Virus record (IMG/VR): IMGVR_UViG_3300044712_002659
Location: 1-40,151 of that record
Reading direction: 5' to 3' (one strand)
DNA from: a virus
DNA length: 40,151 bases
Shown here: piece after piece, positions 1 through 40,151 of the stretch
Position numbering within the stretch: the stretch's first letter is position 1
How the letters are laid out: every line of letters begins with the position of its first letter
Notes under the pieces: generated by a model
Databases searched by the model: none
The model's input: only the letters and a program-made list of their open reading frames with translations
Told to the model about the DNA's origin: nothing
Made by a program: the position numbers and the translations under genes

Positions 1-957
1 ATGACCGCCCGGGAAGATTTCATCCAGGTAAAGGCCCTCAGCAAGTACTTTGCGATCGGGAAGAACAGCGTTCTGAAGGCGGTGGACGGGGTCACCTTCG
101 GCATTGGCAGGGGGGAGGTTCTGGGACTTGTCGGGGAATCCGGGTGCGGGAAGACAACCATCGGGAGATTGATCCTGAGTCTCCTTCCCCCGACGTCCGG
201 AGAGATCCGTTTCGACGAAACCGATATCCACGCGATATCGAAACCGGCCCTGCGCCTTTTGCGACGCCGAATGCAGATCGTTTTTCAGGATCCCTATTCC
301 TCTCTCAATCCGCGCATGACGATCGGGAACATCCTGACCTTCCCGATGAAGGTGCAGAATCTCTACCAGGGGGAAAGAAAAGAGCGGGTTGCCTATCTGC
401 TGGAGCGGGTGGGGCTCAAGACTTCCGACATGAATCGCTATCCCCATGAATTCTCGGGAGGGCAATTGCAGCGCATCGGGATTGCGAGGACTCTGGCCGT
501 GAACCCTGAATTCATCGTCGCGGACGAGCCTGTCTCCGCCCTCGATGTCTCCATCCAGTCTCAGGTGCTGAACCTTTTCAAGGAACTGCAGGAGGAATTC
601 CGTCTGACCTTCCTGTTCATCTCGCATGACCTGAGCGTCGTGGAATTCATCAGCGACAGGATTGCGGTACTGTACATGGGGCGGATCGTCGAACTCGCCC
701 CGAAAAGCATCCTCTACAAGTCTCATCGGCACCCTTACACGAAGATTCTCCTTTCATCGGTCGTTCTTCCCGATCCCGACCTGATGCAGTCGAGGCTCTC
801 CTTCGATATGACCGGTGAGGTCACCAGCCCGATCAACCCGCCGCCGGGATGCCGGTTCTTCGGCCGCTGTCCGAGCAGGCTGGACGCCTGCAGGGAACTG
901 AATCCGGAACTCCGCGAGGTTCAGCCCGGTCATTACGTTTCCTGCCACCTTCTGTAA
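1..957 (+). CDS. Oligopeptide/dipeptide ABC transporter ATP-binding protein (OppF/DppF type)
   Basis: This is a cytoplasmic ATPase subunit that powers import of peptides or similar solutes through a membrane permease pair. All ABC motifs are visible: Walker A GESGCGKT at residues 45-52, Q-loop FQDPYSSLNP near 95, signature SGGQLQRIGIAR near 152, Walker B with DEPVSALD near 175, and the H-loop ISHD near 208. The C-terminal oligopeptide-transporter extension with its Cys pattern (CRFFGRC...C...C) is present. At 318 residues it has the usual length for the OppF half of an OppD/OppF pair. An ATG sits exactly at the window edge, so upstream partners (D subunit, permeases) would be outside. This is the only clear host gene and the prophage begins about 150 bp after its stop. 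The substrate cannot be told from sequence. Confidence 0.93.
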   Translation: MTAREDFIQVKALSKYFAIGKNSVLKAVDGVTFGIGRGEVLGLVGESGCGKTTIGRLILSLLPPTSGEIRFDETDIHAISKPALRLLRRRMQIVFQDPYSSLNPRMTIGNILTFPMKVQNLYQGERKERVAYLLERVGLKTSDMNRYPHEFSGGQLQRIGIARTLAVNPEFIVADEPVSALDVSIQSQVLNLFKELQEEFRLTFLFISHDLSVVEFISDRIAVLYMGRIVELAPKSILYKSHRHPYTKILLSSVVLPDPDLMQSRLSFDMTGEVTSPINPPPGCRFFGRCPSRLDACRELNPELREVQPGHYVSCHLL

Positions 958-1048
958 GCCGTCATCAGCCGGGTCGAATTCGGGCGATGTTGCACAGGCG
1001 CCTCGCGGCAGATGGCGGCAATGCCTGGATCGAGGACATTCGCGACGG

Positions 1049-1103
1049 CGCCCGGGAACTCCCGGGAATCCCGGGGGCATGCCTGCGAAGGCAGGGGGAT
1101 GAC
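1049..1103. repeat. Host intergenic palindromic (REP-like) repeat
   Basis: This short GC-rich stretch carries three CCCGGG boxes (1051, 1061, 1070) followed by the hairpin CCTGC-GAAG-GCAGG (1082-1095) and ends in GGGGGATGAC. Read on the minus strand it begins GTCATCCCCC, which resembles the widespread GTCAT(T)CCCGC palindromic intergenic repeats of many proteobacteria. It probably belongs to the host chromosome and stops right where the prophage end is proposed to begin. The family assignment is by eye. Confidence 0.45.
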
Positions 1104-1150
1104 TGTGGCCGCGTGCGATAACCCAACCATGAAAACTGCGATAACTCACT
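1104..1150. other. Candidate prophage right end with two MuA-type binding repeats
   Basis: The nonamer TGCGATAAC occurs twice in direct orientation, at 1114-1122 and 1137-1145, 23 bp apart. In each case a TG dinucleotide lies a few bases upstream (1104 and near 1130). Mu-type transposons begin with TG and carry adjacent transposase-binding repeats of about 22 bp at the right end, so TG at 1104 is a plausible outermost base. No matching inverted copy was found between 36838 and 40151, so the call rests on one end only. Confidence 0.4.
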
Positions 1151-1190
1151 TCCCAAAACCGTTTGATTGTATCAATTCTCATTTGAATGG

Positions 1191-1958
1191 CTATCCGTAA
1201 TTTCTGATTAAGAGCTCTTGAACCTGCTTCTTCTTATTAGCCCCTCCCGCTGTATAAGACGTTTTAACCTCCTCAATTTTGAAATCCTTGAACAGGCTTC
1301 TAATCTCCTCTACATCGTTTATGGACATGATGAATTTTCCATGTATGTTGGCTAAGAGGTCTCTCAACATGGCGAAGTCTTCACGATTGAAGATGCCTGT
1401 ACCATAATAGTCCTCAAAACCATAATATGGCGGATCTATATAAAAGAAGGTGTCCGGTTTGTCAAACCGCGGGATGATTGCCTTGTAAGGCCTATTTTCT
1501 ATGTAAACCCTGGACAGTCTTAGGTGGACCGCCGACAACTCTTCCTCGATCCGTAGGAGATTCAAGCGAGGCTGCCGGGTAGCGACAATGGCCCAAGATG
1601 GTTTTTCAATCCGGGCGGCAAAGCCGGATTTTAATAAGTAATAAAACCGCACTGCTCGCTGGATGTCCGTCAACGTCTCTGGATTTTCATTCTTAAACCG
1701 TTCAAACTCGTCCCTGGCCACCAGGATCCATTTTAGATAGCGTATAAATTCCTCCAAATGGAGCTTTACGACCCGGTATAGGGTCACAAGATCGGTATTG
1801 ATGTCGTTGATAATCTCGACGTCTGACTCTTCTTTTTTGAAGAGAATCCAGGCTGCGCCGGCAAATACCTCGCAGTAGCAGTTATGTTTCGGGATTTTGG
1901 AAACGATTTTTTGGGCAATCAACGACTTGCCGCCCATGTACGCCAGGAAACTCTTCAT
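1191..1958 (-). CDS. D12-class DNA adenine N6-methyltransferase (Dam-like)
   Basis: The product transfers a methyl group from S-adenosylmethionine to adenine in DNA. The 255 residues show the D12-class layout: N-terminal YMGGKSLIAQKI (residues 7-18) as the cofactor-binding start, the CEVFAGAA segment at 29-36, acidic NDIN near 51, and the catalytic DPPY at 175-178. The start is supported by GGGAGG just upstream of the ATG. It is noticeably more AT-rich than the tail genes, which suggests separate acquisition. Its place, last gene before the right end, is where Mu keeps its DNA-modification function mom, so a role in protecting phage DNA from host restriction is a fair inference. The target sequence is unknown. 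Confidence 0.88.
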   Translation of the reverse strand: MKSFLAYMGGKSLIAQKIVSKIPKHNCYCEVFAGAAWILFKKEESDVEIINDINTDLVTLYRVVKLHLEEFIRYLKWILVARDEFERFKNENPETLTDIQRAVRFYYLLKSGFAARIEKPSWAIVATRQPRLNLLRIEEELSAVHLRLSRVYIENRPYKAIIPRFDKPDTFFYIDPPYYGFEDYYGTGIFNREDFAMLRDLLANIHGKFIMSINDVEEIRSLFKDFKIEEVKTSYTAGGANKKKQVQELLIRNYG

Positions 1959-2148
1959 TATGGTCCTCCCGTGTTGATTTCGGGGAGTAACCCTGCTATA
2001 GGCTGCCTCATTCTCAGTGGGGCGGATGGTAGCGGGTTATCCCGTCGGGCGTTTGCGCGCCTGGTCTGGGGAGGTGAGACTCCCTGGAATACTGTCCGCC
2101 TTCTTTAATTGGCCTTGTTCTTGGCCAGCTTCATAACGATGATCCGTA

Positions 2149-2622
2149 TTAAAAAATTGTAATACTTCCGCCGCCACCGACAGATGGCGTCCCCCATGCT
2201 TGGACGTTTGGCCACGATCCATAGTGAGTACTTCCACTTGGGTCAGCCGGGCAACCAACGGTCGCATAGTCTGCGGCTAAATAGTGAGCGCCTCCAGTGC
2301 TTGAGTCATAGGTTACTATAGTGCCGGTGTCCCCATTGTATGCTAACCAATATGTGACCCCGGCAATTACGGGGATATTAGATACGGCGATCGTATTCCA
2401 GCCTGCTGCCACTAACGTATTAGTATTCTTTACCCATAGTCTCGTACTTGGGCCGGAAGCATCTGCATAGATAGCCAACTTTAGATTCGCCGCTCCGAGG
2501 CTGTGTACTGCCAATTCTGTAATTATGCCTGAAAAGGTTGCAACAATCGGTACGAGTATCATCTGACTTGCTGATCCAAAACCGGTCGCACCTATGTTGT
2601 TTCTGCCTATGAGTAGCGCCAT
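2149..2622 (-). CDS. Putative tail-fibre-associated protein, beta-rich
   Basis: This 157-residue protein starts MALLIGRNNIGATGFGSASQ. It is rich in Thr, Ser, Gly, Ala and Val, with a pattern of short beta strands (SGIITELAVHSLGAANLKLAIYAD, then WNTIAVSNIPVIAGVTYWLAY) typical of jelly-roll adhesin or carbohydrate-binding modules. It has no signal peptide. It follows the collagen-like fibre gene by 9 bp with a purine-rich ribosome site, so it is probably a fibre tip or decoration that contacts the host surface. The specific family was not recognised. A Gly-rich tail (VGGGGSITIF) ends it. Confidence 0.55.
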   Translation of the reverse strand: MALLIGRNNIGATGFGSASQMILVPIVATFSGIITELAVHSLGAANLKLAIYADASGPSTRLWVKNTNTLVAAGWNTIAVSNIPVIAGVTYWLAYNGDTGTIVTYDSSTGGAHYLAADYATVGCPADPSGSTHYGSWPNVQAWGTPSVGGGGSITIF

Positions 2623-2631
2623 GTTGCCTCC

Positions 2632-4323
2632 TTATGGTGTCACCAAAAACGCATGAACGGACAGGTGCGTAGCATCACCATTCCCGCCTTTGTGTGCAGT
2701 GACTTCAAACTCCTCGCCCGGATTTATGTCATAGTTGCTGAGGTTTATATCTACCCCGGTGGAGTACCAGGTGGCGTCGGCCGCGATGGCCAACCCGTCT
2801 GCCGAGCTGTTCACGTCCGCGCCGGCGATTTCAATGCTCGCTTTCCCATGTGTCGCATGTGTATCATGGGTTTTGCTGTATACCTCATAGTGGACGCAGT
2901 AGGACGTCGGGAGTTTCCAGATCAGATTAGAGTTAAGATCCGATTGAATAAGGTCGTGGTTGTCAGCGTCCTCGTACAGCCCAGGGATAATTATAAGTAC
3001 TTGCCGCGAGGTCCCGCCTCCATAAGAAAGGGCCGTCACGTCGTGATCGACATCCAGCGGAGGTCCCTGCCATGTTAGAAGGTTTGCGGTGATCGCCCCG
3101 CACCGGCCATACTTTACGATCCCGTCATGCGTCGCCCGGAGGCTCATGCCGACTTTTATAGAACCGGTCATATCCACGCCCATCGTAATGGTGCTCGTGC
3201 TGGCAGGGGTCGCCGTAAAGTTGGCGGTCGGAACATTTGTCCATCGGTCACTACCCAGGATGGAGCGGGTTTGCTGAAGTGTCTTTTTTGTCCAGGCAAA
3301 AGGATCCGCGCCGGCCATGAGGAAATCATTCTCCGCCGTAGCGGCCGGAAACACCAACCCGCTGTCTTTGATCAATTTCCCGGTCGTCCCATCGAATGCT
3401 GCGACGTGACTGTCGACTGACGCCGCGGGGCCGATAACATCGCCGGCGCCAGCGCCGTCCGAGCCCTTTTGCGCCATCAAATCCCAGTAGGTAGTGTTGG
3501 TAGGCGCGTTCCCCGTGGTCGCCAGCTTACAAATATACGATGCACCATTATAGGATACGGCATCGTTGATGACGTACGCCGTGCCCGCCGCATACGCCCC
3601 CTTCCAGGTGATGTCTAAACCGTCGGTTCCGTTGGTCCCGTCTGTCCCGTCGATCCCCGCGGCGCCCTGCAGGCCGGTCTCCCCTTGAAGCCCCTGGGAC
3701 CCTGTTTCCCCCTGGGCGCCTTGCGCCCCCGTTGCGCCTTTGTAATTTTTCCACAGCCCGGCGAAATCGGAGGCAACGGGGGTTTCTATCGGGTCAGTTA
3801 CCCTCAGGATGGCGATATAGTTCAGTTCGGGGTTGAACGTATTGCTGAAGCCAGCGCCGGCATCCGACGAGGCGTAGGCAATGTATGTATAGCCATTCAA
3901 TTCCGCCATCCTCGCGGGACAGGCTATCAGGACAGTGTCGCCTGCAGCGTCGGTGAATGGATACCGGCCGTCAGACTCGGGGCCGCCGGTCACAGTCCCA
4001 TTATGCCAGTCGTACCACTCGTCCTCCCGCGTATGCCATCGGTTCAGGAGATCCGCCAGCCGTGCGGCGAGGGTCGCCGTCAACGTGCTGGCAAAGTTCC
4101 TAATGATCGCATAGTTCTGGTCGCCGGCAGCGGCCTCCAGGTAATTCGTCTTCAGCTCGATATGCGTGTCGTCTGTGACGGTTTCGATCTCGTAGAACTG
4201 ATTGCCGTCCAAGGTGAACAGGTCGCCGGCAGCGGCCTGCTCAGCCCACAATGTACCTACCCCTACAATGCTTTTTGAGCCATTGACGACGGAAACCGTA
4301 CCGATTCGATACCAGTAGCTCAT
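2632..4323 (-). CDS. Tail fibre with collagen-like repeats and a carbohydrate-binding-like module
   Basis: The 563-residue product has several segments. An N-terminal beta domain (about 1-100) resembles fibre-attachment domains that open with a VNGSKSIVGVGTLW motif. A Gly-X-Y collagen-like stretch runs from about residue 196 to 236 (GATGAQGAQGETG and onward). A module at about 238-287 has the aromatic pattern of type 3 chitin/carbohydrate-binding domains (W.G.Y..G..Y...D.V...G..YIC......P....YW). The C-terminal half is beta-rich and contains an oxygen-exposed-type adhesin pattern without recognised catalytic motifs. It lies between the tip-protein block and the last tail gene, so receptor binding is the likely job. 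Trimerisation through the collagen part is inferred from the family. Confidence 0.75.
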   Translation of the reverse strand: MSYWYRIGTVSVVNGSKSIVGVGTLWAEQAAAGDLFTLDGNQFYEIETVTDDTHIELKTNYLEAAAGDQNYAIIRNFASTLTATLAARLADLLNRWHTREDEWYDWHNGTVTGGPESDGRYPFTDAAGDTVLIACPARMAELNGYTYIAYASSDAGAGFSNTFNPELNYIAILRVTDPIETPVASDFAGLWKNYKGATGAQGAQGETGSQGLQGETGLQGAAGIDGTDGTNGTDGLDITWKGAYAAGTAYVINDAVSYNGASYICKLATTGNAPTNTTYWDLMAQKGSDGAGAGDVIGPAASVDSHVAAFDGTTGKLIKDSGLVFPAATAENDFLMAGADPFAWTKKTLQQTRSILGSDRWTNVPTANFTATPASTSTITMGVDMTGSIKVGMSLRATHDGIVKYGRCGAITANLLTWQGPPLDVDHDVTALSYGGGTSRQVLIIIPGLYEDADNHDLIQSDLNSNLIWKLPTSYCVHYEVYSKTHDTHATHGKASIEIAGADVNSSADGLAIAADATWYSTGVDINLSNYDINPGEEFEVTAHKGGNGDATHLSVHAFLVTP

Positions 4324-4326
4324 GGC

Positions 4327-4473
4327 TTACTCCTTTTCCTTGAGGCGTTTTTCCAGCTCGGCGATCTTTTCGTTGGCCTTAATCATGTCCGCATGTTGAG
4401 TAAGAATCATCAGATCACGTTGCACAATGATTTCCGCCATTGCCATTTCATGCCGAATATCGGTGATATCCAT
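4327..4473 (-). CDS. 48-residue coiled-coil phage protein
   Basis: A short reading frame of 48 codons begins MDITDIRHEMAMAEIIV and ends in a heptad-like IAELEKRLKEKE. It has a textbook ribosome site (AAGGAGGA) six bases before the ATG. Its stop is 3 bp upstream of the fibre gene start, and it follows the 79-residue gene by 12 bp, so it fits the operon exactly. The strong predicted helix suggests a small structural or assembly factor. The function is not recognised. Confidence 0.7.
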   Translation of the reverse strand: MDITDIRHEMAMAEIIVQRDLMILTQHADMIKANEKIAELEKRLKEKE

Positions 4474-4485
4474 TTTGATTCCTCC

Positions 4486-4725
4486 TTACGGCTTGCCTGC
4501 TTTTTTCAATGTGTCGATCTTTATCTTCTCGTATTCCTGACGGGTCCTTTTCCCTTCGCGCCGGACCGTTCTTGTAAGGGTATCCACGAGGTCGAGCGCA
4601 TCGTTGGCTTCCCCTTCCATGATAGCCTCGTTAGCGCCGGCGGGTTGAATTTTGGCCATTTCACGCGGGCACGTGCCCGTGCGCAGGATGTTGCCGGTTT
4701 CCTTGTCGTAAACGATGTAGTTCAT
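4486..4725 (-). CDS. Small conserved tail-region protein
   Basis: The 79-residue protein begins MNYIVYDKETGNILRTGTCP, a compact beta-hairpin-like opening seen in small proteins near phage tail fibre genes. It continues with a charged helix ending KIDTLKKAGKP. Its start overlaps the stop of the large tip-protein gene by 4 bp (ATGA type), so translation is probably coupled. No catalytic motif is visible. It may act in fibre assembly, but that is only position-based inference. Confidence 0.6.
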   Translation of the reverse strand: MNYIVYDKETGNILRTGTCPREMAKIQPAGANEAIMEGEANDALDLVDTLTRTVRREGKRTRQEYEKIKIDTLKKAGKP

Positions 4726-7700
4726 TTCTTCACCGCCAGGACGGAAAGGGAGCGGTAATACGCTATGTTCGACCCCGAGAAGTCAGTAATTTTGAGGTAA
4801 TACGTATGCGCCGCGGCAGAGGGTGTATCTGCACAGTTAGCCGAAAAAAGCGGTGATGCGATATTGAGCTCAAAGGCATAGATCTCCGTTGAATCACGAT
4901 ATACGCTCACCCTGGCAGCGTGAACCAACGTACCGAAGCCGAACGAAAAATTGATAAATACCGGCGACCCCGTCGTGGTGATGCCCACGGACTGGATAGT
5001 CGTCTCGACGTTCGACGACGCGCTCACCCCGTCCGCGGTATATGCGCTCACGGGGATGGTCACTGCATTATCCGCGATCTTGAGTGTTGTTACGTTCAGA
5101 TCCTTGATCTTCGCCGTCTCGACGATCGCGTCCTTGATATTCGCTACATTTGCGATGATCTCGTTCGCCCCGACGTTCCGCGCCAGGAGCGATCCGTCGA
5201 TGATCGCGTTGCCGGTGATCCCCACCGTGCTGACCCCGTTGACATTGCCAACGACAAACGGGACGGCTGTCTTATCGTTGTCATTTGGAGAGACGATCGC
5301 AAACTTGTCCGCGAGGATGATGAATTCAGAGGGAGCGCCTTCTGATAGCGCCAGGCCGAACCCGGCGATGCGGCCGTTGACGTTGAGCTTCAACGTATAT
5401 GCCGCAGACAGACCATTAATTGATGACGTATGCGCCGAGATGGTGGCAGTATGCCCCCCGACGGTCGTTGATAAGGTACTGACATTACCGGCTATCGCTC
5501 CATCATGATCCGCCCGGGTATAAGCCTCGTTCTGAATGGCCGCCGTATTATTGCCCACAGCAGTCTGTAGTGCGCTAATACTCGATGCCAGCGCTCCCTC
5601 GGCCGTTACCCGTACGAGCCGCTCCTCATAGATGATCCCCGCCGTCTCAGCCGTCCCATCCTCGCCGATTATGGCGGCCGCCAACGATAGTCGCGCGGAT
5701 GCTTCGGCCTCCAGATCGGTCGCATGTTCCGCGAGGAGAAACTCGGCGTGAGCGATGCCGGCGCGGTTCGACCGGTCTTCGGTGCGCGCTTTATCGCCGA
5801 CCAGTACGAGGTTCAGCAATGCGTCGGGTATCCTCGTATCGATCGTGCCGATCCGCTCATGCAGGTCCGCAAACAACTGGCTGTCCGTGATGGATCCGAT
5901 GAGAATCGTCAGGTAACCAGTCGGATCGGTCGAGGTGGATCCGGAGACGCCGGCAGTCGCGCTTTCGGGATACCAGGCGCCATAGCTCCCGAATTTGTCA
6001 CGGATCCGGATCCAGTAGTACCGGGTGGCGATCAAGGGCAGGCCGTTATGCGTCCAGACGGGCGCCGCCGATTCGCCTACCTTCACGGCATTTGCGCGGT
6101 TATTCACCGAGGCCGCCCAGATCTCCACGGCGTCGAAACCGGCGAACATCTCAAAGGTTAGATCCAGGCGGATCGCATAGGTGAGCCCCGTCGCGGTGAT
6201 CCCGGTTCCTGTCGGGATCGTGGAGAGGGTGAGCGTAGCGGCCCCGGCGGCGCTTGTGTTTCCGGCCACATCCACCGCTACGACGCTGAATTCCTTCTCC
6301 GTCCAGGTGATCCGTTCGGAGTATTTCAGGGAGTTCCCGACGGCGACGGTGTTGACCTCATAATGGTCGATCGCGAGCGACGTCTTACAGGAGGCCCAGG
6401 AGACCACGGCCAGCTCGCCCGCCGCGACAACCGCCGGCCCCGGCGTCGACGGGACCAATATGGTGATGCTCGCGGCTGCCGTCGCCTCGCTCTCCTGGCC
6501 GTAGGCGTCGACGGCTTTCAAGGTAAAATTGTATTCGCCCGCCGTCAGTGTCCCGCGGTAGATATACTTATTGCCCTGATAATTGGTGACCAGCGCCTCT
6601 TCGCCGAGATAGACCGAGTAGCCCTTGACCGCGGTGTCCAGCGAGGCCGGCCAGGCGAGCTCGATGAACTGCCCGACCAGGGAGGCGGTGAAACTCCCGG
6701 GGACGGCAGGTCCCCCGGGAGCCCCGGAAAATGCCAGCGAAACGATTTGATTCGGATCGATCTTGCCTGTCGACGTGGCGGTAAAATCATACGTCCGTCC
6801 CGCGATCAATCCGGCGATCTCATACGAGGGATAGGTGGTCCGGCCCGCCAGGATCCAGGGACCCGGAGTAGCGCCCCCCGTACGGTAAAAGACCTGCCAT
6901 TGCAGAGCCTGGCCGCGCCAGGTGAGGGAGGCGACCGCGAAGCCGATCCCGCTGGGGTTGTACTTGTATATTTCCATCACCTGCAGGTTGGCGACGTCGA
7001 TTCCGGCGCCGGTGGGCACGTAAATGCCGATGGTCGCATCGTCGTCATAGGCGGCATCGATGTATTCCAGGGCGGTTATCCTGCGCCGCATCTGCTGGGA
7101 GCGGGTAATCCGGCCGATCCGGACGAGCTGCGTGACGCGCCCCTCCTCCCCGAAGGAATACTGATCATATTTCGCGGGGATCGTCGTCCATGCCTCAGTC
7201 AGGGTGAGCACGGCCGTCGTGGTAGACTCCTCGACGGTCTCGACGTACCGCTCCTCTCGAGAGTCATCGGCGGCATGCAGCACAGTCACCATGTAGGTCG
7301 TCCCGGGCTCGAGCGTCACGGGCCTGTCGAGGGTGATCGCGGAGGCGGCCGCGGAAACCGCCCGGCCGGAGATTCCCCATTGCGGACGGTCGTGAGCCAC
7401 CTCTACCACGTCGCCGGGCATGCAGCCCAGGGAGTCGACCGCGGCGGTCCAGGAGGGCATCATCGTCAGGTACCGGTTCCGCTTTAACTGAGCGGTGCCG
7501 TGCCTGATGGCCATCGGCCGACTTGTGCAGCCGACCAGATTCAGTGCTGTCGGCTCCGCCGGCCGGTCCGTCGTCTCGAAATCGTGGGAGGTGAGGAGTA
7601 CCGACTGGCGGGAGTAGTTTTGCTCGGCGTCGTAATAAGTCACCTCGATCGCGTTGGCACGGCCCTCGTAGGGGAGCCAGTCGATCTGGAAGCTATCCCG

Positions 7701-9515
7701 AATGATGTTGCCGGCAGTAAAGAGGAACCGCTGCACGGGCAGGTCCTCGGGCTTGTCGACGATGCACGTGAACCGGGATCCCCGCTGAATCACGACGCCG
7801 CGGCCGAGCAGGCTTACCGTGTCCAGCGCCTTGCGCATATTGGTGCCGGTGTCGAAATAGATATTGCTGGTCAACCCCTCGGCCGTGCACCAGTCGGCCC
7901 AGGCGGCCAAATCCGCATAGACGATCCTGGCCTTATCTATCGCTCCGCCGTACTCTTCGTTCCGCAGCAGGTCGTACGCGCTCCAGGGGGGCAGATTGGC
8001 CGGCTTGGAAACATCCTGGGCGCCGTCCCATACCGTGACATTGGTGCGCGTCGCCAGGCAGGTAACCGTCGGTATCGCGCCCATCAGCTTGTCCGTGGCG
8101 ACTATCTTCAGGGCCAGGAGCGAAACGCCGGGATAGATGAAATCGTCGTAGAGGATCTCCTGGAGACTCTCCCAATAGACATCGTTCATATAACCGCGGC
8201 CGATGGGGAGGGGGTAAAGCTCCTCGCTCGCCTCCCAATACAACGGTGCCTCCGGTGGCGGCGACTTAACCTCATTTGGGTCCCGCTCGATCGATTTCCA
8301 GGTCGTGCCGCCGTAAAGAACTAACTCGCCGGCACCGTATCCCGGGGAATTATCAGTCCATTCATACAGATGCTGAAATGCCCTGAAGCGGATCGAATAC
8401 TGGCCGGGGGTGAGATTGTCTTTCCTCGCATAGCGGCGAATCGCGCTTTGCTGGTATCCCTCGATGATCAGCGTCGTCCACGGCGTCCACGTCAGATCAC
8501 CCACCCGTTGGTACTGGATTTCGACGCCGACCCGTTGGTCGCGGTAATCTCCGTCGCCGGTAATCCAGGTGAGCCCGGCAGGAAATATGATCGACACGCC
8601 CAGCGCATCGCAGGCGTTCCCGACGGTCTGGCGAGTCGTCCAGGCGTCGGACAGCTTCGCGCCGATGGGCGTTTCGGAGATGGTGTCCAGAAATTCGGGG
8701 ATGGGCTCCTGATCATTGGTCCCCAGGCGGGTCGTGATCACGACGGTGGGGGTTTCGCTCTCTGGGTCATTGTAATCCGCCGCCGGCGTATCGTTGATCT
8801 CCACGGCGGAGATGTCGTCCAAGGCACACCCGGCCACGGCGAACAGGAGGTTGAGCGTCTGCTTATCGCCCTCGGTGGTGATGTATTTCCCGATCCGGGG
8901 CGGCTTCACCCGGTGCACGCCGTGCAATACGGGGAGCGCGCCTCCCTCCACCTCGGGGTTTCCGCTTGCCTGCCAGCCGTAGGTGGGTGAGCCGGCCGGA
9001 GCGTCATCAGGAGTCCCCGGGGGCAGGATGGCATTAATGAGCAGCCCGCCGGCGGTAACCATGCCCATTTGGATGATCATCGACGCCGCTGCGGCGTAAC
9101 CAGTTCCCATCGCAGCTATCTCGGCGGGAACCATCTGCGGGGCGTAAATGGCCGAAACGACTATCACAGCAAGCATGGCGATCGTGGCGAGAGGATTCTT
9201 GCCGCCACGGCCGTTGCCTCCTTGGGGAACAAGTGCGAAGACCAGGGAAGATCCCGGGGGAGGAACCAGGTCCCAGACGGAACCGTCCGGCAGTCGCGAG
9301 TCGTTCGATGCCGGATCGATCAACGTTCCATTGATTGACGCGACGATCTCATACCCGTCGATCGATCGGGGTGTGTGAAATTCCCCCGTCAGGGCGCGGA
9401 TGGACCTGCCATCCCAGGGGAGCGTGCGAATATCCCGGCCACCCGGCTTCAGAGGGTCGAAATAGTCGTACACGCAGGTGAGCCGGATATCTCTGCCGGC
9501 GATCAGTTCGCCCAT
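4722..9515 (-). CDS. Tail tip / central fibre host-specificity protein (lambda gpJ type) with gpI-like N-terminus
   Basis: The 1597-residue protein forms the tail tip and determines adsorption. The first 100 or so residues look like a ubiquitin-like fold (DGYEIVASINGTLIDP). A Gly-rich, strongly hydrophobic stretch follows at about 105-165 (PLATIAMLAVIVVSAIYAPQ). Both are features of lambda tail protein I, which is otherwise missing here. The gpJ body follows from about 175 (YGWQASGNPEVEGGALPVLHG...). Fibronectin type III-like repeats lie around 870-1170. A coiled-coil and DUF1983-like C-terminal part (about 1240-1500, with INGLSAAYTLKLNVNGRIAG and ADKFAI) ends it. The gene overlaps the NlpC/P60 gene upstream by 13 bp. 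Confidence 0.9.
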   Translation of the reverse strand: MGELIAGRDIRLTCVYDYFDPLKPGGRDIRTLPWDGRSIRALTGEFHTPRSIDGYEIVASINGTLIDPASNDSRLPDGSVWDLVPPPGSSLVFALVPQGGNGRGGKNPLATIAMLAVIVVSAIYAPQMVPAEIAAMGTGYAAAASMIIQMGMVTAGGLLINAILPPGTPDDAPAGSPTYGWQASGNPEVEGGALPVLHGVHRVKPPRIGKYITTEGDKQTLNLLFAVAGCALDDISAVEINDTPAADYNDPESETPTVVITTRLGTNDQEPIPEFLDTISETPIGAKLSDAWTTRQTVGNACDALGVSIIFPAGLTWITGDGDYRDQRVGVEIQYQRVGDLTWTPWTTLIIEGYQQSAIRRYARKDNLTPGQYSIRFRAFQHLYEWTDNSPGYGAGELVLYGGTTWKSIERDPNEVKSPPPEAPLYWEASEELYPLPIGRGYMNDVYWESLQEILYDDFIYPGVSLLALKIVATDKLMGAIPTVTCLATRTNVTVWDGAQDVSKPANLPPWSAYDLLRNEEYGGAIDKARIVYADLAAWADWCTAEGLTSNIYFDTGTNMRKALDTVSLLGRGVVIQRGSRFTCIVDKPEDLPVQRFLFTAGNIIRDSFQIDWLPYEGRANAIEVTYYDAEQNYSRQSVLLTSHDFETTDRPAEPTALNLVGCTSRPMAIRHGTAQLKRNRYLTMMPSWTAAVDSLGCMPGDVVEVAHDRPQWGISGRAVSAAASAITLDRPVTLEPGTTYMVTVLHAADDSREERYVETVEESTTTAVLTLTEAWTTIPAKYDQYSFGEEGRVTQLVRIGRITRSQQMRRRITALEYIDAAYDDDATIGIYVPTGAGIDVANLQVMEIYKYNPSGIGFAVASLTWRGQALQWQVFYRTGGATPGPWILAGRTTYPSYEIAGLIAGRTYDFTATSTGKIDPNQIVSLAFSGAPGGPAVPGSFTASLVGQFIELAWPASLDTAVKGYSVYLGEEALVTNYQGNKYIYRGTLTAGEYNFTLKAVDAYGQESEATAAASITILVPSTPGPAVVAAGELAVVSWASCKTSLAIDHYEVNTVAVGNSLKYSERITWTEKEFSVVAVDVAGNTSAAGAATLTLSTIPTGTGITATGLTYAIRLDLTFEMFAGFDAVEIWAASVNNRANAVKVGESAAPVWTHNGLPLIATRYYWIRIRDKFGSYGAWYPESATAGVSGSTSTDPTGYLTILIGSITDSQLFADLHERIGTIDTRIPDALLNLVLVGDKARTEDRSNRAGIAHAEFLLAEHATDLEAEASARLSLAAAIIGEDGTAETAGIIYEERLVRVTAEGALASSISALQTAVGNNTAAIQNEAYTRADHDGAIAGNVSTLSTTVGGHTATISAHTSSINGLSAAYTLKLNVNGRIAGFGLALSEGAPSEFIILADKFAIVSPNDNDKTAVPFVVGNVNGVSTVGITGNAIIDGSLLARNVGANEIIANVANIKDAIVETAKIKDLNVTTLKIADNAVTIPVSAYTADGVSASSNVETTIQSVGITTTGSPVFINFSFGFGTLVHAARVSVYRDSTEIYAFELNIASPLFSANCADTPSAAAHTYYLKITDFSGSNIAYYRSLSVLAVKK

Positions 9516-9904
9516 CGATAATACCCCCTGATCTTCCTGCCCCAGAAGCGGTCGTCGGTACGAAACAGACTGGAGTTGAGCTTGTTGATCGTGTGCAAGA
9601 CACGGCCGGCGCCGATGTAGACGCCCAGGTGCGTAATCGCCTGGGGAAGATCCGGATCGATGGCCATCGCCACGACGCAGCCTGGAACGGGGGCATCGAT
9701 CTTCTCCCAGCGGCCCGTCCGCGTCTCCCCGGAGAATCGGGCATCGATCTCGATGGCGTCGTACACGGCTTGCGGAAAATCCGGAACATCCAGGCCGAAA
9801 CGCTTCAGCACCTCCCGGCAGAGCCCCCAGCAGTCCAATCCGATCGCCGGATTGCGGCCGTTCTGCAAAAAGGGGATCCCGATCAAATCGCGCAGCTCAG
9901 GCAA
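9503..9904 (-). CDS. NlpC/P60-type tail tip cysteine peptidase (lambda gpK-like)
   Basis: This is a 133-residue cysteine hydrolase expected to cut peptidoglycan peptide cross-links during DNA entry. The catalytic Cys is at residue 25 in IGLDCWGLC, the His is at 92 in THLGVYIG, and a further His is at 104 (VLHT), matching the NlpC/P60 triad order. It lacks the N-terminal JAB domain of full-length lambda K, so only the NlpC half is present. It sits between the L-like and J-like genes, the lambda position. Overlaps with both neighbours (13 bp with J, 8 bp with L) point to coupled translation. Confidence 0.88.
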   Translation of the reverse strand: MPELRDLIGIPFLQNGRNPAIGLDCWGLCREVLKRFGLDVPDFPQAVYDAIEIDARFSGETRTGRWEKIDAPVPGCVVAMAIDPDLPQAITHLGVYIGAGRVLHTINKLNSSLFRTDDRFWGRKIRGYYRWAN

Positions 9905-10544
9905 CGGTCAACCCTCCCGCTCCCATGCCGGGGAACCCTCCGAAGCGGGGCGAATTCGCGAGCTCGCGGCACCGGGTCAACGTCCGGTCGCAGATGATCT
10001 CGACGCCGGCGTAGCCACAGCGTGTCCCCTTGAATTTTTTGTACCGGCAGATGTTCCGGTGCATGCGGTCAAAGGGGAATCGGCGGTTGAACGGGTTCGA
10101 GGCGCCCAGGGTGAAGGTGACCCACTGCGGCCCGGAGCTGGGCTTGATTAGCTCGAAGATATGTTCCACTTCCGGCGAGATGTTTGGGTTGTCAGCAACC
10201 GCCGCCGTATTGACGACATAGATATTGACGACGATCGGCAAGTACCCGTTGTTCTTGCACCAGGCATCGTAATCCGAGATGTAAAGCTCCATCGCCCGCG
10301 ACGCATTGGAGACGCGGATGACCACCTGGGGGACCTCGCCCTTGTCGGTATCCCCCACCTCATCGAGCTCGAAGGGGAACGCCGCCCACGTCTCGCCGGC
10401 CCAGCTCAGATCCTGATTGTCCCGGACGACCCGGAGAGGATCCACGAGGCCGGGGATCGTGATCTTGAGGCAGATGACGAACTGGCTTTCCCGGGCGATC
10501 TTGTTCTTTTCCTCGATTGCGATCGATGAGAGGGGAAGAGGCAT
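9897..10544 (-). CDS. Tail tip protein, lambda gpL type with four-Cys Fe-S-like motif
   Basis: This 215-residue minor tail protein is part of the distal tail complex. The C-terminal domain carries four cysteines at residues 166 (NICRYKKF), 176 (TRCGYAG), 185 (IICDRT) and 192 (TRCREL). That is the arrangement that binds an iron-sulfur cluster in lambda gpL-related proteins. The N-terminal part is beta-rich. Its position between the M-like and K-like genes matches lambda. It overlaps the K-like start by 8 bp. Cluster binding is family knowledge, not shown by the sequence alone. Confidence 0.85.
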   Translation of the reverse strand: MPLPLSSIAIEEKNKIARESQFVICLKITIPGLVDPLRVVRDNQDLSWAGETWAAFPFELDEVGDTDKGEVPQVVIRVSNASRAMELYISDYDAWCKNNGYLPIVVNIYVVNTAAVADNPNISPEVEHIFELIKPSSGPQWVTFTLGASNPFNRRFPFDRMHRNICRYKKFKGTRCGYAGVEIICDRTLTRCRELANSPRFGGFPGMGAGGLTVA

Positions 10545-10886
10545 TTAGACCTCCTCGATGGGGCACTGGACGTTGCTTCTATAGCCCACTGGACCCCACT
10601 TTGATTTGATCGAGTTTGCCGAGAAGACGCACACATGCGATGTAGCGGCGATAGGGTGGGGGTACGTGAAGGCGGACCCCTGGTTTGCGGCGAAAAATGC
10701 CAGGAGGATCTGATACTCGGCTTCCGGCATGAGGTTCCAGCCCAGAGGAAATTTGCTCCGCCCGCGGGAAGCGGCAGGGCCGGTCTGGACGTAGTTCGCC
10801 TCGAATTCATCCTTGATCTGCGGCTTGTAGTATTCCTCCTCGCAGTCCCAGTCGGGCAGGGAAATATTTGAGGGCCAGGCGTTCAT
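10545..10886 (-). CDS. Tail tip protein, lambda gpM-like
   Basis: The 113-residue protein contains the F(T)YPHP segment (about 73-77) and a closing beta strand before VQCPIEEV, a layout typical of small siphovirus tail-tip proteins next to the tape measure gene. Its length is close to lambda gpM (about 109). It begins inside the last codons of the tape-measure gene (4-bp overlap) and ends directly against the L-like start. The role in the distal tail is inferred from order and resemblance. Confidence 0.75.
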   Translation of the reverse strand: MNAWPSNISLPDWDCEEEYYKPQIKDEFEANYVQTGPAASRGRSKFPLGWNLMPEAEYQILLAFFAANQGSAFTYPHPIAATSHVCVFSANSIKSKWGPVGYRSNVQCPIEEV

Positions 10887-13324
10887 CTTCCGAATGCCTC
10901 CCGCATACCGAATTTATTATGCTCTATCGCGTCGAGTACGAAGCTGACGACCATCTCCTGGGCATCGAACCGGACCTCCGGCGCCGAGGCTGAAACCTTC
11001 GCCCCGCTTTTGTCGATGACCTCGATCCGGACCGACTGAGGCGCTCCATTCCCGCCTCCGTACTGGCTTGCCATCTTGAAGAAGTCCCTGCGCTGGCCGG
11101 GGGTCATGGTGGACTCGTCGTCCGTGGTGACCGTGAGCCGCTCCCCGGGGCCGATGCCTTTATGATTCCGCGGCAGCATGTCGAGATTGGGAATGATTCG
11201 GTAGAAGGTCGGCTCGTTCCCCATGCCGCCGGTATGCATGCCGAACGCAGTCGTGCCACCTGCGCCGACATGGGCGGGTGCGCCGGTATTCATGCCGGCG
11301 CCGAACAGGCCGCCCCAGTTGATGTTGCCTGCCGCGTTCGCCAGCGGTCCGGTGATCTGTGCCTGGATCATGATCCGGATCATATCCCGGATGATGGAGT
11401 TGGCCAGGTCGGCAAAATTGAGCTTCCCCGTCATGACGAAATCGGTCAGGGCATCGGTCATGCCGCTGAATGCTTTCGTGATAGCATCATACAACTGTTT
11501 TCCGGTGTTCATCGCCTCGTTGGCGACGTCCTTCAAACCGAGGCTCATAGCGCCGAAGGGATTCTGCATGGCGATCTCGCGGCTCAGATCGGCAATCGCC
11601 TTGAGCGTGCCTATAACCTTGTCATTTTGCGCATTCCACCCGGCGGCATCCTTGTGCTGGTCGAGCCCGGCCAGGGTCTGTTCCTGGCTTGCCAGGAGTT
11701 CCTTCTGCAGGCGTATCCGCTCCGTGAGGGTCTCGCTATGCGCCCTGCCGAGCTTCTCGGCTACGTCAAGCTCTGCGAGCTGGCCGTTGATCTCTGCTTC
11801 GCGCGCCGCCTTTAATTCGGCGGGCATCTTCTTCAGGTATTCGGCGTTTTCCTTTTCCCGGAGGTCAAAGAGCTCCATCTCTTTGAGATACACTTCCTCG
11901 TCCTGCTTTTTCTTATCCTTTGCCCGTTTGGCAAAGAACTTGTCCTCCTCTTCCGTACGTTTCTCATTTATATCGTTGATCTTGTCCCAGAGCTTTACGA
12001 GCATCTCGGTCCGCTCTTTATTGGCCTTTTTAAGCTCCGCTTCATCCGGGGCCGGAGGATTGCCCTGCCAATCAGGTTTTTTACCGCCGCCGATCTCGCG
12101 GTAATACCGGAGGAGTTGCTGCGTGGCTTCATCGGGATTGCCCACATTGATTAGCGTCTGTTCAAAGGGCTTTTTCCCTTTTGAGGCCGCCTCCCTCATC
12201 TGTTGATCGATGTCCGGGGTGACCGGTTTCCAGCCTGCAACTCCCATCGCCATATCCTGCAGGGCTTTCTCAGAGGCCATATATCGCTGGCGAAACATAT
12301 CGTTCATCTTGCTGTCGCCCTTGAACATGGCCATAGTACCGCCGATTCTATCAAGGAGCATACCCATACGATACATCTCAGCCACGATATCCCGCAGACC
12401 GTCGCGGAAGGAGTTGACGCCGCTCAAAAATTCCGGGTTCCACTTGATGGACTTCGTTTTCTCGTCAATCGTCACGATCGAATTGGTGAGGATGGTCAAT
12501 TCATACTTCAGCGCCTCGAAGAGTGGCTCACCCGCCTTACCAAGGGCCTGCAGGACAATATCCTTTGTATTCGACCAGAGACCCGCCCAGGTCTTCTGCG
12601 ATTCAATGCCGGCGACCTGATAGGCGGAGAGCTTCTCCATCAGGAAATTGAATAGCCCATTCGCATTGCCCTTGTACTGATTAATATCCTCGTTTCGGAG
12701 GCCGAGGACCGTGGCGATCCGGCTGTTCCTCGGGTCGATCGCGCCGGTCAGGAGCGACCGCGTCTCCTCCCCGAGCTGATTCATCTGGAGGCCGATCGCA
12801 CCGGCCGCCTGGACCATCGCAACGGTGAATTCCTTGACCTGGTTTCGGTTGAACCCCTTGGCCAAGGCAACGGGGAGGGTGACCTGGTAGGCGACGATCA
12901 GTTGATCGAGGGTGGCGATGGTTTGGAGATTGGCGTACTGGAGCTCCCCGATGATATCCTTAGCATCGCCCTGGGCGGCCTTGAGGGCGTCCTGTGCTGC
13001 CAGGGCCTTGCCGCTCATGGCATCGATGTATTTTCCGCCCGTCATGTAGGCTGATGCGATGCCCAGAGTCGCTGTTTCAATCTGCGCGAGGTAGGAGATG
13101 GCCGATCGCGCCGCCATGCCGACGCCGGCAACCGCCGCCGTCAGCGAGATATAACGGGCAATCAGGCTCCCGATCCCGGCATCCAGATTCTTGGATTTCG
13201 CATGCAGTTCATCCGTCTCGCCCTGGGCATCTTTCAAATGCCGTTTGAGATCGTTGAACGCTGCGTCGGTCCGGCTGAGCGCCTCGATGACCAGTTGAAG
13301 TTTTATTTCGCTATTTCCGGCCAT
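10883..13324 (-). CDS. Tail tape measure protein (lambda gpH type)
   Basis: The protein sets tail length and passes into the host envelope at infection. Its 813 residues show an N-terminal coiled region, hydrophobic stretches at about 50-95 (LTAAVAGVGMAARSAISYLA), a long charged coiled coil at about 430-570, and the conserved lambda-H type C-terminal block near 620-660 (QLYDAITKAFSGMTDALTDF, then NFADLANSIIRDMIRIMIQA). The ATG is 9 bp after the stop of the frameshifted chaperone frame and is preceded by GGAAAGGAA. The length predicts a tail of roughly 120 nm by the usual 1.5 angstrom per residue rule. Confidence 0.92.
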   Translation of the reverse strand: MAGNSEIKLQLVIEALSRTDAAFNDLKRHLKDAQGETDELHAKSKNLDAGIGSLIARYISLTAAVAGVGMAARSAISYLAQIETATLGIASAYMTGGKYIDAMSGKALAAQDALKAAQGDAKDIIGELQYANLQTIATLDQLIVAYQVTLPVALAKGFNRNQVKEFTVAMVQAAGAIGLQMNQLGEETRSLLTGAIDPRNSRIATVLGLRNEDINQYKGNANGLFNFLMEKLSAYQVAGIESQKTWAGLWSNTKDIVLQALGKAGEPLFEALKYELTILTNSIVTIDEKTKSIKWNPEFLSGVNSFRDGLRDIVAEMYRMGMLLDRIGGTMAMFKGDSKMNDMFRQRYMASEKALQDMAMGVAGWKPVTPDIDQQMREAASKGKKPFEQTLINVGNPDEATQQLLRYYREIGGGKKPDWQGNPPAPDEAELKKANKERTEMLVKLWDKINDINEKRTEEEDKFFAKRAKDKKKQDEEVYLKEMELFDLREKENAEYLKKMPAELKAAREAEINGQLAELDVAEKLGRAHSETLTERIRLQKELLASQEQTLAGLDQHKDAAGWNAQNDKVIGTLKAIADLSREIAMQNPFGAMSLGLKDVANEAMNTGKQLYDAITKAFSGMTDALTDFVMTGKLNFADLANSIIRDMIRIMIQAQITGPLANAAGNINWGGLFGAGMNTGAPAHVGAGGTTAFGMHTGGMGNEPTFYRIIPNLDMLPRNHKGIGPGERLTVTTDDESTMTPGQRRDFFKMASQYGGGNGAPQSVRIEVIDKSGAKVSASAPEVRFDAQEMVVSFVLDAIEHNKFGMREAFGR

Positions 13325-13333
13325 GACGGGGGA

Positions 13334-13977
13334 TCATTTCCTTTCCTGCACGGTGATCTTCCGGTTGCACGTCTCGCAGTGGTCTTTTTTCAACTCCCGG
13401 CAGACCCGGCAGTATTCCGCAACCGGCGACGCAGTCGTTTTCGACCCCACACCGAGGAGGGAGATCACTGCTTCCCGAAGGACGAGATCTCGCTGTCGGT
13501 ATTCGCTCCAGGGTCTGCACTCGGCAAGGGTGAATCCCCAGAGGATTCTATCCCGGCGGCTGATGTCTCCCCCGGCGAGGAGGATGCAGAGGGCTTCGAT
13601 TTCATCTCCTTTTTCCCCATCGTGGCGCTGATCTTTCCCGCTGCCTGCGTCAGCTTGTCCAACAACAAAGGCAGAGGGTTGCAGGAAAAAAAATCCTCGA
13701 TCACCTGCGCCGTCTGCTCGAGCGTGATCGAAAACTCCAGCTCGGCGGCCAGGGCTTCGAGGTCCTTGTCCCTCGGGCTTTTGCCCTCCTCTGTCAGGAC
13801 AACCGCCAGGACGCCGGGGAGATGAGGGCCAAGCGCCTCGATGAGGGACCGGATCTCCAGGTCGCCGGGGAGCTTAATAAAGCGAACGACCCCCAGGAGC
13901 TGGCGCGTCTGACCCAGGACGAGGGTCCGCTGGACGTATGTCTTGCCGCCGATTTCGTATTTCATTTCACTGCCCAT
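13334..13977 (-). CDS. Tail assembly chaperone, frameshifted long form (lambda gpG-T-like)
   Basis: If ribosomes slip back one base at 13609-13618, translation continues in the -1 frame to a stop at 13334-13336, giving about 214 residues. The second frame has no stop codon, high third-position GC and a sensible protein: after the slip site GDEIEALCILLAGG, then ILWGFTLAECRPWSEYRQRD, then a CRVC-x7-CETC zinc-knuckle-like end. It finishes 9 bp before the tape measure ATG, just as the lambda T frame does. There is no credible separate start codon for it. The two-frame arrangement is known for long-tailed phages. Here it is inferred from sequence only. Confidence 0.8.
13465..13977 (-). CDS. Tail assembly chaperone, short form (lambda gpG-like)
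   Basis: The 170-residue protein is the normal-frame product. Its N-terminal part (MGSEMKYEIGGKTYVQRTLVLG) and the helix-rich middle (LEFSITLEQTAQVIEDFF) look like tail chaperones that coat the tape measure before tube assembly. The C-terminal 50 residues after the slip site are low-complexity (Ser, Pro, Ala, Glu), as expected for a tail read in a frame not under strong constraint. It lies between the tube protein and the tape measure, the lambda G position. AAAGGAGAGCTAC precedes the ATG. Confidence 0.82.
   Translation of the reverse strand: MGSEMKYEIGGKTYVQRTLVLGQTRQLLGVVRFIKLPGDLEIRSLIEALGPHLPGVLAVVLTEEGKSPRDKDLEALAAELEFSITLEQTAQVIEDFFSCNPLPLLLDKLTQAAGKISATMGKKEMKSKPSASSSPGETSAAGIESSGDSPLPSADPGANTDSEISSFGKQ
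13609..13618 (-). promoter_or_regulatory. Probable -1 ribosomal frameshift site in the tail chaperone gene
   Basis: Read on the minus strand the bases are GGGGAAAAAG, with normal-frame codons ATG GGG AAA AAG. After a one-base backward slip a GGG-decoding tRNA re-pairs fully with the preceding G run and a lysine tRNA re-pairs on the A run. Upstream of the site only the normal frame shows coding-like third positions. Downstream the -1 frame does, which places the switch here. Confidence 0.7.
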
Positions 13978-13999
13978 GTAGCTCTCCTTTTCTGATGTC

Positions 14000-14968
14000 T
14001 TAGAACGTCGCGATCGGGCTCAGGAGCACCATCCGGAGAGCGGAGGCGTCCACGTCCACGTTCAGATATGCCTCAAACGGCAGCTCCACCAGGAGGCCCG
14101 CAGGCCCCGCGATCACCGGCGAGTTGGGGCTGAACTTCATCTCATCCATGTAGAAGCTCAGCTTCTCGTTGCCGGCGGAGGCGCCCGTGCCGGCGCCCTT
14201 GGTGAAGTGAAGCGCCAGCGCCGTCTCGGTGTTGGCCACGGCCAAGGCGTAAAGGACGTCGTCCTCGAAGAGCACCTTCACGTTGCCGCTTACCTTTGCC
14301 GTGCCAGGGGGAAGGCTACGGCGCTGCCCGGTCCCGTCCATGACGTAAGTGTTCCCGTCCAGGCCGTTCTCCAAGGAGAGATCGATCGAGGTGGCGATCG
14401 CCAGGGGGTTACCCCCCTGCAAGAGGGATCCCTCGAAGCCGTCGAACGGGGTGTGGCCGTTGTCGGTCGCCGTGGCATCGAAGGTCGCCAGACCGATGGT
14501 CTCCTTCGCCCCCATAAGGGAGGTGGAACTGTCGACCGGCCCCTCCGTTTTTGCAGAGAGTTTGAAACTGTTCACCTTGCAGCCGTTGTAGAGGAGGTAT
14601 TTGGGCGTGGCCAGATCGGTGAACTGTTTCTCGACGCACATGCCCACGGGAAGCGGCGCGATCTTGTACGTGTGGGTGTATGGCGCAGGTCCCCCGGCCA
14701 CGCCGTAGCCCCCGAAGATGTGCTTGAAGAACTTCCCATATTGCGGGGAGAGCTCGAAGTTGATGTCCCCGGCGACGTTCATGTTTCCCCGGACCGGGGC
14801 CTGGGGGTTGCGGTTCGACCGGATGGTCCGCGACGAGCTCAAATTCCGGGAAAGCCGCAGGGATTCGGAGACGAACGGCAGGACGTGGGCGTCCTCAGCC
14901 TCCGGGGTTGTCTTGTACACGGTCTCCGTGTCGAAAATCATGACTGCATTGGCGCCTGATTGCTGCAT
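14000..14968 (-). CDS. Major tail tube protein
   Basis: The 322-residue protein is predicted to form the stacked rings of the tail tube. It is beta-rich. It carries a segment common to long tail-tube proteins of Mu-like siphophages: an N-terminal plug-type region (SLRLSRNLSSSRTIRSNRNP), then VAGDINFELSPQYGKFFKHI and later SIDLSLENGL. It precedes the chaperone gene by 22 bp, the standard position. The length is greater than lambda gpV, consistent with an extra surface domain. The start is preceded by a GGAGGAATAAGCC ribosome site. Confidence 0.82.
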   Translation of the reverse strand: MQQSGANAVMIFDTETVYKTTPEAEDAHVLPFVSESLRLSRNLSSSRTIRSNRNPQAPVRGNMNVAGDINFELSPQYGKFFKHIFGGYGVAGGPAPYTHTYKIAPLPVGMCVEKQFTDLATPKYLLYNGCKVNSFKLSAKTEGPVDSSTSLMGAKETIGLATFDATATDNGHTPFDGFEGSLLQGGNPLAIATSIDLSLENGLDGNTYVMDGTGQRRSLPPGTAKVSGNVKVLFEDDVLYALAVANTETALALHFTKGAGTGASAGNEKLSFYMDEMKFSPNSPVIAGPAGLLVELPFEAYLNVDVDASALRMVLLSPIATF

Positions 14969-14971
14969 GGC

Positions 14972-15175
14972 TTATTCCTCCTTCCGATTGCGCCTCGAGG
15001 CGGCGGGCGGACCCGGCACCTCCGGCGGATCTTCCTTGAACTCCTTCAGGCGGCCTTTCCGCAGCAGGATCGCCGCCAGGTCGTCCGAAACCTCCCGCGG
15101 GACGCCGAGCCTGAACTCGCCGGCAACCCCGCAGGTCATGATTTCCGGGCCTTCGGTGTAATACAGTTTCTTCAT
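14972..15175 (-). CDS. Small phage protein upstream of tail tube gene
   Basis: The 67-residue protein begins MKKLYYTEGPEIMTCGVAGE and ends with a Pro-rich, basic tail (PPAASRRNRKEE). It follows the gp37-like gene by 9 bp, with GGAGGAACC before the ATG, and its stop is 3 bp before the tube start. It has no recognisable domain. The place between head-tail joining and tube genes suggests a minor connector role, which is unproven. Confidence 0.6.
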   Translation of the reverse strand: MKKLYYTEGPEIMTCGVAGEFRLGVPREVSDDLAAILLRKGRLKEFKEDPPEVPGPPAASRRNRKEE

Positions 15176-15184
15176 GGTTCCTCC

Positions 15185-15634
15185 TTACGGTTCCGGAGCC
15201 GGCGGCGCCGGCTCCGACGCGATTATGTTCGTCTTCAATCGATAGCCGAGGCCGTAAACCAACAGTCCGCCCTCAGCGAGAATCAGGTCTTCCTTCGTCG
15301 GCCAGAGATACCCGTAAGGGTTGATCTTGTGGCCGATCAAATATGACCTGACGGTTTCGATGATCGTATAGCAGGCGGCGGCTCCGGCCTCGCGGGACTT
15401 CGCGTTTTTAGCGATCAGGACGACGAGAAAGTCCATCGTGTGATCCGCCCGGTTCAGCCCTATGACGGACTTTTCGGCGAAGTCCGCACCCTGGTAGATG
15501 ACAAAGAGCGCGGGAAGGCGCTGGGGCGTCTTGAGCAGTTCATCAATATCGCCCTGCCAAACGCCGGCCCGTCCGCCGACTGCTTCGATCAGAATCAAGT
15601 GATCGATGATGTCGTCCTGAATTGTCTCGATCAT
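15185..15634 (-). CDS. Mu gp37-like protein (DUF1834)
   Basis: This is a 149-residue protein. It begins MIETIQDDIIDHLILIEAVG, then carries LPALFVIYQGADFAE and LVVLIAKNAKSREAGAAACY, which match the layout of the DUF1834 family (Mu gp37). This family sits after gp36 in Mu-like phages and is thought to act in head-tail joining. The gene directly abuts the gp36-like stop. The C-terminus is short and Pro-rich (EPAPPAPEP). Confidence 0.8.
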   Translation of the reverse strand: MIETIQDDIIDHLILIEAVGGRAGVWQGDIDELLKTPQRLPALFVIYQGADFAEKSVIGLNRADHTMDFLVVLIAKNAKSREAGAAACYTIIETVRSYLIGHKINPYGYLWPTKEDLILAEGGLLVYGLGYRLKTNIIASEPAPPAPEP

Positions 15635-16060
15635 CTAAAACCCCGACATCTTCTCCCGGGTGAAGATCCGGGAGTTGGAATCCATACTCACGGCGTTGCC
15701 CGTGTCGGCCGGTGAGGGCGTGCTGACGCCGAGATTGATCCCGCCCGCGGCCACCTTTTCCAGGAACCGGATCGCCTCCTTGTTTCGGTCCTTGCGCACC
15801 TCGGGCATTTCCAGATCGCTCCGGGAGTAGAGGTTGTAAACGGCGATATCGACGCCGATCTGGGCGATCCTGGGGGGAACCGGAGCAAGCGGGACCGTAT
15901 AACGGCCCTGGCAGTACGAGTCGATGGTCGCGTCGGCGTCGGCGATGGCCGCCGCTACTTTGGCGGCGTCGACCTCGCCTGCGCCGGCATCGTCCGTAAG
16001 CGTGATCAGGGATGCTTCGCCGATCAGGTTCTCGATATTCGCCTGCGTGCAGTAGGACAT
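15635..16060 (-). CDS. Mu gp36-like protein (DUF1320), head-tail connector
   Basis: The 141-residue protein has the DUF1320 hallmarks: the opening MSYCTQANIENLIGEASLI, the central ADATIDSYCQGRYTVPL and the helix VDIAVYNLYSR. Family members follow gp35 in Mu-like phages and are structurally related to head-tail adaptor proteins. The ATG is preceded by AAGGAGTAAGGC, and the stop touches the next start, so the block is tightly packed. Confidence 0.85.
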   Translation of the reverse strand: MSYCTQANIENLIGEASLITLTDDAGAGEVDAAKVAAAIADADATIDSYCQGRYTVPLAPVPPRIAQIGVDIAVYNLYSRSDLEMPEVRKDRNKEAIRFLEKVAAGGINLGVSTPSPADTGNAVSMDSNSRIFTREKMSGF

Positions 16061-16063
16061 GCC

Positions 16064-16381
16064 TTACTCCTTTTTGCCGGCTGCTTCCCGGTGCGCCTTC
16101 AGGATCGCGACCAGCTCCGCCTTCTTCATGCCCTTGAGCGGGTCGGTCGGCTGATATTTGGCGATCTGCACCGTGAGCTGCGCGATCGTCATCGCCGCAA
16201 TTTCGGCCTCCTCATCACCCGCAGCCGTCGCCGGGATAACCTCGACGATCAGCATCGGCTCCGCCTTCAGGATGGCGAGCTGCTCCGGGGTGAATTTATT
16301 GTCCGGGTATTCGACTGCCGTGTCCGGATGAGGCATGCCGCAGCGCCGGAAACCGGCCTGTTTGCTTTTTATTCTGATCAT
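16064..16381 (-). CDS. Mu gp35-like protein (HI1506 family)
   Basis: The 105-residue protein opens MIRIKSKQAGFRRCGMPHPD, the typical Mu gp35/HI1506 start. A linker (VIPATAAGDEEAEIAAM) and a SAP-like C-terminal helical hairpin (PLKGMKKAELVAILKAHREAAG) follow. It lies directly after the major head gene. Its exact role in the capsid is not established. GGAGGAAACC gives a strong ribosome site. Confidence 0.8.
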   Translation of the reverse strand: MIRIKSKQAGFRRCGMPHPDTAVEYPDNKFTPEQLAILKAEPMLIVEVIPATAAGDEEAEIAAMTIAQLTVQIAKYQPTDPLKGMKKAELVAILKAHREAAGKKE

Positions 16382-16400
16382 GGTTTCCTCCCTATTGAGT

Positions 16401-16436
16401 CGCCCCGTGCCTTCCGGATCCGGGAGGCACGGGGCG
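16401..16436 (-). other. Strong 12-bp hairpin downstream of major head gene
   Basis: Arms CGCCCCGTGCCT (16401-16412) and AGGCACGGGGCG (16425-16436) pair perfectly with a 12-base loop. No U-run follows on the minus strand, so it is more likely an mRNA-stabilising or partial attenuating element than a true terminator. It sits between the head gene stop and the gp35-like gene. Confidence 0.7.
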
Positions 16437-16464
16437 GATCGCTCATGTCCGCAAAATTACGTTG

Positions 16465-17370
16465 TTACCCGAGCCCGGTGCTGCCCCAGCTCATCTGCCA
16501 GAAGGCATACCCGCCGGCGACGCGCGCCTCGGCGCCGAACCGGAACTTCTTCCGCATGAAGACGTTGTCCGTCTGCGGATCGGTCTGCTCGACGAAGACC
16601 GGGGCCTTCCTCTCCTGGTAGACGAAGGGCTTCACCGGCATCGAGGTCACATGGAGGAACCAGGCCGTGGTCGAGGTGAGCCGCGGGTTGACGACGAGCT
16701 TGGCCGTCTTGAAATAGGGGTTCGGGGTGTCGTCGGCGAGTTTTTCCATCTCTACCAGCCGCTTTCCCTGGACCTCCAGGGCAGGCGGCACCTCCAGGGT
16801 GTCGGGGACCAGGCCCAGGGGCCGGCCTTCGTCGTCCGTGAGGGACATGATCGCCGTCCGGGCCACGCCATAGGAAGCAAGCGCCGCCGCCTGCGTGGCG
16901 CCGGAGAGGGCGGCCGTTCCTTTATTCGAGACGCTTGCCCCCTTTACGGAATGGTCCGTGTCATAGAAGTACTGACCGTCGTAGCACTTGTTCGCGAAGG
17001 CGTTGTTCTTCAGGTCGGCCACGATCTCGTCGGGGAGTTGTTTGGCGCTGAAGCCGGCCATCTCCGCCTGGGGTTTGTAGATGCCGAGACTGTCGTCCTC
17101 GATATCGTTCCGGTCCACCTCCACGGTGGCCTCGAAGTCATCGTTGACGACGGTGTACTTGAAGGCTTCCAACGCCTTGATCACCTTGTCCCCGATCCAC
17201 TTGCGCATCTTGGGGAACTTGGAGAGCCAGGTGTAATCGTTCTGGCCCGAGCTGCTGGGGACCAGCATGGCCGTCGCCTGCCACTGGCTCGGGGCGGCGT
17301 CGAAGGCGTTGTTGAACGTGGTCTTCAGGGTAAGAAAGACCGCCGCAATGGTCGCTTTATTCACTAACAT
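16465..17370 (-). CDS. Mu-like major head (capsid) protein (gpT type)
   Basis: This 301-residue protein builds the icosahedral head. Typical Mu gpT features are the opening MLVNKATIAAVFLTLKTTFN, the segment WLSKFPKMRKWIGDK (about 48-62), FEATVEVDRNDIEDDSLGIY (about 79-98), a YFYDTDHSV block and a C-terminal beta strand near RFGAEARVAGGYAFWQMSWG. Its length matches the family (about 305). It is flanked by two strong RNA hairpins, which may raise the yield of this most abundant virion protein. Confidence 0.93.
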   Translation of the reverse strand: MLVNKATIAAVFLTLKTTFNNAFDAAPSQWQATAMLVPSSSGQNDYTWLSKFPKMRKWIGDKVIKALEAFKYTVVNDDFEATVEVDRNDIEDDSLGIYKPQAEMAGFSAKQLPDEIVADLKNNAFANKCYDGQYFYDTDHSVKGASVSNKGTAALSGATQAAALASYGVARTAIMSLTDDEGRPLGLVPDTLEVPPALEVQGKRLVEMEKLADDTPNPYFKTAKLVVNPRLTSTTAWFLHVTSMPVKPFVYQERKAPVFVEQTDPQTDNVFMRKKFRFGAEARVAGGYAFWQMSWGSTGLG

Positions 17371-17406
17371 GGGCTTCCTCCTGTCTTTTCTATGGGTTTC
17401 ATCTCC

Positions 17407-17442
17407 GCAGGGATCGGCGCGCCTTGGCCGGCCGATCCCTGC
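17407..17442 (-). other. Strong 12-bp hairpin upstream of major head gene
   Basis: GCAGGGATCGGC (17407-17418) pairs with GCCGATCCCTGC (17431-17442) around a 12-base loop. It lies between the decoration gene and the capsid gene. There is no U-tract, so transcription likely passes through. With the hairpin at 16401 it brackets the capsid message. Confidence 0.7.
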
Positions 17443-17457
17443 AGCCTGGTTATCTCG

Positions 17458-18666
17458 TTACGCCGCCACGAGCTTCTTTTTGTACTCGATCCAGGCGGCC
17501 AGCATGATGACGTCGTCGGTGCCGAGCACCCCGTTCTTCGGTTTGATGGTAAGCTCCATCGCGGAGGGGTAGGCCGCGAGATTCGCGAGCGCGAGGTTCA
17601 GAGTCAGGTGCTGAACGTGCTTTGCGGTGTCGTCCCCGACCATCGCATCGGTATCCCCGCCGAAATCCGCATCGGCGTCGAAGGCCGCATCGACCACGTT
17701 ATTGAACGCCTCGACGGTGAACTTGGTTGCGTCTCCCGCCGTCGCCCCGCTCTTCGCCGCCAGGATATGGAGCACCATGTCGGCGGTGACGTCCGCATCG
17801 GGCGGGACCATGACCTTGGCCCCGACCGCAGGTCCGGGGGTGGCGTGGTTGTTCCACCGGATGCCCAGCCCCTTGGCGGTGACGCAGTAGCCGGCGGATA
17901 TTGCGTCTTCGCTCACAAAAGCCGCCAGGGCGACGCCTGCGGAGGTGATGACCGGCATGGGGATGGGGATGATCCCCTTGGCTGATTTCAGGTGCTGGTA
18001 GATCTCCTGGAGGGCCGCCTCCACCTCGGTCTGGGCGGTAAAATCGCCCGCGTCGGTGATATCGATCGCCGAGGCGGCGTGCGCGCCCGAACCATCGGCG
18101 ATGTGGGTGGCCACGTCCGCCTGGCGGATCGCCGGCTCGATGTCGATGTAGGCGTGGGTCGCATCGATGTACTTGGCGATAATCCCGCAGAAGATCCCGT
18201 TGTTCACGTTGCCGATCAGATCCACGGACTCGTCATCGACCAGGAATACGTTATCTCCCTCGTTGGCGATGGTGATCGCCGTGGCCAAAGTAGCTTTGAA
18301 CAGGCCCCGGCGCCGCAGGTTGACTTCAATCGCGCCGAGGGCGCCCGACGTATTGTCCGCGCGGCCCATCGCGACGCCCATGAAGATCAATCCCGCCGTG
18401 TCGGCGCCCGGCAGCGCGTACCCGGCGGCGTTGACGCAGACGAAAGACCCGCCGTAGATGCAATCCGCGTTGATTACCGGCAGACCCAGCTCCACACCCT
18501 CGGTGTATTCGACGGCCTTGTCGGCCGCCAGGACGCCGAAGTAAATGAGCGGCACCGTGCCATCCTCCGTGCCGAACGCCTTGATCGTGACCGCTATGAG
18601 ACACACGACCATGACGGCGAAGAAGGCCGCCATGCTTCCGAACGTACCGTTGATGAATCTTTTCAT
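17458..18666 (-). CDS. Putative head decoration/cement protein with N-terminal hydrophobic segment
   Basis: The chosen start at 18666 has AGGAGGATAGC before it and gives 402 residues; a longer upstream frame exists but overlaps the protease gene. Residues 1-30 are a strongly hydrophobic helix (MAAFFAVMVVCLIAVTI within it), unusual for a capsid part. The middle (about 55-165) has the pattern of phage capsid-cement proteins (FVCVNAAGYALPGADTAGLIF, then NEGDNVFLVDDESV). The C-terminal half includes a GSGAHAASAIDITDAG linker, a helix and a beta-rich domain of unknown family. It lies between protease/scaffold and major head, the usual decoration-gene position. Confidence 0.65.
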   Translation of the reverse strand: MKRFINGTFGSMAAFFAVMVVCLIAVTIKAFGTEDGTVPLIYFGVLAADKAVEYTEGVELGLPVINADCIYGGSFVCVNAAGYALPGADTAGLIFMGVAMGRADNTSGALGAIEVNLRRRGLFKATLATAITIANEGDNVFLVDDESVDLIGNVNNGIFCGIIAKYIDATHAYIDIEPAIRQADVATHIADGSGAHAASAIDITDAGDFTAQTEVEAALQEIYQHLKSAKGIIPIPMPVITSAGVALAAFVSEDAISAGYCVTAKGLGIRWNNHATPGPAVGAKVMVPPDADVTADMVLHILAAKSGATAGDATKFTVEAFNNVVDAAFDADADFGGDTDAMVGDDTAKHVQHLTLNLALANLAAYPSAMELTIKPKNGVLGTDDVIMLAAWIEYKKKLVAA

Positions 18667-18713
18667 GCTATCCTCCTGATCCCGGACTCCCGCCCGTGCG
18701 TGAATGCCGTCGG

Positions 18714-19334
18714 TTATTTGTTGTATTTCTTGAACGTTTCCTCGGAGACCCCCATCATCCGGTTGACCGCCTTCTGGGTATCGTCGGATACCGCCGCCGT
18801 CTGGTCCTTCAGGATGGCGATGTCCGTCACGGGGATGACGCTCCCGACCGGCCGGGACAGGACGATCTTCCTGAACTGATCCGGCGTCTTGAGCGCCAGC
18901 TCCCGGCCCCACTTGTCCAGCTCCTCGGGGCTGGTCTTTCCCTCCTTGAGGGCGAGGGCCACGAGATCCTGCTGCTCCATTTCGGTGATCTTCTTTGTGA
19001 GCGCTGCCACCTGCTGGCTGAGCTGGACGGCGACGTCCCCCGGCGCCTTCAGGGAGGCGACGATCCGGATCACTTCCTCCCGGGTCGCATTGGCCTGTGC
19101 GCCCAGGGCCTCCAGGACCTCCTTGCAGGCGACGACGGTCGAGCCCTTGAGCGAGGCGACGATCCGGACGACCTCCTCCCGATTCGCCTCCGCCTTGGCC
19201 CCCAGGGCTTCAAGGATCTCCTTGCAGGCGACGACGGTCGAGGCCTTGTTGACCGAAAGCGTCACCGCTTCCAGTACTTTGTCTTCCCCGGCGTCGGCCG
19301 CCAGGCCCAACAGTTTTTTCAACTTCTCAATCAT
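18714..19334 (-). CDS. Nested scaffolding protein (Mu gpZ-like) from internal start
   Basis: An ATG at 19334, in frame with the protease, is preceded by AAAAGGAGGTAATC, a nearly ideal Shine-Dalgarno 6 bases away. It would yield a 206-residue protein starting MIEKLKKLLGLAADAG, all helical, containing the 32-residue repeats and the C-terminal KYNK. Mu makes its scaffold Z in exactly this way from within I. That the start is used is inferred, but such a signal inside a coding region is unlikely by chance. Confidence 0.75.
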   Translation of the reverse strand: MIEKLKKLLGLAADAGEDKVLEAVTLSVNKASTVVACKEILEALGAKAEANREEVVRIVASLKGSTVVACKEVLEALGAQANATREEVIRIVASLKAPGDVAVQLSQQVAALTKKITEMEQQDLVALALKEGKTSPEELDKWGRELALKTPDQFRKIVLSRPVGSVIPVTDIAILKDQTAAVSDDTQKAVNRMMGVSEETFKKYNK

Positions 19335-19811
19335 GATTACCTCCTTTTCGATTTTCGTTTCCATCGCGCTCCATTTGGCCACGATGGGCTGCAGATGGTT
19401 GATTTTTGGGCTGTTGGTGAGGGCAATGTTGAGGAGTCTCACGATCCGCCCGTCCCTTGCGACCGCTACCGGAGAGAAATACCGGTATTCTTTGTTTCCT
19501 AGAAAACCCTTCGCTCTCGTGGTCCACTCCACCGCCTCGGCCCAGAGGCCGTCTGCGCCACGCCAGGAAAGCCGTTTCAGCTTTATCCACCCGGCGGCCG
19601 GGGCCTGGACGTCCTTCAGTGTCTGGTGCTCGTAGTCGATCACCATGTCGTTGCCGCGCGCATCGAAGGCGGCAATCAGTTCGCGGGCGCCCGCCTCATC
19701 GACGATGACCGGATCCTCGCCCTCAATCTCGACTGTTCCCGCGGGAAATATCTGGAATTCCTCCGGCGCGACGCCTGCGAGGTCCTTCAATATGGCGAAA
19801 AATCTGTTCAT
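18714..19811 (-). CDS. Mu gpI-like head maturation protease with C-terminal scaffold
   Basis: This protease processes head proteins in the assembling prohead. The start at ATG 19811 is preferred because GAGGTGA lies 5 bases before it; a GTG three codons earlier is also in frame. The N-terminal 150 residues show the Mu I pattern: FQIFPAGTVEIEGEDPVIVD, MVIDYEHQT with the conserved His, WTTRAKGFLGNKEYRYFSP and LNIALTNSP. The C-terminal part is helical scaffold and contains two 32-residue repeats. It follows the gpG-like gene closely. The nested start at 19334 would give a separate scaffold (Z) from the same frame. Confidence 0.88.
   Translation of the reverse strand: MNRFFAILKDLAGVAPEEFQIFPAGTVEIEGEDPVIVDEAGARELIAAFDARGNDMVIDYEHQTLKDVQAPAAGWIKLKRLSWRGADGLWAEAVEWTTRAKGFLGNKEYRYFSPVAVARDGRIVRLLNIALTNSPKINHLQPIVAKWSAMETKIEKEVIMIEKLKKLLGLAADAGEDKVLEAVTLSVNKASTVVACKEILEALGAKAEANREEVVRIVASLKGSTVVACKEVLEALGAQANATREEVIRIVASLKAPGDVAVQLSQQVAALTKKITEMEQQDLVALALKEGKTSPEELDKWGRELALKTPDQFRKIVLSRPVGSVIPVTDIAILKDQTAAVSDDTQKAVNRMMGVSEETFKKYNK
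19047..19241 (-). repeat. Tandem 99-bp repeat within the scaffold part of the protease gene
   Basis: Two copies (19146-19241 and 19047-19142) encode nearly identical 32-residue helical units, STVVACKE(I/V)LEALGA followed by REEV(V/I)RIVASLK, separated by one Gly. The DNA copies share long identical runs, such as the stretch encoding VVACKE. This looks like a recent internal duplication that lengthens the scaffold. Confidence 0.85.
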
Positions 19812-19816
19812 GCACT

Positions 19817-20407
19817 TCACCTCATAGCCAGATAACGATTGACGAGGCCGACGATCCCCGCGCTGTCCGCCGCGCTGACGCCCAGATACGGCCGCGCGGG
19901 GATCTCAATGTCATGCGCCTGGGAACGAAAAGTCCTCGTCAATGCCCGCTTGTGGCCGGCCTTGGCGAAGATCAGCCCTTTCCCGCCGAAAAGGTCCGTG
20001 CGCAAGAGCCTGCCTTTCGCGTCGGTCCGATGGCGGACCGATATTCTGCCGGCGCCCCGGTGAATCTTCCCGCCGAGCTGCTGGATCGCGCCATACGGGA
20101 TCCGGCTGCTCGGCCCGATCGCCACGCTGTGGGTACTCGGAAGCTGATAGTGGATATCCCCGCGGAGCGCTCCCGATTCCGTGAGGATCTTCGGGTGCTT
20201 CTTCCTCCGGAGGGTCGCGGCCGCCAGGGGCGCCCACGGCGATCCTTCCGGGGCAGGGCCTTGCCTGTTGAACCGATCCTCCGTCGATCGAACCATGTAT
20301 TCCCCGATGATCTTCATGAGCGGGGACGGGTTCTTGATCCTCCCGGACAGCTCATCCAGGGATCGCTGGACGGCCGCATCGTTCATTTGAACCCTGATTT
20401 CAGGCAT
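19817..20407 (-). CDS. Phage virion morphogenesis protein (Mu gpG / P2 gpS family)
   Basis: The 196-residue protein has the family pattern: SPLMKIIGEYMVRSTEDRFN (about 28-47), PEGSPWAPLAAATLRRKK (about 53-70), ILTESGALRGDIHYQL and RPYLGVSAADSAGI near the C-terminus. The Mu and P2 members are tail-completion or head-tail-joining factors; here it lies in the head block as in Mu. Its start overlaps the gpF-like stop by 8 bp and its stop precedes the protease start by 5 bp. Confidence 0.87.
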   Translation of the reverse strand: MPEIRVQMNDAAVQRSLDELSGRIKNPSPLMKIIGEYMVRSTEDRFNRQGPAPEGSPWAPLAAATLRRKKHPKILTESGALRGDIHYQLPSTHSVAIGPSSRIPYGAIQQLGGKIHRGAGRISVRHRTDAKGRLLRTDLFGGKGLIFAKAGHKRALTRTFRSQAHDIEIPARPYLGVSAADSAGIVGLVNRYLAMR

Positions 20408-21155
20408 CCGTTCTCCTCGAGTACTCTTCGATCTCCGCCGTGAGCTTCGCGGCTATGTCCGCCGGCAGCCGGGTAACCGCCGCCTTAAGAATGTCGTGAT
20501 CATGCTCCGCGTATGCTTTCCCGACGTTGTAACCCCACCCCTTGTCGATTCCCACGGGCTCTCCGGTATTCGGATCGATCGGCGAGGCCGGGGCCGTGCC
20601 CTTCACTCCCGCCGCCGCCCACTCTTCCCTGGTTGCTGCGAAGATCTTGCACTTGCAGCCCCAGCCGTTGGGCGTATAGTGCGTATTCCACCAGGAATGG
20701 TCGGCCGGCAGGATCGTACCGTCCCACGCCAGGTGGTGAGGCCGCGGCACCTTGGAATCGCCGTGCCGGTAGAGCAGGTAGCCGAAGAACGTCTTGACGT
20801 CCGGATCCTGGAGCTGCTCCCAGCGGCCCGCTGCATAGGACGTCCGGACGTTCGTGTCGTAGATCACCCGGGTCCGCCAGTTGCGGCCACCCTTGTAGCT
20901 CCAGCCGTGCCGCTCCACGATGCCGTCGAACTCATTCCGGAAATCCGCCAGCGTCATGCCGCCGGCGATCGCCTCGTCCACGGCGGTCCGCAGATCGTTC
21001 AGGAGATCCGCCTTCATCGCGCCTGCGACCATGAACCCCTTGGCATGCTGGCCTTTCCAGAGATCGTCCCACTTGCGCGTCGGGATATTCAGCTTTTTGC
21101 GAAAGAACGCGATCTGTTCGAGAAACGGGAGGTTGAAGATGGCTTCCAGGATCAT
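20400..21155 (-). CDS. Mu gpF-like minor head protein (SPP1 gp7 family)
   Basis: The 251-residue protein belongs to the minor head proteins that associate with the portal and enter the head. Visible family marks are RVIYDTNVRTSYAAGRWEQL (about 91-110), RPHHLAWDGTILPADHSWWN (about 133-152) and the GWGCKC motif near 161. The gene directly abuts the portal gene stop and overlaps the next start. It is shorter than Mu F (about 420), so an N-terminal or C-terminal extension is missing, which is common in this family. Confidence 0.88.
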   Translation of the reverse strand: MILEAIFNLPFLEQIAFFRKKLNIPTRKWDDLWKGQHAKGFMVAGAMKADLLNDLRTAVDEAIAGGMTLADFRNEFDGIVERHGWSYKGGRNWRTRVIYDTNVRTSYAAGRWEQLQDPDVKTFFGYLLYRHGDSKVPRPHHLAWDGTILPADHSWWNTHYTPNGWGCKCKIFAATREEWAAAGVKGTAPASPIDPNTGEPVGIDKGWGYNVGKAYAEHDHDILKAAVTRLPADIAAKLTAEIEEYSRRTDA

Positions 21156-22799
21156 CTAAACCCCCGTCTCCTCGTGAATGTCAGCTATGCCGGCCATCTC
21201 GGCCACGGACATCGCCCGGGCGATCAGCGCCCCCAGGTCCGCCGGATCCATCGCTCCCCAGAGATCGATGATCTTGTCGCGCAGATCTGCGAGGTCCTTG
21301 ACGGCAGGATCCTCGACCAGGCGGCGGAGCGTCTCCAGGAAATCATCGGTGATCGGCTGCGCGTCCGCCGACAGCCGGTCGGAAACCAGATCAGCCGCGT
21401 CGATTTCGCCCACAAGGGCGATTTGTCCCGAGGAGGCCACTACCAGCCGCGCCCCGGGGCGATCGGCGGAACGTGGCCGCAATTTGGCCGCCAGTAGGTC
21501 ATTTCCTTCGCTCGGCCCAGCCTGCTGGGAGGCACTCGGCTTCAAAACCGTCTCACCCCGTTGCGGCAGGGGGATCTTGAATCGCTGGGCAATGTGCTCC
21601 TGGGAGATCGGCTGCCCGATCTCGGAGGCGCCCTTGTAGACCTTCATGAGCTTCTCCAGGTCCTCCGGCTTCTCATAGAGCAAGTTGAACCAGGGCAGGG
21701 GCTTGTCCCATCCGAAGTTGTAGCCGACCAGCGGCCGAATGATCTGATGGCGAATCGTCTTGCCGATCGACTCCGCGTCGGCCTTGATCAGGTCGTGGCG
21801 GACCCTGTCCTGGGCGTCCTCGTTGCCGAGCTTGCCGGGCGTCCCCTCGGTGGTCGCCGTCTGGCCGAGGATCGCCTTGGACATCTGCTTGTCGCAGAAT
21901 TCGGCCAGGGACTCGTAGATGTTGTTCGTGCCGGCGTTCTTTATGGCCTCGACGAACTCGATCTCCGTGTTTTTGGAGATGATCCCGGCGGCATCCGACC
22001 CGAGGGAACGAAGCGCGGCAATCAGGGCGTCCTTGTCCTCTTTGCCCGCGCCCGGGTCGTACTTGCCCACGCGCAGCGGCATCCCGAAGACCTCGGCAAA
22101 GGCGACCCAGTCTTTCAGCGAGTAATTTTTGAAAAGGTACATCCAGCCGCAGACCCGGAGGACGCCGGCGCGGGTGTCGTATCCGGAGCGGGCCTTGTAG
22201 CGGTGGTAGACCAGCTTGAAGGCGGGCATGACCTCCCCGTTGAAGGGCTCCGCCTCCGTCAGGATCCGGGGAACCTCGTAGCTCTTGGCCCACATGTTCG
22301 CGGCGCCGCGCTCGTAGAAGACGGCCTTTTTCGCATGGAGCCATTCGAGGCGGCTAATCAGGGCCTGCTTGCCGCCGGAGGTGTCCCACATGATCTCGCA
22401 GAGGGAGTAGCCCTTCCCGATCGCATCCAGGAGATCCAGAAGCGCGTCATCGAAGCTGTCCAGGCTGAAGATGCAATCCGCGGCAAAATCGCGGATCTTC
22501 TTATCCTCGGCGCTTTCCGAGTAGGGGGCGATCTCATAGTCGAGGCCGTGGACGGCGTTCTTGCGGGTCTGTAGCTCGGAGAAGAGGTGCGTGTCCTTCT
22601 CCTCCATCTCCTCGAAGAGTTCCGCCTGGCGGGTCACATCGCCCTGATCCGCCTCTTTGAAGATCGTGGCCAGGCTCTCCGGCGTAAGCCCGCCGGAAGG
22701 ATAGTTGCTCCAGCGGTCCCGGATCGTCGTAACGGCGATCTCCCGGGTCTCGGGAAGCCGCTTGACCTCGATCTCTCGGCCAAACTGGTCTACCAGCAT
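21156..22799 (-). CDS. Portal protein (Mu gp29 type, DUF935)
   Basis: The 547-residue protein forms the dodecameric DNA channel at the head vertex. Conserved DUF935 segments include GLTPESLATIFKEADQGDVTRQ (about 37-58 in part), LFSELQTRKNAVHGLDYEI, GYSLCEIMWD, KDWVAFAEVFGMPLRVGKYDPGA (in part) and QMSKAILGQTATTEGT. It follows the large terminase gene with a 127-bp gap, within which no gene is evident. The length agrees with Mu gp29 (about 510-540). Confidence 0.92.
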   Translation of the reverse strand: MLVDQFGREIEVKRLPETREIAVTTIRDRWSNYPSGGLTPESLATIFKEADQGDVTRQAELFEEMEEKDTHLFSELQTRKNAVHGLDYEIAPYSESAEDKKIRDFAADCIFSLDSFDDALLDLLDAIGKGYSLCEIMWDTSGGKQALISRLEWLHAKKAVFYERGAANMWAKSYEVPRILTEAEPFNGEVMPAFKLVYHRYKARSGYDTRAGVLRVCGWMYLFKNYSLKDWVAFAEVFGMPLRVGKYDPGAGKEDKDALIAALRSLGSDAAGIISKNTEIEFVEAIKNAGTNNIYESLAEFCDKQMSKAILGQTATTEGTPGKLGNEDAQDRVRHDLIKADAESIGKTIRHQIIRPLVGYNFGWDKPLPWFNLLYEKPEDLEKLMKVYKGASEIGQPISQEHIAQRFKIPLPQRGETVLKPSASQQAGPSEGNDLLAAKLRPRSADRPGARLVVASSGQIALVGEIDAADLVSDRLSADAQPITDDFLETLRRLVEDPAVKDLADLRDKIIDLWGAMDPADLGALIARAMSVAEMAGIADIHEETGV

Positions 22800-22926
22800 G
22801 CTGGGATACCCCCTGTATTACCCTTTTCAACGCCGCTTGACAGGTGTCTGACTCTTGTCAAGGGCCTATCCGGCTCATAGTGGCCGTCCGGTCCGAAAAT
22901 CGATCCTGGGGCATTTTTGAGAGACA

Positions 22927-24468
22927 TCAAAAAGCCCCCCTTTGCATCGCGCCAAACACCCGGGGCCGAACCGTTTCATATTCGACCCGCATGCCGACCC
23001 CTTTTTGCAGGCTGCTAATCGCCATTTCTGAGGCGTCCGGCCCGTCGTCATGGACTGTCGGGTTCAGGATGTAGACAAATTGCTCCTCGAGGATCTTCTG
23101 GTCACTATGCCGCTTTTCGAACCGCATCTTCTTGTGTTCCCAGAGATACTCGCAGGTGCCGATGATCCGCGAGTCGATCTTGCTGGTCGTGTGGTGGATC
23201 GGCGCCCAGGGGAGGTAGCGCCCGACCTGTTTGGCATAGTTTTGGATTGCCTCATGGAGAAAATCCTTGAGCATGTTTTCTTCCACGATGACCCGCCCGG
23301 GATACAAATCGTTTTGCTCATAGGCGGCGGCAAAGAACTCGCCGATGGATCTTCGCTTGATCCAGGCGTGCATGCAGAAGAAGACCATTGTGCTCCGGTC
23401 CAGGCCCCAGGTGCAGACGGAGCGAAAATCGCTGCCGCTGGTTGCAGTGCTGGATGGGTCGACGCCGGTGGCAAACATCAAAGGACGTTTGACCAGTTCG
23501 ACACGCTCGAAGTAACTGACCGTTTCCTGCGGGAAGGGGCTGTCCTCCTCCGTCGACTTGTTACGGTACTCCTTGTTGAAGATGCGCTTGGTGACCAGCG
23601 TCTTGCGGCGCATCAGCTTGTCCCAGGGCCAGCGGGACGGCCAGAGGGTGATATGGTTTTCCTCGTCCACGACGGCGTCGTAAACTTTGGAGTTGTACAG
23701 CTTCTTGCCCGTTTCCTCGTCCTCCATCGCGATCAACTGCGAGATGGCGCTCTTGGCATGAAAGACGTTCCCGACCATCGTAGCCGAGCAGTCCCCCTCG
23801 ATGCAGCCGAGAACCTCGCCCTGGATGAAATCGATCGTCGCTTGGGTAACCTTCGGCGATTTAACCGTGGCGTTGTCCTCCATATCGTCGAGGCCGATAT
23901 CGTCCGGTCGATGGGGACCGAATTTCTTTCCGCGCCACTGATCGCCCCGCCCCAGGGCCTCGATCATCGTCCCGCCCTTGGTTACGAATAGATCGTCGGA
24001 CCAGGTCTTGGTCCTGCCGATCGCGGCGCCGTAGTCGTGGCGCAGACGGGGGTTGTCCTCCAACTCGACCTTGATCGAGACGGTGAACCGCTTGGCCTGG
24101 TCGTGGATGTTGGAGCCCAGCATGATGTACTTGCGCAGCTTTCGGGCGATCCGGTAGACGCGCAGGCCGAACGTCACGACGGTGGTCTTGGCGTGATCCC
24201 GGGGCGCGCCGATCAGGTTCAGCCCCGGCGTGTCGGCGATCTGACACCACTCCGCATGGCAGGTCGCTGGCTCGGAGGGGAAGTAATGCGGCATATAGGT
24301 GCGCATGAACTCCAGCGGATCGGCACACCGTTCGATACGTTCGCGCTTCTTCTCCGGGCCGTCATTTTCGAAGGGCGAGACGCTCTCGGCGATCACCTTG
24401 CGCAACGAGGCGACGTAGTCGTCATACTGCGCTTCGGAAAGATGCTGGCGTTTACGCATTACTGCCAT
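22927..24468 (-). CDS. Terminase large subunit (Mu gp28 type)
   Basis: This ATP-driven motor and nuclease packages phage DNA. The 513-residue protein has a Walker-A-like GAPRDHAKT (about 89-97), an acidic Walker-B-like region (DIGLDDMEDN), the nuclease Asp in ATGVDPSSTATSGSDFR (about 335-351) and a later acidic DDGPDASEMA near 485. Its first codons overlap the small-subunit gene by 17 bp. The C-terminus ends on a frame that continues into a 127-bp non-coding gap before the portal gene. Assignment is by motifs plus order. Confidence 0.9.
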   Translation of the reverse strand: MAVMRKRQHLSEAQYDDYVASLRKVIAESVSPFENDGPEKKRERIERCADPLEFMRTYMPHYFPSEPATCHAEWCQIADTPGLNLIGAPRDHAKTTVVTFGLRVYRIARKLRKYIMLGSNIHDQAKRFTVSIKVELEDNPRLRHDYGAAIGRTKTWSDDLFVTKGGTMIEALGRGDQWRGKKFGPHRPDDIGLDDMEDNATVKSPKVTQATIDFIQGEVLGCIEGDCSATMVGNVFHAKSAISQLIAMEDEETGKKLYNSKVYDAVVDEENHITLWPSRWPWDKLMRRKTLVTKRIFNKEYRNKSTEEDSPFPQETVSYFERVELVKRPLMFATGVDPSSTATSGSDFRSVCTWGLDRSTMVFFCMHAWIKRRSIGEFFAAAYEQNDLYPGRVIVEENMLKDFLHEAIQNYAKQVGRYLPWAPIHHTTSKIDSRIIGTCEYLWEHKKMRFEKRHSDQKILEEQFVYILNPTVHDDGPDASEMAISSLQKGVGMRVEYETVRPRVFGAMQRGAF

Positions 24469-24949
24469 TCATGCACTCCGTCTTGAACTTCATCGTCATC
24501 GCGTCGAAATCCGCCGCCAACGTCTTGAGCCCTTCCGGATCGTTCTCCCGGAGCCAGCCAACCATCCACTGCAGGTTCTCCAGGAACACCTTGGCCCGGT
24601 CATATCCCGCGCCCTGGCCCTCGACCGCTTTGAATTTGACCACCAGGGAGCCCAGCTTGGAGAGGTTATCGAGGGATCCGCCGTCGATCGCGCCCGGTTG
24701 CCGCTCTTCGGCGAACGTCAGCTCGCGCTCCAGGAGGGCCTCCATTCGCAGACCGAACGAAGCCTTGCGCGATCGCGCCTTGTCCCACTCGTCCAGCTCC
24801 TCGTCCGGCTTCCTCGTCTGGCCTTTCCAGGCGGAAAGGGTCTGCCGAGAAACGCCGTATTTGGCCTCGATGGCGGTAAGGGATTCGCCATCGACAAATG
24901 CTTGTCTGCATACGGCCTCCAGTTGCGTGCGCGCTCCCTTTTCGGCCAT
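24452..24949 (-). CDS. Small terminase subunit (Mu gp27-like, DUF1804 type)
   Basis: The ATG at 24949 overlaps the previous stop in a TGATG junction, which favours it over a longer upstream frame; the product is 165 residues. The N-terminal region has a helix-turn-helix (SLTAIEAKYGVSRQTLSAWKG, here residues about 22-42 in part), as expected for recognition of packaging DNA. A long helical middle and the C-terminal acidic part follow. It lies just before the large subunit, with which it overlaps. Confidence 0.82.
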   Translation of the reverse strand: MAEKGARTQLEAVCRQAFVDGESLTAIEAKYGVSRQTLSAWKGQTRKPDEELDEWDKARSRKASFGLRMEALLERELTFAEERQPGAIDGGSLDNLSKLGSLVVKFKAVEGQGAGYDRAKVFLENLQWMVGWLRENDPEGLKTLAADFDAMTMKFKTECMNGSNA

Positions 24950-25194
24950 CACTTCAGCTCCTGCTCCAGGCGGGCGATCTCGGCATTCGCGACGGCGAGA
25001 TCCGCCCACTTGGATTTCAGTTCATCCCACTGGCCGTCCACTTCTTCGACGGGGAGCTCCTCGGGCTTCTTCAGGCTGCAGTCCAGGTTGACCTGGATCA
25101 GCCGGCAGAGGCTGTCGATCTCCGCGCGGAGGCGCCGGGCCTTGAACTCCAGGTTGGTCTTCTGTGTCCGCCGCATCTCGTTTTGAAAGCTCAT
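24949..25194 (-). CDS. Small coiled-coil protein (Mu gp26 position)
   Basis: The start at 25194 overlaps the upstream stop (ATGA), giving 81 residues. The protein is mostly helical with heptads (LRAEIDSLCRLIQVNL, then VANAEIARLEQELK). It occupies the slot of Mu gp26, which lies before the terminase genes and has no known function. A role in packaging or lysis is possible but open. Confidence 0.65.
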   Translation of the reverse strand: MSFQNEMRRTQKTNLEFKARRLRAEIDSLCRLIQVNLDCSLKKPEELPVEEVDGQWDELKSKWADLAVANAEIARLEQELK

Positions 25195-25526
25195 GATGAT
25201 ATCTGCCTCTGTCTTTCTGCCATCCGTTGGAAGCAAGGAACCCGATCCCGGAGGAACTTGGTCAACTCGACGGTCGCCGCGGTGGAGAGACGGATTGTAT
25301 CGACGTGCTCACTCGACATCTTTTCATATTTCTGCACTAATTTATTGCTGTTCTCGTACATCACGATAGCGGCGTTAAGCCGCTTTTCCATCGATCGGGA
25401 GACGAAATACATCATGATCCAGGGGCCGAAGACGATCGAGAAAATGATCGATCCGATCTCCCATGTTCCCACCTTGGCGACGATCGCCGCGATTGCCGTT
25501 AGTGCCGCTATCTGTTCAGGCGTCAT
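25191..25526 (-). CDS. Small membrane protein, holin-like candidate
   Basis: The start at 25526 overlaps the hydrolase stop in an ATGA junction; the product has 111 residues. One or two hydrophobic segments lie at about 7-19 and 24-43 (IIFSIVFGPWIMMYFVSR), then a basic and helical cytoplasmic tail (YENSNKLVQKYEKM) rich in charged residues. In the lysis cluster this is the best candidate for holin or a spanin-like helper. The domain is not recognised and Mu holin-type names should not be transferred without a search. Confidence 0.55.
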   Translation of the reverse strand: MTPEQIAALTAIAAIVAKVGTWEIGSIIFSIVFGPWIMMYFVSRSMEKRLNAAIVMYENSNKLVQKYEKMSSEHVDTIRLSTAATVELTKFLRDRVPCFQRMAERQRQISS

Positions 25527-26059
25527 CCAACTACCCCCTCGAAGATCGTTTCGTAGTTTCGGCTCTCCCTCCAGCGATCGGTCAGGTTGTCGGGATTGAC
25601 GCCGTAGTGGTTGCGCATGAACCCGGCGGCCCGATCCAGCCCGAGGTATTCCGCACATCCCGTTTCGAACTTCGCCGTGAGCTCACTGCAAACGACCCGG
25701 TCCCAGTGGATCCATTTCCCCATTCCGATCAGATGGAGGAGGAGCCGGGGTACCGGATACCACTGGCCGATATGCTCCCGGATCTTCTCGAACCCGGCCG
25801 CGTAGACGTAAGGGTCCATGTGGATGTTCCGGACGACCAGGACCCTCGCCCCCTTGTAAGCCTCCCAGAGGATCTGTGACTTCACCGTCCAGAGTGATTC
25901 CAGCGTCGCCCCGTAGGGATCGGTGATGATGCCGGTGTGAGAGTAAGTCGATTCATTGTCGGCCGACTTGGCCTTCTGGACGAAGTTGATCACCGCCCCC
26001 AGGGCCATCGGGTTTTTCGTGGCGAACTCGTCGCCGGGGCACAGTATCGGCAGATCCAT
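25523..26059 (-). CDS. Permuted papain-like (NlpC/P60, YiiX-type) hydrolase
   Basis: The start at 26059 has GGAGGGG seven or so bases upstream and gives 178 residues. The order of catalytic residues is that of circularly permuted papain-like amidases: His41 in YSHTGIIT comes first and Cys124 in RVVCSELTAKF comes later. A conserved opening CPGDEFATKN is present. Such proteins cut lipid or peptide amide bonds, and in phages they cluster with lysis genes. It has no signal peptide, so export would need a holin. Function here is inferred from fold and location. Confidence 0.7.
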   Translation of the reverse strand: MDLPILCPGDEFATKNPMALGAVINFVQKAKSADNESTYSHTGIITDPYGATLESLWTVKSQILWEAYKGARVLVVRNIHMDPYVYAAGFEKIREHIGQWYPVPRLLLHLIGMGKWIHWDRVVCSELTAKFETGCAEYLGLDRAAGFMRNHYGVNPDNLTDRWRESRNYETIFEGVVG

Positions 26060-26091
26060 CGCAAGTCCCCTCCTTTCGATCTTGTCCCGCG

Positions 26092-26781
26092 TCACTCGGC
26101 AAATCTTAAGTGCAAATGGTTATCGTGCTGGCCCGCCGGGTCGGCCTGCACTTTGTCGATATACAGTTGCCGCATCTGTGCAGCCCACCCCGCAGTGAGC
26201 GGCCAGAGGGCGGTTTTGATCTCCGGCGAAACCCGCACCTCAAAGTCGTTTACTGCCCGCCGGTTGTAATCGCGCGGCAGTTCGTAATCGGGCCACCCGG
26301 CGATGATCAGCAGCCGGATCAATTCGATCCGGAGCGAGTCACTTTCGGGGTAGCGAATGTCCACCGTCCGCCCGTCCTCATAGTGGGCGGTATTCTCCGG
26401 CGGCACGCCGGAGAGCAGGCACGCGTTGACGACGGCGATCTTGATTCCCATCTTATCCGCGACATTCCACAGGGACCGCCAGAAGCGGGATTGCAGGTAG
26501 GGAGCCGTGCCCGTAAAGGCAAGGTGGGCGTCGGGGATGATCTGAGTCCGGGCAGGAGTGTCGGTGTAGGGGTTTGCGCTGATGGGGCCGGGGGCCGGCA
26601 CAGTGGGCGGAACCGTGGTCGTTATCGTCGGCAGAGGGGCGGATAAAAGCAGGGCGGCAGTATCATCGATGAGAATCCTGATCGCGTCCAGGTTGGTGCG
26701 GATCGCCACAGTATCGACCGCGGACACCTGGGAGGCGAAGAACGAAAAGACGATCAGCGTCGTGATGAGCAGCTTCTTCAT
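26092..26781 (-). CDS. Secreted LAS-type (M15/M74-like) peptidoglycan peptidase
   Basis: The start at 26781 gives 229 residues with a clear signal peptide (MKKLLITTLIVFSFFASQVSA, cut after Ala21 or so; shown here only to position 21 in part). A Pro/Thr linker (about 51-66) leads to a catalytic domain with zinc-ligand-like residues His133 and Asp141 (H-x7-D) and the paired His222/His224 in NHLHLRF. This is the LAS metallopeptidase arrangement of murein endopeptidases. It starts 1 bp after the endolysin stop. Secretion through the Sec system before lysis would make it a periplasmic helper. Confidence 0.72.
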   Translation of the reverse strand: MKKLLITTLIVFSFFASQVSAVDTVAIRTNLDAIRILIDDTAALLLSAPLPTITTTVPPTVPAPGPISANPYTDTPARTQIIPDAHLAFTGTAPYLQSRFWRSLWNVADKMGIKIAVVNACLLSGVPPENTAHYEDGRTVDIRYPESDSLRIELIRLLIIAGWPDYELPRDYNRRAVNDFEVRVSPEIKTALWPLTAGWAAQMRQLYIDKVQADPAGQHDNHLHLRFAE

Positions 26782-26782
26782 G

Positions 26783-27235
26783 TCAAGCGTCCTTCCACTG
26801 AACGTGCGGGAGGTCCCGCTGTTTCCAGGACCCGCCCCACTCAAGGCCGCAAAAGACGGCCACCCTGCCGAATTCTTCCCAGTCCGGAATATGATCCCCG
26901 TCCGTGTCTACTTTGATGTCGGTGCAGTATTTGCCGTCGCGCTCGATGAAATAGTCGACGGCCTCGCGGTCTTTATGGGCAGAGAGGACCGTCCATGTGA
27001 CCGGCCCTTTGTTCTCCTCCGCGGTAATGGGCGCCAGACCCGCAGCCAGGTATGCCTCGTTGACGATAGCCAGGGCGGCCCGCCCGCGCTTCCAGAGCGC
27101 GCTTTGCTCCTTCTGTGAGCGGTAGGTGCAGGAGCGTTTGAAGACCCCGGGAACAGCGGTTTCAAGACGCTCCTCGAAAGTCCGGATCTTCTCTTGCATC
27201 CTCGGCGTCAGGTCTTCGATTTTCCTGCTGGCCAT
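26783..27235 (-). CDS. Endolysin, peptidase M15 (L-Ala-D-Glu/VanY-type) with Ca-binding-like loop
   Basis: The 150-residue protein is the first late gene. It has the M15 zinc motif S-A-H-K-x-x-E-A-V-D (His87, Asp94) and the C-terminal LPHVQW with His144. The RSQKEQSALWKRGR block (about 39-52) is typical of T5-like and related endolysins. An unusual insertion, DTDGDHIPDWEEF at 110-122, has the spacing of a calcium-binding loop (Asp110, Asp112, Asp114, Asp118, Glu121). No signal peptide is present, so a holin is probably needed. AAAGGATCCCG precedes the start. Confidence 0.85.
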   Translation of the reverse strand: MASRKIEDLTPRMQEKIRTFEERLETAVPGVFKRSCTYRSQKEQSALWKRGRAALAIVNEAYLAAGLAPITAEENKGPVTWTVLSAHKDREAVDYFIERDGKYCTDIKVDTDGDHIPDWEEFGRVAVFCGLEWGGSWKQRDLPHVQWKDA

Positions 27236-27237
27236 CG

Positions 27238-27528
27238 GGATCCTTTATGGTGCCGCCCCCGGGAGGAGGCATCTCCCGGGGGACAGCGGGTCGGCGCCTA
27301 CTGTTACGCGCCCTTAAACCGCGTAGCGGTTGGTATCAGTGGGTGGGCAAGGCATCCGGCCGGCATTCCGGATGCCCAGCCCGCTCCGTAAGGAGGTGGT
27401 CGTTGGACACGGGTATACGGGATTGCTTGAGGGGTTTCTACCAAAGCACTTGAGAAAATTAGTTGGGGGAAGCAGTTGGGTGAGCCCTGCCCTCGCGCGC
27501 GCGCGAGGGCAGGTTATGCAGGAAGGCC
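27238..27528 (-). promoter_or_regulatory. Hairpin-rich leader between early and late operons; probable late promoter region
   Basis: This 291-bp stretch has no credible gene. It directly follows the Mor/C-type activator and precedes the first late gene, so the activator-dependent late promoter should be here. It contains several inverted repeats: a 28-bp perfect palindrome (27486-27513), AACCGC/GCGGTT (27317-27331), GGCATCCGG/CCGGATGCC (27351-27376) and CCCCCGGGAG/CTCCCGGGGG (27256-27282). The 6-mer CTTGAG is repeated at 27426 and 27449. No clear -35/-10 pair stands out, as expected for an activator-dependent promoter. Confidence 0.6.
27486..27513 (-). terminator. 28-bp perfect palindrome after the activator gene, terminator-like stem
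   Basis: The 14-base arm CCTGCCCTCGCGCG and its exact complement are joined without an interposed loop and would form a very stable stem just 16 bp after the Mor/C-type stop. There is no U-run on either side, so it is not a classical Rho-independent terminator. It could pause early transcription or protect the mRNA end. Confidence 0.5.
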
Positions 27529-27849
27529 TTACACCACGTCCTCGAACAAATTCGCAGTCTCGTCGGGCGGCTTGCGCTGGACGATCTCCCGTATCCAGGT
27601 TTCCGTCAGGGCATATTTGCGGGCCAGGTCCCGGTGATTGCAGCCGGTGAACTCCGCGCGGATCCGCTCGTCCCTCTTATCCCGGAGCAGGGTCTCGATC
27701 TTGGGGTAATAAATCCGCCCGCCGCCGATATGCTGCGCCAGCTTCAGGGCGTTTTCCATACCGATGAGCTCGGCCACGACCTGGTACTCCCTGGGCAGGC
27801 TTTCGATGGGGATCTCGGCGGCGATGTCGGCCAGCCAGTCTACCGGCAT
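27529..27849 (-). CDS. Mor/C-family late transcription activator
   Basis: The start at 27849 has GGGGGAGACTCA before it and gives 106 residues. The protein follows the Mor/C family layout: an N-terminal dimerisation part (MPVDWLADIAAEIPIESLP), a middle helix with MENALKLAQHIGGGRIYYPK, and a C-terminal helix-turn-helix (HRDLARKYALTETWIREIVQR). In Mu, Mor turns on the middle promoter and C the late ones; only one member is seen here, so a single activator may do both jobs. It is the last early gene and lies next to the putative late promoter region. Confidence 0.88.
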   Translation of the reverse strand: MPVDWLADIAAEIPIESLPREYQVVAELIGMENALKLAQHIGGGRIYYPKIETLLRDKRDERIRAEFTGCNHRDLARKYALTETWIREIVQRKPPDETANLFEDVV

Positions 27850-28292
27850 TGAGTCTCCCCCGTTTGCGGCAGCTTCGTATGCTTCAACATTCCCTTGAGC
27901 CCCTCGATCACCTTCTCGGCCTGCTCGGCCGTGGCGACCCGCCTGATCCGCATGTGCTTCGTCAACCACCGCTGATATCCATCCTCGGCGCGCCACGGGA
28001 CCTTCTTAACCAGGAGCGCGATAAAGTTCAGCTCGTCGCACGTCGGTAGGCCGACGACGTTTCCCTGCGTCCGGGGGCGATGAATGCGGCGCCGCTTGGG
28101 CTGGATCTTGAATCCCAGCGTCTTGAAATAGTTAATGAGCCCGTCCGCCTCGAAATAGGTCAGATCCGTGCTGGACGCCTTCTTCCCCTTGGTCTGTCCG
28201 GCGATCGCATCCTCGTACTCTTCCCGGGAGAGGCCGAGCTGGGCCTTGGCGATGTGGATCAATTGCACCTGGATCGGTTCGATCATCTTCAT
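27840..28292 (-). CDS. Mu gp16-like regulatory protein (GemA, DUF1018)
   Basis: The 150-residue protein starts MKMIEPIQVQLIHIAKAQLG and contains LSREEYEDAIAG and the FEADGLINYFKTLGFKIQPK block that mark this family. A basic linker (PKRRRIHRPR, about 65-74) and a C-terminal helical part follow. GemA-like proteins affect host gene expression and DNA topology in Mu. It overlaps the activator start by 10 bp and the upstream gene by 4 bp. Confidence 0.85.
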   Translation of the reverse strand: MKMIEPIQVQLIHIAKAQLGLSREEYEDAIAGQTKGKKASSTDLTYFEADGLINYFKTLGFKIQPKRRRIHRPRTQGNVVGLPTCDELNFIALLVKKVPWRAEDGYQRWLTKHMRIRRVATAEQAEKVIEGLKGMLKHTKLPQTGETQCR

Positions 28293-28792
28293 TTCAGTCC
28301 CACCTTTTGCTTGAATGCGGCGATTTGCTTCTTGGTTGCGTCGGACAACGGCTGCGGCTCCTCTTCCACTTCCCGGGTCCGTTTCTTCCTTGCCTCCTCG
28401 CGGTCCTTTTCGGCCTTGGCCGCCAGCTCCGCCGCCATCTCCCAGGCGACGTGCCGGAGGTAGTTATGGTTCTTGAGCCCTTTCGGGCCGGTGGCCAAGG
28501 TGGCCTCCATCGCCCGGCCCCAGATCTCCGGCGTGACGGGCCGCTCCTCGCCGCCCTGCCAGTGGACCATTTCCGGCTCCGTCAGATCCTTGAGGCTCCT
28601 GACAAGGGTCAGCGCCCTCCGCCAGGGGAGCGCCTTCTCCCCCTGGCGGAAGAGCCCCAGGTAATGCAGCGTCCGGATCTGGACGGACGGGGGGAGTCTG
28701 AGCGCCGCTTCGAAGAAATTCCGGATGATCGAATCGTTCATCCAGGCTTCAGCGCTGGCCACGGCCCCGCAACTCGGACAGATTAACCGCAT
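28289..28792 (-). CDS. Phage early protein with N-terminal zinc-ribbon-like motif
   Basis: The 167-residue protein starts MRLICPSCGAVASAEAW, a single CxxCG knuckle as in half of a zinc ribbon. A helical middle with a HYLGLFRQGEKALPWRR block (about 43-59) and a highly charged C-terminus (KDREEARKKRTREVEEE) follow. It overlaps both neighbours by 4 and 10 bp. Proteins of this size and opening occur in Mu-like early regions without known role. No second Cys pair was found, so metal binding is uncertain. Confidence 0.6.
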   Translation of the reverse strand: MRLICPSCGAVASAEAWMNDSIIRNFFEAALRLPPSVQIRTLHYLGLFRQGEKALPWRRALTLVRSLKDLTEPEMVHWQGGEERPVTPEIWGRAMEATLATGPKGLKNHNYLRHVAWEMAAELAAKAEKDREEARKKRTREVEEEPQPLSDATKKQIAAFKQKVGLK

Positions 28793-29157
28793 TGAGTATG
28801 CTCCTGTTCGATCTCAAGCTTTCCCTGGTTGAAGACCAGCTCCAGGGAGGATTTCTGCAGACGGGCGGCGCGGACCAGGATCATGATGCCCCGGTGCCGC
28901 AGGCTCCTGGTCGCCGTGATGATTTCGTCGGGCGTCTCGGCGATGAAGAACCCGGGCGGGTCATCCACAGCGGAGGCCACCAGGATCCCGCGATCCATGA
29001 TGAGGCTGCGGACGGTCTGGCGGACATCCTTGTCGCTCAGGCCCGTCCGGATGCTCAGATCCCGGGCGGAGAGGGCGGAGGCGCGGCCGGTCATCAAGCA
29101 GCAGTAAACCGCCTGCTCCTCCGCCGTCATGTCAAAATCAAACGCCGCCTGATCCAC
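28783..29157 (-). CDS. Putative winged-helix phage protein
   Basis: The 124-residue protein has an N-terminal helix-turn-helix pattern (ALSARDLSIRTGLSDKDVRQ, here about 28-47) followed by a beta-hairpin (RGILVASAVDDPPGFFIAET), which is the winged-helix layout. It ends with a charged part. In the early operon it may regulate transcription, but the family was not recognised. Confidence 0.58.
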   Translation of the reverse strand: MDQAAFDFDMTAEEQAVYCCLMTGRASALSARDLSIRTGLSDKDVRQTVRSLIMDRGILVASAVDDPPGFFIAETPDEIITATRSLRHRGIMILVRAARLQKSSLELVFNQGKLEIEQEHTQCG

Positions 29158-29172
29158 CTCGCCGCCCCCGAT

Positions 29173-29709
29173 TTACACTGCTACTTCCGTCTCGGTCCCT
29201 TCCTCGTCGTCCTCCTTCAGGAGCGCGTTGACGAGTTTGTCGATCTCGCTGTCCGTACTCTTGATCACCACTACGTCGCCAGTCTCCCCGATCGTCACGC
29301 CGATCCGCTTGAGGTCTGCCGCGGGAAGCTGCTGCAGGGCGTCTCTGATCGGCTTTTCAACTGTCTTGATGAGGACGTCGGCCTGCTCCGGGAAGTGTTT
29401 TTTGATCAGCCGGACCACCTGGTCTTTATCGTCCCAGGAGATCTTGCCTTTCTCCTTCTGGAAGCCGATCTTCACCCCGTGGATGATCATCGTGCGGGGC
29501 TTTCGGAATAGCTCCGGGCTCTCCTCGATCGCCGCCTTCAGGGCTGCCTGCCGTTCGGCGACCGCCTCCACTTTCCGCTTGATCGCCACAACATGCTGCC
29601 GCTTCAATGCGGCAATCTCGTGCTCGGCTACGAGCACGGCCTCGGAGAGCTGCACCCGCCAGTCCGCATAGTCCTTGGTCAATCGCTCGATTTCTCCTAG
29701 ATTTGCCAT
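29173..29709 (-). CDS. Gam-like host-nuclease inhibitor candidate
   Basis: The 178-residue protein has a long N-terminal coiled coil (about 8-70) and then a compact domain with TMIIHGVKIGFQKEKGKISW, VVRLIKKHFPEQADVLI and PAADLKRIGVTIGETGDVVV. That layout, a helix pair and then a G-V/I-x-I core, is like Mu Gam, which coats linear DNA ends and blocks RecBCD. It sits in the early region after the MuB-like ATPase, as in Mu. Similarity was judged by eye. The acidic tail is extra. Confidence 0.6.
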   Translation of the reverse strand: MANLGEIERLTKDYADWRVQLSEAVLVAEHEIAALKRQHVVAIKRKVEAVAERQAALKAAIEESPELFRKPRTMIIHGVKIGFQKEKGKISWDDKDQVVRLIKKHFPEQADVLIKTVEKPIRDALQQLPAADLKRIGVTIGETGDVVVIKSTDSEIDKLVNALLKEDDEEGTETEVAV

Positions 29710-29733
29710 GTTATTAATCCTTTCAATCGGTCT

Positions 29734-29958
29734 TCATGATTTGAAATATCCGCAGCCGACGCACTTGTCGGGCTCGCGGGACTGTTGTACAATGCAGACG
29801 GCCGTGTCGATCCGATCCCTCCTCGCCTGACAATGGATTCCATTGCCGGCTGGCCGTTCACCCGGGATGACTCCGGGAAAGAGTCCGGGCTGTACGGTTT
29901 CGGTTCGACGCGGCTTTTTCACCTTCGGCTTTGCCCATCGGCGCTCACGTTTCGTCAT
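29734..29958 (-). CDS. Small cysteine-rich early phage protein
   Basis: The 74-residue protein has a basic N-terminus (MTKRERRWAKPKVKKPRR) and four Cys towards the C-terminus, one in HCQARRD, one in TAVCIVQQ and a CVGC pair. This may form a zinc site. Its start overlaps the next upstream gene's stop by 4 bp. No known role. Confidence 0.55.
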   Translation of the reverse strand: MTKRERRWAKPKVKKPRRTETVQPGLFPGVIPGERPAGNGIHCQARRDRIDTAVCIVQQSREPDKCVGCGYFKS

Positions 29959-30143
29959 CCGAGCACCCCCCGGATCCAGAGCATGATTTCTTTCAGAAAG
30001 AGCGCACCGAACAGGAGTGCGAAAATGAACGCGCAGATCGCCACATCGCCCAGGGCGCGGCCGGAATCCTCACGGAAGCCCTGCAGTAGGACCCACCATG
30101 CGCCTACTCTCGCGTATTGTTGCGTCTCGTTTGATGATTCCAT
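29955..30143 (-). CDS. Small single-span membrane protein
   Basis: The 62-residue protein has one strong hydrophobic segment at about 33-58 (AICAFIFALLFGALFLKEIM) after a polar N-terminus. It begins 17 bp after the MuB-like stop, with GAAAGGAGCGAGC before the ATG. It lies inside the early operon. Function unknown; superinfection or membrane effects are possible but unsupported. Confidence 0.55.
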   Translation of the reverse strand: MESSNETQQYARVGAWWVLLQGFREDSGRALGDVAICAFIFALLFGALFLKEIMLWIRGVLG

Positions 30144-30160
30144 CGTTGCTCGCTCCTTTC

Positions 30161-31411
30161 TCAGATGGCCATTACGATGCCTTCGGTGACCTTCGATTCC
30201 CCCAGTTCGTGGGCCTTGTTCATCGCCCGCGCCGCGAAGTTGTTGACCGTGAGCGGGTAGGCGTGGGAGATGGTCCGGCTCTGCCGGTCCTGGAGCTTCA
30301 GGCGGGCAGAGATGGCCGGGAAGGCATCCGGGGCGAAGATGTCATCCACCTTGCAGCCGATCCGCTTGAACTTCAGCGCCAGGTAATCGCGGATGTTGCC
30401 GTTGAGGCCCTTGATCTCCGCCGTCTGGATCCGCCGGATGACCTCGCGCATATCGATATGCGCCTGCTCGCTGAAGATGTCCTTGAGCTCGACCTGGCCG
30501 ACCAGGATGATACCGAGGAGCTTCCGGTATCCGTCCTCCAGCTCGTAGAATCGCTTCAGGTACTTCAGGGTGGACGTGTGGAGGTCGTGGGCCTCCTCGA
30601 TGATCAGGACCGCGCGGAAGCCCTGTTTCGCCCGCTCCAAGAGGAGTTTATGGACCTGCCGGGTTTTATCCTCCAGCTTCAGACGCGGCCGGTCGTCGGA
30701 GAGATCCATGACGATCGCGTCGCAGATGCTGGCCGCGTTCACGCGATTCTTGTCGATCATCTGCGGGAAGATCACGATCACGTCGCCGTCCTTCCTGAGC
30801 TGCTCGACCACCTTGCGCCGCATGACACTCTTGCCGGAGCCCACCTCCCCGATCACGGCGAGGAAACCGCCGTGGCGGGCCGCGTCGAGCATGGCCGCCT
30901 CGATATAGCGGTGCTCGTCGCTCATGAAAATGTCCGAGTCCTTCTGAATATCGTCTACGAATGGATTCCTGAAAATCTTGAAATGCTTCATCGCCTCTTG
31001 ACTGATCATTTCCGCCTCCTTGTTCAAAAGTAATTCCTCCGGATTGCCCGGAACCATTGCCGGCGTCTTTCGGGTCTTCCACATTTTCTGGTTATCCGCC
31101 GCCGGAGAGACATGCCGCAGATCCTTTCCCAAGGGCTGCCAGACGTCCGCCTCCGTCAACTGCCGATCGGCCAGCCACTGCATGGCCCGAGGAACTTGAC
31201 GGACCATCTTCTCCACGATGTCCTTCGCGCCCGGTCGATCGACCGGCAGATACCCCCGGTTGAGCATCAGGTTCACCGCGGGCCGGGAAATGCCCACCAC
31301 GCCGGCAATCGTCTGCTGACTGATGCCGCAATCGAGCGCCAGCTCCTTCAGGACGATCGGCGCGAATGCCATCTTGTAAGCCGCTGCCGCATTTGCCTTT
31401 GCCACGTTCAC
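30161..31411 (-). CDS. AAA+ transposition ATPase / target-site activator (MuB type)
   Basis: This ATPase delivers target DNA to the transposase and stimulates strand transfer. The 416-residue protein has an N-terminal helix-turn-helix (about 25-48, CGISQQTIAGVVGISRPAVN), Walker A GEVGSGKS at 188-195, Walker B AVLIIEEAHD at about 267-276 and a helical C-terminus (about 345-416). Mu B has the same two-part layout, and so does the ExeA-like ATPase family. It lies one small gene after the transposase. The length is longer than Mu B (312), mainly in the N-terminal linker. Confidence 0.92.
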   Translation of the reverse strand: MNVAKANAAAAYKMAFAPIVLKELALDCGISQQTIAGVVGISRPAVNLMLNRGYLPVDRPGAKDIVEKMVRQVPRAMQWLADRQLTEADVWQPLGKDLRHVSPAADNQKMWKTRKTPAMVPGNPEELLLNKEAEMISQEAMKHFKIFRNPFVDDIQKDSDIFMSDEHRYIEAAMLDAARHGGFLAVIGEVGSGKSVMRRKVVEQLRKDGDVIVIFPQMIDKNRVNAASICDAIVMDLSDDRPRLKLEDKTRQVHKLLLERAKQGFRAVLIIEEAHDLHTSTLKYLKRFYELEDGYRKLLGIILVGQVELKDIFSEQAHIDMREVIRRIQTAEIKGLNGNIRDYLALKFKRIGCKVDDIFAPDAFPAISARLKLQDRQSRTISHAYPLTVNNFAARAMNKAHELGESKVTEGIVMAI

Positions 31412-31427
31412 CTCCTCCGTCCTATTG

Positions 31428-31724
31428 CTACAGCCCTATCCCAAATAGACACCTTTGCACCTCAACCTGACCGACCGTATCAGGAACCCTTCCGCCTCCC
31501 GTTTCCGCCTGAAATCTTTCCACCCGCTGAATGAGCAAATCGATGCTCTCGATGTGTTCAGGATTGGCGCCGATTACTCTGCACTCGTCCCGGTAAGCCT
31601 TGAGCGCCACAGGTACAGCCTTGTCTTTCGCGCAGAGTAGCAAAGCGTCCCTTTCCGTATAACGATGACCATTTGCCGGATTCACTGCGAGTATCTGAAA
31701 TTTTCTGTCGATGATGACGTTCAT
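31428..31724 (-). CDS. Small protein between transposase and transposition ATPase
   Basis: The start at 31724 has GGAGGAGG five bases before it; a start nine codons earlier is less likely. The 98-residue product begins MNVIIDRKFQILAVNPANGH and ends in a helical part with IESIDLLIQRVERF. It lies between the MuA-like and MuB-like genes. Not recognised. Confidence 0.62.
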   Translation of the reverse strand: MNVIIDRKFQILAVNPANGHRYTERDALLLCAKDKAVPVALKAYRDECRVIGANPEHIESIDLLIQRVERFQAETGGGRVPDTVGQVEVQRCLFGIGL

Positions 31725-31743
31725 ATGATCCTCCTCCGTTTTT

Positions 31744-33549
31744 CTATCCACCCACCACTGCTGACTGTTTCTCCTCCGCTCCCCACGTTCCGTCCTGGAT
31801 TGACGCGATCACCTCCTCTGCCGTTTTGACCTCGATGCCGGAGGAGTACTGCTCCCGGAGGGTCCGGTTCATCTCCGGGGTGATGACGCCGATCTCGGCG
31901 CTCAGCCGCTTCAAGAATTCCACAAACGAGATCCGCCTCGAGGCGATCTCCCGCGACACTGCCGCGGCGTCCGTCGTTAACGGCTCGTTCGCCGGGATAT
32001 CGTCCGCCGGTTTGATGTCGAGCGGCGTGCCGCGCCGTTCGATGAACTCGACGTTCCCCACCTTCTCCGCCTGGTGGCCGAAAACCGTGAGCGGCGATTC
32101 CTGCCCCATCGGCGGCGCCACGGCGCGGCGTTTGTCGCCGGTGCCCTTCCAGGAGAGCCCCCATGTCTCGCCGATCGCCTCCATCTCCTTCGCGGCCTTC
32201 TGAGTCGCGGTGTCTTTGATTGCCTTGTGCTCTCCGTAGCGGACGCCGTTCGTGAGGCGGCCGTACTGATCCAGCGGGATCGGTGGGCAGAGCCAGACTA
32301 AGCCGTTGAAATGCACCTCCAGGGATGGCCGCTCGTAGGGATGGAGAACCACGTCGACCCACTTGCCGGCCGCCTGCGGGTCCGGCACCTGATAGGACAT
32401 TCCGTCCACGCTGATCAGGCAGGCGCCGTTGGCCTTGCGCTGGAAGGTCGGCTCCTTGATGCAGCGGCGGAAGTACTCCTCCTCCGGACAGAGGCGAAGC
32501 TGCTCCGCCGTGATGTATGACCACAGGACGGAGCGGGGGGCGACGTTCCGCATCATCTTGACGCCGTTGGCCGCGATGCACCAGTCCAGCGCCCAGCGGT
32601 TGAGCTCGTCCAGATCCGCGGGCCGCTGGAGTTTCAGGCGCCCCTCGAACCGGTTGATGTGATGCATCAGCCCTTCGACCGCGCCTTTTGCACGAGGGTT
32701 CCCAGGCATGTGCGTCTGCAGGTCGATCCGGAGGGCGTCAAAGAGGGCCTGGTTGGCCTTCGCCGTGACGATGGAGCCCCGGTCCGTGACAAGGATGAAG
32801 GGAACCCCGTGGAAGCGGAACTTCCCGAGCTTCGCCGCCGACTGGCCGTTCCAGGTGCGCTTGATCAGCTCGTCTTTCGGCCGCATCGCTTCGAAGAGGA
32901 ACTGCGAACCGTCGGCAGCGCGCTCGCCCGTGGAGTAGAAATATCGGAAGTAGAATGCCCCGCTGCAGTGGTCCACCACTGCGAAGCGGAGGAGCTCCTT
33001 TTTGATGGCCCGCACCGTCTTGACGAGCTTGTTTTTGTAGAGGGTCATCTCCTCGTCCCGCTCGCCCAGGCCCTTCTTATCGTCCAGGAAATACTGGAGG
33101 CAGTTGGTCACATCGAATTGCCAGACGTGGTTCGGGTGATCGGAGAGGAGGGTAACGTGGGGAGAGGGCCGGAGGAGATCCTTCGCTGAGAGCTGCTCCT
33201 GGCGCATCCGGGCGCGAAACCAGCTGGTGGAGACGCCGGTTTCTTTGCCCGAGTCCTCCAGAATCTCCTTGGCGTCGCAGGCGGGAAGCGGAATCTGCTT
33301 CGAGGTCCGCTTCGATGCCAGGAGGAGCGCCGAGGCCTCCAGGAGCACCTCCCGGGAGGCGGCTGATTCGCCCTTGGTCGCCCTCTCCTTGCGGAAGCGC
33401 AACCCGCGCGCGGCCGCCCAACGGTTCACCGTTGCCGAGGAAACTCCATAATGGGCGGCCAGATCCCGCGTCTTCCGGGAAGCCTCTCCGCCCGAGAGAT
33501 CCCGCAAACTCTGTTGCACGTGATTCAAAATCGTCTCCGATACCGCCAT
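31744..33549 (-). CDS. DDE transposase (MuA type)
   Basis: This 601-residue protein catalyses replicative transposition. The start at 33549 has AAAAGGATAAC upstream; a start 34 codons earlier gives a low-complexity extension and overlaps the next gene. An N-terminal helix-turn-helix region (RKTRDLAAHYGVSSATVNRW, about 25-44) fits end- or enhancer-DNA binding. The RNase-H-like core has Asp146 (WQFDVTNC), Asp256 (LVTDRGS) and Glu292 (KGAVEGL), with exactly 35 residues between the last two. A beta-barrel-like C-terminal part (about 390-450) and a C-terminal helical tail that may contact the ATPase follow. Confidence 0.94.
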   Translation of the reverse strand: MAVSETILNHVQQSLRDLSGGEASRKTRDLAAHYGVSSATVNRWAAARGLRFRKERATKGESAASREVLLEASALLLASKRTSKQIPLPACDAKEILEDSGKETGVSTSWFRARMRQEQLSAKDLLRPSPHVTLLSDHPNHVWQFDVTNCLQYFLDDKKGLGERDEEMTLYKNKLVKTVRAIKKELLRFAVVDHCSGAFYFRYFYSTGERAADGSQFLFEAMRPKDELIKRTWNGQSAAKLGKFRFHGVPFILVTDRGSIVTAKANQALFDALRIDLQTHMPGNPRAKGAVEGLMHHINRFEGRLKLQRPADLDELNRWALDWCIAANGVKMMRNVAPRSVLWSYITAEQLRLCPEEEYFRRCIKEPTFQRKANGACLISVDGMSYQVPDPQAAGKWVDVVLHPYERPSLEVHFNGLVWLCPPIPLDQYGRLTNGVRYGEHKAIKDTATQKAAKEMEAIGETWGLSWKGTGDKRRAVAPPMGQESPLTVFGHQAEKVGNVEFIERRGTPLDIKPADDIPANEPLTTDAAAVSREIASRRISFVEFLKRLSAEIGVITPEMNRTLREQYSSGIEVKTAEEVIASIQDGTWGAEEKQSAVVGG

Positions 33550-33566
33550 GTCAGTTATCCTTTTGA

Positions 33567-33947
33567 TCAGAATCGTATCCCTATGCTCACATTGTTGATC
33601 ACGGACCCGCCCTCGACTACGACGACCCCGCCGAGCCATATCTTTCGCCACTTCGAGGGCAGCAGCTCGGCGATAACGACGGTCGCCAGGAAAGTTCCCG
33701 CCATCGTCAGATCGATGGTCTGAGTGTTCGGGTGTCGACCCATCAGAGGATTCAGCTCCGCATACTTGTCGGGGTTCCTGGCCACATAGCGCGTCTGCTG
33801 CCAGTCAACCACAAAGAGGGCGGTCGACGCTGCCAGGAGGCTCAGGTCGGTGTTGTCCCACTTGTCGCCGGCATGGGCAGGGGCTGAACACAGGAGCAGT
33901 ATGCCGACCAAGATGAGAAATACCGACGTCGATCCGACTGATCTCAT
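33567..33947 (-). CDS. Secreted/membrane phage protein with signal peptide
   Basis: The 126-residue protein has a signal peptide (hydrophobic core LILVGILLLCSAPAHA, cut after Ala26), then DKWDNTDLSLLAASTALFVVDWQ and RYVARNPDKYAELNPLMGRHP, and hydrophobic segments near 80-110. The DWxQTRY...NP..Y.E.NP..G.HP pattern is one I recall from small proteins of other Mu-like prophages, with no known role. Its position just upstream of the transposase, in an early operon, is odd for an exported protein. Confidence 0.68.
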   Translation of the reverse strand: MRSVGSTSVFLILVGILLLCSAPAHAGDKWDNTDLSLLAASTALFVVDWQQTRYVARNPDKYAELNPLMGRHPNTQTIDLTMAGTFLATVVIAELLPSKWRKIWLGGVVVVEGGSVINNVSIGIRF

Positions 33948-34987
33948 ACGCTTTCCTCCGTCTTGCCAGCTGGGTCGGCTTTCTTCGCGGCGGCTGCCGC
34001 GGTTCGCTCGGCGATCTTCGCCTTGACCTTCTTCCCCATGCCCTTACCGGCGGACAACGGCAGGTTGTCGATGAGGACATCCGCGTCGGGGATCTCCTGC
34101 TCCATGATCTCCCAAGGAACCTCTTCAGCGTCACGATACGTCTGATTGAGTGCGAGGCGCTCCTCCATCGCCACCTTGGCGATGAAGATCCAGAGGAAGT
34201 AGAGCTGGCGCAGGGCGATTACCGGCGCATCATGGGGTTTGATTTTTTTCTTTATGTCTGAAAGACCTTGAAGAAAGTCCTTTTGAACCTGGGCGAGGAG
34301 GTTGATGGCGTCCTGCTCCTCTTCGGTCAGGTCAGTCTTCTCGACGGTCTTCTCCAGCCGCTTGAGATCCCGCTCCAAGGTGTTGATGACCTTTTCCTTG
34401 GCGGCAGCGACCTTCTTTTCTGCGCGGTTGGCTGCTTCGAGATCTTCGATCTTCTTTTGTTGTTCTTCTTCGCGGGTTTTTAGGATGGTTTGGATTTCAT
34501 CGAGGTTTTCTTCCTTGAAGGGGATTGTCTGGCCGGCGATTGTTATGCCCTTGTCGGTGATTTCGGCGAATCCGCCGGAAATTGATTCGCCTATGTATTT
34601 AATTTTATTGATTGTGGCTCCTGAAAAAGTGGCGAAATCCGCCAGAAATTCACCTTTGAACGGCCGGAGATCCATCAATTCCTCATCGACCCGCCGTCTG
34701 TCCACCCCGACATATTCACAGAATTTCTCCCAGGTCATACCCATCTTCGTGCGGTAGTCTTTTGACTCCTTCACTTGCTTCAGAAGCATCAGGTTGAATA
34801 AAGTCGACTGTGACTTTTGAAAGTTCGTGGCCTTGATCTTTCCGGCCATCTCATAGACGTTGGCGATCGCCTCTTCCTTCTCCAGTTGGGTCGTCTCGGT
34901 GCTCTTCTCAATGTTTAGCCTGGTCGCTTCGATCGATTCCGCCGCTGCCGAATAATTCTTAACCAACTTGTCCGCGTCACTGCTCAT
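33944..34987 (-). CDS. Long coiled-coil early phage protein
   Basis: The 347-residue protein is highly charged. A strong coiled coil runs from about residue 165 to 250 (REEEQQKKIEDLEAANRAEK, and following), after a compact region about 70-160 with MTWEKFCEYVGVDRRRVDEE, which looks like a small DNA-binding or recognition helix. It ends in an Ala/Lys-rich tail (AAAAAKKADPAGK). It overlaps both neighbours by 4 and 11 bp. No family was recognised; a role in DNA metabolism is a guess. Confidence 0.62.
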   Translation of the reverse strand: MSSDADKLVKNYSAAAESIEATRLNIEKSTETTQLEKEEAIANVYEMAGKIKATNFQKSQSTLFNLMLLKQVKESKDYRTKMGMTWEKFCEYVGVDRRRVDEELMDLRPFKGEFLADFATFSGATINKIKYIGESISGGFAEITDKGITIAGQTIPFKEENLDEIQTILKTREEEQQKKIEDLEAANRAEKKVAAAKEKVINTLERDLKRLEKTVEKTDLTEEEQDAINLLAQVQKDFLQGLSDIKKKIKPHDAPVIALRQLYFLWIFIAKVAMEERLALNQTYRDAEEVPWEIMEQEIPDADVLIDNLPLSAGKGMGKKVKAKIAERTAAAAAKKADPAGKTEESV

Positions 34988-35288
34988 CGTTGCCTCCCGT
35001 CAGTTCAGATAATTCCCGTTGCGACCGCTCGATCTTTGCCTCCGTCAGGGTCTTGCGCCTGGCCCACACCAGCGCCAGCCGCATACCCAGGACGAACCCT
35101 TCGCCGATCCGGTCCACCCACCGCATGTCCTCCATCGTTCCCATCTGCCGGAAGACCATGTCCGTAGAAAGGCCAGTCAACCGAGTCAGTTCAGAAACGC
35201 TCAGGGGTTCCTTCGCATCCTGCAGCATCCCCAGGATCCGGTCCGCCGTCATCAACACATCGATCTTCCTGCAACTCTTTGCCGTCAT
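34977..35288 (-). CDS. Small winged-helix (IclR-like N-terminal) regulator
   Basis: The start at 35288 has CAGGAGGTGAGT before it. The 103-residue protein contains the IclR-type DNA-binding layout: ADRILGMLQDAKEPLSVSEL, then TRLTGLSTDMVFRQMGTME, then VDRIGEGFVLG (about 15-70). There is no effector domain, so it is a stand-alone DNA-binding unit. It overlaps the next gene by 11 bp. Likely an early regulator. Confidence 0.65.
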   Translation of the reverse strand: MTAKSCRKIDVLMTADRILGMLQDAKEPLSVSELTRLTGLSTDMVFRQMGTMEDMRWVDRIGEGFVLGMRLALVWARRKTLTEAKIERSQRELSELTGGNDEQ

Positions 35289-35301
35289 ACTCACCTCCTG
35301 T

Positions 35302-35790
35302 TTATGCCGGTGCCTTAACCAGGGCCTTTTCCAGGTTTTTGAGCTCCTGGGTCTTCTTCGTGATTTCTTCCTTGAGCAGCCCGATCCGCGCGCGGACGAC
35401 GTCCTTCCCCTTGAGGGCCTTGTAATTGCAGGCATCCACTTGGATGAAGAGCGTCTCCCAATCCCCCGTGGAGGCGCAAAAGGCGGGAACCACATCGCCC
35501 GATATCCCCCATCGCTTGTTCCCGTTAAAGTCGATGCCATCGTTTGACAGATCGCGACTTTCAGCGGACCATCCGTCCAGGGTGCTTTTCGGCACCTCTA
35601 TGCCGCTGAGCTTGAAAATCTCCGCGCAAATGTCGATCCGGTCTTTTCCTGAGTTCTTGATGGCGTTTGAGACGGCGTGACGGAGCCGCATGCTGACGTT
35701 CATGCTGCCGGGTAATGGTGGGGTTTCGGGTTCGAGGTAGGTGAAGAGGCTGATCTGTTTTTCGTCAATCGGTTTCTTATATTTTGACAT
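35302..35790 (-). CDS. Early phage regulatory-type protein
   Basis: The start at 35790 has a GGGGGATTGCA ribosome site and gives 162 residues. The central GKDRIDICAEIFKLSGIEVP, then KSTLDGWSAESRD and DVVPAFCASTGDWETLF, resemble a family found at the start of the early operon of other Mu-like phages. The C-terminal part is a coiled coil (LLKEEITKKTQELKNLEKAL). It may bind DNA; the function is not established. Confidence 0.6.
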   Translation of the reverse strand: MSKYKKPIDEKQISLFTYLEPETPPLPGSMNVSMRLRHAVSNAIKNSGKDRIDICAEIFKLSGIEVPKSTLDGWSAESRDLSNDGIDFNGNKRWGISGDVVPAFCASTGDWETLFIQVDACNYKALKGKDVVRARIGLLKEEITKKTQELKNLEKALVKAPA

Positions 35791-35869
35791 TGCAATCCCC
35801 CGCTTTTTATGTAAAATCAAACTTACTTTGAAAATGGGTGCTCTTAATGAATGAGATCCGCCAGCATCC

Positions 35870-36115
35870 TCATGCGGCCCTCTTCGGCCAAAGATCCTCG
35901 ACCTTCATGCCGAGGGATTCGGCGATGACCTGGCGAGCCAGGTTTCCTTTCTCTTTTGCGCCCATGCGCCGACCAGTAATGATCATGGAGAGAAATGACT
36001 GCGAGCAGCCGGCCTTTTCGGCTAACTCGTCCTGTTTGATGCCGTGCATGATGAGCAGCGCGCTGACGTAGCGCCCCTTTTTTTTGGTTGGCCGTGTGAT
36101 TTTTATGGCGTTCAT
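35870..36115 (-). CDS. Cro/Ner-like helix-turn-helix early regulator
   Basis: The 81-residue protein has an HTH_3 fold: LIMHGIKQDELAEKAGCSQS followed by FLSMIITGRRMGAKEKGN (about 21-58). It is the first early gene and is divergent from the repressor, the position of Ner in Mu and Cro in lambda. The predicted transcript starts within a base or two of its ATG and no Shine-Dalgarno is visible, so translation may be leaderless. It probably turns down the repressor or early promoter once lytic growth begins. Confidence 0.82.
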   Translation of the reverse strand: MNAIKITRPTKKKGRYVSALLIMHGIKQDELAEKAGCSQSFLSMIITGRRMGAKEKGNLARQVIAESLGMKVEDLWPKRAA

Positions 36116-36123
36116 GAGATAGG

Positions 36124-36152
36124 GGTATAGTGGAATATTTCCACCTTGTCAA
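36124..36152 (-). promoter_or_regulatory. Early promoter with embedded repressor operator
   Basis: On the minus strand TTGACA (36152-36147) and TATACC (36129-36124) are exactly 17 bp apart, a near-consensus sigma-70 promoter for the early operon. The spacer is almost entirely the inverted repeat GTGGAA-TAT-TTCCAC (36130-36144 on the plus strand). A second TTTCCACC box lies at 36160-36167 next to the repressor start. Transcription should begin about 36117, next to the ATG at 36115. Binding by the adjacent repressor would block RNA polymerase directly. Confidence 0.82.
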
Positions 36153-36168
36153 GAACATTTTTCCACCT

Positions 36169-36837
36169 ATGAATGAAAACAGATTGAAAACAATTCGGAC
36201 GGAGCTCGGAGGAATTAGCCAAGCAAAATTAGCAGCTAATGTAGGTGTGCCTGCGCATAAAATAAAGGACGCCGAATCTGGAAGGGTAAAAATTTCCACC
36301 GAAATCGCACAGCTGGTGGAAGAAAAACTTGGTTATAACTTCCGATGGGTAATGACGGGAGAAGGCCCGAAAAAGAAGGGCAAGGCCCAACACCAGGTCA
36401 TTCCTGTTCAGCCCGATTTTCCGGCCGACGATTTTGTCTTCATCCGCCAGGTCAATGGAAAGATCAGCGCCGGTGGCGGTCTTATGCCCGACAATTCAGC
36501 AGATCTGCAGTGCGCCTTCCGGAGGGATTGGATAAAAAAGAGGGGCGGGAAGCCTGACAACATGTCCCTGATCAAGGTTTCCGGCGACAGCATGGCCCCG
36601 ACGCTCCTGTCCGGAGATCTCGTCCTGGTCGACCACTCCCGGACGGCCGTCACCCCCCAGGGCGGGATCTACGCAATATCCATCGACCACGAGATTATGA
36701 TCAAGCGGATCCAGGTACTATTTCCGCAGAACAAGCTCCGCATCCTCAGCGACAATTCACATTACGATCCGATCGAAGCCGATCCAGACCAGGTAAAGAT
36801 CAACGGTAGGGTGATCTGGTACGGTAGAGAGATATAA
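36169..36837 (+). CDS. Prophage repressor, S24 (LexA/CI) self-cleaving type
   Basis: The repressor keeps lytic genes silent and can be cut when the SOS response is active. The chosen ATG gives 222 residues; a start 13 codons earlier would lie inside the operator. The N-terminal helix-turn-helix is at about 14-45 (ISQAKLAANVGVPAHKIKDA). The S24 domain has the nucleophile Ser141 in SGDSMAPTLLSGD and the base Lys179 in EIMIKRIQ. An Ala101-Gly102 pair in the linker is a possible cleavage site. There is no good Shine-Dalgarno. The N-terminal part is AT-rich compared with the S24 part, hinting at domain swapping. Confidence 0.9.
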   Translation: MNENRLKTIRTELGGISQAKLAANVGVPAHKIKDAESGRVKISTEIAQLVEEKLGYNFRWVMTGEGPKKKGKAQHQVIPVQPDFPADDFVFIRQVNGKISAGGGLMPDNSADLQCAFRRDWIKKRGGKPDNMSLIKVSGDSMAPTLLSGDLVLVDHSRTAVTPQGGIYAISIDHEIMIKRIQVLFPQNKLRILSDNSHYDPIEADPDQVKINGRVIWYGREI

Positions 36838-36864
36838 ATAATCGAAGTAGCGCATGGGAGGTAA

Positions 36865-37488
36865 ATGTATAAGCACTCACATCGATGGAGATTCCTGCCG
36901 ATGAAAAAACAATTACTTGCGATTTTGTTTATTTATATGTTCGTGATGGTTGGTGTCGCGGAATCGCAGAGTGCTGAAACAATGCGTGAAAAACAAATAG
37001 CATTAAAGGGTTTAAGTATTGGAATGGATATGGACGCAGCACAAAAGATTTGCGAGCGGTTCGCGGGAAAGAATTGGACTGTCAGTCGAATTGAAGCTCG
37101 CAATCAATTGATCGACGATAACGCAGAAACCTTGAGAAGACACAAACTACCTATAGTTGGGAAGCAGGGCTTTCTCATAAAAAATAAAGGTGGCTTTTTG
37201 GATGGATATGGGTTCGTCAGTGAAGATGGTGGAAACGGAACCGTTGCGCAGATACTTTTTAGCGGCGAATTAACTGACTACCTTTATTCATCAGCAGAGG
37301 TGCATGCAGACTTTTTTGTTGAAGATTTCACCAAACATTTTGGCTTGCCGCCTCTTTCATGGATCCAGTATGGCTGGACGTACTTTAGTCCACGTGGGTA
37401 CGAACTAACGATCATGAATGATAAAACCATTGATATAAAGAAAAGTGATCCTGGTAAATCTTTTAGAAGAAAAATAAACTTTGATTAA
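36865..37488 (+). CDS. AT-rich accessory protein with signal peptide, unknown function
   Basis: The 207-residue product has GGGAGG just before the ATG. A hydrophobic segment follows a basic start (MKKQLLAILFIYMFVMVGV at residues 13-31), so it is either secreted or anchored. The mature part has no recognised family: ALKGLSIGMDMDAAQKICER resembles a small repeat seen in periplasmic proteins whose G(M/L)xxxxA segment recurs. The base composition is clearly more AT-rich than the phage genes, and it is bounded by the repressor end on one side and by an echo of that end on the other (37500). This suggests insertion as a cargo gene. Confidence 0.62.
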   Translation: MYKHSHRWRFLPMKKQLLAILFIYMFVMVGVAESQSAETMREKQIALKGLSIGMDMDAAQKICERFAGKNWTVSRIEARNQLIDDNAETLRRHKLPIVGKQGFLIKNKGGFLDGYGFVSEDGGNGTVAQILFSGELTDYLYSSAEVHADFFVEDFTKHFGLPPLSWIQYGWTYFSPRGYELTIMNDKTIDIKKSDPGKSFRRKINFD

Positions 37489-37499
37489 CAGGGGCCTTA

Positions 37500-37541
37500 G
37501 TGGAAGACGGCAGAGTGATCTGGTTTGAGAGGGAGATTTAG
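37500..37541 (+). pseudogene. Remnant of a second repressor C-terminus
   Basis: The 14 codons read VEDGRVIWFEREI and stop. The repressor ends INGRVIWYGREI and stop, so 9 of the last 11 residues match while several codons differ synonymously. The bases after both stops are also similar (ATAATC versus ACAATC, each followed by GGAGG). This looks like a diverged 3' end of an S24 repressor left at the edge of an inserted cassette. Confidence 0.6.
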
Positions 37542-37584
37542 ACAATCATCTGTAAGTGGAGGACGGAAAGGGCAGATAAAGAGA

Positions 37585-37776
37585 ATGACCAGGGCAAGTA
37601 AAATCACGATTACTGTCGTAACGATCATTGTCGCAGCGATGCTCACCGGCGTTGTCCGTGAGATTGCGCCGCATGCCGGATGGATCCGGGTCGTGATCGG
37701 CGCGGGTGGATTCGGCCTGATCCTCTGGATCTGGACGAGAGGGAACTCTTCCGGAGAAAAGGAAGGAGGAAATTAA
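37585..37776 (+). CDS. Small two-span membrane protein
   Basis: The start at 37585 gives 63 residues; a start 20 codons earlier lacks a better ribosome site. Two hydrophobic segments at about 6-24 (KITITVVTIIVAAMLTGVV) and 32-50 (WIRVVIGAGGFGLILWIW) flank a short polar turn. Its stop overlaps the next start (TAATG). Function unknown. Confidence 0.58.
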   Translation: MTRASKITITVVTIIVAAMLTGVVREIAPHAGWIRVVIGAGGFGLILWIWTRGNSSGEKEGGN

Positions 37777-37970
37777 TGGCTCACGTGCAAAGCGAAGAGA
37801 TCATTGATCACCTCAGCGGTGAAATGAGCAAGGCTCTTGAAGACGCTGTTAAGGAGGTAATCCCCAATGCCGTATTCGATCCCTATGTGTTGTTCCATGC
37901 TTTTCGCCGTGCAGTAGGGAGAAAGTGCAATAATTGGGAGCGGGTACCAGATCATCGTGTCCGAGCCTGA
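37776..37970 (+). CDS. Small helical accessory protein
   Basis: The 64-residue protein starts with GGAAGGAGGA upstream and overlaps the previous stop by one base, so the two are co-translated. It begins MAHVQSEEIIDHLSGEMSKA and ends in a basic part (RRAVGRKCNNWERVPDHRVRA). It resembles nothing specific. The pair looks like a small two-gene unit. Confidence 0.58.
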   Translation: MAHVQSEEIIDHLSGEMSKALEDAVKEVIPNAVFDPYVLFHAFRRAVGRKCNNWERVPDHRVRA

Positions 37971-38035
37971 TCAAATTAATTATAGCGCTTCCATCATCAA
38001 CGGTAATGTGAGGTGATTCGGTTCGGGAGGCTAAA

Positions 38036-38515
38036 ATGGAAATATTAACGATTTTCGCAATTCTCCTTTCTCCAGTAATAGCAGTGCTAATCACAATGTG
38101 GCTTCAAACCCGTAAAGAGGGGCGGGCGGGGAAAATGTGGGTTTTCACTACCCTCTATGGCACTCGGCACGATCCCATCAGAGATGAGAACGTCCGCGCG
38201 CTGAATATGGTTGATGTTCTTTTTTATGATTGCTCGGAAGTGCGGAAGCTGTGGCATGAATACTTCGATATGCTTAACAATGAAGGGCTCAATAACCCAA
38301 ATGGGTGGAATGCGCGCCAAAAAAAGAATCTTGAGATGATCAGAGAGATGGCACAGGTGCTGGGGTATGGGAAGACAATCTCGCATCTCGATGTGGATCG
38401 TGTGTACTACCCAAAAGGTCTGGGAGATCAATCCGCACGGGCGCAGGAAATAAGTAACGAACTCCTGCGGGTCCTCAAAGGAACCCAGGGTTTGCAGGTG
38501 TCAAAGCGTGAATGA
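38036..38515 (+). CDS. DUF6680-type membrane-anchored protein
   Basis: The 159-residue protein has an N-terminal membrane segment (about 1-22, MEILTIFAILLSPVIAVLIT) and a cytoplasmic part with the opening FTTLYGTRHDPIRDENVRAL followed by NMVDVLFYDCSEVRKLWHEY. That matches the pattern of DUF6680, a family with no known role that often sits near mobile or defence genes. Its stop is 28 bp before the methyltransferase ATG, so the two may be co-transcribed. Confidence 0.68.
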   Translation: MEILTIFAILLSPVIAVLITMWLQTRKEGRAGKMWVFTTLYGTRHDPIRDENVRALNMVDVLFYDCSEVRKLWHEYFDMLNNEGLNNPNGWNARQKKNLEMIREMAQVLGYGKTISHLDVDRVYYPKGLGDQSARAQEISNELLRVLKGTQGLQVSKRE

Positions 38516-38543
38516 AGCTGCCATTGATCTGAGGAAAGAGAGA

Positions 38544-40151
38544 ATGACAGAAAGCTCGAAGAACCTACTCTACTACGGGGACAACCTGGACATTCTCCGG
38601 CGCTACGTGAAGGATGAAACGGTTGACCTCGTTTACCTGGACCCACCATTCAACTCCAATACAAATTACAATGTTCTCTTCGCGGAAAAAGACGGAAGCA
38701 AAGCCGCAAGTCAAATTCATGCCTTTACAGATACCTGGACATGGAACCAGGAAAGCGAATCCATCTATGCTGAGATCGTGACCGCTGGAGGGAAGGTTTC
38801 CGATTGCCTGCAGGCATTCAGGACCTTCCTCGGCGAATGCGACATGCTGGCCTACCTGGTGATGATGGCCCCGCGCCTTGTCGAACTCCGGCGCGTGATG
38901 AAGCCGACAGCGAGTATATACCTTCACTGCGATCCAGCGGCAAGCCACTACCTGAAGATGCTTATGGATGCTATTTTCAGACCGGAGAACTTCCGGAATG
39001 AAATTGTGTGGAAGCGGACAACATCAAAATCCCTAATGACGCGAAGGCTCCCTTCAAACCACGATATCATATTAAGTTATCAGGTTTCTCAGGATGCATT
39101 TTGGGATGCAGATGCAGCTTTTTCCCCATATGATCTTTCCAATCTGGATGAAAAGACCGCTGGTAAATACTGTCAGCAAGACGAAGACGGCCGACTTTAT
39201 CAGCTGACCGATCTCAGCAACCCAAACCATGACCGCCCGAATTTGACCTACGAGTTTCTCGGGGTGACCAAGGTCTGGCGATGGACAAAGGAACGCATGC
39301 AGGAAGCGTATGAAGCCGGTCTTGTTATCCAACCGAGCCCGGGAGCAGTTCCCCGGTTTAAGCGTTATCTGGACGAACAAAAAGGGAAGCCCTTTGACGA
39401 TGTCTGGACCGATATTCAGCCGCTCAATTCACAAGCAGCGGAACGTCTCGGCTACCCTACCCAGAAACCAGTGGTGCTCTTAGACCGGATCATTCGCAGT
39501 TCATGCCCGGAGGGTGGTGTCGTGCTTGACCCCTTCTGCGGCTGCGGGACCACAATTGCCGCGGCGCACGCACTGGGCCGTCCGTGGATAGGGATAGACA
39601 TCACACATCTTGCTATATCCCTGATAAAGGCGAGATTAAGAGATTCCTTCGGTGATTCTCCCTCCTTTAAGGTCCTCGGCGAACCCGTAAGCGTGCCTGA
39701 TGCTGAACGGCTGGCAGAATCTGACCCATATCAATTCCAATGGTGGGCGCTTGGCCTCGTGGGGGCACGCCCTGTTGAGCAAAAGAAGGGGGCGGACAAG
39801 GGCATTGATGGACGGATTATCTTCCAGGGGGACAAGCCGGGGAACTTCGAAAGCGTGATTCTATCGGTGAAAGCAGGGAAGACCGGCTCTGGCCACGTCC
39901 GAGATCTGGAGGGCGTCCTGGAGCGAGAAAAAGCGGTGATTGGTGTTCTCATCTCCATGCAAAAACCCACTACTCAGATGAAGACAGAAGCGGCTACGGC
40001 TGGTTTCTATGAGTCAGCTTTATGGGGGCAAAAGTACCCGAAGATTCAGCTTTACACGGTGGCTGAACTGCTGGACGGAAGGAAGATCGAAATGCCGCCT
40101 ATCCGGCAAGTAGGGGCAACGTTCAAGAAGGCACCAAAGGTGACAGACAAG
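38544..40151 (+). CDS. DNA methyltransferase (beta class) fused to Mrr-like nuclease domain, truncated by window edge
   Basis: The gene starts at ATG 38544 after GAGGAAAGAGAGA and stays open for 536 codons to the window end, so its stop is not visible. Motif IV DPPF is at residues 33-36 and motif I VLDPFCGCGTT at about 327-337, in the order (IV before I) of beta-class adenine/cytosine N-methyltransferases. The region between them (about 100-300) should be the target recognition part. From about 395 a second domain has YQFQWWALGLVGARP, Asp422 in KGIDGR and Lys443 in SVKAGK, the spacing of Mrr-like restriction endonucleases. It may thus be a one-gene restriction-modification enzyme. Whether it is phage or host is open. 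Confidence 0.82.
   Translation, partial: MTESSKNLLYYGDNLDILRRYVKDETVDLVYLDPPFNSNTNYNVLFAEKDGSKAASQIHAFTDTWTWNQESESIYAEIVTAGGKVSDCLQAFRTFLGECDMLAYLVMMAPRLVELRRVMKPTASIYLHCDPAASHYLKMLMDAIFRPENFRNEIVWKRTTSKSLMTRRLPSNHDIILSYQVSQDAFWDADAAFSPYDLSNLDEKTAGKYCQQDEDGRLYQLTDLSNPNHDRPNLTYEFLGVTKVWRWTKERMQEAYEAGLVIQPSPGAVPRFKRYLDEQKGKPFDDVWTDIQPLNSQAAERLGYPTQKPVVLLDRIIRSSCPEGGVVLDPFCGCGTTIAAAHALGRPWIGIDITHLAISLIKARLRDSFGDSPSFKVLGEPVSVPDAERLAESDPYQFQWWALGLVGARPVEQKKGADKGIDGRIIFQGDKPGNFESVILSVKAGKTGSGHVRDLEGVLEREKAVIGVLISMQKPTTQMKTEAATAGFYESALWGQKYPKIQLYTVAELLDGRKIEMPPIRQVGATFKKAPKVTDK

Follow-up and report, generated by a model that had tools for sequence, protein, structure and literature searches.

A conserved T_TTT_TTN heptamer as the probable −1 frameshift site in the lambda G/G-T-like tail chaperone gene of a Mu-headed phage and its relatives

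Introduction

Phage lambda makes two tail chaperones, gpG and gpGT, from one start by a −1 shift, with T encoded in the −1 frame; both act with the tape measure protein, and the slip occurs near the 3′ end of G (PMC5009743). A comparable arrangement exists in P2, in the region between the major tail and tape measure genes, where a −1 frameshift at TTTTTTG yields gpE and E+E′ (91 and 142 aa), and where no downstream hairpin was found, either in P2 or in its Burkholderia relatives (PMC3091744). D3112-like phages, which combine a Mu-like head with a siphophage tail, provide a third case (PaMx73 ORFs 35/36; D3112 orf42/orf43): −1 frameshifting at a T TTT TTC slip, spanning codons 116–118 and lying 43 codons before the ORF35 stop, has been proposed for PaMx73, in an account whose passages on this site give no analysis of stimulators (PMC4378225). 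Both the frameshift mechanism and the gene arrangement are already known from these systems.

Here we analyse a tail chaperone locus in the window, by which we mean the whole 40,151-nt stretch of viral DNA examined (IMG/VR record IMGVR_UViG_3300044712_002659). Its head genes are Mu-like (Portal_Mu, Mu-like_Pro, and Mu-like_gpT), and an AAA protein and a weak match to an integrase core are also present; the window thus appears to come from a Mu-headed and probably transposable phage whose tail is of the lambda type. The locus resembles lambda in its two predicted chaperones from one start and its T domain in the −1 frame, but the slip falls ~73 codons before the G stop, creating a long two-frame stretch. 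As in P2, a T-run heptamer lies between tail and tape measure genes, although the predicted products differ in size from those of P2, and both a stem-loop and a Shine-Dalgarno (SD)-like sequence are enriched in the family to which the window belongs. The closest precedent is the T TTT TTC site proposed for PaMx73, and the window family shares the D3112-type placement of the slip upstream of the tape measure gene and well before the G stop (TTTTTTT in the window, TTTTTTC in most relatives). We confirmed the same heptamer in D3112 orf42, where a slip gives QGFF followed by RPPPVAPD and a −1 extension. The two-frame stretch, together with the presence of both stimulators, distinguishes the family described here.

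Results

Two open reading frames in different frames lie between the tail tube and tape measure genes of the window:

14000–14968, minus strand: tail tube protein, 322 aa (Phage_tube_2, E 3.4e-51)
13465–13977, minus strand: G-type chaperone, the short zero-frame product, 170 codons, with a conserved core at residues 1–99
13334–13687, minus strand: −1 frame part of G-T as defined by alignment, a hydrophilic linker plus the T domain, 117 codons and a TGA
13465–13686, minus strand: two-frame stretch, which in the zero frame encodes the G C-terminal helix and Ser/Pro-rich tail, and in the −1 frame the linker with the first part of T
13334–13609, minus strand: T domain (GDEIEALCILLAGGDISRRD...) with a Cys-rich C-terminus, recognized by Cys conservation and a helical model
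10883–13324, minus strand: tape measure protein, 813 aa (Tape_meas_lam_C, E 6.4e-23)

A first-pass annotation, made from the letters of the window, had proposed that the chaperone gene conceals a second coding region in the −1 frame, and our analysis confirms this. This −1 frame contains no ATG, GTG, or TTG ahead of the conserved T sequence. It is open from its last upstream stop, at ~13876, down to a TGA (13336–13334) that lies 9 bp ahead of the tape-measure ATG at 13324, an end point that agrees with the earlier description. The high third-position GC noted for this frame was also borne out, with GC3 of 0.80 in the zero frame upstream and 0.77 in the −1 frame past the zero-frame stop.

Relatives were needed to locate the shift itself. 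A search with the T domain alone returned one relative, and single-protein queries, whether with the T domain or with the full-length tape measure protein, found almost nothing. The family was opened by an alignment of tape-measure N-termini, followed by alignments of G and T, giving 220 loci in total; both G and T were present in 189, which collapsed to 118 distinct sequences, window included. Slip-site DNA played no part in selecting relatives in any of these searches. In all but one of the 118 distinct loci (117), the T domain, a second domain without its own start, is encoded in the −1 frame relative to G, so that homologues of the −1 product now extend to more than 100 related loci. Together with the Mu-like head genes, these homologues strongly support the earlier reading, in which a Mu-headed phage uses a −1 frameshift resembling that of lambda G/G-T. 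The one exception (L001) comes from a scaffold that has an N gap and, at the join, a short sequence in duplicate.

That scaffold, contig IMGVR_UViG_3300002219_000545, appears three times in our set (L001, L016, and L024), with an NN gap near the G-T join and a duplicated 'ggggacat'. A one-frame G+T gene was considered for these entries and rejected, since the gap and duplication indicate that the apparent fusion is an artefact of assembly; they were set aside. Four loci found with both domains in genome contigs are from Deltaproteobacteria MAGs. In one Deltaproteobacteria MAG, Dive100_bin10.46, the module is present twice, as near-identical copies that each occupy their own 4-kb contig (L030 and L031).

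A crossover adjoining the T domain was assumed at first, but no common slip site occurred there across loci. Tracing the upstream extent of the open −1 frame led instead to a heptamer of the X_XXY_YYZ type, in the frame of G, within a (D/H)FF motif of the chaperone ~28 codons upstream of the T domain:

13687–13693, minus strand: slip heptamer T_TTT_TTT (codons GAT TTT TTT)

T_TTT_TTN is present in 118/118 distinct loci. By alignment, 87 carry TTTTTTC, 23 TTTTTTT, 5 TTTTTTG, and 1 TTTTTTA, and the remaining two (L106 and L111), which were misaligned by the script, read GAT TTT TTG by eye. In the reading frames around it, (i) in 10 loci (nine listed by the script, plus L106) a −1 frame TGA ends directly ahead of the heptamer, and (ii) no −1 stop occurs between heptamer and T in any usable locus. 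For 25 loci examined by synonymous resampling, the slip-to-T stretch was open in all 25, against a summed probability of ~9.7. For 92 clusters, defined with a simple greedy measure at <60% identity, each locus's own codon usage predicts T followed by TTT at this position in 21.5 cases; it was observed in all 92 (log10 P −70.8, a value that overstates independence because the clusters are related); the direction of the bias is beyond doubt.

These observations bear on whether T could instead be a separate gene with its own, non-standard start, a reading to which the window lends an AAGGAG just ahead of the T domain with an in-frame ATC at 13600. In most loci, however, T has no ATG, GTG, or TTG ahead of it in its own frame, and the non-AUG codons that might serve are variable. 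A separate start would also leave unexplained both the invariant heptamer and a −1 frame that is open all the way up to it. We consider independent initiation of T extremely improbable.

Placing the shift at the heptamer also revises where each frame codes. The first-pass annotation had −1 coding begin at about 13618; the frame is indeed open there, but the shift lies ~70 nt further upstream, and −1 coding starts at 13687. The loss of coding character that it reported for the normal frame at 13609–13618 was roughly correct in position, although it coincides with the beginning of the T domain rather than with the shift. Conservation of the zero frame continues from 13687 to ~13625, which indicates that this stretch codes in both frames.

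Candidate stimulators flank the heptamer on both sides:

13702–13706, minus strand: SD-like sequence AGGTG, 9 nt upstream of the heptamer, within published criteria (PMC4066793)
13637–13678, minus strand: stem-loop, predicted fold of −20.2 kcal/mol, starting 8 nt after the heptamer

By the same published criteria (PMC4066793), an SD-like sequence is present in 62 of 92 clusters, compared with 27.3 expected from synonymous resampling, and the corresponding duplex has a z of −1.04 ± 0.11, against −0.52 to +0.08 at control offsets. Downstream, the 60 nt past the heptamer have lower folding energies than their synonymous variants (mean z −1.77 ± 0.15, n=92), a result with which dinucleotide shuffles agree, whereas control windows that begin 24 or 42 nt downstream, or that lie upstream of the heptamer, give z of −0.12 to −0.71. 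The 5′-pairing probability rises from 0.16 to 0.75 after eight spacer bases. For the window's own hairpin the individual z is only −1.39. RNAalifold returned no single consensus hairpin for 116 sequences, and covariation at named pairs was no better than in some slid versions; folding energies were accordingly computed per locus in place of a family-wide hairpin. In the light of this missing consensus, it seems to be the place and strength of the structure that are kept, and not the exact pairs.

The slip had initially been assigned further downstream, and two elements there require comparison with the heptamer:

13609–13618, minus strand: slip site proposed in the first-pass annotation, GGGGAAAAAG, not found in relatives
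13633–13639, minus strand: in-frame G_GGA_AAG at the 3′ edge of the predicted stem-loop, found in the window and two other loci only (L063 and L096)

G_GGA_AAG is identical to the lambda heptamer, GGGAAAG. In the reading frame, GGGGAAAAAG forms the codons ATG GGG AAA AAG; these offer G_GGG_AAA and G_AAA_AAG, neither of which is a complete X_XXY_YYZ heptamer. Both A_AAG and G_GGA_AAG are prone to shifting in E. coli, where V_VV.A_AA.G ranks with the best heptamers and the best tetramer is A_AA.G (PMC4066793), and a slip at either element would give a product of the same length. The predicted 214 residues of the first-pass annotation are obtained wherever the −1 shift occurs, so that length cannot separate the candidate sites. 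The relatives argue against both elements: set against T_TTT_TTN in every distinct locus, GGGGAAAAAG occurs in no other locus checked and is absent from the crossover regions of the relatives (0/117 loci scanned between slip and T, a count that requires the end of the motif to lie inside the stretch and stops just short of the window's own copy), and an in-frame X_XXY_YYZ of any kind is found in this interval in only 8/117. Nor was a conserved stimulator found near either element, and G_GGA_AAG shares bases with the 3′ arm of the predicted stem-loop. A main shift at GGGGAAAAAG or at G_GGA_AAG is very unlikely in our estimation; GGGGAAAAAG is probably not the main slip site, although either element might add a minor second shift in the window phage.

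The T run itself raises another question, since a −1 mRNA could arise by RNA polymerase slippage rather than by ribosome slippage. The run in the window comprises eight T's, and transcriptional slippage has been named as a possible reason for avoidance of UUUUUUU (PMC4066793). However, ribosomes are favoured by the codon phase of T_TTT_TTN and by both flanking elements, the SD-like sequence upstream and the stem-loop downstream. Moreover, the 87 of 118 loci with TTTTTTC have only six T's, which is short for polymerase slippage. Taken with the phase and the stimulators, this makes a transcriptional origin highly improbable.

The two products expected from ribosomal slippage at the heptamer are G (170 aa, 18.0 kDa) and G-T (214 aa, 23.8 kDa), with the first 97 residues in common. 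Residues 98–123 of G-T differ between this version and that of the first-pass annotation. A heptamer slip would give a junction peptide spanning EDFFFLQPSAFVVGQADAGSGK, and also EDFFFLQPSAFVV, in a protein that lacks the zero-frame residues SCNPLPLLLDKLTQAAGK, whereas a shift at GGGGAAAAAG would leave ...LTQAAGKISATMGKKGDEIEALC in the product. AlphaFold2 models of G contain a confident core (residues 1–99, pLDDT mostly 80–96), followed by a less certain helix (102–123) and a disordered tail; the last core helix (86–99) ends near slip residues 95–97. The predicted slip is thus close to the end of the folded core, such that the G C-terminal helix would be exchanged for the linker plus T. The −1 frame was modelled as a low-confidence linker, a helical T domain (core pLDDT 83–91), and a Cys-containing end. 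Over the same bases, the hydrophobic content of the linker is half that of the zero frame (0.24 versus 0.51, n=95). Cys96, Cys104, and Cys107 of the −1 part are invariant in 25 sequences, with a frequent fourth Cys and variable spacing, and this cluster at the T C-terminus (about 13400–13334 in the window) is possibly a metal-binding knuckle.

Foldseek searches with the G model identified the HK97 tail assembly chaperone 2ob9 as the best PDB match (probability 0.87 with a weak E of 0.12, 11% identity, TM-score 0.32/0.46), as well as several BFVD entries named tail assembly chaperone (E 5e-3 to 2e-2, the best BFVD E of 3e-3 being weak). The modelled resemblance of G to the HK97 chaperone fold is no more than suggestive. 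The fold search with the T domain gave no match. At the sequence level, no match was found between the window G or T and the lambda families, nor any homology of G and T to D3112 by HMM (orf42 tested, scores below 1 bit). With 25 members of each domain, no credible Pfam or PHROGs profile match was obtained for G or T, a single member matching PHROG 1442 'tail assembly chaperone' at E 0.033, and tblastn with several members against 50,697 GenBank phage records found nothing. The G/T family appears to be without annotation in Pfam, PHROGs, and GenBank phages.

Discussion

The frame relation, the conserved heptamer, and stimulator signals above chance, all read from the sequences of the family, lead us to regard −1 ribosomal frameshifting of the lambda G/G-T type at T_TTT_TTT as very probable in the window phage. 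Slippage in vivo, its rate, and the binding partners are what we infer in the following scheme. The majority of ribosomes would translate gene G into the 170-aa chaperone, which by analogy with lambda would coat the tape measure protein. A minority would slip back one base at GAT TTT TTT, both tRNA-Phe re-pairing on UUU UUU, aided by the SD-like sequence and the stem-loop. Slipped ribosomes would then read the −1 frame to 13334, and the resulting G-T would continue after residue 97 as a hydrophilic, flexible linker leading into the T domain. Again by analogy, T would recruit the tail tube protein.

A broader proposal is more tentative, and we hold it to be possible rather than probable: that SD-like sequence, T_TTT_TTN, and stem-loop constitute a three-part cassette in the middle of the chaperone gene, where one DNA stretch supplies two working C-termini (the G helix, and the G-T linker with a Cys-rich, possibly metal-binding T), where the paired stimulators set a higher G-T share than in lambda, and which represents a distinct 'early slip' variant in a large phage group that includes Mu-headed members.

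The frameshifted tail chaperones of these more than 100 distinct loci form a large additional family that is apparently unannotated, and in which the slip site was located by homologues and not by the look of a single sequence. Gene callers would overlook the T domain and give the short form its Ser/Pro-rich tail. As both stimulators are enriched among natural variants, the family offers a ready set for measuring how the frameshift rate is tuned by SD-like sequence, heptamer, and hairpin.

Three further loci (L012:3277-3373, L013:3387-3489, and L029:3269-3359) combine a related tape measure protein with a different G gene. The G gene ends in AAA AAC TGA/TAA with a preceding A (A_AAA_AAC), where a −1 shift would lead into a T-like extension; judged from its sequence, this would be a late-slip version beside the same type of tape measure protein. 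Elsewhere in the window, downstream of a J-like gene, an ORF of 563 aa (2632–4323, minus strand) contains a collagen-type repeat (PF01391) and matches CBM_5_12 weakly; it is possibly a tail fibre.
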